Source of the DNA: an uncultured Bacteroidales bacterium
Lineage (GTDB): Bacteria > Bacteroidota > Bacteroidia > Bacteroidales > F082
Length of the DNA: 35,761 nucleotides
Assembly: GCA_946405575.1 (NCBI GenBank)
Contig: CAMJHP010000028.1
Location: forward strand, 1 to 35,761
Direction of reading: 5' to 3'
Below the pieces are notes generated by a model. It worked only from the letters and a program-made list of their open reading frames with translations, did not search any database and was not told the DNA's origin. Both the position numbers and the translations under genes were made by a program. Shown piece by piece: positions 1 through 35,761 of the stretch. Every line of letters starts with the position of its first letter. Position 1 is the first letter of the stretch.

Positions 1-41
1 TATATGAATATGGTGTGCCACTTAACTGATAATACTAAACC

Positions 42-1202
42 ATGTCCAAAACCATAGTAAATATCATAGACAAAATCAATCCGTTGCCGGCATATCTATT
101 CACCAAGGAATATTACGAAGAAGGCGACGAACTGCTGCTTATCTCTGCTGAGGAAGAAATTAATTGCATCCCTTTGTTAATCAAAGCGTTGGATATTGAT
201 GAAACGCTTGTAAAAACCATTGTCGTCAAACGGTATCAGGACAAGTTCTTGTATGAGCGCATCTGCCGTACCATCAAGGGTAATTTGATTCCCAACAAGC
301 AATATTACCTTAACCTTGCAGGCGGCAATCGTTACATGACCTTGTCGGTGCAGCATGTCTTCGAGGAGTTCAACACCTTGTTTTTCTACACGCAAACCCG
401 CGAAAACCTGATTGTCAAGACCATTTTCGACCACAGCATCTATGATGATGACGACGAGGTGTTTCCCGTCAAGCACCGTATGACTCTGAAAGAGTATTTT
501 GGCCTCTACGGATTGCAAAGCGATGTGGACCAACCGCGCAAACAAGTAAAGGAAACCACTTTCTCACAGCATTTGTTCACCATGTTTTCTCAAAATATGT
601 TCAGCCGTGGTGACTATGAAGTGATGAGTACCTTGCGCGAGAAATACCGCAACTGGAAGTTCCTCATCATCTCGCAGGTCGAAAAACCTGAAAAGGAATA
701 TATGACCGCCATCCCTAACCTCAGCAAGTTCTTGGATTTCATTGGTTTCGTTCCTGAAAGACCAGGTTCTTTGCAAAACTATGAAATAGAATACCTTACG
801 GGGGGATGGTTTGAGGAATATGTCTATGCTTTGATAAAAGGTGTGCTACAACCCGACGACATCGCCATGGGTGTGCATATCTCCAATGGCATTATCAAAC
901 ATAACAACGAGTTGGATGTGTGCTTCATGAAGGCTAACAAACTGTTTGTCATAGAGTGCAAAACGGGAGTGACCAGCGAAAGTCTTTTCAACGAGATTGT
1001 GTATAAAGTCTGCGCCCTGAAGGAAGTGCTTCTCGGCAGCGGCAATTCCTATATCTTCTCACTCAAGAAAGACCACAAAGGCAACTGGAAAAAGACCGCC
1101 AAATACATGGGTATCACCTTCTGCGACTGGCTTAATCTTACCAAGCCTGAGAATTTAAAGCACATCTTGAACGAGATGAATCGGATTGCCAAGGAAAGCT
1201 AA
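42..1202 (+). CDS. Card1/Can2-type CARF-domain nuclease (DUF1887 family), type III CRISPR accessory effector
   Basis: The 386-residue protein has an N-terminal CARF-like domain (about residues 1-150) with the ligand-loop motif NLAGGNRYMT at 91-100, and a C-terminal PD-(D/E)XK nuclease domain with ELDV at 290-293 (Asp292) followed by FVIECKTG at 302-309 (Glu305, Lys307). This order and spacing is that of Card1/Can2 (DUF1887). Family knowledge: these proteins are switched on by cyclic tetra-adenylate made by the Cas10 subunit of type III CRISPR complexes and then nick or cut nucleic acid. It is the only plus-strand gene at the left edge; the 41 bases before it are too short to identify an upstream gene. 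The ATG at 42 is the natural start. No CRISPR array or cas10 lies in the window, so the link to a type III system is inferred from the family. The next gene is convergent, and a 19-bp palindrome lies between the two stop codons. Confidence 0.85.
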   Translation: MSKTIVNIIDKINPLPAYLFTKEYYEEGDELLLISAEEEINCIPLLIKALDIDETLVKTIVVKRYQDKFLYERICRTIKGNLIPNKQYYLNLAGGNRYMTLSVQHVFEEFNTLFFYTQTRENLIVKTIFDHSIYDDDDEVFPVKHRMTLKEYFGLYGLQSDVDQPRKQVKETTFSQHLFTMFSQNMFSRGDYEVMSTLREKYRNWKFLIISQVEKPEKEYMTAIPNLSKFLDFIGFVPERPGSLQNYEIEYLTGGWFEEYVYALIKGVLQPDDIAMGVHISNGIIKHNNELDVCFMKANKLFVIECKTGVTSESLFNEIVYKVCALKEVLLGSGNSYIFSLKKDHKGNWKKTAKYMGITFCDWLNLTKPENLKHILNEMNRIAKES

Positions 1203-1227
1203 GACTTTTTTCGCATTGTAAATGCTG

Positions 1228-1268
1228 ATCCTCGTTCTTCAGAATTGCAAATTCTGAAGAACGAGGAT
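1228..1268. repeat. Perfect 19-bp palindrome with 3-nt loop between convergent genes
   Basis: Arms 1228-1246 and 1250-1268 are exact reverse complements around the loop GCA. It sits where the CARF nuclease gene (+) and the mini-lipoprotein gene (-) converge and overlaps the last codons of the latter. No T-run follows on either strand, so it is not a classic intrinsic terminator, although a stem this long could still stop transcription from both sides. A smaller hairpin with a 3-nt loop (GCATT-GTA-AATGC) lies just left at 1213-1225. Confidence 0.85.
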
Positions 1269-1367
1269 ATGTTCCTTGCGGCTTCCTTCTTGGCATCCCG
1301 CCAACAGCAGGGCAACCAAAGTCGCCACTGCTGCCGCGGGAATAAGGGATTTCGGTAGACTCCTCAT
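1239..1367 (-). CDS. Putative 42-residue mini-lipoprotein, possibly truncated
   Basis: An ATG at 1367, six bases after the stop of the T9SS cargo gene on the same strand, opens a 42-codon frame ending in TGA at 1239-1241. The peptide starts MRSLPKS, continues with a strongly hydrophobic stretch and reaches the lipobox LLAGC with Cys25, followed by a short charged tail QEGSRKEHILVLQNLQF. This is a textbook signal-peptidase II signal with almost no mature protein (18 residues). The last six codons lie inside the 1228-1268 palindrome, so the palindrome may have truncated a longer lipoprotein. Function unknown. The lipobox and tight spacing to the upstream gene favour a real gene; the small size keeps confidence moderate. 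Confidence 0.5.
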   Translation of the reverse strand: MRSLPKSLIPAAAVATLVALLLAGCQEGSRKEHILVLQNLQF

Positions 1368-1373
1368 GGTTGG

Positions 1374-2156
1374 TTACTTTTTCACCACTTTTCGCACACA
1401 ACGACGACCTTCCTCGTTGGTGACGGTGACAAAGTAGACCCCAGCTGGCAAGTCGGCCATGTCAATGTGGAGTTCGTCTCCCTTGCCCTTCACGCCGAGC
1501 AGCTTTTGCCCGAGCATGTTGAACACTTCGGCCTGTTGCAGGTTCTCACCTGTGATCATAACGAGGCTGTTGGTGGGGTTGGGATGAAGGTTGGCGAAGG
1601 TGGTTGGTCCTTCTTTATCTTCAATCCCTGTATAGCTGGTTTGACCCCATTTCAACGGATAGTTTGGAATAGTGCAAAAGGCCGCATCATGGACACATAT
1701 ATACTCCTTTATTCTCGGAACACCGCCGTTATCAACTCCGAGTATTGTCGAGTCAATCCAGATTTCGTTGAACCAACCATAATAAATTGTTGTATCGTTG
1801 ACAACTTTTCGAACCCCCATTGTAAGGGTTGCCTTGTTATGCTCTGGATATGAGCACCATCCGTAAGGCGCAGAAGAGACAAGAGAGTCCGCCTCCAACG
1901 TGTCGTTATGCCCACGGAATTCCCATCCATTTAATGGAATTTGCTTGATCTCAATCTCTCTATAATAGAACATGGAGATAGCAAAATCCATCACACCATC
2001 GCCATCAAAGTCTAACTTGATGCTGTCGGGAGGGTTATACTGTATGCTTTCCAAACACCAGTCGGGATTGTATTCGGTATAGATGATTTCGCCTTGCTGG
2101 GCTTTGCCGCAAATGTACAGGGTGATTAATGCGAAAAATGTTATTGCCTTTTTCAT
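1374..2156 (-). CDS. Secreted protein with T9SS type A C-terminal sorting domain
   Basis: A 260-residue protein beginning MKKAITFFALITLYICGKAQ, a Sec signal peptide. I chose the ATG at 2156 because it places the signal peptide at the N-terminus; the frame stays open 28 codons further upstream but that part looks non-coding and holds the promoter. The middle is Trp/Tyr/Asp-rich, with an acidic DFDGDGVMDF segment near residue 45 resembling a calcium loop, and I cannot assign a domain. The last 70 residues (from LHPNPTNS through AGVYFVTV to VRKVVKK) form the type A sorting domain that directs Bacteroidota proteins through the type IX secretion system to the cell surface, where it is removed. It is followed at six bases by the mini-lipoprotein gene. 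A good promoter lies about 80 bases upstream. Confidence 0.8.
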   Translation of the reverse strand: MKKAITFFALITLYICGKAQQGEIIYTEYNPDWCLESIQYNPPDSIKLDFDGDGVMDFAISMFYYREIEIKQIPLNGWEFRGHNDTLEADSLVSSAPYGWCSYPEHNKATLTMGVRKVVNDTTIYYGWFNEIWIDSTILGVDNGGVPRIKEYICVHDAAFCTIPNYPLKWGQTSYTGIEDKEGPTTFANLHPNPTNSLVMITGENLQQAEVFNMLGQKLLGVKGKGDELHIDMADLPAGVYFVTVTNEEGRRCVRKVVKK

Positions 2157-2237
2157 AGTGTTTGTATTTTTATGGTTAGTGTTCTTGTTTGTTGTAAAAC
2201 TACGTCTTTCATCGCTTTGTAGTTTTAAAAGATGATG

Positions 2238-2268
2238 CAAAAGTAGGCTTCTTGTGAAGCGTTGTCAA
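2238..2268 (-). promoter_or_regulatory. Bacteroidota-type promoter for the T9SS cargo gene
   Basis: On the minus strand TTGACA (complement of 2263-2268) is followed after 20 bases by TACTTTTG (complement of 2238-2245), matching the -33 TTG / -7 TAnnTTTG pattern. It predicts a leader of about 75 bases. The stretch CCTACTTTTGCATC is shared with the promoter of the small secreted peptide gene at 2607-2638. Confidence 0.65.
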
Positions 2269-2373
2269 GCCCTTCGACCGCCTTGTCTATCAATTAGCAA
2301 TGAATGAATTATATAAATGCTTGGATTTCAACTATTAAGAAACTGCATCATCCCTCATTGTCTATGGGGTTGT

Positions 2374-2580
2374 CTATGGTTTTTTCGCTTCCTGAGCATA
2401 ATAGCATAACGCCAAATGATAGTTTGCATAGGCAATGGTCATTGTTGAAAACCGTCCACCAGAGCTGGATATTCCATCTCCCCCTTTCTCGTTTTCCGTT
2501 CTGGCCACACCGCTGGCATGGCACAATGCTCCCGAAAGGATTAAGAAGAGCATCAGAAACATAGTTTTTACTTTTTTCAT
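2374..2580 (-). CDS. Small secreted peptide (68 residues) downstream of a TPR regulator
   Basis: The ATG at 2580 gives a 68-residue product with the signal peptide MKKVKTMFLMLFLILSGALC and likely cleavage after CHA. The mature peptide of about 46 residues is Gly/Ser-rich in its first half (KGGDGISSSGGRF), then YANYHLALCYYAQEAKKP with two cysteines overall if Cys20 is counted. The frame extends upstream of 2580, but the promoter there shows that ATG 2580 is the true start. No family is recognised. It lies 113 bases downstream of the membrane TPR regulator gene on the same strand but has its own promoter. A peptide signal or a small envelope protein are both possible; this is inference only. 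Confidence 0.6.
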   Translation of the reverse strand: MKKVKTMFLMLFLILSGALCHASGVARTENEKGGDGISSSGGRFSTMTIAYANYHLALCYYAQEAKKP

Positions 2581-2606
2581 CGCTTTATGAATTAGTGTTT
2601 GCGATG

Positions 2607-2638
2607 CAAAAGTAGGGTGGTAAAGATACTTATGGCAA
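2607..2638 (-). promoter_or_regulatory. Bacteroidota-type promoter for the small secreted peptide gene
   Basis: Minus-strand TTG (complement of 2636-2638), a 21-base spacer and TACTTTTG (complement of 2607-2614). It predicts a start site near 2600 and a leader of about 20 bases before ATG 2580. Confidence 0.65.
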
Positions 2639-2693
2639 GAAAAACTATGTGTGAGTTTGTATGTATTATTATACAACATCTTATAATTCAATA

Positions 2694-4541
2694 TTATAAG
2701 TCGTTGCTGGCAATACCCCTAAGGGCTATGGGAAGCGGTGAATTTTCCCCTAAAATGGCTTTTATTTTTCTGGAGCGTTGCGAAACTGTAGGGTAGGCTT
2801 TTTGCATCAGTGCGGATATATCAGCATCGCTTAGCCCGAGCAGATAGAGACAGCAATAGTCGAGGTCGCCACGGGTGAGCTCGGGATAGGCCTTGGCCAG
2901 TCGGCTCGTGAACTGCCCAAAGTGGCGGTCGGCAGCCTCGCGCAACGCCATCACCTGCTCCTTGCCCAAGGCATAGTCCTTATAGATGGTGCAATCCATC
3001 TGCGATTTGAACTGCCCTTCGTTCACCCGATCCATAATGAGACGGCATATAGGTTCTTCATCGAAAGATGCGGCAATTTCAGTTTTTGCAGTCAAATCAT
3101 CCAATTGCTTGATCTGGTCTTTCAATTCGCGCACCTCTTGGTTGCTGCGTTTCAGCCGACCAGAAATAGCCGCTTGTTCCATACGATGGGTTTGTCGCTC
3201 GGCCTCCATCTGTTGGCTTGCCTCGTCGCGCTGCTGCTTCATCTTGCGCCTAATCAGCAACCAAGCCAACAGCGCCGCCACCACAACGAGAACGCTCACC
3301 ACAACGATCATCCTGTTCCTCCGCAGCCGCGCCGCCTGCTGCCTCTCGGCCTCGGCTCGCTCTTGCTCCCACTGCAAATGCTGTTGAAACATGTCGTTGA
3401 GTTTTGAGACCTGCGTTTGGTTTTCGGCTGCTGCGGCTACATCTTCTATGAGGAATGGGGCATATTGATTGGCTTCCAGTGTGTCGCCTTCGCTAATGGC
3501 AATGTCATGCAAAGCCTTTGCAGCAAGTTTTTGACCGATGGCATCTTCTGCAAATTCAAATACTAGTTCCTGGTAAAACTTGGCCGAATCGAGTTGCCCA
3601 GCATTTTCATAGATATCGCCAATGGTTGAATATCGGGCTATTCTTTCGGCCTCGCTTGCGGCTTGTACTGCCATGCTTTTCAGACTGTCCAAGGCTTTTA
3701 TGGTATCGTGGAGATCGTAATAATCAAACAATGCTTGCGAAGTCATCAAATCCCTGTAAACAATAGTGTTTCTGTCGTGCAAGGCATTAAACGCCGCTTC
3801 ATAATAGAAAACCACACTGTCCGTTTCATCCAATATATGATATTCTAATCCAATATTATACAAAATATTGGCTTTGGCATTAAGCGAAGTCGGAGCAATC
3901 TGGTTGTAAACCAAGTACTGTTTGCCGCAATAAATGGCAGGTTCAGTCATAAATTGGTCTTTGAACATAACCAGAAGGCGGCCGTATGTCAAGGCCATAA
4001 ACCGCGCCTTCTTATCCACCAACTCCTTTTCCGAGAAATGGCTTTCCATGATCCGCAAGGTGTTGAGGTATTCCGTACAGGCGTTCGCCAAATCCCCTTG
4101 TTCATAAAACCCCACACCATCAATATAATGCGCCCGCGCCGCCAAAAACGCATCCCTTTGTACGGACACACCGCGTGTGTCCGCTTTACCGTGTATGTCC
4201 GCCCCATCCATCCCCACAATCGAATCAAAATACCCCACCGCCTTCAGCACCTCTTCGCGGTTGCTCTGCCCATAGTCATTCTTAAACAGCAGCTCCGCAA
4301 TCAGCACCTGACAGTAGTGCCCGTCAAAGGTATCAAGTTCTTCCGCCTCAGGACCAACAACAAACTCCTGCAGCAGCACAAAAGCGCTATCAGCCCGCCG
4401 CCACATCAGCGAGTCAATCCCAGCCAATGCCGTATGAGCACTACTCCCCTGTTCTTCAAAACGTTGCATTCTCTCCCTTCCACAATAGGAAAAAAGCAGC
4501 AGCACTAATACTACACCTATGACATTCAAGCACTTGTTCAT
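2694..4541 (-). CDS. Membrane-anchored TPR regulator with C-terminal helix-turn-helix-like domain
   Basis: A 615-residue protein from ATG 4541; a TTG three codons upstream overlaps the previous stop but is less likely. The N-terminus is a lipoprotein-like signal (VVLVLLLFSYCGRE). Helical TPR-like repeats fill about residues 40-390. A transmembrane segment (MIVVVSVLVVVAALLAWLLI) lies near 410-430, followed by a Gln/Glu/Arg-rich coiled coil. The C-terminal 90 residues contain ELTRGDLDYCCLYLLGLSD and YPTVSQRSRKIKAIL, typical of the presumed DNA-binding end of many-copy Bacteroidales TPR regulators. Inference: an envelope-located sensor with a cytoplasmic output domain. It starts five bases after the ldcA stop, so it is probably co-transcribed with ldcA and the MORN-repeat gene. 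The next gene downstream encodes a small secreted peptide. Confidence 0.75.
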   Translation of the reverse strand: MNKCLNVIGVVLVLLLFSYCGRERMQRFEEQGSSAHTALAGIDSLMWRRADSAFVLLQEFVVGPEAEELDTFDGHYCQVLIAELLFKNDYGQSNREEVLKAVGYFDSIVGMDGADIHGKADTRGVSVQRDAFLAARAHYIDGVGFYEQGDLANACTEYLNTLRIMESHFSEKELVDKKARFMALTYGRLLVMFKDQFMTEPAIYCGKQYLVYNQIAPTSLNAKANILYNIGLEYHILDETDSVVFYYEAAFNALHDRNTIVYRDLMTSQALFDYYDLHDTIKALDSLKSMAVQAASEAERIARYSTIGDIYENAGQLDSAKFYQELVFEFAEDAIGQKLAAKALHDIAISEGDTLEANQYAPFLIEDVAAAAENQTQVSKLNDMFQQHLQWEQERAEAERQQAARLRRNRMIVVVSVLVVVAALLAWLLIRRKMKQQRDEASQQMEAERQTHRMEQAAISGRLKRSNQEVRELKDQIKQLDDLTAKTEIAASFDEEPICRLIMDRVNEGQFKSQMDCTIYKDYALGKEQVMALREAADRHFGQFTSRLAKAYPELTRGDLDYCCLYLLGLSDADISALMQKAYPTVSQRSRKIKAILGENSPLPIALRGIASNDL

Positions 4542-4546
4542 TTCAC

Positions 4547-5452
4547 TCAAAACGAAAGACTTTCCAAATATACAACTTTTTCTTCCGATACTATCAGCCG
4601 AGAGTTTAAACCGAAAAACACTGCTCGGTTGTCGTCAAAATGTCCGGCAGGGAAACCGAAACAAACGGGATAATTGTATTCTGAAACAGCCTCGGCTATC
4701 ACTTCTTCAGCACTCATTCCAAAGGGATGAGCATTGTCGTGAATTTGGGTCAAGCCACCAACAATGAGACCCTTTAAATATTCCAGTTTTCCAGCCCGTT
4801 TCATTGCATGCATCATCCTGTCAACGTGATAGATATATTCGTCTACTTCTTCGATGAACAGGATTTTTCCATCCAATTCAGGAAAAGTATCGGATCCTAT
4901 CATGCCATACAGAACAGACAGATTTCCACCAACAATTTCACCTTCCATCATGCCCAAACGGTTCAATGGGTTTGAAGGAATTTCATATTGCAAAGGTTTG
5001 CCCGTCAAAGCATCGAACAAGGACTGTTTGGCTTCTAGGGTCTTGTTGGCAAAATAGAAAGGCATGGCAGCATGAAGACTGGGAACGCCCAGACGGCTCA
5101 GTTTTCCATGTAGCACCGTTCCATCACTGAAGCCAATGATCCATTTCGGATATTGTAAAAAATAAGTGAAGTCCAACTTGTCAATGATACGGATGCTACC
5201 ATAACCACCTCTTGCTATCCAAATCGCATCAATATCCTCATTATCAAGATATTCTTGAAATACAGAGGCACGGAAATCATCATCACCGGCAAAGATATGA
5301 TGACCTGCGAAAAGACGGTCGTCATACACAGGAACAAAACCTTTCTCTTCCAGCCAATGGATGGCATACTCCATTTCTTCAGTGGTCACACATCGTGCAG
5401 GCGCAGCAATGGCCACTTTTGAACCTTGATGTAAAAAAGGTATTTGCTTCAT
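4547..5452 (-). CDS. ldcA: LD-carboxypeptidase (peptidase family S66)
   Basis: The 301-residue product has the normal family length and motifs: VAIAAPAR near residue 13, IWIARGGYGSIRIID about 77-91, the nucleophile region IIGFSDGT (Ser109 region), LFIEEVDEYIYHVDR with the catalytic Glu, and FPAGHFDDN with the catalytic His near the end. Family role: S66 enzymes remove the terminal D-amino acid from the L,D-bond of peptidoglycan tetrapeptides during cytoplasmic recycling; MccF-like relatives cleave microcin C, so exact substrate is uncertain. No signal peptide, as expected for a cytoplasmic enzyme. It overlaps the stop of the MORN-repeat gene by 4 bases (ATGA) and ends five bases before the TPR regulator, so the three form an operon. 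Confidence 0.88.
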   Translation of the reverse strand: MKQIPFLHQGSKVAIAAPARCVTTEEMEYAIHWLEEKGFVPVYDDRLFAGHHIFAGDDDFRASVFQEYLDNEDIDAIWIARGGYGSIRIIDKLDFTYFLQYPKWIIGFSDGTVLHGKLSRLGVPSLHAAMPFYFANKTLEAKQSLFDALTGKPLQYEIPSNPLNRLGMMEGEIVGGNLSVLYGMIGSDTFPELDGKILFIEEVDEYIYHVDRMMHAMKRAGKLEYLKGLIVGGLTQIHDNAHPFGMSAEEVIAEAVSEYNYPVCFGFPAGHFDDNRAVFFGLNSRLIVSEEKVVYLESLSF

Positions 5453-6963
5453 TCTCTGACTATTTCAGTTTCATCTAACGCCTCACCGTCATACTTCACT
5501 TCTTTGCCTTGATCGTAAGTAATGGTGAAATACAACTCACCTGTATCCAAATATTTCTTCCAATCACCGTGTTTGACGCCTGCCTTATAATTCTGTATCT
5601 CGCGCAACCTTCCATTTTCATAATAGAACAAGTGTTCACCATCAGGATAACCTGCATTGAAAGTTCCCCTAAAAGCCATTTTATCGTTGTCGTAATACGA
5701 CACCCATTCGCCCACTTGTTTGTCGTTGCGGTACTCGCCTTGGGTACGCATGTCTCCAATTTCTTCAGTCCACTTGCCGTTTTTCATGCCGTCGAAATAA
5801 GTTCCCGAAACAATGACATTGCCTTTGGCGTCATATTCCTTGTAAGGTCCATTGGGTTGACCTTTATAGAATTGTTCCTCAATCTGCTTTTGGCCATTGT
5901 CATAATACCAAGTCCAAAAACCATCGGGCTGACCTTCGTTATAACTTCCAACCTCCTGTATCTGACCATTTTTATAGTAAAACTTCCACTCTCCTGAACG
6001 CTCACCATCGATGAAAAGACCTTCGGCACGCAAGGTGCTGTCTGGATAAAACTCCTTGTATTCGCCACGTCGCTTGCCATCGGTGTCCACAATGCCTTCA
6101 CCTACCAATGCGCCTTTTTTGTAAGTCTGGGAGTTGACAACATTGCCTTCTTCGTCAAATTCACGCCAAATGCCTTCTTTTTTGCCGTCGCGGAAGGAAG
6201 CTTCGCGTTTTACCTTGCCATTAGGATAATATTCATGTTTCACAATAAGCGGTTTTTGGTCACCCTCCAACACTTGCTCCACATCGTTCACATATTTTGT
6301 GATTTTCTTCAGGTTGCCTTTCTCGTCGTATTCCTTGTAAAATCCATCGCGTAAACCATGACGATAGTAACATTCCGTATGTAAGCTCCAATCTTCATAG
6401 AAAGTTTTCCAATAGCCATGTTTCTTGCCTTCTCGGTCGTAACGGTTCAAGGCCTCACGGGTCATGACAAAACCTTTGCGATAAGTGATGATCTCACGCA
6501 ATGTTCCAATAGTGTCGAAGACAGGTGAAATGCCTTCCTCGAAACCATTTTTGAACGTCATGGTCTGGATGAGATTCCTTTTCTTATCGTATCTCCTGCC
6601 CTCACCTGACCTGACATCATTCACAAATGGTTCCTCTAAGATGTCTTCTTTACCGAAGGTAAAGCGAGGTCCATTTTTCAAGTCCTTGGCATAATTCACG
6701 ATCAGAGTGGTGTCGCCAGCTTCTGAAAAGAATACCCAAGTGCTGTCCAAAAGGAAATTCGTGCGCTTGCCAATCGACTTCAAGTGACCGCTTTCGTAAT
6801 AAGTCTTCCAAAGTCCATCCGGCTTACCATCACGCAATGTCCCCTCACTCGAAATCTGTCCACTTGGATAGGTATAAGTCTGATATTCAGTCTGTGAGAA
6901 TACCTCGTTACTGAAAAACAAACCCATCAATATCAAGAATATAACGCTTTTTATCCGTTTCAT
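5449..6963 (-). CDS. Exported MORN-like / YwqK-family repeat protein
   Basis: A 504-residue protein with the signal peptide MKRIKSVIFLILMGLFFSNE ending ...VFSQ. Nearly the whole mature protein consists of about 20-residue repeats of the form YYENGQ-K-x-G-x-Y/W-x-DG-x-x-xG-x-W (for example YKNGQIQEVGSYNEGQPDGF and YYDNGQKQIEEQFYKGQPNG), the MORN_2/YwqK type. Such proteins are often labelled 'antitoxin YwqK', but an exported protein of this length in Bacteroidota is more likely a surface or periplasmic structural/binding protein. No toxin gene lies next to it. It is the first gene of the unit with ldcA and the TPR regulator. A TAATTTTG element (complement of 6983-6990) could be the -7 box, with no clear -33 partner. 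Confidence 0.8.
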   Translation of the reverse strand: MKRIKSVIFLILMGLFFSNEVFSQTEYQTYTYPSGQISSEGTLRDGKPDGLWKTYYESGHLKSIGKRTNFLLDSTWVFFSEAGDTTLIVNYAKDLKNGPRFTFGKEDILEEPFVNDVRSGEGRRYDKKRNLIQTMTFKNGFEEGISPVFDTIGTLREIITYRKGFVMTREALNRYDREGKKHGYWKTFYEDWSLHTECYYRHGLRDGFYKEYDEKGNLKKITKYVNDVEQVLEGDQKPLIVKHEYYPNGKVKREASFRDGKKEGIWREFDEEGNVVNSQTYKKGALVGEGIVDTDGKRRGEYKEFYPDSTLRAEGLFIDGERSGEWKFYYKNGQIQEVGSYNEGQPDGFWTWYYDNGQKQIEEQFYKGQPNGPYKEYDAKGNVIVSGTYFDGMKNGKWTEEIGDMRTQGEYRNDKQVGEWVSYYDNDKMAFRGTFNAGYPDGEHLFYYENGRLREIQNYKAGVKHGDWKKYLDTGELYFTITYDQGKEVKYDGEALDETEIVRE

Positions 6964-7380
6964 TGGCTCATTAAATTCGGGTCAAAATTAGACATTTTCG
7001 TTGGATTAGAGATACCCGTTTTTCAAATCTCGAAAAATTCCACCCGGAATTATCAACACCCAAATTATCAATATTTCATTTTTATATTTTTAATCTTTTA
7101 AAATTATAAAGTTTGCTACTGCTGTTAATAAGCCTGTGAATTGGTTGAAAACTTTTCAATAAATTTCTTGCATTAATGGTTTTCAGTTTGAGAGTATCTT
7201 CGATTAAATGGACAAGATTTTCTTTTTCAGACTTATCAATACCTTTTCGGCTATTCGATAAAAAATGAAAAACTGTGTAAAAATGATTTCGAGTATTTGA
7301 AATGATGTTCATTTTAGGATGGTTTTAGGTTGAAAAATTGTTGAATCAACAAAGGTATTTTTTTATGCACCTGATTGAAA

Positions 7381-7411
7381 AAGTTATCAACAAAATAGCT
7401 GTTGATAACTT
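7381..7411. repeat. Perfect 12-bp palindrome built from two inverted TTATCAACA boxes
   Basis: AAGTTATCAACA (7381-7392) and TGTTGATAACTT (7400-7411) are exact reverse complements around the 7-base spacer AAATAGC. Each arm contains the TTATCAACA box found twice more in the same gap. Confidence 0.85.
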
Positions 7412-7519
7412 ATTATTTTACTGATTTTCAATTTATTATTTCAAAAATGTTGATTTTTTTCAAGCGAGTAAATCATTCATAAATAATGCAATAAGGACTT
7501 TATGAACAACGAAAATATG

Positions 7520-7527
7520 TACTTTTG
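7520..7527 (+). promoter_or_regulatory. Probable -7 element for rpiB
   Basis: TACTTTTG at 7520-7527 fits TAnnTTTG and lies 26 bases before the rpiB ATG. No convincing TTG is found 19-21 bases upstream, so the promoter is weaker or uses another -33 element. A TTATCAACA box (7537-7545) lies in the leader. Confidence 0.45.
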
Positions 7528-7553
7528 CGAATTGATTTATCAACAACAGAAAA

Positions 7554-8009
7554 ATGGAGCACATCATACCCATAGCAAGTGACCACGGTGGCTTTGAAAT
7601 GAAGCAATATTTGATAGAAAAACTAACAGAGGCAGGCTACAAAGTTGACGATTATGGCACGTACACCCCCGATAGCGTTGACTATCCTGATATGATTCAT
7701 CCTTTAGCTAATGCTATAGAAGGTGGACAATATCCGTTAGGCATCATCCTTTGTGGCAGCGGCAATGGAGCCCAGATGACAGCCAACCACCATCATAATG
7801 TAAGAGCCGCATTGTGTTGGAATGTAGAATTAGCCAAATTGGCCCGTCAGCATAACGATGCCAATATCCTTGCCTTGCCTGGACGCTTCATTTCCAATGA
7901 ACTTGCATGGGAGATGGTGCAAGCTTTTCTGCACACCGACTTTGAAGGAGGTCGTCATAAAAGAAGAGTTGAAAAGATAGAACCTATTGAGAATCATGAT
8001 GATAAGTGA
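7554..8009 (+). CDS. rpiB: Ribose-5-phosphate isomerase B
   Basis: The 151-residue product is full length for the RpiB/LacAB family. It has the start motif IPIASDHGGFEMK (Asp10, His11), YPD near 44-46, and ILCGSGNGAQMTANHH with the catalytic Cys67, followed by the usual LARQHNDANILALPGRF segment. It interconverts ribose-5-phosphate and ribulose-5-phosphate in the non-oxidative pentose phosphate pathway in the cytoplasm. The C-terminal HKRRVEKIE is also typical. Its stop overlaps the start of the LutB-like gene, so the two are probably translationally coupled, although their functions have no obvious link. Confidence 0.93.
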   Translation: MEHIIPIASDHGGFEMKQYLIEKLTEAGYKVDDYGTYTPDSVDYPDMIHPLANAIEGGQYPLGIILCGSGNGAQMTANHHHNVRAALCWNVELAKLARQHNDANILALPGRFISNELAWEMVQAFLHTDFEGGRHKRRVEKIEPIENHDDK

Positions 8010-9366
8010 CCCTAACACCATATTTGAAGAAGGCTGTGCCTTAGCTTTTGATGACGAGCATTGGCAGAAGATGAACTACAGCACCAGCTGCTTCGAGAAC
8101 AACTTTGCCAAAGGCAAGGAAAACTACCGTAACCTCGACTTGGAAAAACAGCGTGCCTATACCCTGCGCAACAAGTCACTCTTGGGTTTGGAAAAGCTTT
8201 TGGTCGACTTTGAGACGCACTTTACTGAAAACGGAGGCAAAGTATTATGGGCGCGCAATGCCGACGATGCCTTGACGATGATTTATGATCTCATTTGCAA
8301 GGAAAAGGCCGATGCCATTATGCGTTCCAATTCCACTGTCCTCGATGAAATAGAATTGAATGGCTTCTTGGAGCGCAAGGAGATCCGCCTTGTGGAGACT
8401 GAAGTAGCTCGTTTTGTGCTGCATAAGGCACACAAGAAGTCTTATCACCCCCTTGCGCCTTCCTTGCATCTCTCAAAGGAAGAAAACAATGCCATCCTGA
8501 CTTCAGCTTTCAAGTTGAAGCCCGACAGTTCTGCAAAGCAAATGGTCAACTTTGTGCGGCATGAAGTGGGTATTGAGTCGCAAGACGCACCTATTTGTAT
8601 TACTGGAGCCAACTTTCTGCTTTCCGATTCAGGTGGCGTAGTACTTACCGAGAATGAAGGTAATATCTTGAAATCCACTTCGATGGCAAGAGTTCACATT
8701 GTAGTGGCAGGCATTGCCAAGGTGATTCCCAGCATTGACGATTTGAGTGTGTTGTTGCCCTTGGTTTCGTTGCATTCTTCTGGTCAAAGCATGGCGGCTT
8801 GCAATAGCATCACTTTTGGGCCATCCACAACGGGCAAAGGTCCCGAGCAAATGTATGTGGTCCTTTTGGACAACAACCGTTCGGAGATGCTTTCGCAAGA
8901 GCAACAGCGCAAAGTGATGTCATGTATCCATTGTGGGGCATGCATTAGTGTGTGTCCGGTCTATAAAAACATAGGCGGGTATTCATACGGTACCAAGCAT
9001 ATTGGTCCTGTAGGCACGGTGATGACGCCATTGATGGCGGGCATGGAGGATTACAACTACCTCAATTCAGCCTGTGCGTTGTGCGGTAAGTGTGTCGAAA
9101 TCTGTCCCATGAAGATTCCGTTAGACGATTTGATCATCGAAAATCGCCATTTGGCCATGACTGAAAAAACTGGCAATACCAAATACGACGCTTTGCTAAA
9201 AGCCATGATTTGGCACTGCAAGTCGCGAAAAAAGATGGATAGTCCATTGTTTTTCAAGAAATTGGAAATGAAGCGTTTGTTGGCACCGCTTTGGGGCGAA
9301 ACTAGGGCTTTACCCGAATTTGCTTCCAAGTCGTTCAGCCAACAGTGGAAGGAACGAAATCTGTAA
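7996..9366 (+). CDS. lutB: LutB-like lactate utilization iron-sulfur protein (LUD domain)
   Basis: A 456-residue protein from ATG 7996, overlapping the end of rpiB; a TTG at 7987 and a second ATG at 7999 are alternatives. Residues about 50-300 form the LUD domain (ADAIMRSNSTVLDEIELNGF, ITGANFLLSDSGGVVLTENE, FGPSTTGKGPEQMYVVLLDN). Two ferredoxin-type clusters follow: CIHCGACISVCP and CALCGKCVEICP, then a C-terminal tail with a conserved Trp-Lys-x-Arg end. Family role: LutB carries electrons in the LutABC complex that oxidises L-lactate to pyruvate. The usual partners lutA and lutC are not adjacent, so this copy is orphaned or works with partners elsewhere. A large FAD/Fe-S oxidoreductase that could oxidise D-lactate lies 9 kb away. 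Confidence 0.85.
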   Translation: MMISDPNTIFEEGCALAFDDEHWQKMNYSTSCFENNFAKGKENYRNLDLEKQRAYTLRNKSLLGLEKLLVDFETHFTENGGKVLWARNADDALTMIYDLICKEKADAIMRSNSTVLDEIELNGFLERKEIRLVETEVARFVLHKAHKKSYHPLAPSLHLSKEENNAILTSAFKLKPDSSAKQMVNFVRHEVGIESQDAPICITGANFLLSDSGGVVLTENEGNILKSTSMARVHIVVAGIAKVIPSIDDLSVLLPLVSLHSSGQSMAACNSITFGPSTTGKGPEQMYVVLLDNNRSEMLSQEQQRKVMSCIHCGACISVCPVYKNIGGYSYGTKHIGPVGTVMTPLMAGMEDYNYLNSACALCGKCVEICPMKIPLDDLIIENRHLAMTEKTGNTKYDALLKAMIWHCKSRKKMDSPLFFKKLEMKRLLAPLWGETRALPEFASKSFSQQWKERNL

Positions 9367-9396
9367 TTCAATACCTTTTATTTCAGATTATTGCAT

Positions 9397-9429
9397 AAAA
9401 AAACCCCGCCACAAAAACTTGCGGCGGGG
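9397..9429 (-). terminator. Intrinsic terminator of the EF-G paralog gene
   Basis: CCCCGCC (9404-9410) pairs with GGCGGGG (9423-9429); inside, CAA/TTG can add three pairs. Read on the minus strand the stem is followed by seven T residues (complement of 9397-9403). It lies 35 bases after the minus-strand stop at 9465. There is no T-run on the plus strand. Confidence 0.85.
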
Positions 9430-9464
9430 AAAAAATGCAATACTTATGAAAAAATACAAATACT

Positions 9465-11600
9465 TTATTCTTCTTCTTTCTGGCTTTCTTCGTACTCCTT
9501 CAACAGACGGTTCTGAACGTCGGTAGGCACTTGCTGGTATTCAGCATATTTCATGGTGAAGGTGCCACGACCCGAGGTCAGTGAGCTGAGTGAAGTCGAA
9601 TAACGGTCCATCTCGGCCAACGGCACTTTGGCGTGGATGGTCTGGTAGTTGTGGTCACTGTCCATACCCATCACGATGGCGCGGCGGCCTTGCAAGTCGG
9701 TCATGACGGCACCCATAAGGTCGGCAGGCATGCGCACGTCGAGGTCGTAGATAGGTTCCATGATCTTCGGACCAGCGTTCTTAAAGGCGGCACTGAAGGC
9801 CATACGACCGGCGATCTTAAAGGCCATTTCGTTGGAGTCAACTGGGTGCATCTTACCGTCGTAGATGTAGACGATGATGTCGCGGGCGTAGGAACCTGTC
9901 AACGGGCCTTGCTCCAAGCGTTCGTTCACACCCTTCAGGATGGCGGGCATGAAGCGGGCATCGATGGCACCACCGACGACGCAGTTGGCGAAGATGAGCT
10001 TACCGCCCCAAGGCAGTTCGTACTCTTGCTTGTCGCGCACCTGCAGTTCGCTCGGGTCGGTATAACCCTCGAAGTAAGGAGCCAGTTGCATGTGCACCTC
10101 ACCGAACTGACCGCTACCACCGGATTGTTTCTTGTGACGGTAGCTGGCGCTTGCGCTCTTGGTGATGGTTTCACGATACGGAATCTTAGGAGCAGCCGTC
10201 TCGATGGCAATCTTATAGACATTGTCGAAGTACCACTTCAGGGTGTTGAAATGGTATTCGCCTTGGCATTGCAGGATGTTCTGGCGCAGCTCGCGCGACA
10301 TACCGGCGATGACAGTCGGGTCAGTCTTGTGGATATCGTTGAGAATACTACCCAGCTTTTCGTCTTCCTGTGAGTTGACAGCCTTGACTGCAATCGAGAA
10401 AATCGGAGTCGGGAAAGGTATTTCGGGGAAGATAGCTTCACCAGCCTTGGCATCAACCAAAGAATCACCGATACGACCATCTTTCAGTTTGATGGTGCAG
10501 ATGATGTCACCAGCGTTGACTTTCTCTACCTCTTCACGGTTCTTGCCTTTGAAGACGAGCAGCTGAGAGAGGCGTTCCTTATTGCCAGTGCGCGGGTTGA
10601 TAAGGTCTTGGCTCTTCACCACGGTACCGCCATAGACACGCATCCAGGCCACGTCGCCAAGGTTCTGTTCTGTAGTCACCTTGAAGATGAACAAGGCGGT
10701 CGGGTCGTCGACGCTGTTGTGGAACTCTTGGCCGTTCTTGGCTTTGATAGCAGGCATGTCGGCAGGCGACGGGCAGGCGTTGATGAGGAAATCCATCAGA
10801 CGGGTAACACCCACACCACGCTTGGCAGCACCACAAAGCACTGGGAACATCTCACGGTTAACGATACCCAGGTGGATACCGCGTTCCATATCTTCCTCGC
10901 TCAGGGTCATCTCTTCGAAGAACTTCTCCATCAGAGCCTCTTCACCTTCAGCAGCGTGCTCGATGAGGTTGTTGTGCAGCTCTTCTGCCTTGGCCATTTC
11001 GGCAGCGGGAATGTCCTGAACTTCAGGAGCGCCATTGCCGTTCTTGAAGACCAACATTTTCATGATGATCAAGTCGATGACGGCGTTGAAGTCTTCACCG
11101 GCGTTGACAGGATATTGGATAGGCGTGACCTTATCGCCGAAGTATTCTTTCAGTTCGCGGACTGTGTTGTCAAAGTTGGCGTTGCTGTGGTCGAGTTGGT
11201 TCATGAAGAACACAACGGGCTTGTTGGTGTTGGCAGCATGGCGCCAGGCGTTTTCTGTGGTAGCTTCCACACCTGATTGGGCATTCACAGTGCAGACAGC
11301 GATGTCGGCAGCGGTAAGGCAGCTGACAATATCACCTGAGAAATCACTGAAACCAGGAGTGTCTAAGATGTTGATTTTCTTGTCATTGTAGATGGTGTAC
11401 ATCATGGAAGCGTTCACCGAAATCTGACGTTCCATTTCGATTGGACGGTAGTCGGAAACCGTGTTTTTCTCTTCGGTGCTACCTTTTCTGTTGATGAGCT
11501 TGCCTTCGAAAAGCATGTTTTCGGCAAGGATGGTCTTACCCGATTTTGCTGCACCAATGAGGGCAACATTACGGATGTCTTTTGTTTGGAATTCCTTCAT
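9465..11600 (-). CDS. fusA2: EF-G paralog (EF-G2-like translation factor) with altered GTPase motifs
   Basis: The 711-residue protein has the full EF-G domain order: G domain (1-~290), domain II, III, IV (HKKQSGGSGQFGEVHMQLAP, TGSYARDIIVYIYDGKMHPVDS) and V (EPIYDLDVRMPADLMGAVMTDLQGRRA). The G motifs deviate from canonical EF-G: the P-loop is GAAKSGKT (16-23) instead of AHIDAGKT; G3 is DTPGF (80-84) so the catalytic His of DTPGH is Phe84; G4 is NQLD (134-137) instead of NKMD. Published work on Bacteroides describes an EF-G2 that supports translation without normal GTP hydrolysis; this gene matches that class by motif, which is my inference. It is monocistronic, with its own promoter and terminator. 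The C-terminal tail is acidic (LLKEYEESQKEEE). Confidence 0.88.
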   Translation of the reverse strand: MKEFQTKDIRNVALIGAAKSGKTILAENMLFEGKLINRKGSTEEKNTVSDYRPIEMERQISVNASMMYTIYNDKKINILDTPGFSDFSGDIVSCLTAADIAVCTVNAQSGVEATTENAWRHAANTNKPVVFFMNQLDHSNANFDNTVRELKEYFGDKVTPIQYPVNAGEDFNAVIDLIIMKMLVFKNGNGAPEVQDIPAAEMAKAEELHNNLIEHAAEGEEALMEKFFEEMTLSEEDMERGIHLGIVNREMFPVLCGAAKRGVGVTRLMDFLINACPSPADMPAIKAKNGQEFHNSVDDPTALFIFKVTTEQNLGDVAWMRVYGGTVVKSQDLINPRTGNKERLSQLLVFKGKNREEVEKVNAGDIICTIKLKDGRIGDSLVDAKAGEAIFPEIPFPTPIFSIAVKAVNSQEDEKLGSILNDIHKTDPTVIAGMSRELRQNILQCQGEYHFNTLKWYFDNVYKIAIETAAPKIPYRETITKSASASYRHKKQSGGSGQFGEVHMQLAPYFEGYTDPSELQVRDKQEYELPWGGKLIFANCVVGGAIDARFMPAILKGVNERLEQGPLTGSYARDIIVYIYDGKMHPVDSNEMAFKIAGRMAFSAAFKNAGPKIMEPIYDLDVRMPADLMGAVMTDLQGRRAIVMGMDSDHNYQTIHAKVPLAEMDRYSTSLSSLTSGRGTFTMKYAEYQQVPTDVQNRLLKEYEESQKEEE

Positions 11601-11661
11601 TTTTTATCTAACTAGCTAATTATTAAATATTTACTTTTCGAGAAAATCACTATAGTGGGCG

Positions 11662-11691
11662 CAAAGTTACGAAAAATTGGCTTTACTCCAA
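11662..11691 (-). promoter_or_regulatory. Bacteroidota-type promoter for the EF-G paralog
   Basis: Minus-strand TTG (complement of 11689-11691), a 19-base spacer and TAACTTTG (complement of 11662-11669), about 60 bases before ATG 11600. Confidence 0.6.
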
Positions 11692-11698
11692 CATTAAT

Positions 11699-11756
11699 AT
11701 GAAATTTATTGCTCATAGATTCCTTTCAGTGGAATGACATGAGCAATAAATTTCAT
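11699..11756. repeat. 18-bp palindrome with nested ATTCC/GGAAT hairpin directly after the PfkB kinase gene
   Basis: Arms 11699-11716 and 11739-11756 are perfect reverse complements. The loop holds a second hairpin, ATTCC...GGAAT. It abuts the kinase stop codon (11757-11759). On the minus strand the centre reads GTCATTCCACTGAAAGG then AATCT, resembling the widespread TCATTC...GAATCT palindromic repeats of Bacteroidota genomes. It may terminate the kinase transcript although no T-run follows. Confidence 0.8.
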
Positions 11757-12731
11757 TTACAATTTTGCTATTGCCGCATGAATATTCTCCCATCGTGCAT
11801 CATCCATTTTGGCGCCAACCACCTCAATGATGTTTTTGGCCACAATGGCACCCATCATGCCACATTTTTGCAGCGGCTCACCTTTGACAAGTCCAGCGAG
11901 GAAGCCCGCAGCCCACATGTCGCCAGCACCTGTGGTGTCGACCACATCAGCTTTCATGGGTGGGATGGTGGCAGTTTCAGAGCCGCGTTGAATGTAAGCT
12001 CCCTTTGCTCCGATTTTTACAACGGCAATATCACAACGCTCGGCAATATAATGCAGTGCAGCCTCAGGATCCAATCCAGTCAAAGCCTTGGCTTCTTGCT
12101 CATTGGCAAACACAATATCGACATAATTATTGACGAGCTCAAGCAGGAAATCGCGGCTTTCTTCCACCACGTTATAGCTGGCCAAGTCAATGGCGATGGT
12201 CATGCCTTGTGCCTTAGCTGTTTCGATGGCTTTTCTGAGCATAGTCGGGTTGGCGACAAGATAGCCTTCCACATAGAAAATGTCCCATCCTTCAAAGAGT
12301 TCAGGCTTGATGTCGTCGGCACACATTTCTGCTGCTGCACCGAGACAGGTGGCGAAAGTGCGTTCACCATCGGCAGTGACAAGGGCTTGTACGCGGCCTG
12401 AAGGTGTGCCACTTTTCAGCATGAGCGGTTGCACGTGGCTGTCATTCATTTGTTTTTCAAAAAATTGTCCTACTTCGTCCTTGCCAATCTTACTTAGAAA
12501 GCCTGCTTCTATGCCAAGTTGGGCTAACCCACTCATAGTGTTGGCCGCAGAGCCTCCCGAGGCCATTTGGTTGCCAAGATAGGCCAATTGCTCCCCTATT
12601 TTGACGGAGGTTGGGGCATCGACGTAAGTCATGCTACCTTTGGGCAGGTTCAATTCTTTGAGGATTTGTTCATTGGGAACTTGTGTCAGGATGTCGACCA
12701 AGGCACTTCCTATTCCGAGGATTTTTTTCAT
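11757..12731 (-). CDS. PfkB-family carbohydrate or adenosine kinase
   Basis: The 324-residue protein shows ribokinase/PfkB features: N-terminal ILGIGSALVDILTQVP, the substrate-side GG motif MASGGSAANTMSGLAQLG (about 57-74), and the C-terminal signature VVDTTGAGDMWAAGFLAGL with the catalytic Asp and anion hole. It phosphorylates a sugar or nucleoside using ATP in the cytoplasm; the substrate cannot be fixed from motifs, and Bacteroidota members of this subgroup are often annotated adenosine kinase. Monocistronic: a -7-like TTACCTTTG (complement of 12780-12788) lies 49 bases upstream, and the long palindrome follows the stop. Confidence 0.85.
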   Translation of the reverse strand: MKKILGIGSALVDILTQVPNEQILKELNLPKGSMTYVDAPTSVKIGEQLAYLGNQMASGGSAANTMSGLAQLGIEAGFLSKIGKDEVGQFFEKQMNDSHVQPLMLKSGTPSGRVQALVTADGERTFATCLGAAAEMCADDIKPELFEGWDIFYVEGYLVANPTMLRKAIETAKAQGMTIAIDLASYNVVEESRDFLLELVNNYVDIVFANEQEAKALTGLDPEAALHYIAERCDIAVVKIGAKGAYIQRGSETATIPPMKADVVDTTGAGDMWAAGFLAGLVKGEPLQKCGMMGAIVAKNIIEVVGAKMDDARWENIHAAIAKL

Positions 12732-13001
12732 TGTGGATTCAAGGATTTAATATTCAAGATTCAAAATTCAAAATTTGTGCAAAGGTAAGAAAAAAGAGAT
12801 TCCCTGTGGGGATGGAGAATGTTTTATAGCTAAATAGCGGTGGTTGAAAAAATGTAAAAGTCGTAAGCGTTCTTAACCGCCGCATGTAATTATAAGACGA
12901 AAACGCCATTCCTTTTTGGAAATCTCTATTTAAAGATACTAAATTTTCGTACTGATTATCAGTTAGATATAAAATATTTGAAAAATTTTGTCGGAAAAAT
13001 A
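12732..13001. other. Intergenic region with no gene
   Basis: Contains the -7-like element of the kinase gene (12780-12787, minus) and otherwise AT-rich sequence. The stretch 12736-12776 is a low-complexity run of 'attcaa' variants. No open frame with coding character or further hairpin was seen before the tRNA promoter. Confidence 0.5.
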
Positions 13002-13031
13002 TTGTCAGTAATGAAAAAAGCCGTACTTTTG
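13002..13031 (+). promoter_or_regulatory. Promoter of the tRNA-Asn gene
   Basis: TTG at 13002-13004, a 19-base spacer and TACTTTTG at 13024-13031, an excellent match to the -33/-7 pattern, placing the start about 30 bases before the mature tRNA. Confidence 0.7.
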
Positions 13032-13066
13032 CAACCGCAAAACAGAAAGTTCTGTGACATTGTGCA

Positions 13067-13140
13067 GCCTCCTTAGCTCAGTTGGTCAGAGCATCTGACT
13101 GTTAATCAGGGGGTCTCAGGTTCAAGTCCTGAAGGGGGCG
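13067..13140 (+). tRNA. tRNA-Asn (anticodon GTT)
   Basis: All four arms fold: acceptor GCCTCCT with AGGGGGC (one T-G pair), D arm GCTC...GAGC, anticodon stem TCTGA/TCAGG with loop CTGTTAA (anticodon GTT), a 5-base variable region, and T arm TCAGG-TTCAAGT-CCTGA. Discriminator base is G at 13140; CCA is not encoded (the genome continues CAATTT). Length 74. Confidence 0.95.
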
Positions 13141-13173
13141 CAATTTTTATGTTTCATGTTATTAATTTTTTGG

Positions 13174-13209
13174 CCTCGTAAAAGTTCCCCACTTTTACGG
13201 GGTTTTTTT
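13174..13209 (+). terminator. Intrinsic terminator of tRNA-Asn
   Basis: CCTCGTAAAAG (13174-13184) pairs with CTTTTACGGGG (13192-13202), with one T-G pair, and is followed by a run of seven T on the plus strand. It lies 34 bases after the tRNA. Confidence 0.85.
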
Positions 13210-13237
13210 GTTTTGGCAACCCAAGGTTGCCAAAACA
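13209..13237. repeat. Perfect 13-bp palindrome with 3-nt loop
   Basis: TGTTTTGGCAACC (13209-13221) and its exact complement (13225-13237) around the loop CAA. It lies between the tRNA terminator and the end of the polysaccharide cluster, has no T-run on either strand, and resembles the other 3-nt-loop palindromes of the window. Confidence 0.75.
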
Positions 13238-13290
13238 TGTAAAAACAGGAACTTACGTCATTTGCTTGATGGCGGTCGTGAGGTTGAGGT

Positions 13291-14751
13291 TTAGTCTTTT
13301 CTTTGGTATAAACAAACTTCAAATTTTTTTCCGATCATAGGTTTGGTAAAATACAGTTGATCATACAGAAAAGAGTCTACCAATTCATAGTAATTGTTTA
13401 TGAACAATCTATCGTTTTTTACCATGTAATTCCATGTAATTAATATCCATTTGGGTTTTGAGGCAGGTTTTGAAGTTTTCTCTTTTAAAGTCGGCAAATC
13501 GAATCCTAAAGAAACCCTGTTACACTGAAGTAGTTTTTCGTGTTGCATCATGCTGTATCCATGCCAAATCAGATTATAATTGAAAATGGAATCACGTTCA
13601 TTTTCAGGGATATTTTGTATGCAACGATGAAAGTTTTCATAAATGGCAATTTCTTTTTCGTTTTGAAGGATTAGGTCGTTTACAAAATGGAATATTTCAA
13701 TACTACCGAGAAATAGAGTACAGATTGCTGAGGATATACTGAGTGCAAGTTTTGCCTTAAGGTCAATTGTCATCATGCGAACAATGCACAAAGGTAAAAT
13801 AGCGGTCAAATAGAATGAATTGCACAATCTACCGAAAGTTCCGATAAACAATAACAAGGAGATAAGCATTGGAATAAAAAAATCTCTTTGTTTTCGCAGA
13901 TTAAGGATGATTGTGGTCAAGAAGAAAAGAAGAAACATAGAATAAGGCAACCAATGGAACCATTTCACTCTATGTTGTGCTCCGATGTATTCCAAATTGG
14001 ACAAGAAGGAAGCATAAACCATTTCATTGACACCAAGCCATCCCGCTTTTATATAGAAATAGAGTACACATGGAATGACAATGATTATCCATCCCGCAAA
14101 GAAATATCCAATACTTATAAATAGTTTTCTTATATCTTTCTTAAGCAGGTATTGAATCCACAAGTAGATAATAAATCCCAAAAACGCACAGGCATTGTTG
14201 ATTTGGATAAAAGTAATGATTCCAAAACAGAGGCCGACAAAAAACATCTGTAACGGGCGAATTTCCGTTTTTGTCTTATATGCGCGAAAGTAAACTAACA
14301 AAGGATAGGAAATAAAAGGTAAACACCATTCTTGTGTTTGGTCCCCCGCACCATAGAAACAGAATAACATAAATAATGCAACGCCTAGACAAATCAGTCG
14401 GCTTCGTTCATCTCGATATAAGGCAAGTAATTTATCCCAAATGAGAAAAGTGAAAGTCAATGAAATCGCTTGCATCAGCAGAATATAAAAATCGCCACCT
14501 AACCAAAGGCCAAAGGCTTGAATGAAATATAGTATACAACCTTTGTTGTCGAAATAATCAACATACAAAGTTTTGCCACGCAATAAAGCCAAGCCCATCT
14601 GCTTAAAAATGGCCGGATCGGCACCTTCAAAGACATAAAGGAAAGACGTGGAGCGTGAAAACAAAGTCACAAAAACAAAAGAAACAAAAAACAACAGCAA
14701 AGGATAAAATTTACTATTAACCAATGTTGTAATGCGGCTATTTTCTTTCAT
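13291..14751 (-). CDS. Polytopic membrane protein, GT-C (GT39/ArnT-like) glycosyltransferase candidate
   Basis: The 486-residue protein has about ten hydrophobic segments (for example FYPLLLFFVSFVFVTLF, ALFMLFCFYGA, LFISIGYFFAGWIIIVIPCV, FIPMLISLLLFIGTFG). The first extracytoplasmic loop carries FEGADPAIFKQMGLALLRGK and YVDYFDNKGCILYF, with acidic residues in the position of the GT-C catalytic Asp. A soluble C-terminal part (about 380-486) ends the protein. GT-C enzymes transfer sugars from polyprenyl-phosphate donors outside the inner membrane. Donor and acceptor are unknown. It is the last gene of the polysaccharide cluster, eight bases after the phosphoglycosyl transferase gene. Confidence 0.65.
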   Translation of the reverse strand: MKENSRITTLVNSKFYPLLLFFVSFVFVTLFSRSTSFLYVFEGADPAIFKQMGLALLRGKTLYVDYFDNKGCILYFIQAFGLWLGGDFYILLMQAISLTFTFLIWDKLLALYRDERSRLICLGVALFMLFCFYGAGDQTQEWCLPFISYPLLVYFRAYKTKTEIRPLQMFFVGLCFGIITFIQINNACAFLGFIIYLWIQYLLKKDIRKLFISIGYFFAGWIIIVIPCVLYFYIKAGWLGVNEMVYASFLSNLEYIGAQHRVKWFHWLPYSMFLLFFLTTIILNLRKQRDFFIPMLISLLLFIGTFGRLCNSFYLTAILPLCIVRMMTIDLKAKLALSISSAICTLFLGSIEIFHFVNDLILQNEKEIAIYENFHRCIQNIPENERDSIFNYNLIWHGYSMMQHEKLLQCNRVSLGFDLPTLKEKTSKPASKPKWILITWNYMVKNDRLFINNYYELVDSFLYDQLYFTKPMIGKKFEVCLYQRKD

Positions 14752-14758
14752 GACAATT

Positions 14759-15361
14759 TTAGAATATGGTATTGAAAATCAACTTTATATCTCTAAAAAA
14801 ACTCCAATTGTCCAAATAATCCAAATTGATTTTCACCTTATCGGGCCAAATGACATTATCGTTATAAGACTTCGGGTCGGCTTGCTGTGCGAGCAGATCT
14901 TCCTCATCGCGGTACTTGATGCTGGCAGGACCAGTAATACCAGGACGAAGTTGCAGAATACGACGATCATCGCCTTGCAACTGGTCGGCATAACCAGGTA
15001 CGTCAGGGCGAGGCCCGACAAAACTCATCTGTCCGATAAAGACATTAACCAATTCGGTGAGGCAATCCACCTTGCTGTGGCGCAGCCAATGACCCATACG
15101 AGTAATACGAGGGTCGTCGGCTGTGGTGACCGTATCACCTTCAGATTGGTGAAGCATGGTACGGAACTTGCAGATTCTGAAAGGCTTGCCATTTCTACCA
15201 ATACGTTTTTGCATAAAGAACATAGGACCTTTCGAGTCGATTTTTATGAGGATGCCGATGATAAGCAAAGGCAGAAATAGGACAATAAGTCCAATCAATG
15301 CCACGATACGGTCGAAGCACCACTTGAAAAAGAATCCTATTATGTGTTTATTTTTCTCCAC
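14759..15361 (-). CDS. Polyprenyl-phosphate sugar-1-phosphate transferase (PglC-like, initiating)
   Basis: The 200-residue protein has the membrane re-entrant helix WCFDRIVALIGLIVLFLPLL near the N-terminus and the bacterial sugar transferase core: GPMFFMQKRIGRNGKPFRIC, KFRTM, the region SKVDCLTELVNVFIGQ, MSFVGPRPDVPGYADQL, RPGITGPA. It starts O-antigen or capsule repeat synthesis by loading a sugar-phosphate onto undecaprenyl phosphate at the inner membrane. Odd: the catalytic Asp-Glu dyad of this family (usually LDELPQL) reads VDCLTEL here, so the Glu after the Asp is Cys. The rest of the core is well kept. Its start overlaps the end of the GNAT-like gene by 14 bases. Confidence 0.88.
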   Translation of the reverse strand: MEKNKHIIGFFFKWCFDRIVALIGLIVLFLPLLIIGILIKIDSKGPMFFMQKRIGRNGKPFRICKFRTMLHQSEGDTVTTADDPRITRMGHWLRHSKVDCLTELVNVFIGQMSFVGPRPDVPGYADQLQGDDRRILQLRPGITGPASIKYRDEEDLLAQQADPKSYNDNVIWPDKVKINLDYLDNWSFFRDIKLIFNTIF

Positions 15362-16157
15362 GCTGCATGGCCTCCATGTTGAGAATTGCCTTTACACGCG
15401 GCAAAGTTATGATTTTTCTGAATGGGTACAAAATATTTACTGCAATCTTCATCCACCATTTGTAGTATACCGCAAGTTGGCAATAGGCTTTGCGAAAGTG
15501 AAACTTTTCTTCAAGAAAAGGCTGAATGTTGGAATGTTCGGTAATGCTTCGAGCACCATCAGTGACATAATGAAAGCCTTTTTCTTGCAAGTAATATTGG
15601 TTCATGGTATAGAACAAACCATAGTAAGGATATGCTGTGTTTTTCCGTTTATAATCGGGCAACACGGCAACTAAACCATATTCACACGAGGTATCCCATA
15701 ACATTACAGTAAGAAAACCGATAAACCGATTATCGTTTTTGTCAAACAACCCCCAATAATCGTAATCTTTGTTTCCACATTCTTTTAGGTAGTTTTCAAA
15801 AGTGTGATAGTTTGTGATACGATCTTTTATCAGATAATCATCAAAAGATGTTCTTAATATAGGATACCCGTTTTGTTTAATGAAAGCATTATCAACTTTT
15901 CGAAACTCGATTTTTTCCAATGAGCGTCTGACTTTCTTTCTCGTGTTTCCTGATAGTTCTTCTAATCCTTCAAATTGGTCTTTGATGAGGTACCAAAAAC
16001 TAGTATTTTCTTGACAATCAAATGTATATGTATTTCTTACCAACAAGCCTCCCTGCTTGAGTAATTCCTTCCATTCTTGTTCTTGCAATTGTGGCTCTTC
16101 TTGCGGTGCTCCATCAAAACGCCAAGCTTTACGATATAGATAAAACTTATTCTTCAT
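15348..16157 (-). CDS. GNAT/FemAB-like acyltransferase of the polysaccharide cluster
   Basis: A 269-residue soluble protein. The N-terminal half is rich in aromatic and charged residues (KNKFYLYRKAWRF); a basic segment ELSGNTRKKVRRSLEKIEFR lies near 88-107, and residues about 150-235 resemble the GNAT/FemAB core (RFIGFLTVMLWDTSCEYGLV, VLPDYKRKNTAYPYYGLFYT, FHYVTDGARS). The probable role is N- or O-acylation of a glycan intermediate, inferred from fold hints and from neighbours; the family assignment is tentative. The gene overlaps the GT2 gene by 4 bases and the phosphoglycosyl transferase gene by 14 bases, so it is firmly in the same operon. Confidence 0.6.
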   Translation of the reverse strand: MKNKFYLYRKAWRFDGAPQEEPQLQEQEWKELLKQGGLLVRNTYTFDCQENTSFWYLIKDQFEGLEELSGNTRKKVRRSLEKIEFRKVDNAFIKQNGYPILRTSFDDYLIKDRITNYHTFENYLKECGNKDYDYWGLFDKNDNRFIGFLTVMLWDTSCEYGLVAVLPDYKRKNTAYPYYGLFYTMNQYYLQEKGFHYVTDGARSITEHSNIQPFLEEKFHFRKAYCQLAVYYKWWMKIAVNILYPFRKIITLPRVKAILNMEAMQRGEK

Positions 16158-16909
16158 AAGCGTTTTTTAACGGCATTAAAGGCGTAGCAGGAGAAATAAT
16201 AGATAGCTTTAAAGAATGGGAGTTTTTCGTGCTGACGATACACTTTCCATAAATCAATAGAGGCTCTTATTTTATTAGAGCTTGCTGATTTTCTTCTGAT
16301 TCTATAGGAAACCAAAGACTCATCGATAGCATAAGCCATTAATCCTTTTCTAAGAATATCAAGCCATGTGGCTGTGTCTTCACTGGTGCGGAATTTAGGA
16401 ACAAAAACATCACCGGTGATTGCTTTGTTGACCATTACAGTAGAGCAACCGATAATGGTATTTCGAAGGTAGGTTTTGTAATCCAGATTACCTATGGTAT
16501 TAATGAATTTGTTCATTATCTTTCCGTCCTCGTCGATCCAATCGTAGGTTGAATAGGTAAACCCAATATTCTTTGCCAACATAAAACTCAACTGTTTTTC
16601 CAATTTTTCGGGATGCCAAATGTCATCTGCATCAAGAAAAGCCAAGAATTGGCCTTGAGCCATTTGGATGCATTGGTTTCGTGTATCAGAAATGCCAGAG
16701 TTTTGTTTTTTTATGGCAAACTTTATTCGGGAATCAGCTTGAGCATAAGATTTAATTATGTTAACCGTTTCGTCCGTAGAAGCATCGTCGACAATAAGCA
16801 ATTCCCAATGTGGATAGGTCTGCGCAATGACAGATTTGATGCTGTCTGAAACATACGAAGCCATATTGTAGCATGGCATGATGACTGAAACCAACGGTTG
16901 ACTTTCCAC
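16154..16909 (-). CDS. Family 2 glycosyltransferase
   Basis: The 251-residue protein has the GT-A fold signature of GT2: VSVIMPCYNMASYVSDSIKS at 8-27, ELLIVDDASTDET (the first Asp motif), and FLAFLDADDIWHPEKLEKQL with the metal-binding DAD/DXD motif near 92-95. It transfers a sugar from a nucleotide donor to a lipid-linked acceptor on the cytoplasmic face of the membrane. The acceptor side differs among GT2 enzymes and cannot be read here. It starts 12 bases after the manC stop and overlaps the GNAT-like gene by ATGA. Confidence 0.88.
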   Translation of the reverse strand: MESQPLVSVIMPCYNMASYVSDSIKSVIAQTYPHWELLIVDDASTDETVNIIKSYAQADSRIKFAIKKQNSGISDTRNQCIQMAQGQFLAFLDADDIWHPEKLEKQLSFMLAKNIGFTYSTYDWIDEDGKIMNKFINTIGNLDYKTYLRNTIIGCSTVMVNKAITGDVFVPKFRTSEDTATWLDILRKGLMAYAIDESLVSYRIRRKSASSNKIRASIDLWKVYRQHEKLPFFKAIYYFSCYAFNAVKKRL

Positions 16910-16921
16910 GACAATTGTTTT

Positions 16922-17974
16922 TTACTTTAATCCTTCAATCCAAACCTTAATCTGCTGCTCATCATGGAGCTTGCATACGAGCAACGAATGGTCGCGGTAT
17001 GCAACCAAGTAATTTTCTAATCCTTCTATTACGGCTTCAGTACCTTCCTCTATATTAATAATAGTGTTCCGATTGTCTACAGAAACCACCTTACCGCGTT
17101 TGGCGTTGCCGTTTTCGTCTTTTTTGGCGTGGGTAAACAATGAACCCCATGTGCCAATGTCGCTCCAGCCAAAGTCTGCAGGAATAGTGAAGGTGTTTGG
17201 TGATTTCTCCATAACGCCATAATCAATACTAATGTTGGGACAATCTGCAAAATGGTCGTTGATGAAATTTTGTTCCTCAGGCATGCCAAAGTTGTAAATA
17301 CCCTTTTCAAAAACCTTAACCATTTCAGGCAAATATTGTTTGAATGCCTGCATAATGCCCTCCAAAGTCCAAAGAAAGATACCGCTGTTCCAAAAATAGT
17401 TACCTTCAGCAACAAACTTAACAGCAGTGTCGTAGTCGGGTTTTTCTTTGAACATTTCAACTTTCACTACTTCAGGCAATGTCTCTCGCTTGGGAACTTG
17501 AATATAACCATATCCCGTTTCAGGACGGCTCGGCTTAATGCCAATGGTCATCAAAGCGTTTTGGTTTTTCGCTAAAAAGTCGAACCCCAAACGAATAATG
17601 CGATGGAATTCTACTTCATTGGTCACCAAATGGTCGGCTGGAGTGACAACAATATTGGCATCCTTGCAGCGGCTTTGAATATGATATGCAGCATAGGCAA
17701 TGCATGGCGCAGTGTTTCTCCGTGCTGGTTCACAAAGCACTTGGTCTGGGCGCAACATGGGCAGATGTTCCAAAACGAGTTGCTTATAAGCTTTGTTGGT
17801 AACTACGAGGAAATTCTCGTCAGGAATGATGGTACTGAAACGCTCGTAGGTAGTGCGTATGAAACTTTTTCCTGTGCCTAATATATCAAGGAATTGTTTG
17901 GGAAAATTGTCTTTGCTGAGGGGCCAAAAACGGCTACCTATGCCGCCAGCCATAATAATGCAATAGTTATTCAT
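16922..17974 (-). CDS. manC: Mannose-1-phosphate guanylyltransferase
   Basis: The 350-residue protein has the nucleotidyltransferase signature MAGGIGSRFWPLSKDNFPKQ (8-27), then VLCEPARRNTAPCIAYAA, VVTPADHLV, IKPSRPETGYGYIQV, FKEKPD and NYFWNSGIFLW, all diagnostic of GDP-mannose pyrophosphorylases of the short type (no C-terminal isomerase domain). It makes GDP-mannose from mannose-1-phosphate and GTP in the cytoplasm, feeding mannose or GDP-deoxyhexose units into the surface glycan. It overlaps the DUF3298-like lipoprotein gene by 4 bases (ATGA) and precedes the GT2 gene, consistent with one operon. Confidence 0.93.
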   Translation of the reverse strand: MNNYCIIMAGGIGSRFWPLSKDNFPKQFLDILGTGKSFIRTTYERFSTIIPDENFLVVTNKAYKQLVLEHLPMLRPDQVLCEPARRNTAPCIAYAAYHIQSRCKDANIVVTPADHLVTNEVEFHRIIRLGFDFLAKNQNALMTIGIKPSRPETGYGYIQVPKRETLPEVVKVEMFKEKPDYDTAVKFVAEGNYFWNSGIFLWTLEGIMQAFKQYLPEMVKVFEKGIYNFGMPEEQNFINDHFADCPNISIDYGVMEKSPNTFTIPADFGWSDIGTWGSLFTHAKKDENGNAKRGKVVSVDNRNTIINIEEGTEAVIEGLENYLVAYRDHSLLVCKLHDEQQIKVWIEGLK

Positions 17975-18723
17975 TGTCCTTTGTTGTTGAATAATGATTT
18001 CCCTTTTTCGCTCAAATATGGCTTTAGGTCATTAATAGCGATTTTACATAAAGGAGCACCTGCAGAATAAGGTGCAATTTCGTAAGCTTGGTAACAAAAC
18101 ACCACACTGTCGGTCTCAATCCAAGGCTGGTTGGAAGGTAGCTGAAAGGGTTCTTCATCCTCGAAAAGGTATTCTTCTTCTTCAGTATTGTTGGGCTCGA
18201 AATATTGCTTGCGAACGTTTTCAGAAATAATACCCTTTAACTGTTCTGGATCATCGAAAATATCGTAGCCGATAATGCTACCATCAATCTTGCTGAAAGA
18301 CGTACCAAAATACCAAGGCATAGGATGCGCGCCACCAGTGTAGACAAAACCTTCCGAGATATAAGTCACATAAAAGTCGGTCTGCTCCGATAAGGTATAG
18401 TTGCTTTCGAGATACGAACGTGGTTCATCTCCCTCCTCGGAAAAGAAATAGTCTTTTTCGTTTTCAAAGTATGTCGCGTAGTCCTCTGTTTCGTCAGACA
18501 ACATCCAGTGGAGGATATTTTTTCGCAAGCTGTCGTTTTTGGTGATAGGTAGGTCGGCATTTAAAGTGTAATAGGCATAGTCATCACCATATTCACTTTC
18601 AATGAACACGCTGTCAATCAAGGTATAAAGTTTTACATCGACATCATTAGGATTGCTTTTCGTGCGGTTGCAACCCATGAAAGCAAATAAAACCAGTGCT
18701 ATGGGTATCAAAAGCTTTTTCAT
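17971..18723 (-). CDS. Lipoprotein with DUF3298/RsiV-like domain
   Basis: The 250-residue protein starts MKKLLIPIALVLFAFMGCNR, a lipoprotein signal with lipobox FMGC. The mature part is very acidic (EEGDEP, TEEEEYLFEDEEPFQ). The motif FYVTYISEGFVYTGGAHPMP followed by YFGTSFSKIDGSIIGYDIFD is typical of DUF4163/DUF3298 proteins such as the extracytoplasmic part of RsiV, where the segment binds lysozyme. No sigma factor or membrane anchor is linked here, so an anti-sigma role is unlikely; glycan binding at the envelope is a fair guess. It leads the manC-GT operon and has its own good promoter. Confidence 0.78.
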   Translation of the reverse strand: MKKLLIPIALVLFAFMGCNRTKSNPNDVDVKLYTLIDSVFIESEYGDDYAYYTLNADLPITKNDSLRKNILHWMLSDETEDYATYFENEKDYFFSEEGDEPRSYLESNYTLSEQTDFYVTYISEGFVYTGGAHPMPWYFGTSFSKIDGSIIGYDIFDDPEQLKGIISENVRKQYFEPNNTEEEEYLFEDEEPFQLPSNQPWIETDSVVFCYQAYEIAPYSAGAPLCKIAINDLKPYLSEKGKSLFNNKGQ

Positions 18724-18750
18724 GGAATATGATTTATAGGTTCAATGTCG

Positions 18751-18780
18751 CAAAGATAGTGTTTTTTATGAGAACGACAA
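18751..18780 (-). promoter_or_regulatory. Promoter for the lipoprotein-manC-glycosyltransferase unit
   Basis: Minus-strand TTG (complement of 18778-18780), 19 bases, then TATCTTTG (complement of 18751-18758), 28 bases before ATG 18723. The element separates this unit from the upstream FAD/Fe-S gene. Confidence 0.65.
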
Positions 18781-18790
18781 TTTTTCTCTA

Positions 18791-21700
18791 TTATTTTGCC
18801 CAACGGTAAAGGATTTCGATAGGATGCACGGCATGAATCCCCGTACCGTCGAGGATTTGTTGACGACAAGAAGTGCCAGGAGCCGAAACAATGCAAGGCG
18901 TAACGCCATCCGAATTCTTTACAGCTTTGCGGATGGTGGGGAACAGTACCATTTCACCAATGGCCAACGAAGTTTGGTAATGTTCTTTCTCGTAGCCGAA
19001 TGATCCAGCCATGCCGCAACAACCGCTGGGGATGACATGTATTTTGGCTCCAGGGAGCAGTTTAAAGGCTTGGACTGTTTTCTCCGTTCCTACCAAAGCC
19101 TTTTGGTGACAATGGCCATGGAGCCAAATTTCCACTGCGTCTGTCTTGAAATCGTTGGCAGAGATGCGTCCTGTAGCCACTTCGCGCATAATGAATTCAT
19201 CGAAAAGCAATGCATTACGACCCAATTCTTTAGCTTCTTGGCGCACTTCAGTAGGAACCAAATCAGGGTATTCGTCACGGAAGCTGAGGATGCACGAAGG
19301 CTCGATGCCGACCAAAGGCGTTTGCGCTGTAATCTTGTCTTTCAAAAAATTGACATTCTTTAAGGCAAACCTCTTGGCGAGTTTCAAGTTGCCTTTCGAC
19401 ATGGCGGCACGACCGCTTTCCACGTGCTTTGGGATTTCCACCTCGTAGCCCAAATGCAATAGCAGTTTGGCAAAGGTCAAACCCAGTTCAGCCTCTTGGA
19501 AGTTGGTGAATTCGTCAGCAAAAAGATAGACTTTGCCTTTGGTAGCTTGGCTTTTGTGTTGTTGGCTTTCGCGTTTTACTGCGGTTCGCATGGTGACACG
19601 ACTCAAAGTCGGAATGTCACGCTCAGTGGCAAACTTGATGATGTTTTTAATGATTTTGGACGAGAACTTCCACGATGCGAACAAGTTGTACAACGGCCAA
19701 ACGATATGCCCCAACTGCTCTACTGTAGCCATATATGACACAGCAAAGGAACGCAAAGGCATGCCGCTTACATTGTACTTTTGCTGCAAAATCTCGGAAC
19801 GCAAGCGGGTCATATCGACGTTGGAGGGACACTCGCTGCGGCAACCTTTGCAGGCTAAGCAGCTGTCCAACACTTCAGCCAATTCCTTTGATTTTAGGAT
19901 GCTTTTCATTGTCGCGAACTGCGTCTCGCAGTTCGAGGAAGTGTTTTTTTCAAATTGCGGGACGCAATTTGCGACAGTGAAGGCTTCGCTCTCCCATCCC
20001 CTTGTCAAGATTTCGCGTAAAATGTTAGCTCTGGCTCGGGTGGCCTTGGTCTCGTCGCCGCTTACTTTGAAAGCAGGACATAACGTGCCGCCTATCAAGT
20101 TTGATTTGCGGCAGTCGCCGGCACCATTGCATTGTTCAATGCTGCACATCAAGGCATGGAGTTGGTTTTTGGCACCTGTAGCACCTTCCACCTTGCATTC
20201 ATCGAAAGCAGTTTTCCAATTGTAATAGGTCTTACCTTTGCCAATTACTTTTTCAATAGCATATTGTTGGTCAACCTCAAAGCGCAACATACTGTCCATA
20301 GGCAAGGTGTCGACAATCTTGTGCAGATTGAACACTTGCAGCGGATCCCAACACTTTTTGAGGTCTTGCATCAAGGCATAGACCTCATCGCCATAAAGCA
20401 ACTGGATGAACTCGCCTCGCAAGCGACCGTCTCCATGCTCGCCACTCAGTGAACCTTTGTATTTCTTGACCAACAAAGCAGTCTGATAGGCCACCTCACG
20501 GAATTTGCGTTTGCCTTCAGCCTCCTTGATGTTGATAATGGGGCGCAAATGTAACTCACCTGTGCTGATATGTGCATGATAAACGCAGCTCAAGCCCAGG
20601 TTTTCAAGCATTTGAGCGAAGTCGTCCATATAGGCAGGCAACTTTTCCGGTGCCACAGCCGTGTCTTCGATAACTCCAATAGGTTTGGCATCGCCTTTCA
20701 TGCCTGTGAGCAAGCCCAAACCTGCCTTTCGCAGACTCCAAACTTTGCTGATTTCTGAACCATAAACTCTTGAACAAGCATAGACCAAATGCTTTTCGTT
20801 TTCGATTAATGCCTTTTCCAATTGGTCAGCGATGGCATCAATTTCAGACCTTGTATCACCGCGCAGTTCAATGATGAGAATAGCGGCGGGATCGCCTTGT
20901 ACGAAGAAGCGGTTTTTTTGTTGCTCGACATTCTGTTTGCTGAGTTCCAAAATGTTACGGTCCATCAACTCTACAGCAGAAGGATGGAATTTCAACGCAA
21001 CCAGATTACCCAAGAAACTCTTTTGCAACGTGTCACAATGGGCACAGACCACCATTTTCTCTTTGGGCGGCAAAGGATCAAGGTCGACTTTGATTTCGGT
21101 GATGAAAGCCAAGGTGCCTTCGCTGCCGGCCAACACTTTACAGAGGTTGATAGTACGTTCCTCAAACGGTTTTTCGGTATGGTGCAGGTCCTCAATGACT
21201 TCGTCAATGGCATAGCCACAAGAACGTCGGCGAAGGCTTTTATCTGGATAGTTTTCCTCAATGAGTTGGACAGTCTTTTCGTCTAAAGCCCAGCGGATAA
21301 GTTGGGAGTAGATGCTTTGGATGAGGGAATTGCTGTCGGATTCCCAAAAACGACGTTCGAATCTCTCTTCCAATTCCCCGATAGTGTATGTCTTAAATAC
21401 TTCGACACTACCATCGCAAAGCACACCTCGGGCTTCCAACACATGATGTCGGGTGCTTCCATAAATTAGGGAGTGTGAACCACAAGAGTTGTTGCCGAAC
21501 ATGCCGCCGATACAGCAACGGTTGCTGGTGGAAGTCTCAGGGCTGAAAAATAATCCATATGGTTCCAAAGCAAGATTCAACTCATCCAAAACAACACCTG
21601 GTTGCACTCTTGCCCAGCGATCTTCCTTGTTGATTTCCAGAATCTTCTTGAAATTCTTGCTGATATCGACCACAATGCCACTACCCACTACTTGACCAGC

Positions 21701-21880
21701 TATGGAAGTACCGCCCGCCCTTGGGATTAAATGAGTCTTGCGTTCGCTTGCTGCCTCAATCAAGTAGACAATATCTTGTTCATTTTCAGGAAAAGCAACG
21801 CCTTGAGGCACCTCGCGGTATGCTGACGCATCGGTGGCATAGGCAATACGATGCAGAGGGTCGGTATGGATGGTGTACAT
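18791..21880 (-). CDS. FAD-binding and (Fe-S)-binding oxidoreductase, D-lactate/2-hydroxyacid dehydrogenase type
   Basis: A 1029-residue fusion. Residues about 25-280 are a type 4 FAD-binding domain (LIPRAGGTSIAGQVVGSGIV, MFGNNSCGSHSLIYGSTRHH, LAGSEGTLAFITEIKVDL); about 280-540 form the substrate-binding FAD-oxidase C domain ending in YKGSLSGEHGDGRLRGEF. Iron-sulfur motifs follow (CSIEQCNGAGDCRKS; CLACKGCRSECPSNVDMTR), then two CCG-type segments (GIEPSCILSFRDEYPD; LHGHCHQKAL; PSGCCGMAGSFGYEKEHY). This architecture oxidises D-lactate or a related 2-hydroxyacid and passes electrons to the quinone pool. Residues about 634-657, between the FAD and Fe-S parts, are encoded by a palindromic element and are not part of the family pattern. 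It starts six bases after the capD stop although its function is metabolic. Confidence 0.87.
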   Translation of the reverse strand: MYTIHTDPLHRIAYATDASAYREVPQGVAFPENEQDIVYLIEAASERKTHLIPRAGGTSIAGQVVGSGIVVDISKNFKKILEINKEDRWARVQPGVVLDELNLALEPYGLFFSPETSTSNRCCIGGMFGNNSCGSHSLIYGSTRHHVLEARGVLCDGSVEVFKTYTIGELEERFERRFWESDSNSLIQSIYSQLIRWALDEKTVQLIEENYPDKSLRRRSCGYAIDEVIEDLHHTEKPFEERTINLCKVLAGSEGTLAFITEIKVDLDPLPPKEKMVVCAHCDTLQKSFLGNLVALKFHPSAVELMDRNILELSKQNVEQQKNRFFVQGDPAAILIIELRGDTRSEIDAIADQLEKALIENEKHLVYACSRVYGSEISKVWSLRKAGLGLLTGMKGDAKPIGVIEDTAVAPEKLPAYMDDFAQMLENLGLSCVYHAHISTGELHLRPIINIKEAEGKRKFREVAYQTALLVKKYKGSLSGEHGDGRLRGEFIQLLYGDEVYALMQDLKKCWDPLQVFNLHKIVDTLPMDSMLRFEVDQQYAIEKVIGKGKTYYNWKTAFDECKVEGATGAKNQLHALMCSIEQCNGAGDCRKSNLIGGTLCPAFKVSGDETKATRARANILREILTRGWESEAFTVANCVPQFEKNTSSNCETQFATMKSILKSKELAEVLDSCLACKGCRSECPSNVDMTRLRSEILQQKYNVSGMPLRSFAVSYMATVEQLGHIVWPLYNLFASWKFSSKIIKNIIKFATERDIPTLSRVTMRTAVKRESQQHKSQATKGKVYLFADEFTNFQEAELGLTFAKLLLHLGYEVEIPKHVESGRAAMSKGNLKLAKRFALKNVNFLKDKITAQTPLVGIEPSCILSFRDEYPDLVPTEVRQEAKELGRNALLFDEFIMREVATGRISANDFKTDAVEIWLHGHCHQKALVGTEKTVQAFKLLPGAKIHVIPSGCCGMAGSFGYEKEHYQTSLAIGEMVLFPTIRKAVKNSDGVTPCIVSAPGTSCRQQILDGTGIHAVHPIEILYRWAK
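19906..19980. repeat. 75-bp palindromic element inserted in-frame in the FAD/Fe-S oxidoreductase gene
   Basis: Two perfect hairpins lie side by side: CGAACTGCG-TCT-CGCAGTTCG (19915-19935, printed as arms and loop) and CAAATTGCG-GGA-CGCAATTTG (19951-19971). Each has 9-bp arms and a 3-nt loop. They are enclosed by 10-bp outer arms 19906-19915 and 19971-19980 that match with one mismatch. The element keeps the reading frame and encodes two related peptide halves, NCVPQFEK and NCETQFAT. It resembles in principle the translated palindromic elements known from Rickettsia. Confidence 0.8.
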
Positions 21881-21886
21881 CTCGGA

Positions 21887-23806
21887 TTATTTGTCCAACT
21901 GACTGAAAATGCTGTTATTGCTCTTAAATTCAGGTACAATGACCTTCATCTGAGCAACAATCTTCATCGGTTCGCAGGTTTCCAATGCTTCGTGTAAATC
22001 AACTAACATGGCATCCACATCCGAAGCTTCATATTTTCTGACAATGGCATGCATGATCTTATCATTGTCTGTCTTGATGGTATTTTCTTCATTGGCTAGG
22101 ACTTCTTCGTAGAGTTTTTCACCTGGGCGCAGTCCTGTTTCTATTATTTCAATATCAGGACGATGTGCGAGTTTGCGCATCTTTTCTGCCAAATCCCAAA
22201 TCTTTACTTTTTCACCCATGTCGAAAACGAAGATATCACCACCTTCTCCGATAGAACCTGCTTCAAGCACAAGGCTACAGGCTTCAGGAATTGTCATGAA
22301 GAAACGAGTGATGCGTCGGTCGGTGACGGTAATGGGGCCGCCTTTCTCAATTTGTTTGCGGAACAGTGGTACAACGGAACCATTTGACCCCAAAACATTA
22401 CCAAAGCGCGTGGTGATAAACTTGGTTTTGCCTTGTCTACTCTGTGTGTAAATCTCTGCAATACGTTTAGTGGCACCCATCACATTGGTTGGGTTTACAG
22501 CTTTGTCGGTCGAGATCATTACGAATTTTTCCACACCATATTCCACGGCCAAGTCAGCCACGAGTTTGGTGCCAAACACGTTGACAAATACAGCTTCGTA
22601 GGCGTTCTCTTCCATGAAAGGCACGTGTTTATAAGCAGCAGCATGGAACACCACTTGCGGATGGTACATCTCAAAGACCTCTCTCATGCGAATTGGGTCT
22701 TTCACGTTGGTGATGACAAAAGCCATCTTGTCGTGCTGGTTTTCGAAATCAGGCGTGTTATTCATCTCAAACTGGAAGTCGTACATAGGCGACTCAGCTT
22801 GGTCGAGCATGACGAGCTTAGTAGGATTATAATGCATCACCTGACGGCAAATCTCACTTCCAATGGAACCTGCGGCACCTGTCACCAAAACCACTTTATT
22901 GTTGATTTCACGAATGACATTGCTCTTTCCCAAAATGATGGGTTTGCGTCCTAAAAGGTCTTCAATCTTAATGTCTTGGATTTGGTTAGTTGCAAATTTT
23001 CCATCTACCCATTTGTCAAAAGCAGGGATGGATTTTACAATAAGATTTAGAGCTAAGCCTTTTTCAATAATTTCTTTACTGCGTTCCTCGCTTAAGCTTG
23101 GTATGGCCACAATCATCACTTCGATATTGTATTTTTCAATAAATTCTGGTGTCATGGCCACTTCTGGTGAGTAAACTTTGATCGTGTTGATTTGTGATTT
23201 TGCTCGTTTTGGATCGTCGTCTACAAAAGCCTTAATGATAAATTTTGAGGTATTGTCTTGATTGATTGTGCGCATGAGCATGGTGCCGCCGTCGCCGGCT
23301 CCATATATGATTGTATTCTGTTTTGACGCAGAGGTTTTGTATACTTCGTTATATAATCTTCTAATAGTGAAACGCATAAGAATCATCAATACCATAGTAA
23401 TCAGATAATGGTAAACGATGATGGTGAAAGGAGGATAAAAGTTAGCAGCAATAGGACGATTATACTTAATGAAAAACATTTTACTAATCATAATGACAGC
23501 AAAAGTCACAGTACACGATGTAAAGATTTTTCTAATATCATTGAAACCAGAATATCGCAACATTCCATCGTAAGTTCTGGTGATCAAGAAAGTAACAAGG
23601 TAAAACAAAGGAAACAGCCAAATGCGTTTCCAATCAATACTCAGATTCAGTTTGGCAATGTCATTATAATACATTACAAATATGGCAATGACATAGGCAA
23701 ATAAAACAATAAGCATGTCAGTTGCAAGAATCCAATAACGAGGAAGTGTATTGTTTTTATGCTTTCCAAATATGAAATCACAAAAGTGTTTAATCAGTTT
23801 TTTCAT
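21887..23806 (-). CDS. CapD/WbpM-like nucleotide-sugar epimerase/dehydratase, membrane-bound
   Basis: The 639-residue protein has four N-terminal transmembrane segments (YWILATDMLIVLFAYVIAIF, LFPLFYLVTFLITRTY, CTVTFAVIMISKMFF, FTIIVYHYLITMVLMILM), a CoA-binding-like Rossmann segment (TIIYGAGDGGTMLMR) and a C-terminal SDR domain with VLVTGAAGSIGSEICRQVMH, AAAYKHVPFME and ISTDKAVNPTNVMGATKR. The Ser-Met-Lys type active site in place of Ser-Tyr-Lys identifies the large FlaA1/WbpM group, usually UDP-GlcNAc 4,6-dehydratases or epimerases feeding O-antigen or capsule sugars. It is the first gene of the polysaccharide cluster and has its own promoter. The exact product stereochemistry cannot be read from motifs. 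Confidence 0.88.
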   Translation of the reverse strand: MKKLIKHFCDFIFGKHKNNTLPRYWILATDMLIVLFAYVIAIFVMYYNDIAKLNLSIDWKRIWLFPLFYLVTFLITRTYDGMLRYSGFNDIRKIFTSCTVTFAVIMISKMFFIKYNRPIAANFYPPFTIIVYHYLITMVLMILMRFTIRRLYNEVYKTSASKQNTIIYGAGDGGTMLMRTINQDNTSKFIIKAFVDDDPKRAKSQINTIKVYSPEVAMTPEFIEKYNIEVMIVAIPSLSEERSKEIIEKGLALNLIVKSIPAFDKWVDGKFATNQIQDIKIEDLLGRKPIILGKSNVIREINNKVVLVTGAAGSIGSEICRQVMHYNPTKLVMLDQAESPMYDFQFEMNNTPDFENQHDKMAFVITNVKDPIRMREVFEMYHPQVVFHAAAYKHVPFMEENAYEAVFVNVFGTKLVADLAVEYGVEKFVMISTDKAVNPTNVMGATKRIAEIYTQSRQGKTKFITTRFGNVLGSNGSVVPLFRKQIEKGGPITVTDRRITRFFMTIPEACSLVLEAGSIGEGGDIFVFDMGEKVKIWDLAEKMRKLAHRPDIEIIETGLRPGEKLYEEVLANEENTIKTDNDKIMHAIVRKYEASDVDAMLVDLHEALETCEPMKIVAQMKVIVPEFKSNNSIFSQLDK

Positions 23807-23828
23807 ACGAATGAAGTATATTAACTCG

Positions 23829-23860
23829 CAAAAATACGTTTTTTTCTAATTCACCGTCAA
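23829..23860 (-). promoter_or_regulatory. Promoter of the capD-like gene
   Basis: Minus-strand TTG (complement of 23858-23860), 21 bases, TATTTTTG (complement of 23829-23836), 23 bases before the start at 23806. The -33 box overlaps the stop codon of the mutarotase gene. Confidence 0.55.
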
Positions 23861-24180
23861 AAAATCTTTTCCATAAGGTGCCATTTTCCTGTCGAAGGCA
23901 AATTTGGGTCGGCACCTTGGCATTGCGCTACGTAGGCTTCCCACTCGGCCTGACGGGGCAATTGGGCCAATCGAGCCATGTCGCGGTCCCAGTCGAAATC
24001 GTCCACTGTGTCACAAATCATAAAGACATGAGTTTCATAACGATAAAGTTGCATATCAAGGATGCCCACTTCCCTCTGTCCAGCCACCACTTCAGGCCAC
24101 ACATGGGCGTGAATGTCGCAATATCTTTCGATGAGTTCAGGGTCATCGACGAGTTCTAAAGTTTGGCAATAGCGTTTCAT
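23857..24180 (-). CDS. L-rhamnose/L-fucose mutarotase family protein
   Basis: The 107-residue protein matches the RhaM-type family in length and motifs: KRYCQTLELVDDPELIERYC near the start, HVWPEVVAGQREVGILDMQLYR (key His26-Val-Trp-Pro), the central ETHVFMICDT and the C-terminal KWHLMEKIF with conserved Trp-His. These enzymes interconvert the alpha and beta forms of 6-deoxysugars. Because its start overlaps the end of fucP by ATGA, and fucose operons of Bacteroides pair FucP with a mutarotase of this fold, L-fucose is the likeliest substrate (inference). The enzymes fucI, fucK and fucA are not in the window. Confidence 0.85.
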   Translation of the reverse strand: MKRYCQTLELVDDPELIERYCDIHAHVWPEVVAGQREVGILDMQLYRYETHVFMICDTVDDFDWDRDMARLAQLPRQAEWEAYVAQCQGADPNLPSTGKWHLMEKIF

Positions 24181-25475
24181 TTTTTATTGAGTTTGGTAAC
24201 GAAATGACCGTAAAGTACGATGACGATAAAGCAAATCAGCGGCAGGATAAAGCTTACATTCACCGAGGCGATGCTTCCGATTCCAACACCATCGATGATG
24301 CGGGCCTGCAAAGGCGGTAGCACCGAGCCACCCAAGATGGCCATGATGAGGCCTGCGGCACCCAGCTTGGCATCGTCGCCAGTGTCGGTCAAGGCGATGC
24401 CGTAGATGGTCGGGAACATGAGGCTCATGCAGGCCGAGACCGCCACCAAGCAATACATTCCAACACGACCGTCGAGGAAAATCACACCCAACACCAGCGC
24501 GGCTCCAGCAATGCCCAAATAAGTGAGCAACTTGGAGGGACTGATGTATTTCAGCAGGAAAGTGCAGATGAAACGGCTTACACAGAAAATGGCCATGGCC
24601 ACGATGTTGTAGCGTTGCGAGAGCACCTCGGCGGCTTGCTCCGTCATGCCTTCGCCCATAAAGACACGTGTTCCATATTGGATGATGAACGTCCAGCACA
24701 TGATTTGTACACCAACATAAAAGAATTGTGCTACAACACCAAATCGATATGACTTGTTTTGCCAAAGCCGTTTCACCGTGGGACCGAACTTCTGGTCGTA
24801 GCCGTTTTCCTCCACCTTGTTTTGTGTCTTAACCAAAAGCAAGATGACGACGAAGAATGCCACCAACACCGCTCCGATGATGACGTAAGGTCGACTCAAC
24901 ACGGCAAGGTCGGCACTTTTCACGGCCTCAAATTGGTCTTCCGTCAACAAAGCGCGTTCTTCTGTGCTCAGTGGATTCAGTTTGGCCTGAATGAATTGCA
25001 TGGCGACAAACATACCCGCCAAGGAGCCTATGGGATTGAAGGCTTGCGCCAGGTTGAGGCGGCGCGTGGCGGTTTCCTTGTCGCCCAAGGAAAGAATGTA
25101 AGGGTTGGCTGTGGTTTCAAGGAAAGAGAGGCCGCAAGTCAGCACGAAATAGGCGATGAGGAAGGGGTAATAATTGCCTGTCGCTTTAGCGGGAATGAAC
25201 ATCAAGGCACCTACGGCATAGAGTCCGAGACCCATCAAGAGACCGGCTTTGTAGGAGTATTTTCGCACAAAAAGGGCGGCAGGCAGGGCCATGCAGAAAT
25301 AGCCTCCATAAAAGGCCAGTTGCACCAAGGCGCCGTCTGTGACGCTCATGCGGAAGATTTTCGAGAAGGCTTTCACCATGGGGTTGGTGATGTCGTTGGC
25401 GAAGCCCCACAAGGCGAAGCAACACGTCACCAGCACGAAGGCCAAGAGGTTCTTTCTTTCTACTACTTTATTCAT
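24177..25475 (-). CDS. fucP: L-fucose:H+ symporter permease
   Basis: A 432-residue MFS transporter with 12 hydrophobic segments and FucP-type motifs: LVTCCFALWGFANDITNPMV with the buried Asp in the first helix, VQLAFYGGYFCMALPAAL, YFVLTCGLSFLETTANPYIL, RRLNLAQAFNPIGSLAG and the C-terminal SLMFPTIYGIALT. It imports L-fucose (or a close deoxysugar) with protons across the inner membrane. The ATG at 25475 is preferred over a TTG two codons upstream. A palindromic repeat copy (25503-25554) lies right before the start, so fucP expression probably depends on a promoter upstream of or within the repeat-GxxExxY segment. Confidence 0.9.
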   Translation of the reverse strand: MNKVVERKNLLAFVLVTCCFALWGFANDITNPMVKAFSKIFRMSVTDGALVQLAFYGGYFCMALPAALFVRKYSYKAGLLMGLGLYAVGALMFIPAKATGNYYPFLIAYFVLTCGLSFLETTANPYILSLGDKETATRRLNLAQAFNPIGSLAGMFVAMQFIQAKLNPLSTEERALLTEDQFEAVKSADLAVLSRPYVIIGAVLVAFFVVILLLVKTQNKVEENGYDQKFGPTVKRLWQNKSYRFGVVAQFFYVGVQIMCWTFIIQYGTRVFMGEGMTEQAAEVLSQRYNIVAMAIFCVSRFICTFLLKYISPSKLLTYLGIAGAALVLGVIFLDGRVGMYCLVAVSACMSLMFPTIYGIALTDTGDDAKLGAAGLIMAILGGSVLPPLQARIIDGVGIGSIASVNVSFILPLICFIVIVLYGHFVTKLNKK

Positions 25476-25502
25476 ATTCAAGTATTTATTATCATGTTTT
25501 TA

Positions 25503-25554
25503 TATCAAGAATTAGAGAATTTCAGATTTTTTCTCTAATTCTCAAGTTCTTGAT
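25503..25554. repeat. Palindromic repeat, copy A (52 bp)
   Basis: The left half (25503-25526) is identical over 24 bases to 25984-26007, and the right half (25528-25554) matches 26127-26153 with one mismatch in 27. Within the copy ATCAAGAA pairs with TTCTTGAT (25547-25554) and AATTAGAGA pairs with TCTCTAATT (25532-25540). It lies between fucP and the GxxExxY gene. Confidence 0.8.
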
Positions 25555-25570
25555 TATTATTTGTTTATAT

Positions 25571-25966
25571 TCACTTTCCTTTATAATCTTTTCTATTTGG
25601 AATCCACTTATATTGCAAACTACTTGATCCGAAATTCAGCAATAATCCAAGCTGATGATTTCCAACGTGAAGATAGTTGATCAGTTGACTTTCAAATTCT
25701 CCAGTAATTTCAGTAAATGCTTTCAGTTCAACGCCGATTTTGTCGTAACATAAAAAATCATAGAAAAAACCATGTTCCAAAACAACTCCATGATACTCTA
25801 TCTCAATGTGTTTTTCTCTTTCGTATGGAATATTATTTTCTTGCAAAAGCACTTCAAAAGCGTCTTGATACACCTTTTCTTTGAAACCGCATCCCAGTTC
25901 TTTGTGAAGTTGCAATGCTAAGCCAAATAGTTTTCCACTCTCTGTTGGGTAAATTAATCCACTCAT
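25571..25966 (-). CDS. GxxExxY family protein (PD-(D/E)XK nuclease-like)
   Basis: The 131-residue protein has the family-defining motif in GCGFKEKVYQDAF (GxxExxY, about residues 27-33) and the nuclease-like core FYDFLCYDKIGVELKAFTEI, with Asp followed by Glu-x-Lys. The C-terminus QLINYLHVGNHQLGLLLNFG and QYKWIPNRK is also typical. Function is unknown; the PD-(D/E)XK fold suggests a nuclease. It is bracketed by two copies of the same palindromic repeat and separates fucP from the nucleotidyltransferase-GHMP gene on the same strand, so it looks like a gene that arrived as part of a small mobile unit. Its start at ATG 25966 lies 18 bases from repeat copy B. Confidence 0.88.
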   Translation of the reverse strand: MSGLIYPTESGKLFGLALQLHKELGCGFKEKVYQDAFEVLLQENNIPYEREKHIEIEYHGVVLEHGFFYDFLCYDKIGVELKAFTEITGEFESQLINYLHVGNHQLGLLLNFGSSSLQYKWIPNRKDYKGK

Positions 25967-25983
25967 ATCACGTTGTTTTGTAT

Positions 25984-26153
25984 TATCAAGAATTAGAGAA
26001 TTTCAGAATTTCCATTTCGGGTCTTCATTTGAATTTTTTGAATTAGAGATGAAAATCGAGAACGATTTTCAGTTCTCCAATTCAACGCACCGAAGGTGCA
26101 AGACTTCTGTATAACTCGACTCGGCATTTTTCTCTAATTCTCAAATTCTTGAT
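25984..26153. repeat. Palindromic repeat, copy B, with about 119 bp of further palindromes inside
   Basis: The ends (25984-26007 and 26127-26153) repeat the two halves of copy A. The extra interior holds GAAAATCG-AGAA-CGATTTTC (26051-26070), GCACC-GAA-GGTGC (26087-26099) and a further AATTAGAGA at 26041-26049. No gene is seen in the 193-base gap. It ends seven bases before the stop of the nucleotidyltransferase-GHMP gene. Confidence 0.75.
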
Positions 26154-26159
26154 AAATAA

Positions 26160-27329
26160 CTACTTTCTTCTAATAACAAGACAAATTGCTTCGGGATGAG
26201 TCTGATAAAAAGCAACCGAATCTTTGACTACACAGGCAAGATAGCCGCCTCCGCCGGCACCAGGCATTTTCCAGGCCAACACTTCGTCCATAGTGGAATA
26301 TTTGTCAATGTAATCCTGCACCGAGCCTTGAATCATCGCAGGAAACATGGCGGTTTGGGCGTTGAACGAGGCTTTATAGGCCGCTGCAAAACCCTCCAAA
26401 TCCCTGTTCATGATAGCCTTCCAGCAGTCGTCGGCTGCCTTGGCCAACGCCTTGACTTTCGGCTCCGTGATGTCCTTGCCGTCCACCACCGAGCAACCTG
26501 GTTGGCGCGGTTCCATGGAAATCATGATGAGGTGTTGCTCAAGCCAATTCAGGATGGTCTCGTCCTGGCAAGTCTCGAATTTAATGGGCCAATAGAGTTT
26601 GTCATAGTAATGTCGCACCAATCCAGGCATGCAGATGCCGATACTGTCCTGAGCCCCGCTGATGATGCCGTCGTTGCGCTCAGGGTCGTTCTCAAAGCAG
26701 AAAACGAGTTTGGCAAGGGTCTCTGGATCCATGTCGGGCAATTTCATAGGCCAAATCTTCTTGATCATGTTGCGAGTCGATGTGGAGAGACCACAACGTT
26801 CGCGCACTTCAAAGGTAGGTTCCAAGGAAATGGTAATAGCCCATCCTGGAGCGAAACATGAGACGTAAGGTTGGTCGATCCAAGTGCCGGCCAGGTCCAA
26901 GCGAGTGGGAATCTGGCAGAGGTCTTTCTTCAAAGCCGTCGAAGAACGGGCTTCCAAGCCTTCGGAAGGGGTGCGTTGCAGCACCACATATTCGATGCCT
27001 CGCTCCTCGCAAAACTTGCGTTTTGTCTCGGAAGAACCATCCTCATTTACAACAAAGATGTCTGGTTTCAGTCGGTCGACCGTGCCGACAAAATCCATCA
27101 CCCCTGCCCCATCGTTGATAAAAGCATCCTTCACATAACGGATGGCCTTCACCATAAAGAGGCGTTCCTTTTCAGGATAGAGCGTCTTGTGGTTCTTGTA
27201 GTGCAGGATGGTTTCGTCGGAGCCGATGCCGACATAAAGGTCACCGAACTGCGCCGCCTGTCGGAAAAACTCAACATGGCCGCTGTGCAGCAAGTCGTAA
27301 CAGCCTGAAACAAATACTTTTTTGGTCAT
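26160..27329 (-). CDS. Fusion of nucleotidyltransferase (cytidylyl-like) and GHMP kinase-like domain
   Basis: A 389-residue protein. Residues 1-~137 form an HxGH nucleotidyltransferase: VFVSGCYDLLHSGHVEFFRQ (His15, His18), VGIGSDETI, the late motif ARSSTALKKDL equivalent to ISSTxIK. From about 138 a GHMP-type kinase begins with IPTRLDLAGTWIDQPYVSCF (motif 1) and ends with KMPGAGGGGYLACVV (motif 3, GAGGGG at 357-362). The middle motif 2 is not canonical (GLSTSTRN and ISGAQDSIGI are candidates). Inference: one polypeptide phosphorylates a sugar at C1 and then couples it to a nucleotide, similar in logic to HldE or Fkp but built from other families. It precedes the GxxExxY and fucP genes on the same strand, which makes a deoxysugar or heptose substrate worth testing. 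Confidence 0.75.
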   Translation of the reverse strand: MTKKVFVSGCYDLLHSGHVEFFRQAAQFGDLYVGIGSDETILHYKNHKTLYPEKERLFMVKAIRYVKDAFINDGAGVMDFVGTVDRLKPDIFVVNEDGSSETKRKFCEERGIEYVVLQRTPSEGLEARSSTALKKDLCQIPTRLDLAGTWIDQPYVSCFAPGWAITISLEPTFEVRERCGLSTSTRNMIKKIWPMKLPDMDPETLAKLVFCFENDPERNDGIISGAQDSIGICMPGLVRHYYDKLYWPIKFETCQDETILNWLEQHLIMISMEPRQPGCSVVDGKDITEPKVKALAKAADDCWKAIMNRDLEGFAAAYKASFNAQTAMFPAMIQGSVQDYIDKYSTMDEVLAWKMPGAGGGGYLACVVKDSVAFYQTHPEAICLVIRRK

Positions 27330-27348
27330 TCAATTGTTGATTTGGCCG

Positions 27349-27356
27349 CAAAGATA
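27349..27356 (-). promoter_or_regulatory. Probable -7 element for the nucleotidyltransferase-GHMP gene
   Basis: TATCTTTG on the minus strand, 19 bases before ATG 27329. No TTG is found at the right distance upstream. Confidence 0.4.
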
Positions 27357-27359
27357 GTG

Positions 27360-27398
27360 ATTTGTTGAATTGTTGAACTGTTTATTTGTTGAATTGTT
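27360..27398. repeat. Short direct repeat of 15 bp
   Basis: ATTTGTTGAATTGTT occurs at 27360-27374 and again at 27384-27398, separated by nine bases, just before the SprT-like gene stop. Low-complexity sequence of this kind also occurs at 27331-27343. Confidence 0.6.
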
Positions 27399-28018
27399 TA
27401 TTGCAACGACTTCACTTCCGCCAAAGCCGCCACGAAATACCAACGACCATTGCTCTCGCAATAGCATTTATAGCGGGTGCGTTGCTTTTCCCCTTTTTGG
27501 AATACCAAGCCGTTTTTCAGCACAAAACGCGCTCCATTAGGCAGACTTTCCACGGTCGTAATAGTTTCAGCGTGTTTGTCGTATTGTTTCAGCACCCTTT
27601 GGAGGTTTTGGTCGGCGGTGCTGCTGGCTTTGATGTGGTGCAAGTGCTTTTGCAAAGCAGTGAGGATGTCTTTCGGGAAGATGGTTTCGGTCATGAAAGG
27701 CAACAAAAGCTTGGTGAATTGGTTTTGCCATTCCGTGCCGTGAGGTTGCACACTTCTTGATCCATATTGCTGATACACATCGTAATGCGCCACCTCATGA
27801 ACATAAGTGATGAGCATCTGGTATGGGTTCAGGTCTAAGTTGAGGGTGATGGCACAGATACCGTTTTTGGTTCGTGGCGGACGGAAATCACCCAATTTGG
27901 AGGTACGAGGCCGCTTGAAGTGCAGTTTGAAACGCCGCTGCTCAAACATAGTCCCTACCATCCCTACCGATGCCTTGGGGAAATAGCGTTTCAACAGTTC
28001 GAGTTCTTCAGGCTTCAT
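27398..28018 (-). CDS. SprT-like zinc metalloprotease domain protein
   Basis: From ATG 28018 the product has 206 residues; the frame is open further upstream but that part overlaps the small lipoprotein gene. The zinc site is YVHEVAHYDVY (His74, Glu75, His78) with a third ligand in SVQPHGTEWQNQF (His93), the SprT pattern HExxH...H. SprT/Spartan relatives degrade DNA-protein crosslinks in eukaryotes; bacterial roles are poorly known. The C-terminal KNGLVFQKGEKQRTRYKCYC followed by GRWYFVAALAEV is typical of the Bacteroidota version. The start overlaps the small lipoprotein gene by 11 bases. Confidence 0.8.
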   Translation of the reverse strand: MKPEELELLKRYFPKASVGMVGTMFEQRRFKLHFKRPRTSKLGDFRPPRTKNGICAITLNLDLNPYQMLITYVHEVAHYDVYQQYGSRSVQPHGTEWQNQFTKLLLPFMTETIFPKDILTALQKHLHHIKASSTADQNLQRVLKQYDKHAETITTVESLPNGARFVLKNGLVFQKGEKQRTRYKCYCESNGRWYFVAALAEVKSLQ

Positions 28019-28187
28019 CGCGGTTAAGCAAATCAGATTCAATGGTTTCCTGTGGTGTGTAGCTCCACTTGGTGCAGGTGTTGCAGTGGCGCGGCGCACG
28101 ACGGCGCCCCGGCACTTCCTTGGTCTTGCAAGAGGTGGCTAACAGGGTTAAGCCTAACAATAGGATTATGATTAGTTTGTTTCTCAT
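28008..28187 (-). CDS. Small lipoprotein (59 residues)
   Basis: From ATG 28187 the product starts MRNKLIIILLLGLTLLATSC, a clear lipoprotein signal with lipobox ATSC. The mature part is about 40 residues, basic (KTKEVPGRRRAPRH) and contains a CNTC pair. No family is recognised. It overlaps the EnvC stop by ATGA and the SprT-like start by 11 bases, so it is a genuine member of the operon. The TTG four codons upstream is not needed. Confidence 0.7.
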   Translation of the reverse strand: MRNKLIIILLLGLTLLATSCKTKEVPGRRRAPRHCNTCTKWSYTPQETIESDLLNRDEA

Positions 28188-29461
28188 TTCGATAGCCAAT
28201 TTGCAGGGTTTTGTCGGCTCTGTTCTTTAAGTAATTCAAAGTGCAGTTCCGTCTTGTTTTCCGTCTTGTTGGTATGCACCGTTCCCAAGTTCTGTTTGGT
28301 CTTCACTTTATCCCCGCGCTTCACCGTGACGTTTTCGAGGTTGGAATACACCGTAAAATACTCGCCATGACGAATGATGACGACGGTGTTGGAGCCCATC
28401 AGTTTGGTGACGCTGGTCACCTCGCCATCGAAGACGGCTCGGGCTTGGGCGTTTTCGGTGGTGGCGATGTCGATGCCGTTGTTGGTCACCGTGACCTTGT
28501 CGGAAACCATCGAGGTGTGTTTGCCATACGATGAGGAAATCACGCCACGTTCCACCGGCCAAGGCAGTTTACCCTTGTTGTTGACGAAGTTGGTGGAGAG
28601 CGTCTTTTCGGCTGGAGTCAAAGCCATTCCTTTCTCTTTCGGTGCGGTAGTTGTGGTCTTCCCCTTGCTGGCGTTTTTCTTGGCTTCTTCCTTGCGTTTT
28701 CTTTCGGCTTCGGCGTTGGCCTTTCGGATTTCCTCGGCGATGATGTCGTCGATGGCTTTTTGCAGTTTCTTGGCTTGTTGTTGCTTGTTTTTGATGTCTT
28801 GCTGGATGCTGCCTTCCTTCTTCTTGAGTTTGGCCACCTGTCCGTTGAGCTCTTTTTTCTCCTTTTGGAGGGCGTTTTGCTGTGACTTCTCGTCTTTCAG
28901 CAAGGAGTCTTGTTGCATACGAGCTTGTTGATGGGCTTCAACTTCACTGCTGATTTGTCTTTCAATGGCTGCGATTTGGTTCATTTTGGCTTTACGTGCT
29001 TCGCTGAATTCGCGGATATAGCGCAGACGTCGGAAGGCTTGGTTGAAGTCCTTGGAAGCGAAGATGAACCCCAGTCGGTCGTAATGGCTTCGGTTTTTGT
29101 TGGCAAAGACAATCATCTTGGCGTATTCCTTTTGCAGTTTGCTGAGGTCGGAATTGAGGGACTTGATGTTGCTTTGTCCTGACTTGATTTCCTCGTCGAG
29201 GACGGCGATTTGCTCATTATATGAGGTAATGAGTTTTTCGCGCTGCTTGATTTTTTTGTCGAGGAGGTTGACTTCATTCAGGGTCATCTCCTTGTCTTTT
29301 TTGGTCTTTTTCAGCAACTGGTTAGCCGTCGAAATCTCCTTCTGCAACGAATTGATTTCGCTCTGCAACTGCTTCTTCGACTTGCCTTTCGTCTTTTGGG
29401 CAAAAGTGGGCGAAACGAAAGCCAAGAGCAACAAAACCAATATGAAATGCAGTTTCTTCAT
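28184..29461 (-). CDS. envC: EnvC-like murein hydrolase activator (coiled coil + degenerate LytM domain)
   Basis: The 425-residue protein has the signal peptide MKKLHFILVLLLLAFVSPTF ending AQ, a long Lys/Gln/Glu-rich coiled coil (about 25-270), and a C-terminal M23/LytM domain (about 300-425: GVISSSYGKHTSMVSDKVTV, NNGIDIAT, DGEVTSVTKLMGSNTVVIIR, TELHFELL). The zinc ligands of active M23 enzymes are altered: NNGID replaces HxGID and ELHFE replaces HxHFE. That fits EnvC-type activators, which switch on amidases at the division septum without cutting themselves. It lies in the order DUF4292 - EnvC, common in Bacteroidales, with 4-base overlaps on both sides. Confidence 0.87.
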   Translation of the reverse strand: MKKLHFILVLLLLAFVSPTFAQKTKGKSKKQLQSEINSLQKEISTANQLLKKTKKDKEMTLNEVNLLDKKIKQREKLITSYNEQIAVLDEEIKSGQSNIKSLNSDLSKLQKEYAKMIVFANKNRSHYDRLGFIFASKDFNQAFRRLRYIREFSEARKAKMNQIAAIERQISSEVEAHQQARMQQDSLLKDEKSQQNALQKEKKELNGQVAKLKKKEGSIQQDIKNKQQQAKKLQKAIDDIIAEEIRKANAEAERKRKEEAKKNASKGKTTTTAPKEKGMALTPAEKTLSTNFVNNKGKLPWPVERGVISSSYGKHTSMVSDKVTVTNNGIDIATTENAQARAVFDGEVTSVTKLMGSNTVVIIRHGEYFTVYSNLENVTVKRGDKVKTKQNLGTVHTNKTENKTELHFELLKEQSRQNPANWLSK

Positions 29462-30027
29462 TGCTTTTTCAATAGTCGAATTCGCTCCATTTTGTCGGTG
29501 ATCTTCAGTGGGAAAGTCGTCTTCTCGTTCAATCGGATGTTGTTGTATCGAATTTTGGCGGAAAGCTCGCCCATCACGAAGGTTTTCAACTGAACCGTCT
29601 GGTTCTCAACGGGCGCATAGCCTTGATTATTGTCCAAAAGCAAAGTTTGTACCAAAGGCAAACTAAGCGGCATACCAAGTTGTGCGGAAATAGTGTCCAT
29701 CGGCTCGGCCAAATAGATCTTTTCCATGCGGTTGACAATCCAAACGGAATCATTGCTGACTTTGACCCGTAGCACTTCCATGCCCATCGTGGCGGTCACG
29801 TTGAGCCAAACGAGGCTGTCTTTACGCATCCTGAGCTGCCCAGACAAGTCGTTGTAAGCCATGCCGTTGCCTTCGGCTTGAATGGCCATGTTGGCCGTAA
29901 GCCATTCAAAAGTTTGCGGCTGCTGCAGCTGCACAATCTTTTTGCGCGAGGCGCAGGAAGTAGTCACCAGAAACAGTGCGAGGAATGCTATTTGAACCAA
30001 TCTTTTCATGTTAGGGTTCCTTGTCAT
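29458..30027 (-). CDS. DUF4292-type outer-membrane lipoprotein
   Basis: The 189-residue product (ATG 30027, or ATG 30009 six codons later) has the lipoprotein signal MKRLVQIAFLALFLVTTSC. The mature part contains MAIQAEGNGMAYNDLSGQLR, KDSLVWLNVTATMGMEVLRV and DSVWIVNRMEKIYLAEPM, the LolA/LolB-like beta pattern of DUF4292. It is shorter than many relatives, which may reflect loss of the C-terminal part. A role in lipoprotein or outer-membrane handling is inferred from the fold and from its place before EnvC. ATGA overlap with envC. Confidence 0.75.
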   Translation of the reverse strand: MTRNPNMKRLVQIAFLALFLVTTSCASRKKIVQLQQPQTFEWLTANMAIQAEGNGMAYNDLSGQLRMRKDSLVWLNVTATMGMEVLRVKVSNDSVWIVNRMEKIYLAEPMDTISAQLGMPLSLPLVQTLLLDNNQGYAPVENQTVQLKTFVMGELSAKIRYNNIRLNEKTTFPLKITDKMERIRLLKKQ

Positions 30028-30048
30028 ATTTCATGCCAAAGTGAAAGG

Positions 30049-30056
30049 CAAAGGTA
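30049..30056 (-). promoter_or_regulatory. Probable -7 element for DUF4292-envC
   Basis: TACCTTTG on the minus strand (complement of 30049-30056), 21 bases before ATG 30027. No good -33 box is seen. It sits between the end of the restriction island and the envelope genes. Confidence 0.4.
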
Positions 30057-30096
30057 GGAGAAAAAACGAATAGTGATCATTTCTTGATGTGATATA

Positions 30097-31650
30097 CTAT
30101 GGTTCTATAAACACAGGCGTTCCTTTTGTGTTAGCTGAGTCAATCTCGATGAGTTTTTCTATAAATCGATGGTTTATTAATGACTCTAAATCCATCTCAG
30201 CAGGAGTGATGCTAAATGTCATATAGCTTTTTCTTGGTCTCTCTTTTGGATAATCCATTTCTAGCAACTCTTCCTTGCTCATTTCTTGGTGGTCAACTAT
30301 CTTATATGCTGAAAGTTTGTTGGGTTTGCCATATTCATAAAGAACCAATAAGGAAGCATTCCCGAAAAGGTTGTGCTTCTCTTCCATCGAACCTTTTGTC
30401 TTGCCTAGTCTTATGTTGTATATGTTGTGGGCACGAATCCAATCATAGTGTTTCTTCCCTTTGTAGCAGCCAACGAGTATAGTTTTGTCTCCGCCGAAGA
30501 AGTCTATAATATCTTGGTCAAAACGATTCCACTTGTAACATTCGAAGGGTTCAGCTGCTAACCAATAGTCGGAAACATCATTGGTGTCATACGGAACGGG
30601 GGTGGATTCGACAATTTGCCGCGTGGCTTCAAGACGACGGTTGGTGTATTTTGCCACATCTGCAATGACTATTTTTTGCAAAGCTGTAATCAGTCGTTCC
30701 ATTGCAATAATATCGGGTTGGCCATCAGCTGTTGTAGGTAGGGTTATATACTTGTTTTTTACAACGTTCCAACCTCCCAACTTGTTTTTGTATGAGTAAA
30801 TCGACAAATTTGTAACCTTGTTAATACAAGTCACCATGAACAAGTATGGGTTAGATTGAAGATTAATGCCAACATCTTTCCAACGAATAGCATAAGCATC
30901 AGACAAAACAGTAAAATCATGGGATTGATAGTACGCCCTGTAAACATCGCTATTGGAAGGAATTGATATAACGTTGCTAAGGATAGTTGCTCCATCTTTT
31001 GGTGAATAATAATTCAGTCCCTGATTCATAAAGCTTGAAGTCAGGCATGGAAGGGTGTACTTGCTTGTTGGCTGCTGAGGCAATTCTTTTGCCTTGTATG
31101 GAAGTTTTTTTGTGTTGATACGCTCAAACAAATCGCCCATTTTGAATTCTTGCCAATGAAAATTTCTGATACTTTCAAGAGCAGAACGATCATCAGGAGT
31201 GAGATTGTAATCATTGAGGCCAGTAGCAAGTAAGTAAGCTTCGAGTTTGCGCAAGCGTGATTCTTCGAGTTCGCGCACAAAGTTTTCCATAAAGGTAAAA
31301 TCTATTTCGCCTTCTGTCGTTTGCGGAAGGGAGATGTGCATTTCTTTTATTTTATTCCAAGTCCCCATATTGTCGAAAGAGAACACTTGACGCATATAGA
31401 AGAACTGTGTGGCAAGAAATATACCGACATGCTCATTTTTTATGATATCACCTGAAAGAGAAAATACATGGTTGTGGGTGGCCATCTTGTATGGGAAGTT
31501 ACGATAAAAGGCATTACCCCAAAAATCAATAGTTATGGTGTTAGAAGGAAATACTCGTGCTGGGCGATTTGTACGTCCTTTAATGCCATAATTGTCTAAA
31601 CCTGAGTTGATGAGATATACTCCTTTATCATTACAATCTTTTTGTTGCAA
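30097..31650 (-). CDS. hsdS: Specificity (S) subunit of a BcgI-like/type I restriction-modification system, abnormal start, extra C-terminal domain
   Basis: From TTG 31650 there are 517 codons. Two target-recognition domains are visible: TRD1 (up to about residue 110, with FLATQFFYMRQVFSF and MGTWNKIKEMHISLP) and TRD2 (about 168-305, starting FKMGDLFERINTK, ending YITLPTTADGQPD), each followed by a helical spacer (MENFVRELEESRLRKLEAYL; MERLITALQKIVIADVAKYT). Coding similarity continues upstream of the TTG to about 31698 (EYRIGNLFQAQTGDVD, a typical TRD start) but no in-frame ATG or GTG exists there, so the start is lost, non-standard or frameshifted. Residues about 352-517 form an extra C-terminal domain not usual in S subunits (ILVGCYKGKKHYDWIRAHNI, LLVLYEYGKPNKLSAYKIVD). 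It follows the nuclease-methylase gene closely. Confidence 0.75.
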   Translation of the reverse strand: MQQKDCNDKGVYLINSGLDNYGIKGRTNRPARVFPSNTITIDFWGNAFYRNFPYKMATHNHVFSLSGDIIKNEHVGIFLATQFFYMRQVFSFDNMGTWNKIKEMHISLPQTTEGEIDFTFMENFVRELEESRLRKLEAYLLATGLNDYNLTPDDRSALESIRNFHWQEFKMGDLFERINTKKLPYKAKELPQQPTSKYTLPCLTSSFMNQGLNYYSPKDGATILSNVISIPSNSDVYRAYYQSHDFTVLSDAYAIRWKDVGINLQSNPYLFMVTCINKVTNLSIYSYKNKLGGWNVVKNKYITLPTTADGQPDIIAMERLITALQKIVIADVAKYTNRRLEATRQIVESTPVPYDTNDVSDYWLAAEPFECYKWNRFDQDIIDFFGGDKTILVGCYKGKKHYDWIRAHNIYNIRLGKTKGSMEEKHNLFGNASLLVLYEYGKPNKLSAYKIVDHQEMSKEELLEMDYPKERPRKSYMTFSITPAEMDLESLINHRFIEKLIEIDSANTKGTPVFIEP

Positions 31651-31698
31651 ATCTACATCACCTGTTTGCGCTTGAAAAAGATTTCCAATCCTGTATTC

Positions 31699-31737
31699 AC
31701 CCCACTTAACGCTGATTAATTGTCGGTCAAGTGGGGT
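31699..31737. repeat. Inverted repeat at the R-M / S gene junction
   Basis: ACCCCACTT (31699-31707) and AAGTGGGGT (31729-31737) form 9-bp perfect arms around 21 bases. The right arm ends on the first base of the complemented stop codon of the nuclease-methylase gene, and the left arm borders the point where S-subunit coding similarity begins. Confidence 0.7.
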
Positions 31738-33779
31738 TATAGTTTTCCCAGGCCATCCTCCTTTTCATGTTTGTTCTTTAGGAGATTTGACACCTCCCAT
31801 GCGAGATAGTCAGCCACGGTACACTTAAAGTCTTCAAGGGATGGGCGTGTGTCAATAGGAGCGGTTTGGTTCCAATCGTCACCTCTATTGGGATCAATAT
31901 GTCCTTCATAGAAATCTTGTGGGCGCAGGTAATGGAGTGCTGAACTTCCATTGCGTACCACATTGACCACTTCTTCATAGCGTTCTCTTGCATGGTCGGT
32001 GTCGCGAAGATTCACAGAGGCTTTCTTGCGGTTAGAACGGGTGTAGCCATCGTTGCTGAAGTCGATGAAGCGAACAACATCACCCTTCTGATGTGCTTCA
32101 CCCACTCGGAATACATAAATATTTGTCTGTACAGAACTTTTGCCAATGAAAAGGTCAATGGGCATCTTGATGCTTGCCAATAGCGTGGAATGTTGAAGAA
32201 TACGGCGGTTGTAGTTGACCGCCTTGCCGCTACCAGCCGAGTTCTGGATAATGATGGCCGCATAACCGTGGCTCATCATGGAGAGTGCACGTTCTACAAA
32301 GACCATGCCGTTACCAGGCGCAGAGTATGGTGGGTTAAGGACAAAGGCATCGGCAGGGAAAGAACGCGAGGTATTGCCAAATCCATAGTTGCCGTCAAAA
32401 TCAAGAAGAGAGTCGCGATTCAAGATATTAGAGGAGCCGTCACCCATGAGTATCATATTGAGGATGGCAAGCATATAAATATTCTCCAGTATCTCAAGGC
32501 CAAGCAATTGATTGGCTTTGATTTCCGCCTCTTTAATGAGGAGTTTTTCGGGCGAATGAATATTGGCTTTGGCATCTGCCAGCATCTCGTTCATTGCAGC
32601 AACAAGTAGGCCTGCACTTCCAGTAGCAAAGTCCCAAACATAACTATTTCGATTTACACGTGCCAGCCGTACCAAAAGGGTGGCAACATAGGAAGGAGTG
32701 AGAACTACATCATTTAACTTATCTTGTGTAAACCCAAGCCATTGATACATTTCATTAAAAAGCCGCCCTGTGAAATCTGTCGACAATCCAATCTTGTAAT
32801 AAATGCCAAGATCATCAACAATCTTACAGAACACACGTTTAAGTTGACTTTCACCGCCAACAGGACGATTTATGTTTTCAGTGGTAAGGGTGTTTTGTAG
32901 CGTGCGTACAATAAGGGCTTGCTTGTCTTCAGGAATATTCTTTTGACTAAGGAAGGCTTCAATTTTTCGCACGATGATGTCGCCATCGCGATTGCCAAGT
33001 TCGGTGCTGGATGAAAGATCGGCTTTTTCTAAAGGTTTCACCTTGCCAGGAATACCAAGTGTGGCTATAATGGTGGCTGCAACAAGGTAAACGCGCCCAC
33101 TTTCCGAGATCCCTTTTTCGTTTTGGTAAATATCATTGTTGAGTTTGACAAGGCTGACATTAATCTCTTGCTCACGGCGTCGTTTAAGTTTTTCGAGTTC
33201 TTCTGGACTAAGGCTGAGATTACGCACTTGTTCAACAAATGTCTCAAAATGTTTTGGAGCGAGAAATGATAAATCCGAATAATCACCTACACACTGTCCT
33301 ACACCAAAATTATTCTTACCGACATAGTAAACCCCAATCTCATGATGTAATTTTTCGGTAGCTTGGTCGCGATAGCCAGTGATACCTATTGCAATAACAT
33401 GTTCATAAGAAGTGTAATGCAATAGAGCATTTGCATAGTGAACAGCACCGTTGACAGCATATTGACTGATATTCTTGTAATCAGGTTGTCCTTTGGCGTT
33501 TCTGTTGGCCACTTGCCCTTCGGCATCACGTTTGACAAGTTTGTCTTTATACCCTTTGAATTCTATAAGCACTGGCCACCAATTGCCGCGACTGTCTTTC
33601 AGTAGCAGGTTGCAATCTGGGCGATTACCGCCGCTGCCTCCTTGTTTCGACTCGTATTCAAGCAGTGCATTCTTTATTTCAGCATTGGGAGCATCCTGCT
33701 CTATGTAGTATGTGAGTTTGTATTGTTTGAGCCAACCATGTGCGAGGTCTGCTATTTGTGGTTCTACTGATTGAGCCAT
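31737..33779 (-). CDS. BcgI-like fused restriction nuclease and adenine methyltransferase
   Basis: The 680-residue protein joins a PD-(D/E)XK nuclease (RPDCNLLLKD with Asp55; WWPVLIEFKGY with Glu73 and Lys75) to an N6-adenine methyltransferase (helical part about 260-350; SAM motif I VWDFATGSAGLLVAA at about 381-395; catalytic motif IV VLNPPYS, Asn482-Pro-Pro-Tyr485). Together with a separate S subunit this is the layout of BcgI-type (type IIB/IIG-like) systems, where one polypeptide both cuts and methylates and the S subunit chooses the site. No hsdR helicase gene is present, which argues against classical type I. It starts at ATG 33779, 15 bases after the DUF5131 gene. Confidence 0.85.
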   Translation of the reverse strand: MAQSVEPQIADLAHGWLKQYKLTYYIEQDAPNAEIKNALLEYESKQGGSGGNRPDCNLLLKDSRGNWWPVLIEFKGYKDKLVKRDAEGQVANRNAKGQPDYKNISQYAVNGAVHYANALLHYTSYEHVIAIGITGYRDQATEKLHHEIGVYYVGKNNFGVGQCVGDYSDLSFLAPKHFETFVEQVRNLSLSPEELEKLKRRREQEINVSLVKLNNDIYQNEKGISESGRVYLVAATIIATLGIPGKVKPLEKADLSSSTELGNRDGDIIVRKIEAFLSQKNIPEDKQALIVRTLQNTLTTENINRPVGGESQLKRVFCKIVDDLGIYYKIGLSTDFTGRLFNEMYQWLGFTQDKLNDVVLTPSYVATLLVRLARVNRNSYVWDFATGSAGLLVAAMNEMLADAKANIHSPEKLLIKEAEIKANQLLGLEILENIYMLAILNMILMGDGSSNILNRDSLLDFDGNYGFGNTSRSFPADAFVLNPPYSAPGNGMVFVERALSMMSHGYAAIIIQNSAGSGKAVNYNRRILQHSTLLASIKMPIDLFIGKSSVQTNIYVFRVGEAHQKGDVVRFIDFSNDGYTRSNRKKASVNLRDTDHARERYEEVVNVVRNGSSALHYLRPQDFYEGHIDPNRGDDWNQTAPIDTRPSLEDFKCTVADYLAWEVSNLLKNKHEKEDGLGKL

Positions 33780-33794
33780 AATGACAATTATTAT

Positions 33795-34520
33795 TTACAC
33801 CGGCATTGCTTGAAACACTTTGCCGTTGATTAATTTTCCGTTTTTGTGTTTGTTGCGCTTTACTCCATCGCTGCCCCAAGTGCCCCATTGTTTGAAGAAG
33901 AAAGCTGAATCTTGTTGCTTACATTGCTCCTGTATGCTAAGTACCCACTCTTCGCGCATGGGTCGTGCCTGCGGACCACTTTCACCACCTACAATCACCC
34001 AATCGATATAGGTCAAGTCCAGCTCGCCCAAGTCTTCTATCAGTGGTTCACAAGAAAGGAACCGTATCGGGGCATTCAACACACGCAAGCAATCAATGCG
34101 TTGTTTTGACTGTTGCGCCTCTACCGTTACACCGAGCCAAACATTGTCCGGAACGTCATTCATCAAGAAATATTCAGCCATACGCTCGGCACGCTTGGTG
34201 AGCAACTGGTAGCGGTGCTGCGGGGTGTGGCGGATGGTGTCCATCACACGGTCAATGAAATTGAAAGGCACATTTTGGTGGAACAGGTCACTCATCGAAC
34301 AAACAAAGATAGTGTGCGGCTGTCGCCATTCCAATGGTTCATATAAACACTCCTCATGAAGCCTCACTTCAAAACCATTGGCATATTTTTCTAACCCCAT
34401 AGCTTTCAGTCTTCGCGACATCATCTCGGCATAGCAATGAGCACATCCTGGCGATGTCTTGGTACAGCCCGTGACGGGATTCCAAGTCTTGTCAGTCCAT
34501 TCTATCTTTGTGGTTTTCAT
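33795..34520 (-). CDS. Phage Gp37/Gp68-family three-Cys protein (DUF5131)
   Basis: The 241-residue protein has the hallmark start KTTKIEWTDKTWNPVTGCTK and the three-cysteine motif C-x6-C-x2-C (Cys19, Cys26, Cys29 in GCTKTSPGCAHCYAE), suggesting an Fe-S cluster as in radical-SAM-like proteins. Other family motifs: IFVCSMSDLFHQ, YQLLTKRAERM, NVWLGVTVEAQQ, WVIVGGESGPQARPM and FFFKQWGTWG. Reaction unknown; nucleic-acid modification is a common guess. It lies directly after the TcmP gene (five-base gap), its named genetic partner, and directly before the nuclease-methylase. Confidence 0.85.
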   Translation of the reverse strand: MKTTKIEWTDKTWNPVTGCTKTSPGCAHCYAEMMSRRLKAMGLEKYANGFEVRLHEECLYEPLEWRQPHTIFVCSMSDLFHQNVPFNFIDRVMDTIRHTPQHRYQLLTKRAERMAEYFLMNDVPDNVWLGVTVEAQQSKQRIDCLRVLNAPIRFLSCEPLIEDLGELDLTYIDWVIVGGESGPQARPMREEWVLSIQEQCKQQDSAFFFKQWGTWGSDGVKRNKHKNGKLINGKVFQAMPV

Positions 34521-34525
34521 ATTAT

Positions 34526-35473
34526 TTATTTCCTTCCTATAATTTGACTTGCAATTTTAATTGCAGTTGGGTTGTTCGATGCACATGCAAAATGAAATAT
34601 TGGCGTATTACTTGTATTACAAAGAACAAGAGGTTGTTCCGTCACATAATCAAAAATAGTTTTCAATCTCTCGACGTATAATTGTGCAATCTTCGAAACA
34701 GGTTCTTTGACTTTTTCTATTATTTCTGCATCGCCAAAAAGTGTGTTTTCTGTCCGTTTCTTATAAAAATAATCACGTAATAGTACTTCATCAAGGCCAA
34801 AAAACGAGGTCAACTTGTTTATCAACTTTAGATCACCTTTTCTATCAAGAAGTCGGTTGATGATAACACCTGTCGGAATTAGAATCCACAAATCAGTGCC
34901 AGTGTGCTGGAGTTGTTTTATTGAGTCCCAATCCACCTGCATTCCAAACGGGTCAAGAAGAACAAGGGCTTTCAACTTATTGTTTTGATGCATTGCATTG
35001 GCGAGTTTGACAATCTCTTGGTTGGCATCGTGAGGACGGAAAACCAGTTTTTTGCCATTGCGTAAAGGCTCTAATCTAGCTTCCAAAGCAGCATTCGATT
35101 TTTCGTCAAGGTCAACAAAATAGTAATAATCAAAACCTCTTTGTTTGATGTTCAAAACTCTTTCAGCAGCTCCTTTGTAAGGAGTGAGTTCGACCTCTGA
35201 TAATTGTTGTTCATCTATCAAATTCAACATAAGTTGTTTTCCATCTTCTGTTGTTTCCTCGTTTCTCGAACCGCTGCCAGCAAAACCATCAAAGTAAATA
35301 AGCTCCCAAAGGTTGTTGTCACGGTGTTTGTTCATAATGGTCAGATACGCATTGACATATTTTTCGAAAGCGTCGAGTTTTTCCTCTGTCCATTTACCAC
35401 CCCATGAACTTGATGGTTCAGATGCCATAAAAGATCTTCTGTCCTCAGATTCTATGTTATATTGTGTTACCAT
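34526..35473 (-). CDS. tcmP: Three-Cys-motif partner protein TcmP
   Basis: The 315-residue protein matches the TcmP family: SSSWGGKWTEEKLDAFEKYV near the start, LIYFDGFAGSGSR with the SAM-like glycine motif (about 59-70), YFVDLDEKSNAALEARL, ALVLLDPFGMQVDW (about 169-182, in the place of a methyltransferase motif IV) and WILIPTGVIINRLL. This suggests a Rossmann-fold methyltransferase-like protein whose substrate is unknown. The family is named for its repeated linkage to three-Cys proteins, which is seen here with DUF5131 five bases downstream. It is the first gene of the four-gene island. Confidence 0.85.
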   Translation of the reverse strand: MVTQYNIESEDRRSFMASEPSSSWGGKWTEEKLDAFEKYVNAYLTIMNKHRDNNLWELIYFDGFAGSGSRNEETTEDGKQLMLNLIDEQQLSEVELTPYKGAAERVLNIKQRGFDYYYFVDLDEKSNAALEARLEPLRNGKKLVFRPHDANQEIVKLANAMHQNNKLKALVLLDPFGMQVDWDSIKQLQHTGTDLWILIPTGVIINRLLDRKGDLKLINKLTSFFGLDEVLLRDYFYKKRTENTLFGDAEIIEKVKEPVSKIAQLYVERLKTIFDYVTEQPLVLCNTSNTPIFHFACASNNPTAIKIASQIIGRK

Positions 35474-35519
35474 TCTTTATCAAGGCTTCTTTCTTGTGCT
35501 TAATTGTGTTTTCCCCTGT

Positions 35520-35761
35520 TCATTGTTTTAACTTACTCATAATTGCTTCATAGTGTTCTTGATAGGTTTTGTCAGGCTCTTTCAGCAGTTTCAAAGCCTT
35601 TTTCATGTGTTTTTCGGCTTCTTTGTAGTCGCCTTTCTTGTAAAGTACCCAGGCATGTGTGTCAAGATAGGTCGGGTTATTAGGTTCAGCAGTGATGGCT
35701 TTGGTTGACATTTCCAAGGCTTTGTCCAAGTCTTGGCCTTTCACGGCGAGATAATAGGCGT
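35520..35761 (-). CDS. C-terminal part of a TPR protein (cut by window edge)
   Basis: The frame is open to the window end and stops with TGA at 35520-35522. At least 79 residues are visible. They form TPR helices: LDKALEMSTKAITAEPNNPT, YLDTHAWVLYKKGDYKEAEK, HMKKALKLLKEPDKT. The YLDTHAWVLYKKG segment resembles the TPR protein that precedes DUF4292-EnvC genes in Bacteroidales. In that arrangement DUF4292 would follow directly; here the restriction island lies between. The tail QEHYEAIMSKLKQ may be native or may result from truncation by the island. Confidence 0.75.
   Translation of the reverse strand, partial: AYYLAVKGQDLDKALEMSTKAITAEPNNPTYLDTHAWVLYKKGDYKEAEKHMKKALKLLKEPDKTYQEHYEAIMSKLKQ

What the first reader, a model, noticed from the sequence alone, without database searches (positions are those of the whole stretch)
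30097..35473. Compact four-gene defense-type island: TcmP, three-Cys DUF5131, BcgI-like nuclease-methylase, S subunit
Four same-strand genes with gaps of 5 and 15 bases and a near-contiguous S gene join a BcgI-like R-M pair to the TcmP/three-Cys pair. Both TcmP (FDGFAGSG, LLDPFG) and the nuclease-methylase have methyltransferase-like motifs, and DUF5131 carries a C-x6-C-x2-C cluster motif. The pair may add a second modification or act as a linked anti-phage module. The gene content is seen; joint function is inferred.
Basis: partly seen in the sequence, partly recalled or inferred. Interest (0 to 1): 0.75.

Follow-up and report, generated by a model that had tools for sequence, protein, structure and literature searches.

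The report
Frameshift-fused restriction enzyme beside radical-SAM pair
A bacterial gene cluster holds a DNA-cutting and DNA-methylating enzyme whose target-recognition part has no ordinary start codon near its beginning and is predicted to be made when the ribosome slips back one base onto it, next to a two-gene module that recurs inside many unrelated restriction systems and is likely a second layer of phage defence.

Summary
The four genes are real. (1) The S gene has no start codon near its beginning; its frame is -1 relative to the nuclease-methylase (RM) gene. A slippery heptamer (GGGAAAA) sits one codon before the RM stop, followed after 6 nt by an 11-bp hairpin. Among 24 junctions of this RM family, E. 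coli prophages and an Acinetobacter plasmid included, 22 have a canonical heptamer in the last two RM codons (background 0.95% per codon). In 15 alignable hairpins 99.4% of pair cells pair. The best reading is programmed -1 ribosomal frameshifting that makes an RM-S fusion besides free RM; translation is untested. (2) TcmP-DUF5131 recurs in restriction operons: 32 of 80 TcmP loci have a restriction gene within 5 kb against 1 of 40 random stretches. The exact four-gene order recurs in two other genomes. DUF5131 models as a spore-photoproduct-lyase-like barrel, TcmP as a class I methyltransferase fold. PADLOC already lists the pair as candidate PDC-M41. What the pair acts on, and whether it cooperates with the RM enzyme, is not shown.

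The parts
34526..35473 (-). TcmP, short type (315 aa), predicted class I SAM-methyltransferase fold; D62-G63-F64-A65-G66 and D174-P175-F176-G177
   Evidence: TIGR04474 142 bits, PADLOC PDC-M41A 364 bits, model pLDDT 80.8 with methyltransferase matches
33795..34520 (-). DUF5131 (241 aa), radical-SAM-like barrel with C19-x6-C26-x2-C29
   Evidence: PF07505 361 bits; PDC-M41B 385 and PDC-M30B 388 bits; model pLDDT 92.1, best fold match spore photoproduct lyase
31737..33779 (-). Nuclease-methylase (RM, BcgI A-like, 680 aa): N-terminal RPD...EFK nuclease-like motif (read by eye), N6 methylase domain
   Evidence: PADLOC REase_MTase_IIG 766 bits, N6_Mtase 70 bits
31756..31763 (-). Shine-Dalgarno-like AAGGAGGA, 6 nt upstream of the slippery site
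   Evidence: sequence; GGAG within 23 nt upstream in 15 of 24 junctions (counted by eye)
31743..31749 (-). Slippery heptamer G_GGA_AAA, one codon before the RM stop
31737..31739 (-). Zero-frame stop TAA of RM
31726..31736 (-). 5' arm of the stimulatory hairpin (CCCCACTTGAC), 6 nt after the heptamer
31700..31710 (-). 3' arm of the hairpin (GTTAAGTGGGG)
30097..31749 (-). S (specificity) part in the -1 frame, 550 aa from the slip site; the -1 frame itself is open from 31764; first in-frame ATG/GTG/TTG is TTG 31650
   Evidence: Methylase_S; frame and start codons
30097..30609 (-). C-terminal extension of S (about 170 aa), also in L195, L197, L285/L324 and, more distantly, in 740-840 aa proteins

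Best explanation
This is a BcgI-like restriction-modification operon in which the specificity subunit S is predicted to be translated by programmed -1 ribosomal frameshifting at GGGAAAA just before the nuclease-methylase stop codon, lying next to a TcmP-DUF5131 pair that recurs in unrelated restriction operons and likely acts as an add-on defence module. Shown by sequence: S lies in the -1 frame, opens before the RM stop, has no ATG/GTG/TTG until 86 nt past it, and the junction has a slippery heptamer, a 6-nt spacer and a hairpin, a layout kept with few exceptions across 24 unique junctions. Inferred: most ribosomes stop and release free RM, a minority slip and make one RM-S polypeptide of about 1,230 residues; free RM and RM-S would assemble to the 2RM:1S enzyme known for BcgI and BsaXI, so the slip rate would set subunit ratio and couple S to RM. 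Shown: the pair is a two-gene unit (gap -4 to +4 nt in 67 of 80 loci) found in or near Type I, IIG and III operons, often directly beside S or R genes. Inferred: DUF5131 is a radical-SAM enzyme acting on nucleic acid and TcmP a SAM-binding methyltransferase-like partner; together they would modify or attack phage nucleic acid, or back up restriction when phage blocks it, as rlo/PrrC-type genes do in Type I operons (recalled).
For: Frameshift: 22 of 24 junctions have a canonical X_XXY_YYZ in the last two RM codons; background 178 of 18,749 codons; other gene ends in the fetched loci 19 of 828, HsdS junctions among them 0 of 19. The heptamer type differs between members (GGGAAAA, GGGAAAG, AAATTTT, AAAAAAG). 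Hairpin 99.4% paired, 9 cells changed on both sides, 0 of 500 shuffles reach the covariation score, slid partners pair at most 49.7%. 15 of 24 junctions have no ATG/GTG/TTG from -20 to +40 nt of the RM stop (counted). E. coli members use G_GGA_AAG and A_AAA_AAG, two of the three most efficient heptamers measured in E. coli with stimulators (PMC4066793, passages). Known 2RM:1S for BcgI (PMC3874165, PMC4027205, passages) and BsaXI (PMC11997821, passages). An engineered EcoKI M-S fusion works in vivo but its nuclease needs extra free M in vitro (PMC3510504, abstract and passages). Module: 32 of 80 loci with an R-M gene within 5 kb, 24 of 80 directly adjacent and co-oriented, control 1 of 40; same four-gene order in L195 and L197; folds.
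Against: No translation data. The window's own heptamer, G_GGA_AAA, is described as inefficient in E. coli (PMC4066793), and Bacteroidota ribosomes were not tested. 9 of 24 junctions do have an in-frame ATG/GTG/TTG nearby; L282 and L301 have ATG overlapping the RM stop, which would allow ordinary coupling there. The distant Ligilactobacillus/Lactobacillus relatives (39-42% identity) use a plain ATG and have no heptamer. L070 has a non-canonical GGATTTT and L287 no stable hairpin in the tested stretch (the L287 RM gene itself looks frame-broken). Two of the five covariation measures do not stand out: 3 pairs changed on both sides (23 of 500 shuffles reach that) and 10 further pair types (261 of 500). 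The 24 junctions are related, so counts are not independent. For the module: 48 of 80 TcmP loci showed no R-M gene within 5 kb by this detection, and the R-M references were partly taken from TcmP neighbourhoods. The pair's substrate is unknown.
Confidence: 0.74

Rival explanations
1. S is a separate protein made by translational coupling: ribosomes stopping at the RM stop re-initiate at a nearby non-AUG codon (ATA, GTA or similar) in the -1 frame.
For: Type I hsdM-hsdS junctions are coupled (PMC3510504); L282 and L301 have an ATG overlapping the stop and Ligilactobacillus S starts with its own ATG; a GGAG stretch precedes 15 of 24 junctions (counted); PMC4066793 mentions low initiation at an AUA codon.
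Against: The codon after the heptamer varies (ATA, GTA, ACT and others) while heptamer and hairpin are kept. A heptamer serves no purpose in coupling; it is absent from 19 of 19 HsdS junctions examined. The hairpin would hinder initiation (inference).
Confidence: 0.15
2. The S gene is broken (pseudogene or assembly error) and the frame change is accidental.
For: Some E. coli copies are annotated as partial S pseudogenes and appear split into two pieces, and one S is interrupted by IS1.
Against: The same -1 arrangement is seen in 24 unique junctions from many genomes, most with long open S frames, complete E. coli chromosomes included.
Confidence: 0.02
3. The TcmP-DUF5131 pair and the BcgI-like pair are merely neighbours in a defence island and do not work together.
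For: 9 other close IIG places in the order sample show no TcmP/DUF5131 in the flanks held; most TcmP pairs have other neighbours; the S extension seen in TcmP-linked S proteins is not specific to TcmP genomes (4 of 45 against 4 of 45).
Against: Identical order and close spacing in L195 and L197, whose RM proteins are only 46-47% identical to the window's; repeated tight embedding in Type I operons.
Confidence: 0.4
4. The pair is a nucleic-acid repair or base-modification enzyme set protecting the host (for example against restriction damage), not an anti-phage effector.
For: Closest fold of DUF5131 is the DNA-repair enzyme spore photoproduct lyase; TcmP fold matches include RNA methyltransferases RlmJ and Trm1, among many tied rows.
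Against: PADLOC lists the pair as a phage-defence candidate and many neighbours are restriction genes.
Confidence: 0.3

Closest known systems
BcgI / BsaXI Type IIB restriction-modification enzymes
   Same: Nuclease and methylase in one chain, S as the second component with two recognition domains; 2RM:1S assembly known for BcgI and BsaXI
   Different: S has no ordinary start and is predicted to be made as a frameshift extension of RM; the word frameshift does not occur in the held main texts of three papers on Type I relatives, TstI and BsaXI
Single-chain Type IIB enzymes (AloI, TstI, HaeIV)
   Same: RM and S in one polypeptide, as the predicted frameshift product would be
   Different: There the fusion is fixed in one polypeptide and TstI is a homotetramer (PMC4027205, passages); here free RM would also be made
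dnaX and IS-element -1 frameshifting
   Same: SD-like stretch, X_XXY_YYZ heptamer, short spacer, hairpin (PMC5009743, PMC4066793, passages)
   Different: Used at the end of a gene to append a whole DNA-recognition subunit of a restriction enzyme
EcoKI hsdM-hsdS overlap and its engineered fusion (PMC3510504)
   Same: M and S in different frames at their junction; fusion is functional
   Different: EcoKI uses coupled translation; its fusion was made in the laboratory
PADLOC candidates PDC-M41 and PDC-M30 (TcmP + DUF5131)
   Same: Both components match strongly
   Different: Those are unnamed candidates; here their recurrent place in or near R-M operons is shown
Spore photoproduct lyase, RlmN, viperin-like radical-SAM enzymes
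   Different: Cysteine spacing C-x6-C-x2-C; no sequence match to solved structures up to E = 1

Membership tests
Programmed -1 ribosomal frameshift signal | Downstream gene in the -1 frame, overlapping open frame | tested here: met
   25 of 28 unique junctions have the longest downstream frame at -1; window frame opens at 31764
Programmed -1 ribosomal frameshift signal | Slippery heptamer X_XXY_YYZ in the right frame | tested here: met
   22 of 24 in the last two codons; L065 at the homologous place before a later stop; L070 GGATTTT
Programmed -1 ribosomal frameshift signal | Downstream structure 5-9 nt away, conserved by covariation | tested here: met
   6-nt spacer, 11 bp, 99.4% of cells paired, covariation score above 500 of 500 shuffles, but two other measures not unusual (15 of the 24 junctions used)
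Programmed -1 ribosomal frameshift signal | Upstream SD-like stimulator | tested here: inconclusive
   GGAG within 23 nt upstream in 15 of 24 (counted); no background rate computed
Programmed -1 ribosomal frameshift signal | Frameshift product made in cells | not testable with these tools
   needs reporter or proteomics
Type IIB (BcgI-like) R-M | Nuclease and N6-methylase in one chain | tested here: met
   PADLOC REase_MTase_IIG 766 bits, N6_Mtase; nuclease motif RPD...EFK by eye only
Type IIB (BcgI-like) R-M | S subunit with two recognition domains | tested here: met
   Methylase_S with 2 stretches, PADLOC Specificity_II 157 bits
Type IIB (BcgI-like) R-M | Cuts on both sides of the site; 2RM:1S | not testable with these tools
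   -
PDC-M41 candidate defence system | A (TcmP) and B (DUF5131) side by side | tested here: met
   364 and 385 bits, gap 5 nt; M30B matches equally well (388 bits)
PDC-M41 candidate defence system | Protects against phage | not testable with these tools
   -
Radical SAM superfamily | Canonical C-x3-C-x2-C motif (recalled) | tested here: not met
   C19-x6-C26-x2-C29, invariant in A4 and A6; hence called radical-SAM-like
Radical SAM superfamily | Partial TIM barrel of the SPL/RlmN type | tested here: met
Class I SAM methyltransferases | Rossmann-like fold with glycine-rich motif I | tested here: met

The most novel reading that the evidence does not exclude
A family of Type IIB restriction enzymes spread over Bacteroidota, enterobacterial prophages and an Acinetobacter plasmid sets the ratio of its catalytic and DNA-recognition subunits by programmed -1 frameshifting, delivering free RM and an RM-S fusion from one message. 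In some Bacteroidales this is coupled to a plug-in TcmP-DUF5131 module, a radical-SAM enzyme plus methyltransferase-like partner that slots beside S subunits of unrelated restriction systems and alters phage nucleic acid that the restriction complex has engaged.
Probability: 0.3. Interest if true: 0.9.

Novelty: new variant of a known kind. Interest (0 to 1): 0.76.

Why it matters
If real, this would be, as far as the listed results of my paper searches show (open PMC papers only, capped lists, supplements not readable), the first restriction-modification family whose recognition subunit is made by programmed frameshifting. It would explain how two- and one-chain Type IIB enzymes are connected, and it can be tested directly in E. 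coli because E. coli prophages carry it. It also means that gene callers cut off the N-terminus of such S subunits. The TcmP-DUF5131 pair, widespread and without known function in the papers found, gains a concrete place: in and near restriction operons.

Tried and rejected
Adaptor-domain idea: the S proteins of the three TcmP-linked systems carry a C-terminal extension that is absent from 16 of 16 complete S proteins of relatives without TcmP in the flanks held (L285, whose S runs off its contig, has it but showed no TcmP upstream). Genome searches found the domain in 4 of 45 genomes with the pair and 4 of 45 comparison genomes, apart from G878 only in longer proteins (open frames of 448-839 aa, mostly 740-840), so a TcmP-specific role was dropped. 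The comparison set was picked by hand from genomes without a strong DUF5131-TcmP pair plus RM-bearing genomes; L325 (G846, counted in that set) later showed a DUF5131 about 5 kb away.

Close link of TcmP to the BcgI-like subfamily: not general. Long S-like ORFs in L203, L256 and L271 tested as in-frame RM-S fusions of this family: no match. Phylum-wide search for more family members: outside the window's own genome only distant ones (5 other genomes of 395 at 27-30% identity); their junctions were not examined. Rfam: no match. PDB sequence search: nothing useful for any of the four proteins (for TcmP two chance-level rows). One search scanned an unrelated window protein and was of no use.

Rows set aside: L286 (junction at contig edge), L288 (26% identity, own ATG), L296 (no S found), L299 and L300 (own ATG, +1 frame) are not in the 24. 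Duplicates removed: L068, L294, L295, L297. The covariation test used 15 of the 24 because these share a gapless layout. The hairpin z-scores used mononucleotide shuffles; with dinucleotide shuffles the window gives z -3.0 (2 of 200 shuffles as stable). Labels HsdM, HsdS, HsdR, RhuM and Gp88-like for clusters were given by me from sequence; Pfam tallies and single scans back the restriction labels. Not every large unlabelled neighbour of TcmP was annotated, so R-M counts are lower bounds; the R-M reference proteins came partly from TcmP neighbourhoods, which favours detection there, whereas the Pfam/PADLOC tallies do not have that bias (the Pfam tables show only the 25 commonest families of 105 and 135). 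Control stretches averaged 10.7 kb and were counted whole.
Full report
What is there. The finding is real. On the - strand TcmP (35473-34526), DUF5131 (34520-33795), a nuclease-methylase (33779-31737) and an S gene follow each other with gaps of 5 and 15 nt. The families are clear: TIGR04474, PF07505, PADLOC REase_MTase_IIG 766 bits plus N6_Mtase, and Methylase_S. PADLOC matches TcmP and DUF5131 as PDC-M41A/B, an unnamed phage-defence candidate. The window lies in a 3.09-Mb draft genome of 114 contigs, 74% complete. The nearest TcmP relatives in named genomes are Bacteroidales, many from rumen and gut; more distant ones reach other Bacteroidota.

The S gene has no start of its own. The TTG at 31650 cuts off the conserved residues VKWGEYRIGNLF. 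Upstream of it the S frame is open to 31764, inside the RM gene, and holds no ATG, GTG or TTG. The S frame is -1 relative to RM. Just before the RM stop stands GGG AAA A (31749-31743), then 6 nt, then a hairpin CCCCACTTGAC...GTTAAGTGGGG (31736-31726 with 31710-31700). AAGGAGGA (31763-31756) lies upstream. This is the layout of a dnaX-type -1 frameshift signal.

Conservation. I collected junctions of this RM family from order- and family-level genome searches, viral contigs, plasmids and phages: 28 unique junctions, of which 25 have the longest downstream frame at -1. Setting aside L288 (26% identity, own ATG), 24 remain. In 22 of 24 a canonical heptamer lies in the last two RM codons. L065 has GGGAAAA at the homologous place before a later stop, and L070 has GGATTTT. 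Background: 178 of 18,749 codons in the same genes; 19 of 828 other gene ends in the fetched loci, among them 0 of 19 HsdS junctions. The heptamer is not always the same: GGGAAAA, GGGAAAG, AAATTTT, and AAAAAAG in L292 and in two E. coli strains. The binomial value (3e-36) treats related sequences as independent and should be read only as very small.

Hairpin. 23 of 24 junctions fold better than mononucleotide shuffles (z -2.3 to -11.8; L287 -0.4). For the window, dinucleotide shuffles give z -3.0 with 2 of 200 as stable. On 15 gapless junctions 99.4% of pair cells are standard pairs, 9 cells are changed on both sides, 0 of 500 shuffles reach the covariation score, and partners slid by 1-3 columns pair in 37.6-49.7%; the number of pairs changed on both sides (3; 23 of 500 shuffles) and of further pair types (10; 261 of 500) does not stand out. 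A synonymous Leu change CTT/CTC in the 5' arm follows an AAG/GAG (Lys/Glu) change in the 3' arm: C stands only opposite G (UA 7, CG 5, UG 3), which points to selection on the RNA.

Against the frameshift reading. 9 of 24 junctions have some ATG, GTG or TTG between -20 and +40 nt of the RM stop (L063, L065, L066, L069, L070, L152, L282, L287, L301), and in L282 and L301 an ATG overlaps the stop (counted). Ligilactobacillus and Lactobacillus relatives at 39-42% identity start S with an ATG and have neither heptamer nor the -1 frame. In E. coli G_GGA_AAA is called inefficient, whereas C_CCA_AAG, G_GGA_AAG and A_AAA_AAG are the most efficient with stimulators (PMC4066793, passages). The E. coli members examined use exactly the last two.

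E. coli. 33 of 5,426 complete E. coli genomes hold DNA similar to the phage PhiR12_3 locus, 21 of them over at least 80% of it. With the RM part as query it is 29 of 5,426. RefSeq annotates RM and S separately; in L302 S begins 68 nt past the RM stop. In L303, L306 and L307 S is in two pieces, the first marked partial, lacking N- and C-terminus.

Why a frameshift would make sense. BcgI is 2RM:1S (PMC3874165 and PMC4027205, passages) and BsaXI likewise (PMC11997821, passages). A laboratory M-S fusion of EcoKI works in vivo, but its nuclease needs added free M in vitro (PMC3510504, abstract and passages). A frameshift gives both forms from one message. That is inference.

The TcmP-DUF5131 pair. 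In 393 genomes of the order, 38 have TcmP over the cut-off and 101 have DUF5131 over the cut-off, of which a strong group mostly sits beside TcmP. There are two TcmP types, short (about 300-318 aa, as here) and long (about 370-400 aa). Of 46 fetched loci around strong DUF5131 or short TcmP genes (L092-L137; L101 has only a TcmP part), 15 have R-M genes beside or within a few genes of the pair by labels and Pfam: Type I in L094, L098, L104, L112, L122, L124, L129, L133; Type III in L109 and L123; Eco57I-like in L110 and L120; MmeI-like in L130; an LlaJI-like nuclease in L107; a DUF2357/PD-(D/E)XK protein in L105. Scanning 82 operon neighbours from 39 of the 46 loci gave Methylase_S 5, ResIII 4, Eco57I 3, HSDR_N 3, N6_Mtase 2, MmeI_Mtase 2 and 471 PADLOC families. 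Of 61 neighbours of random gene pairs, from 29 of 40 random contigs of the same genomes, none matched an R-M model among the 23 PADLOC families hit (all listed), and no R-M family is among the 25 commonest of 135 Pfam families.

A second set, 80 loci of the short TcmP type (the best 80 of 287), has DUF5131 within two genes downstream in all 80 (L224: a weaker relative; L244 and L248 with a second TcmP-like gene between). 32 of 80 have an R-M gene within 5 kb and 24 of 80 directly adjacent and co-oriented, S in 18 and R in 14. The control is 1 of 40 random stretches. Recurrent orders: HsdR-TcmP-DUF5131-HsdS-x-HsdM, or HsdM-HsdS-TcmP-DUF5131-HsdR, often with gaps of a few nt. L195 and L197 have the window's exact order TcmP-DUF5131-RM-S and the same frameshift signal. 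Beyond these the BcgI-like subfamily is not tied to the pair: none of 9 other close places in the order sample shows it in the flanks held, several of which are cut by contig ends.

S extension. The window's S has an extra C-terminal domain (30609-30097), shared by L195, L197 and L285/L324 and absent from 16 of 16 complete S proteins of relatives without TcmP in the flanks held. It is not specific to genomes with the pair (4 of 45 against 4 of 45).

Literature. TcmP appears in two papers by name in tables (PMC12445080, beside Hna; PMC12429752; passages), and a third (PMC7387457) holds the words three-Cys-motif (listing only). DUF5131 and PDC-M41 were found in no paper, Gp37Gp68 in one (listing). 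No paper joining ribosomal frameshifting with restriction systems in this sense is among those listed (0 papers; 15 of 170 shown; 15 of 42; 2; 8 of 9), and term searches in three frameshift papers found no restriction enzyme (PMC3711429, PMC5009743, PMC10885494, passages); the last names methyltransferases among phage genes known to contain a frameshift. PMC4066793 reports 69 clusters, five from prophages, in supplements that could not be read, so prior mention cannot be excluded.

Verdict. Gene content confirmed. The frameshift signal is the strongest and most surprising part (about 0.83 that -1 frameshifting makes S). The accessory role of TcmP-DUF5131 in restriction operons is well supported by neighbourhoods; its activity is open.

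Noticed in passing
G000:C5:60541-61098 (L344) and window 29458-30027, 35520-35759: The same draft genome holds a second TPR-DUF4292 locus (87% and 69% identical to the window's two genes) without the island between the genes; the draft genome may mix two strains or carry a duplicate. TPR and DUF4292 lie side by side in 11 of 14 other loci but are 5.5 kb apart in the window and 4.1 kb apart, with other genes between, in L347.
   Followed up: partly
L138-L144: In six of these seven loci TcmP is paired with or near a 227-281 aa protein that is only a weak DUF5131 relative (my label Gp88-like) instead of true DUF5131; L143 ends at the contig end and shows neither.
   Followed up: no
L100, L101, L109, L122, L141, L259 among others: RhuM-family genes sit in or beside TcmP and R-M operons.
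   Followed up: no
L118, L127, L133: RloB-like genes, in part with an AAA-ATPase gene, lie near DUF5131, with TcmP (L118) or without a recognised TcmP (L127, L133): a possible second kind of partner.
   Followed up: no
G000:C37:21803-22447 (L002): A second, lower-scoring group of DUF5131 (about 138 bits) occurs in many genomes of the order, the window's own included, mostly in genomes where no TcmP was found.
   Followed up: no
L304 (NZ_CP027340.1): In one E. coli strain the frameshift-type RM gene is followed by an IS1 that interrupts S; eight E. coli records share its 98.3-98.4% pattern over the RM part, of which only this one was read.
   Followed up: partly
L323 (IMGVR_UViG_2799112682_000001): A viral-collection contig carries the S extension domain at 66% identity, with no match to the window's RM, TcmP or DUF5131 in the fetched 15 kb.
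   Followed up: no
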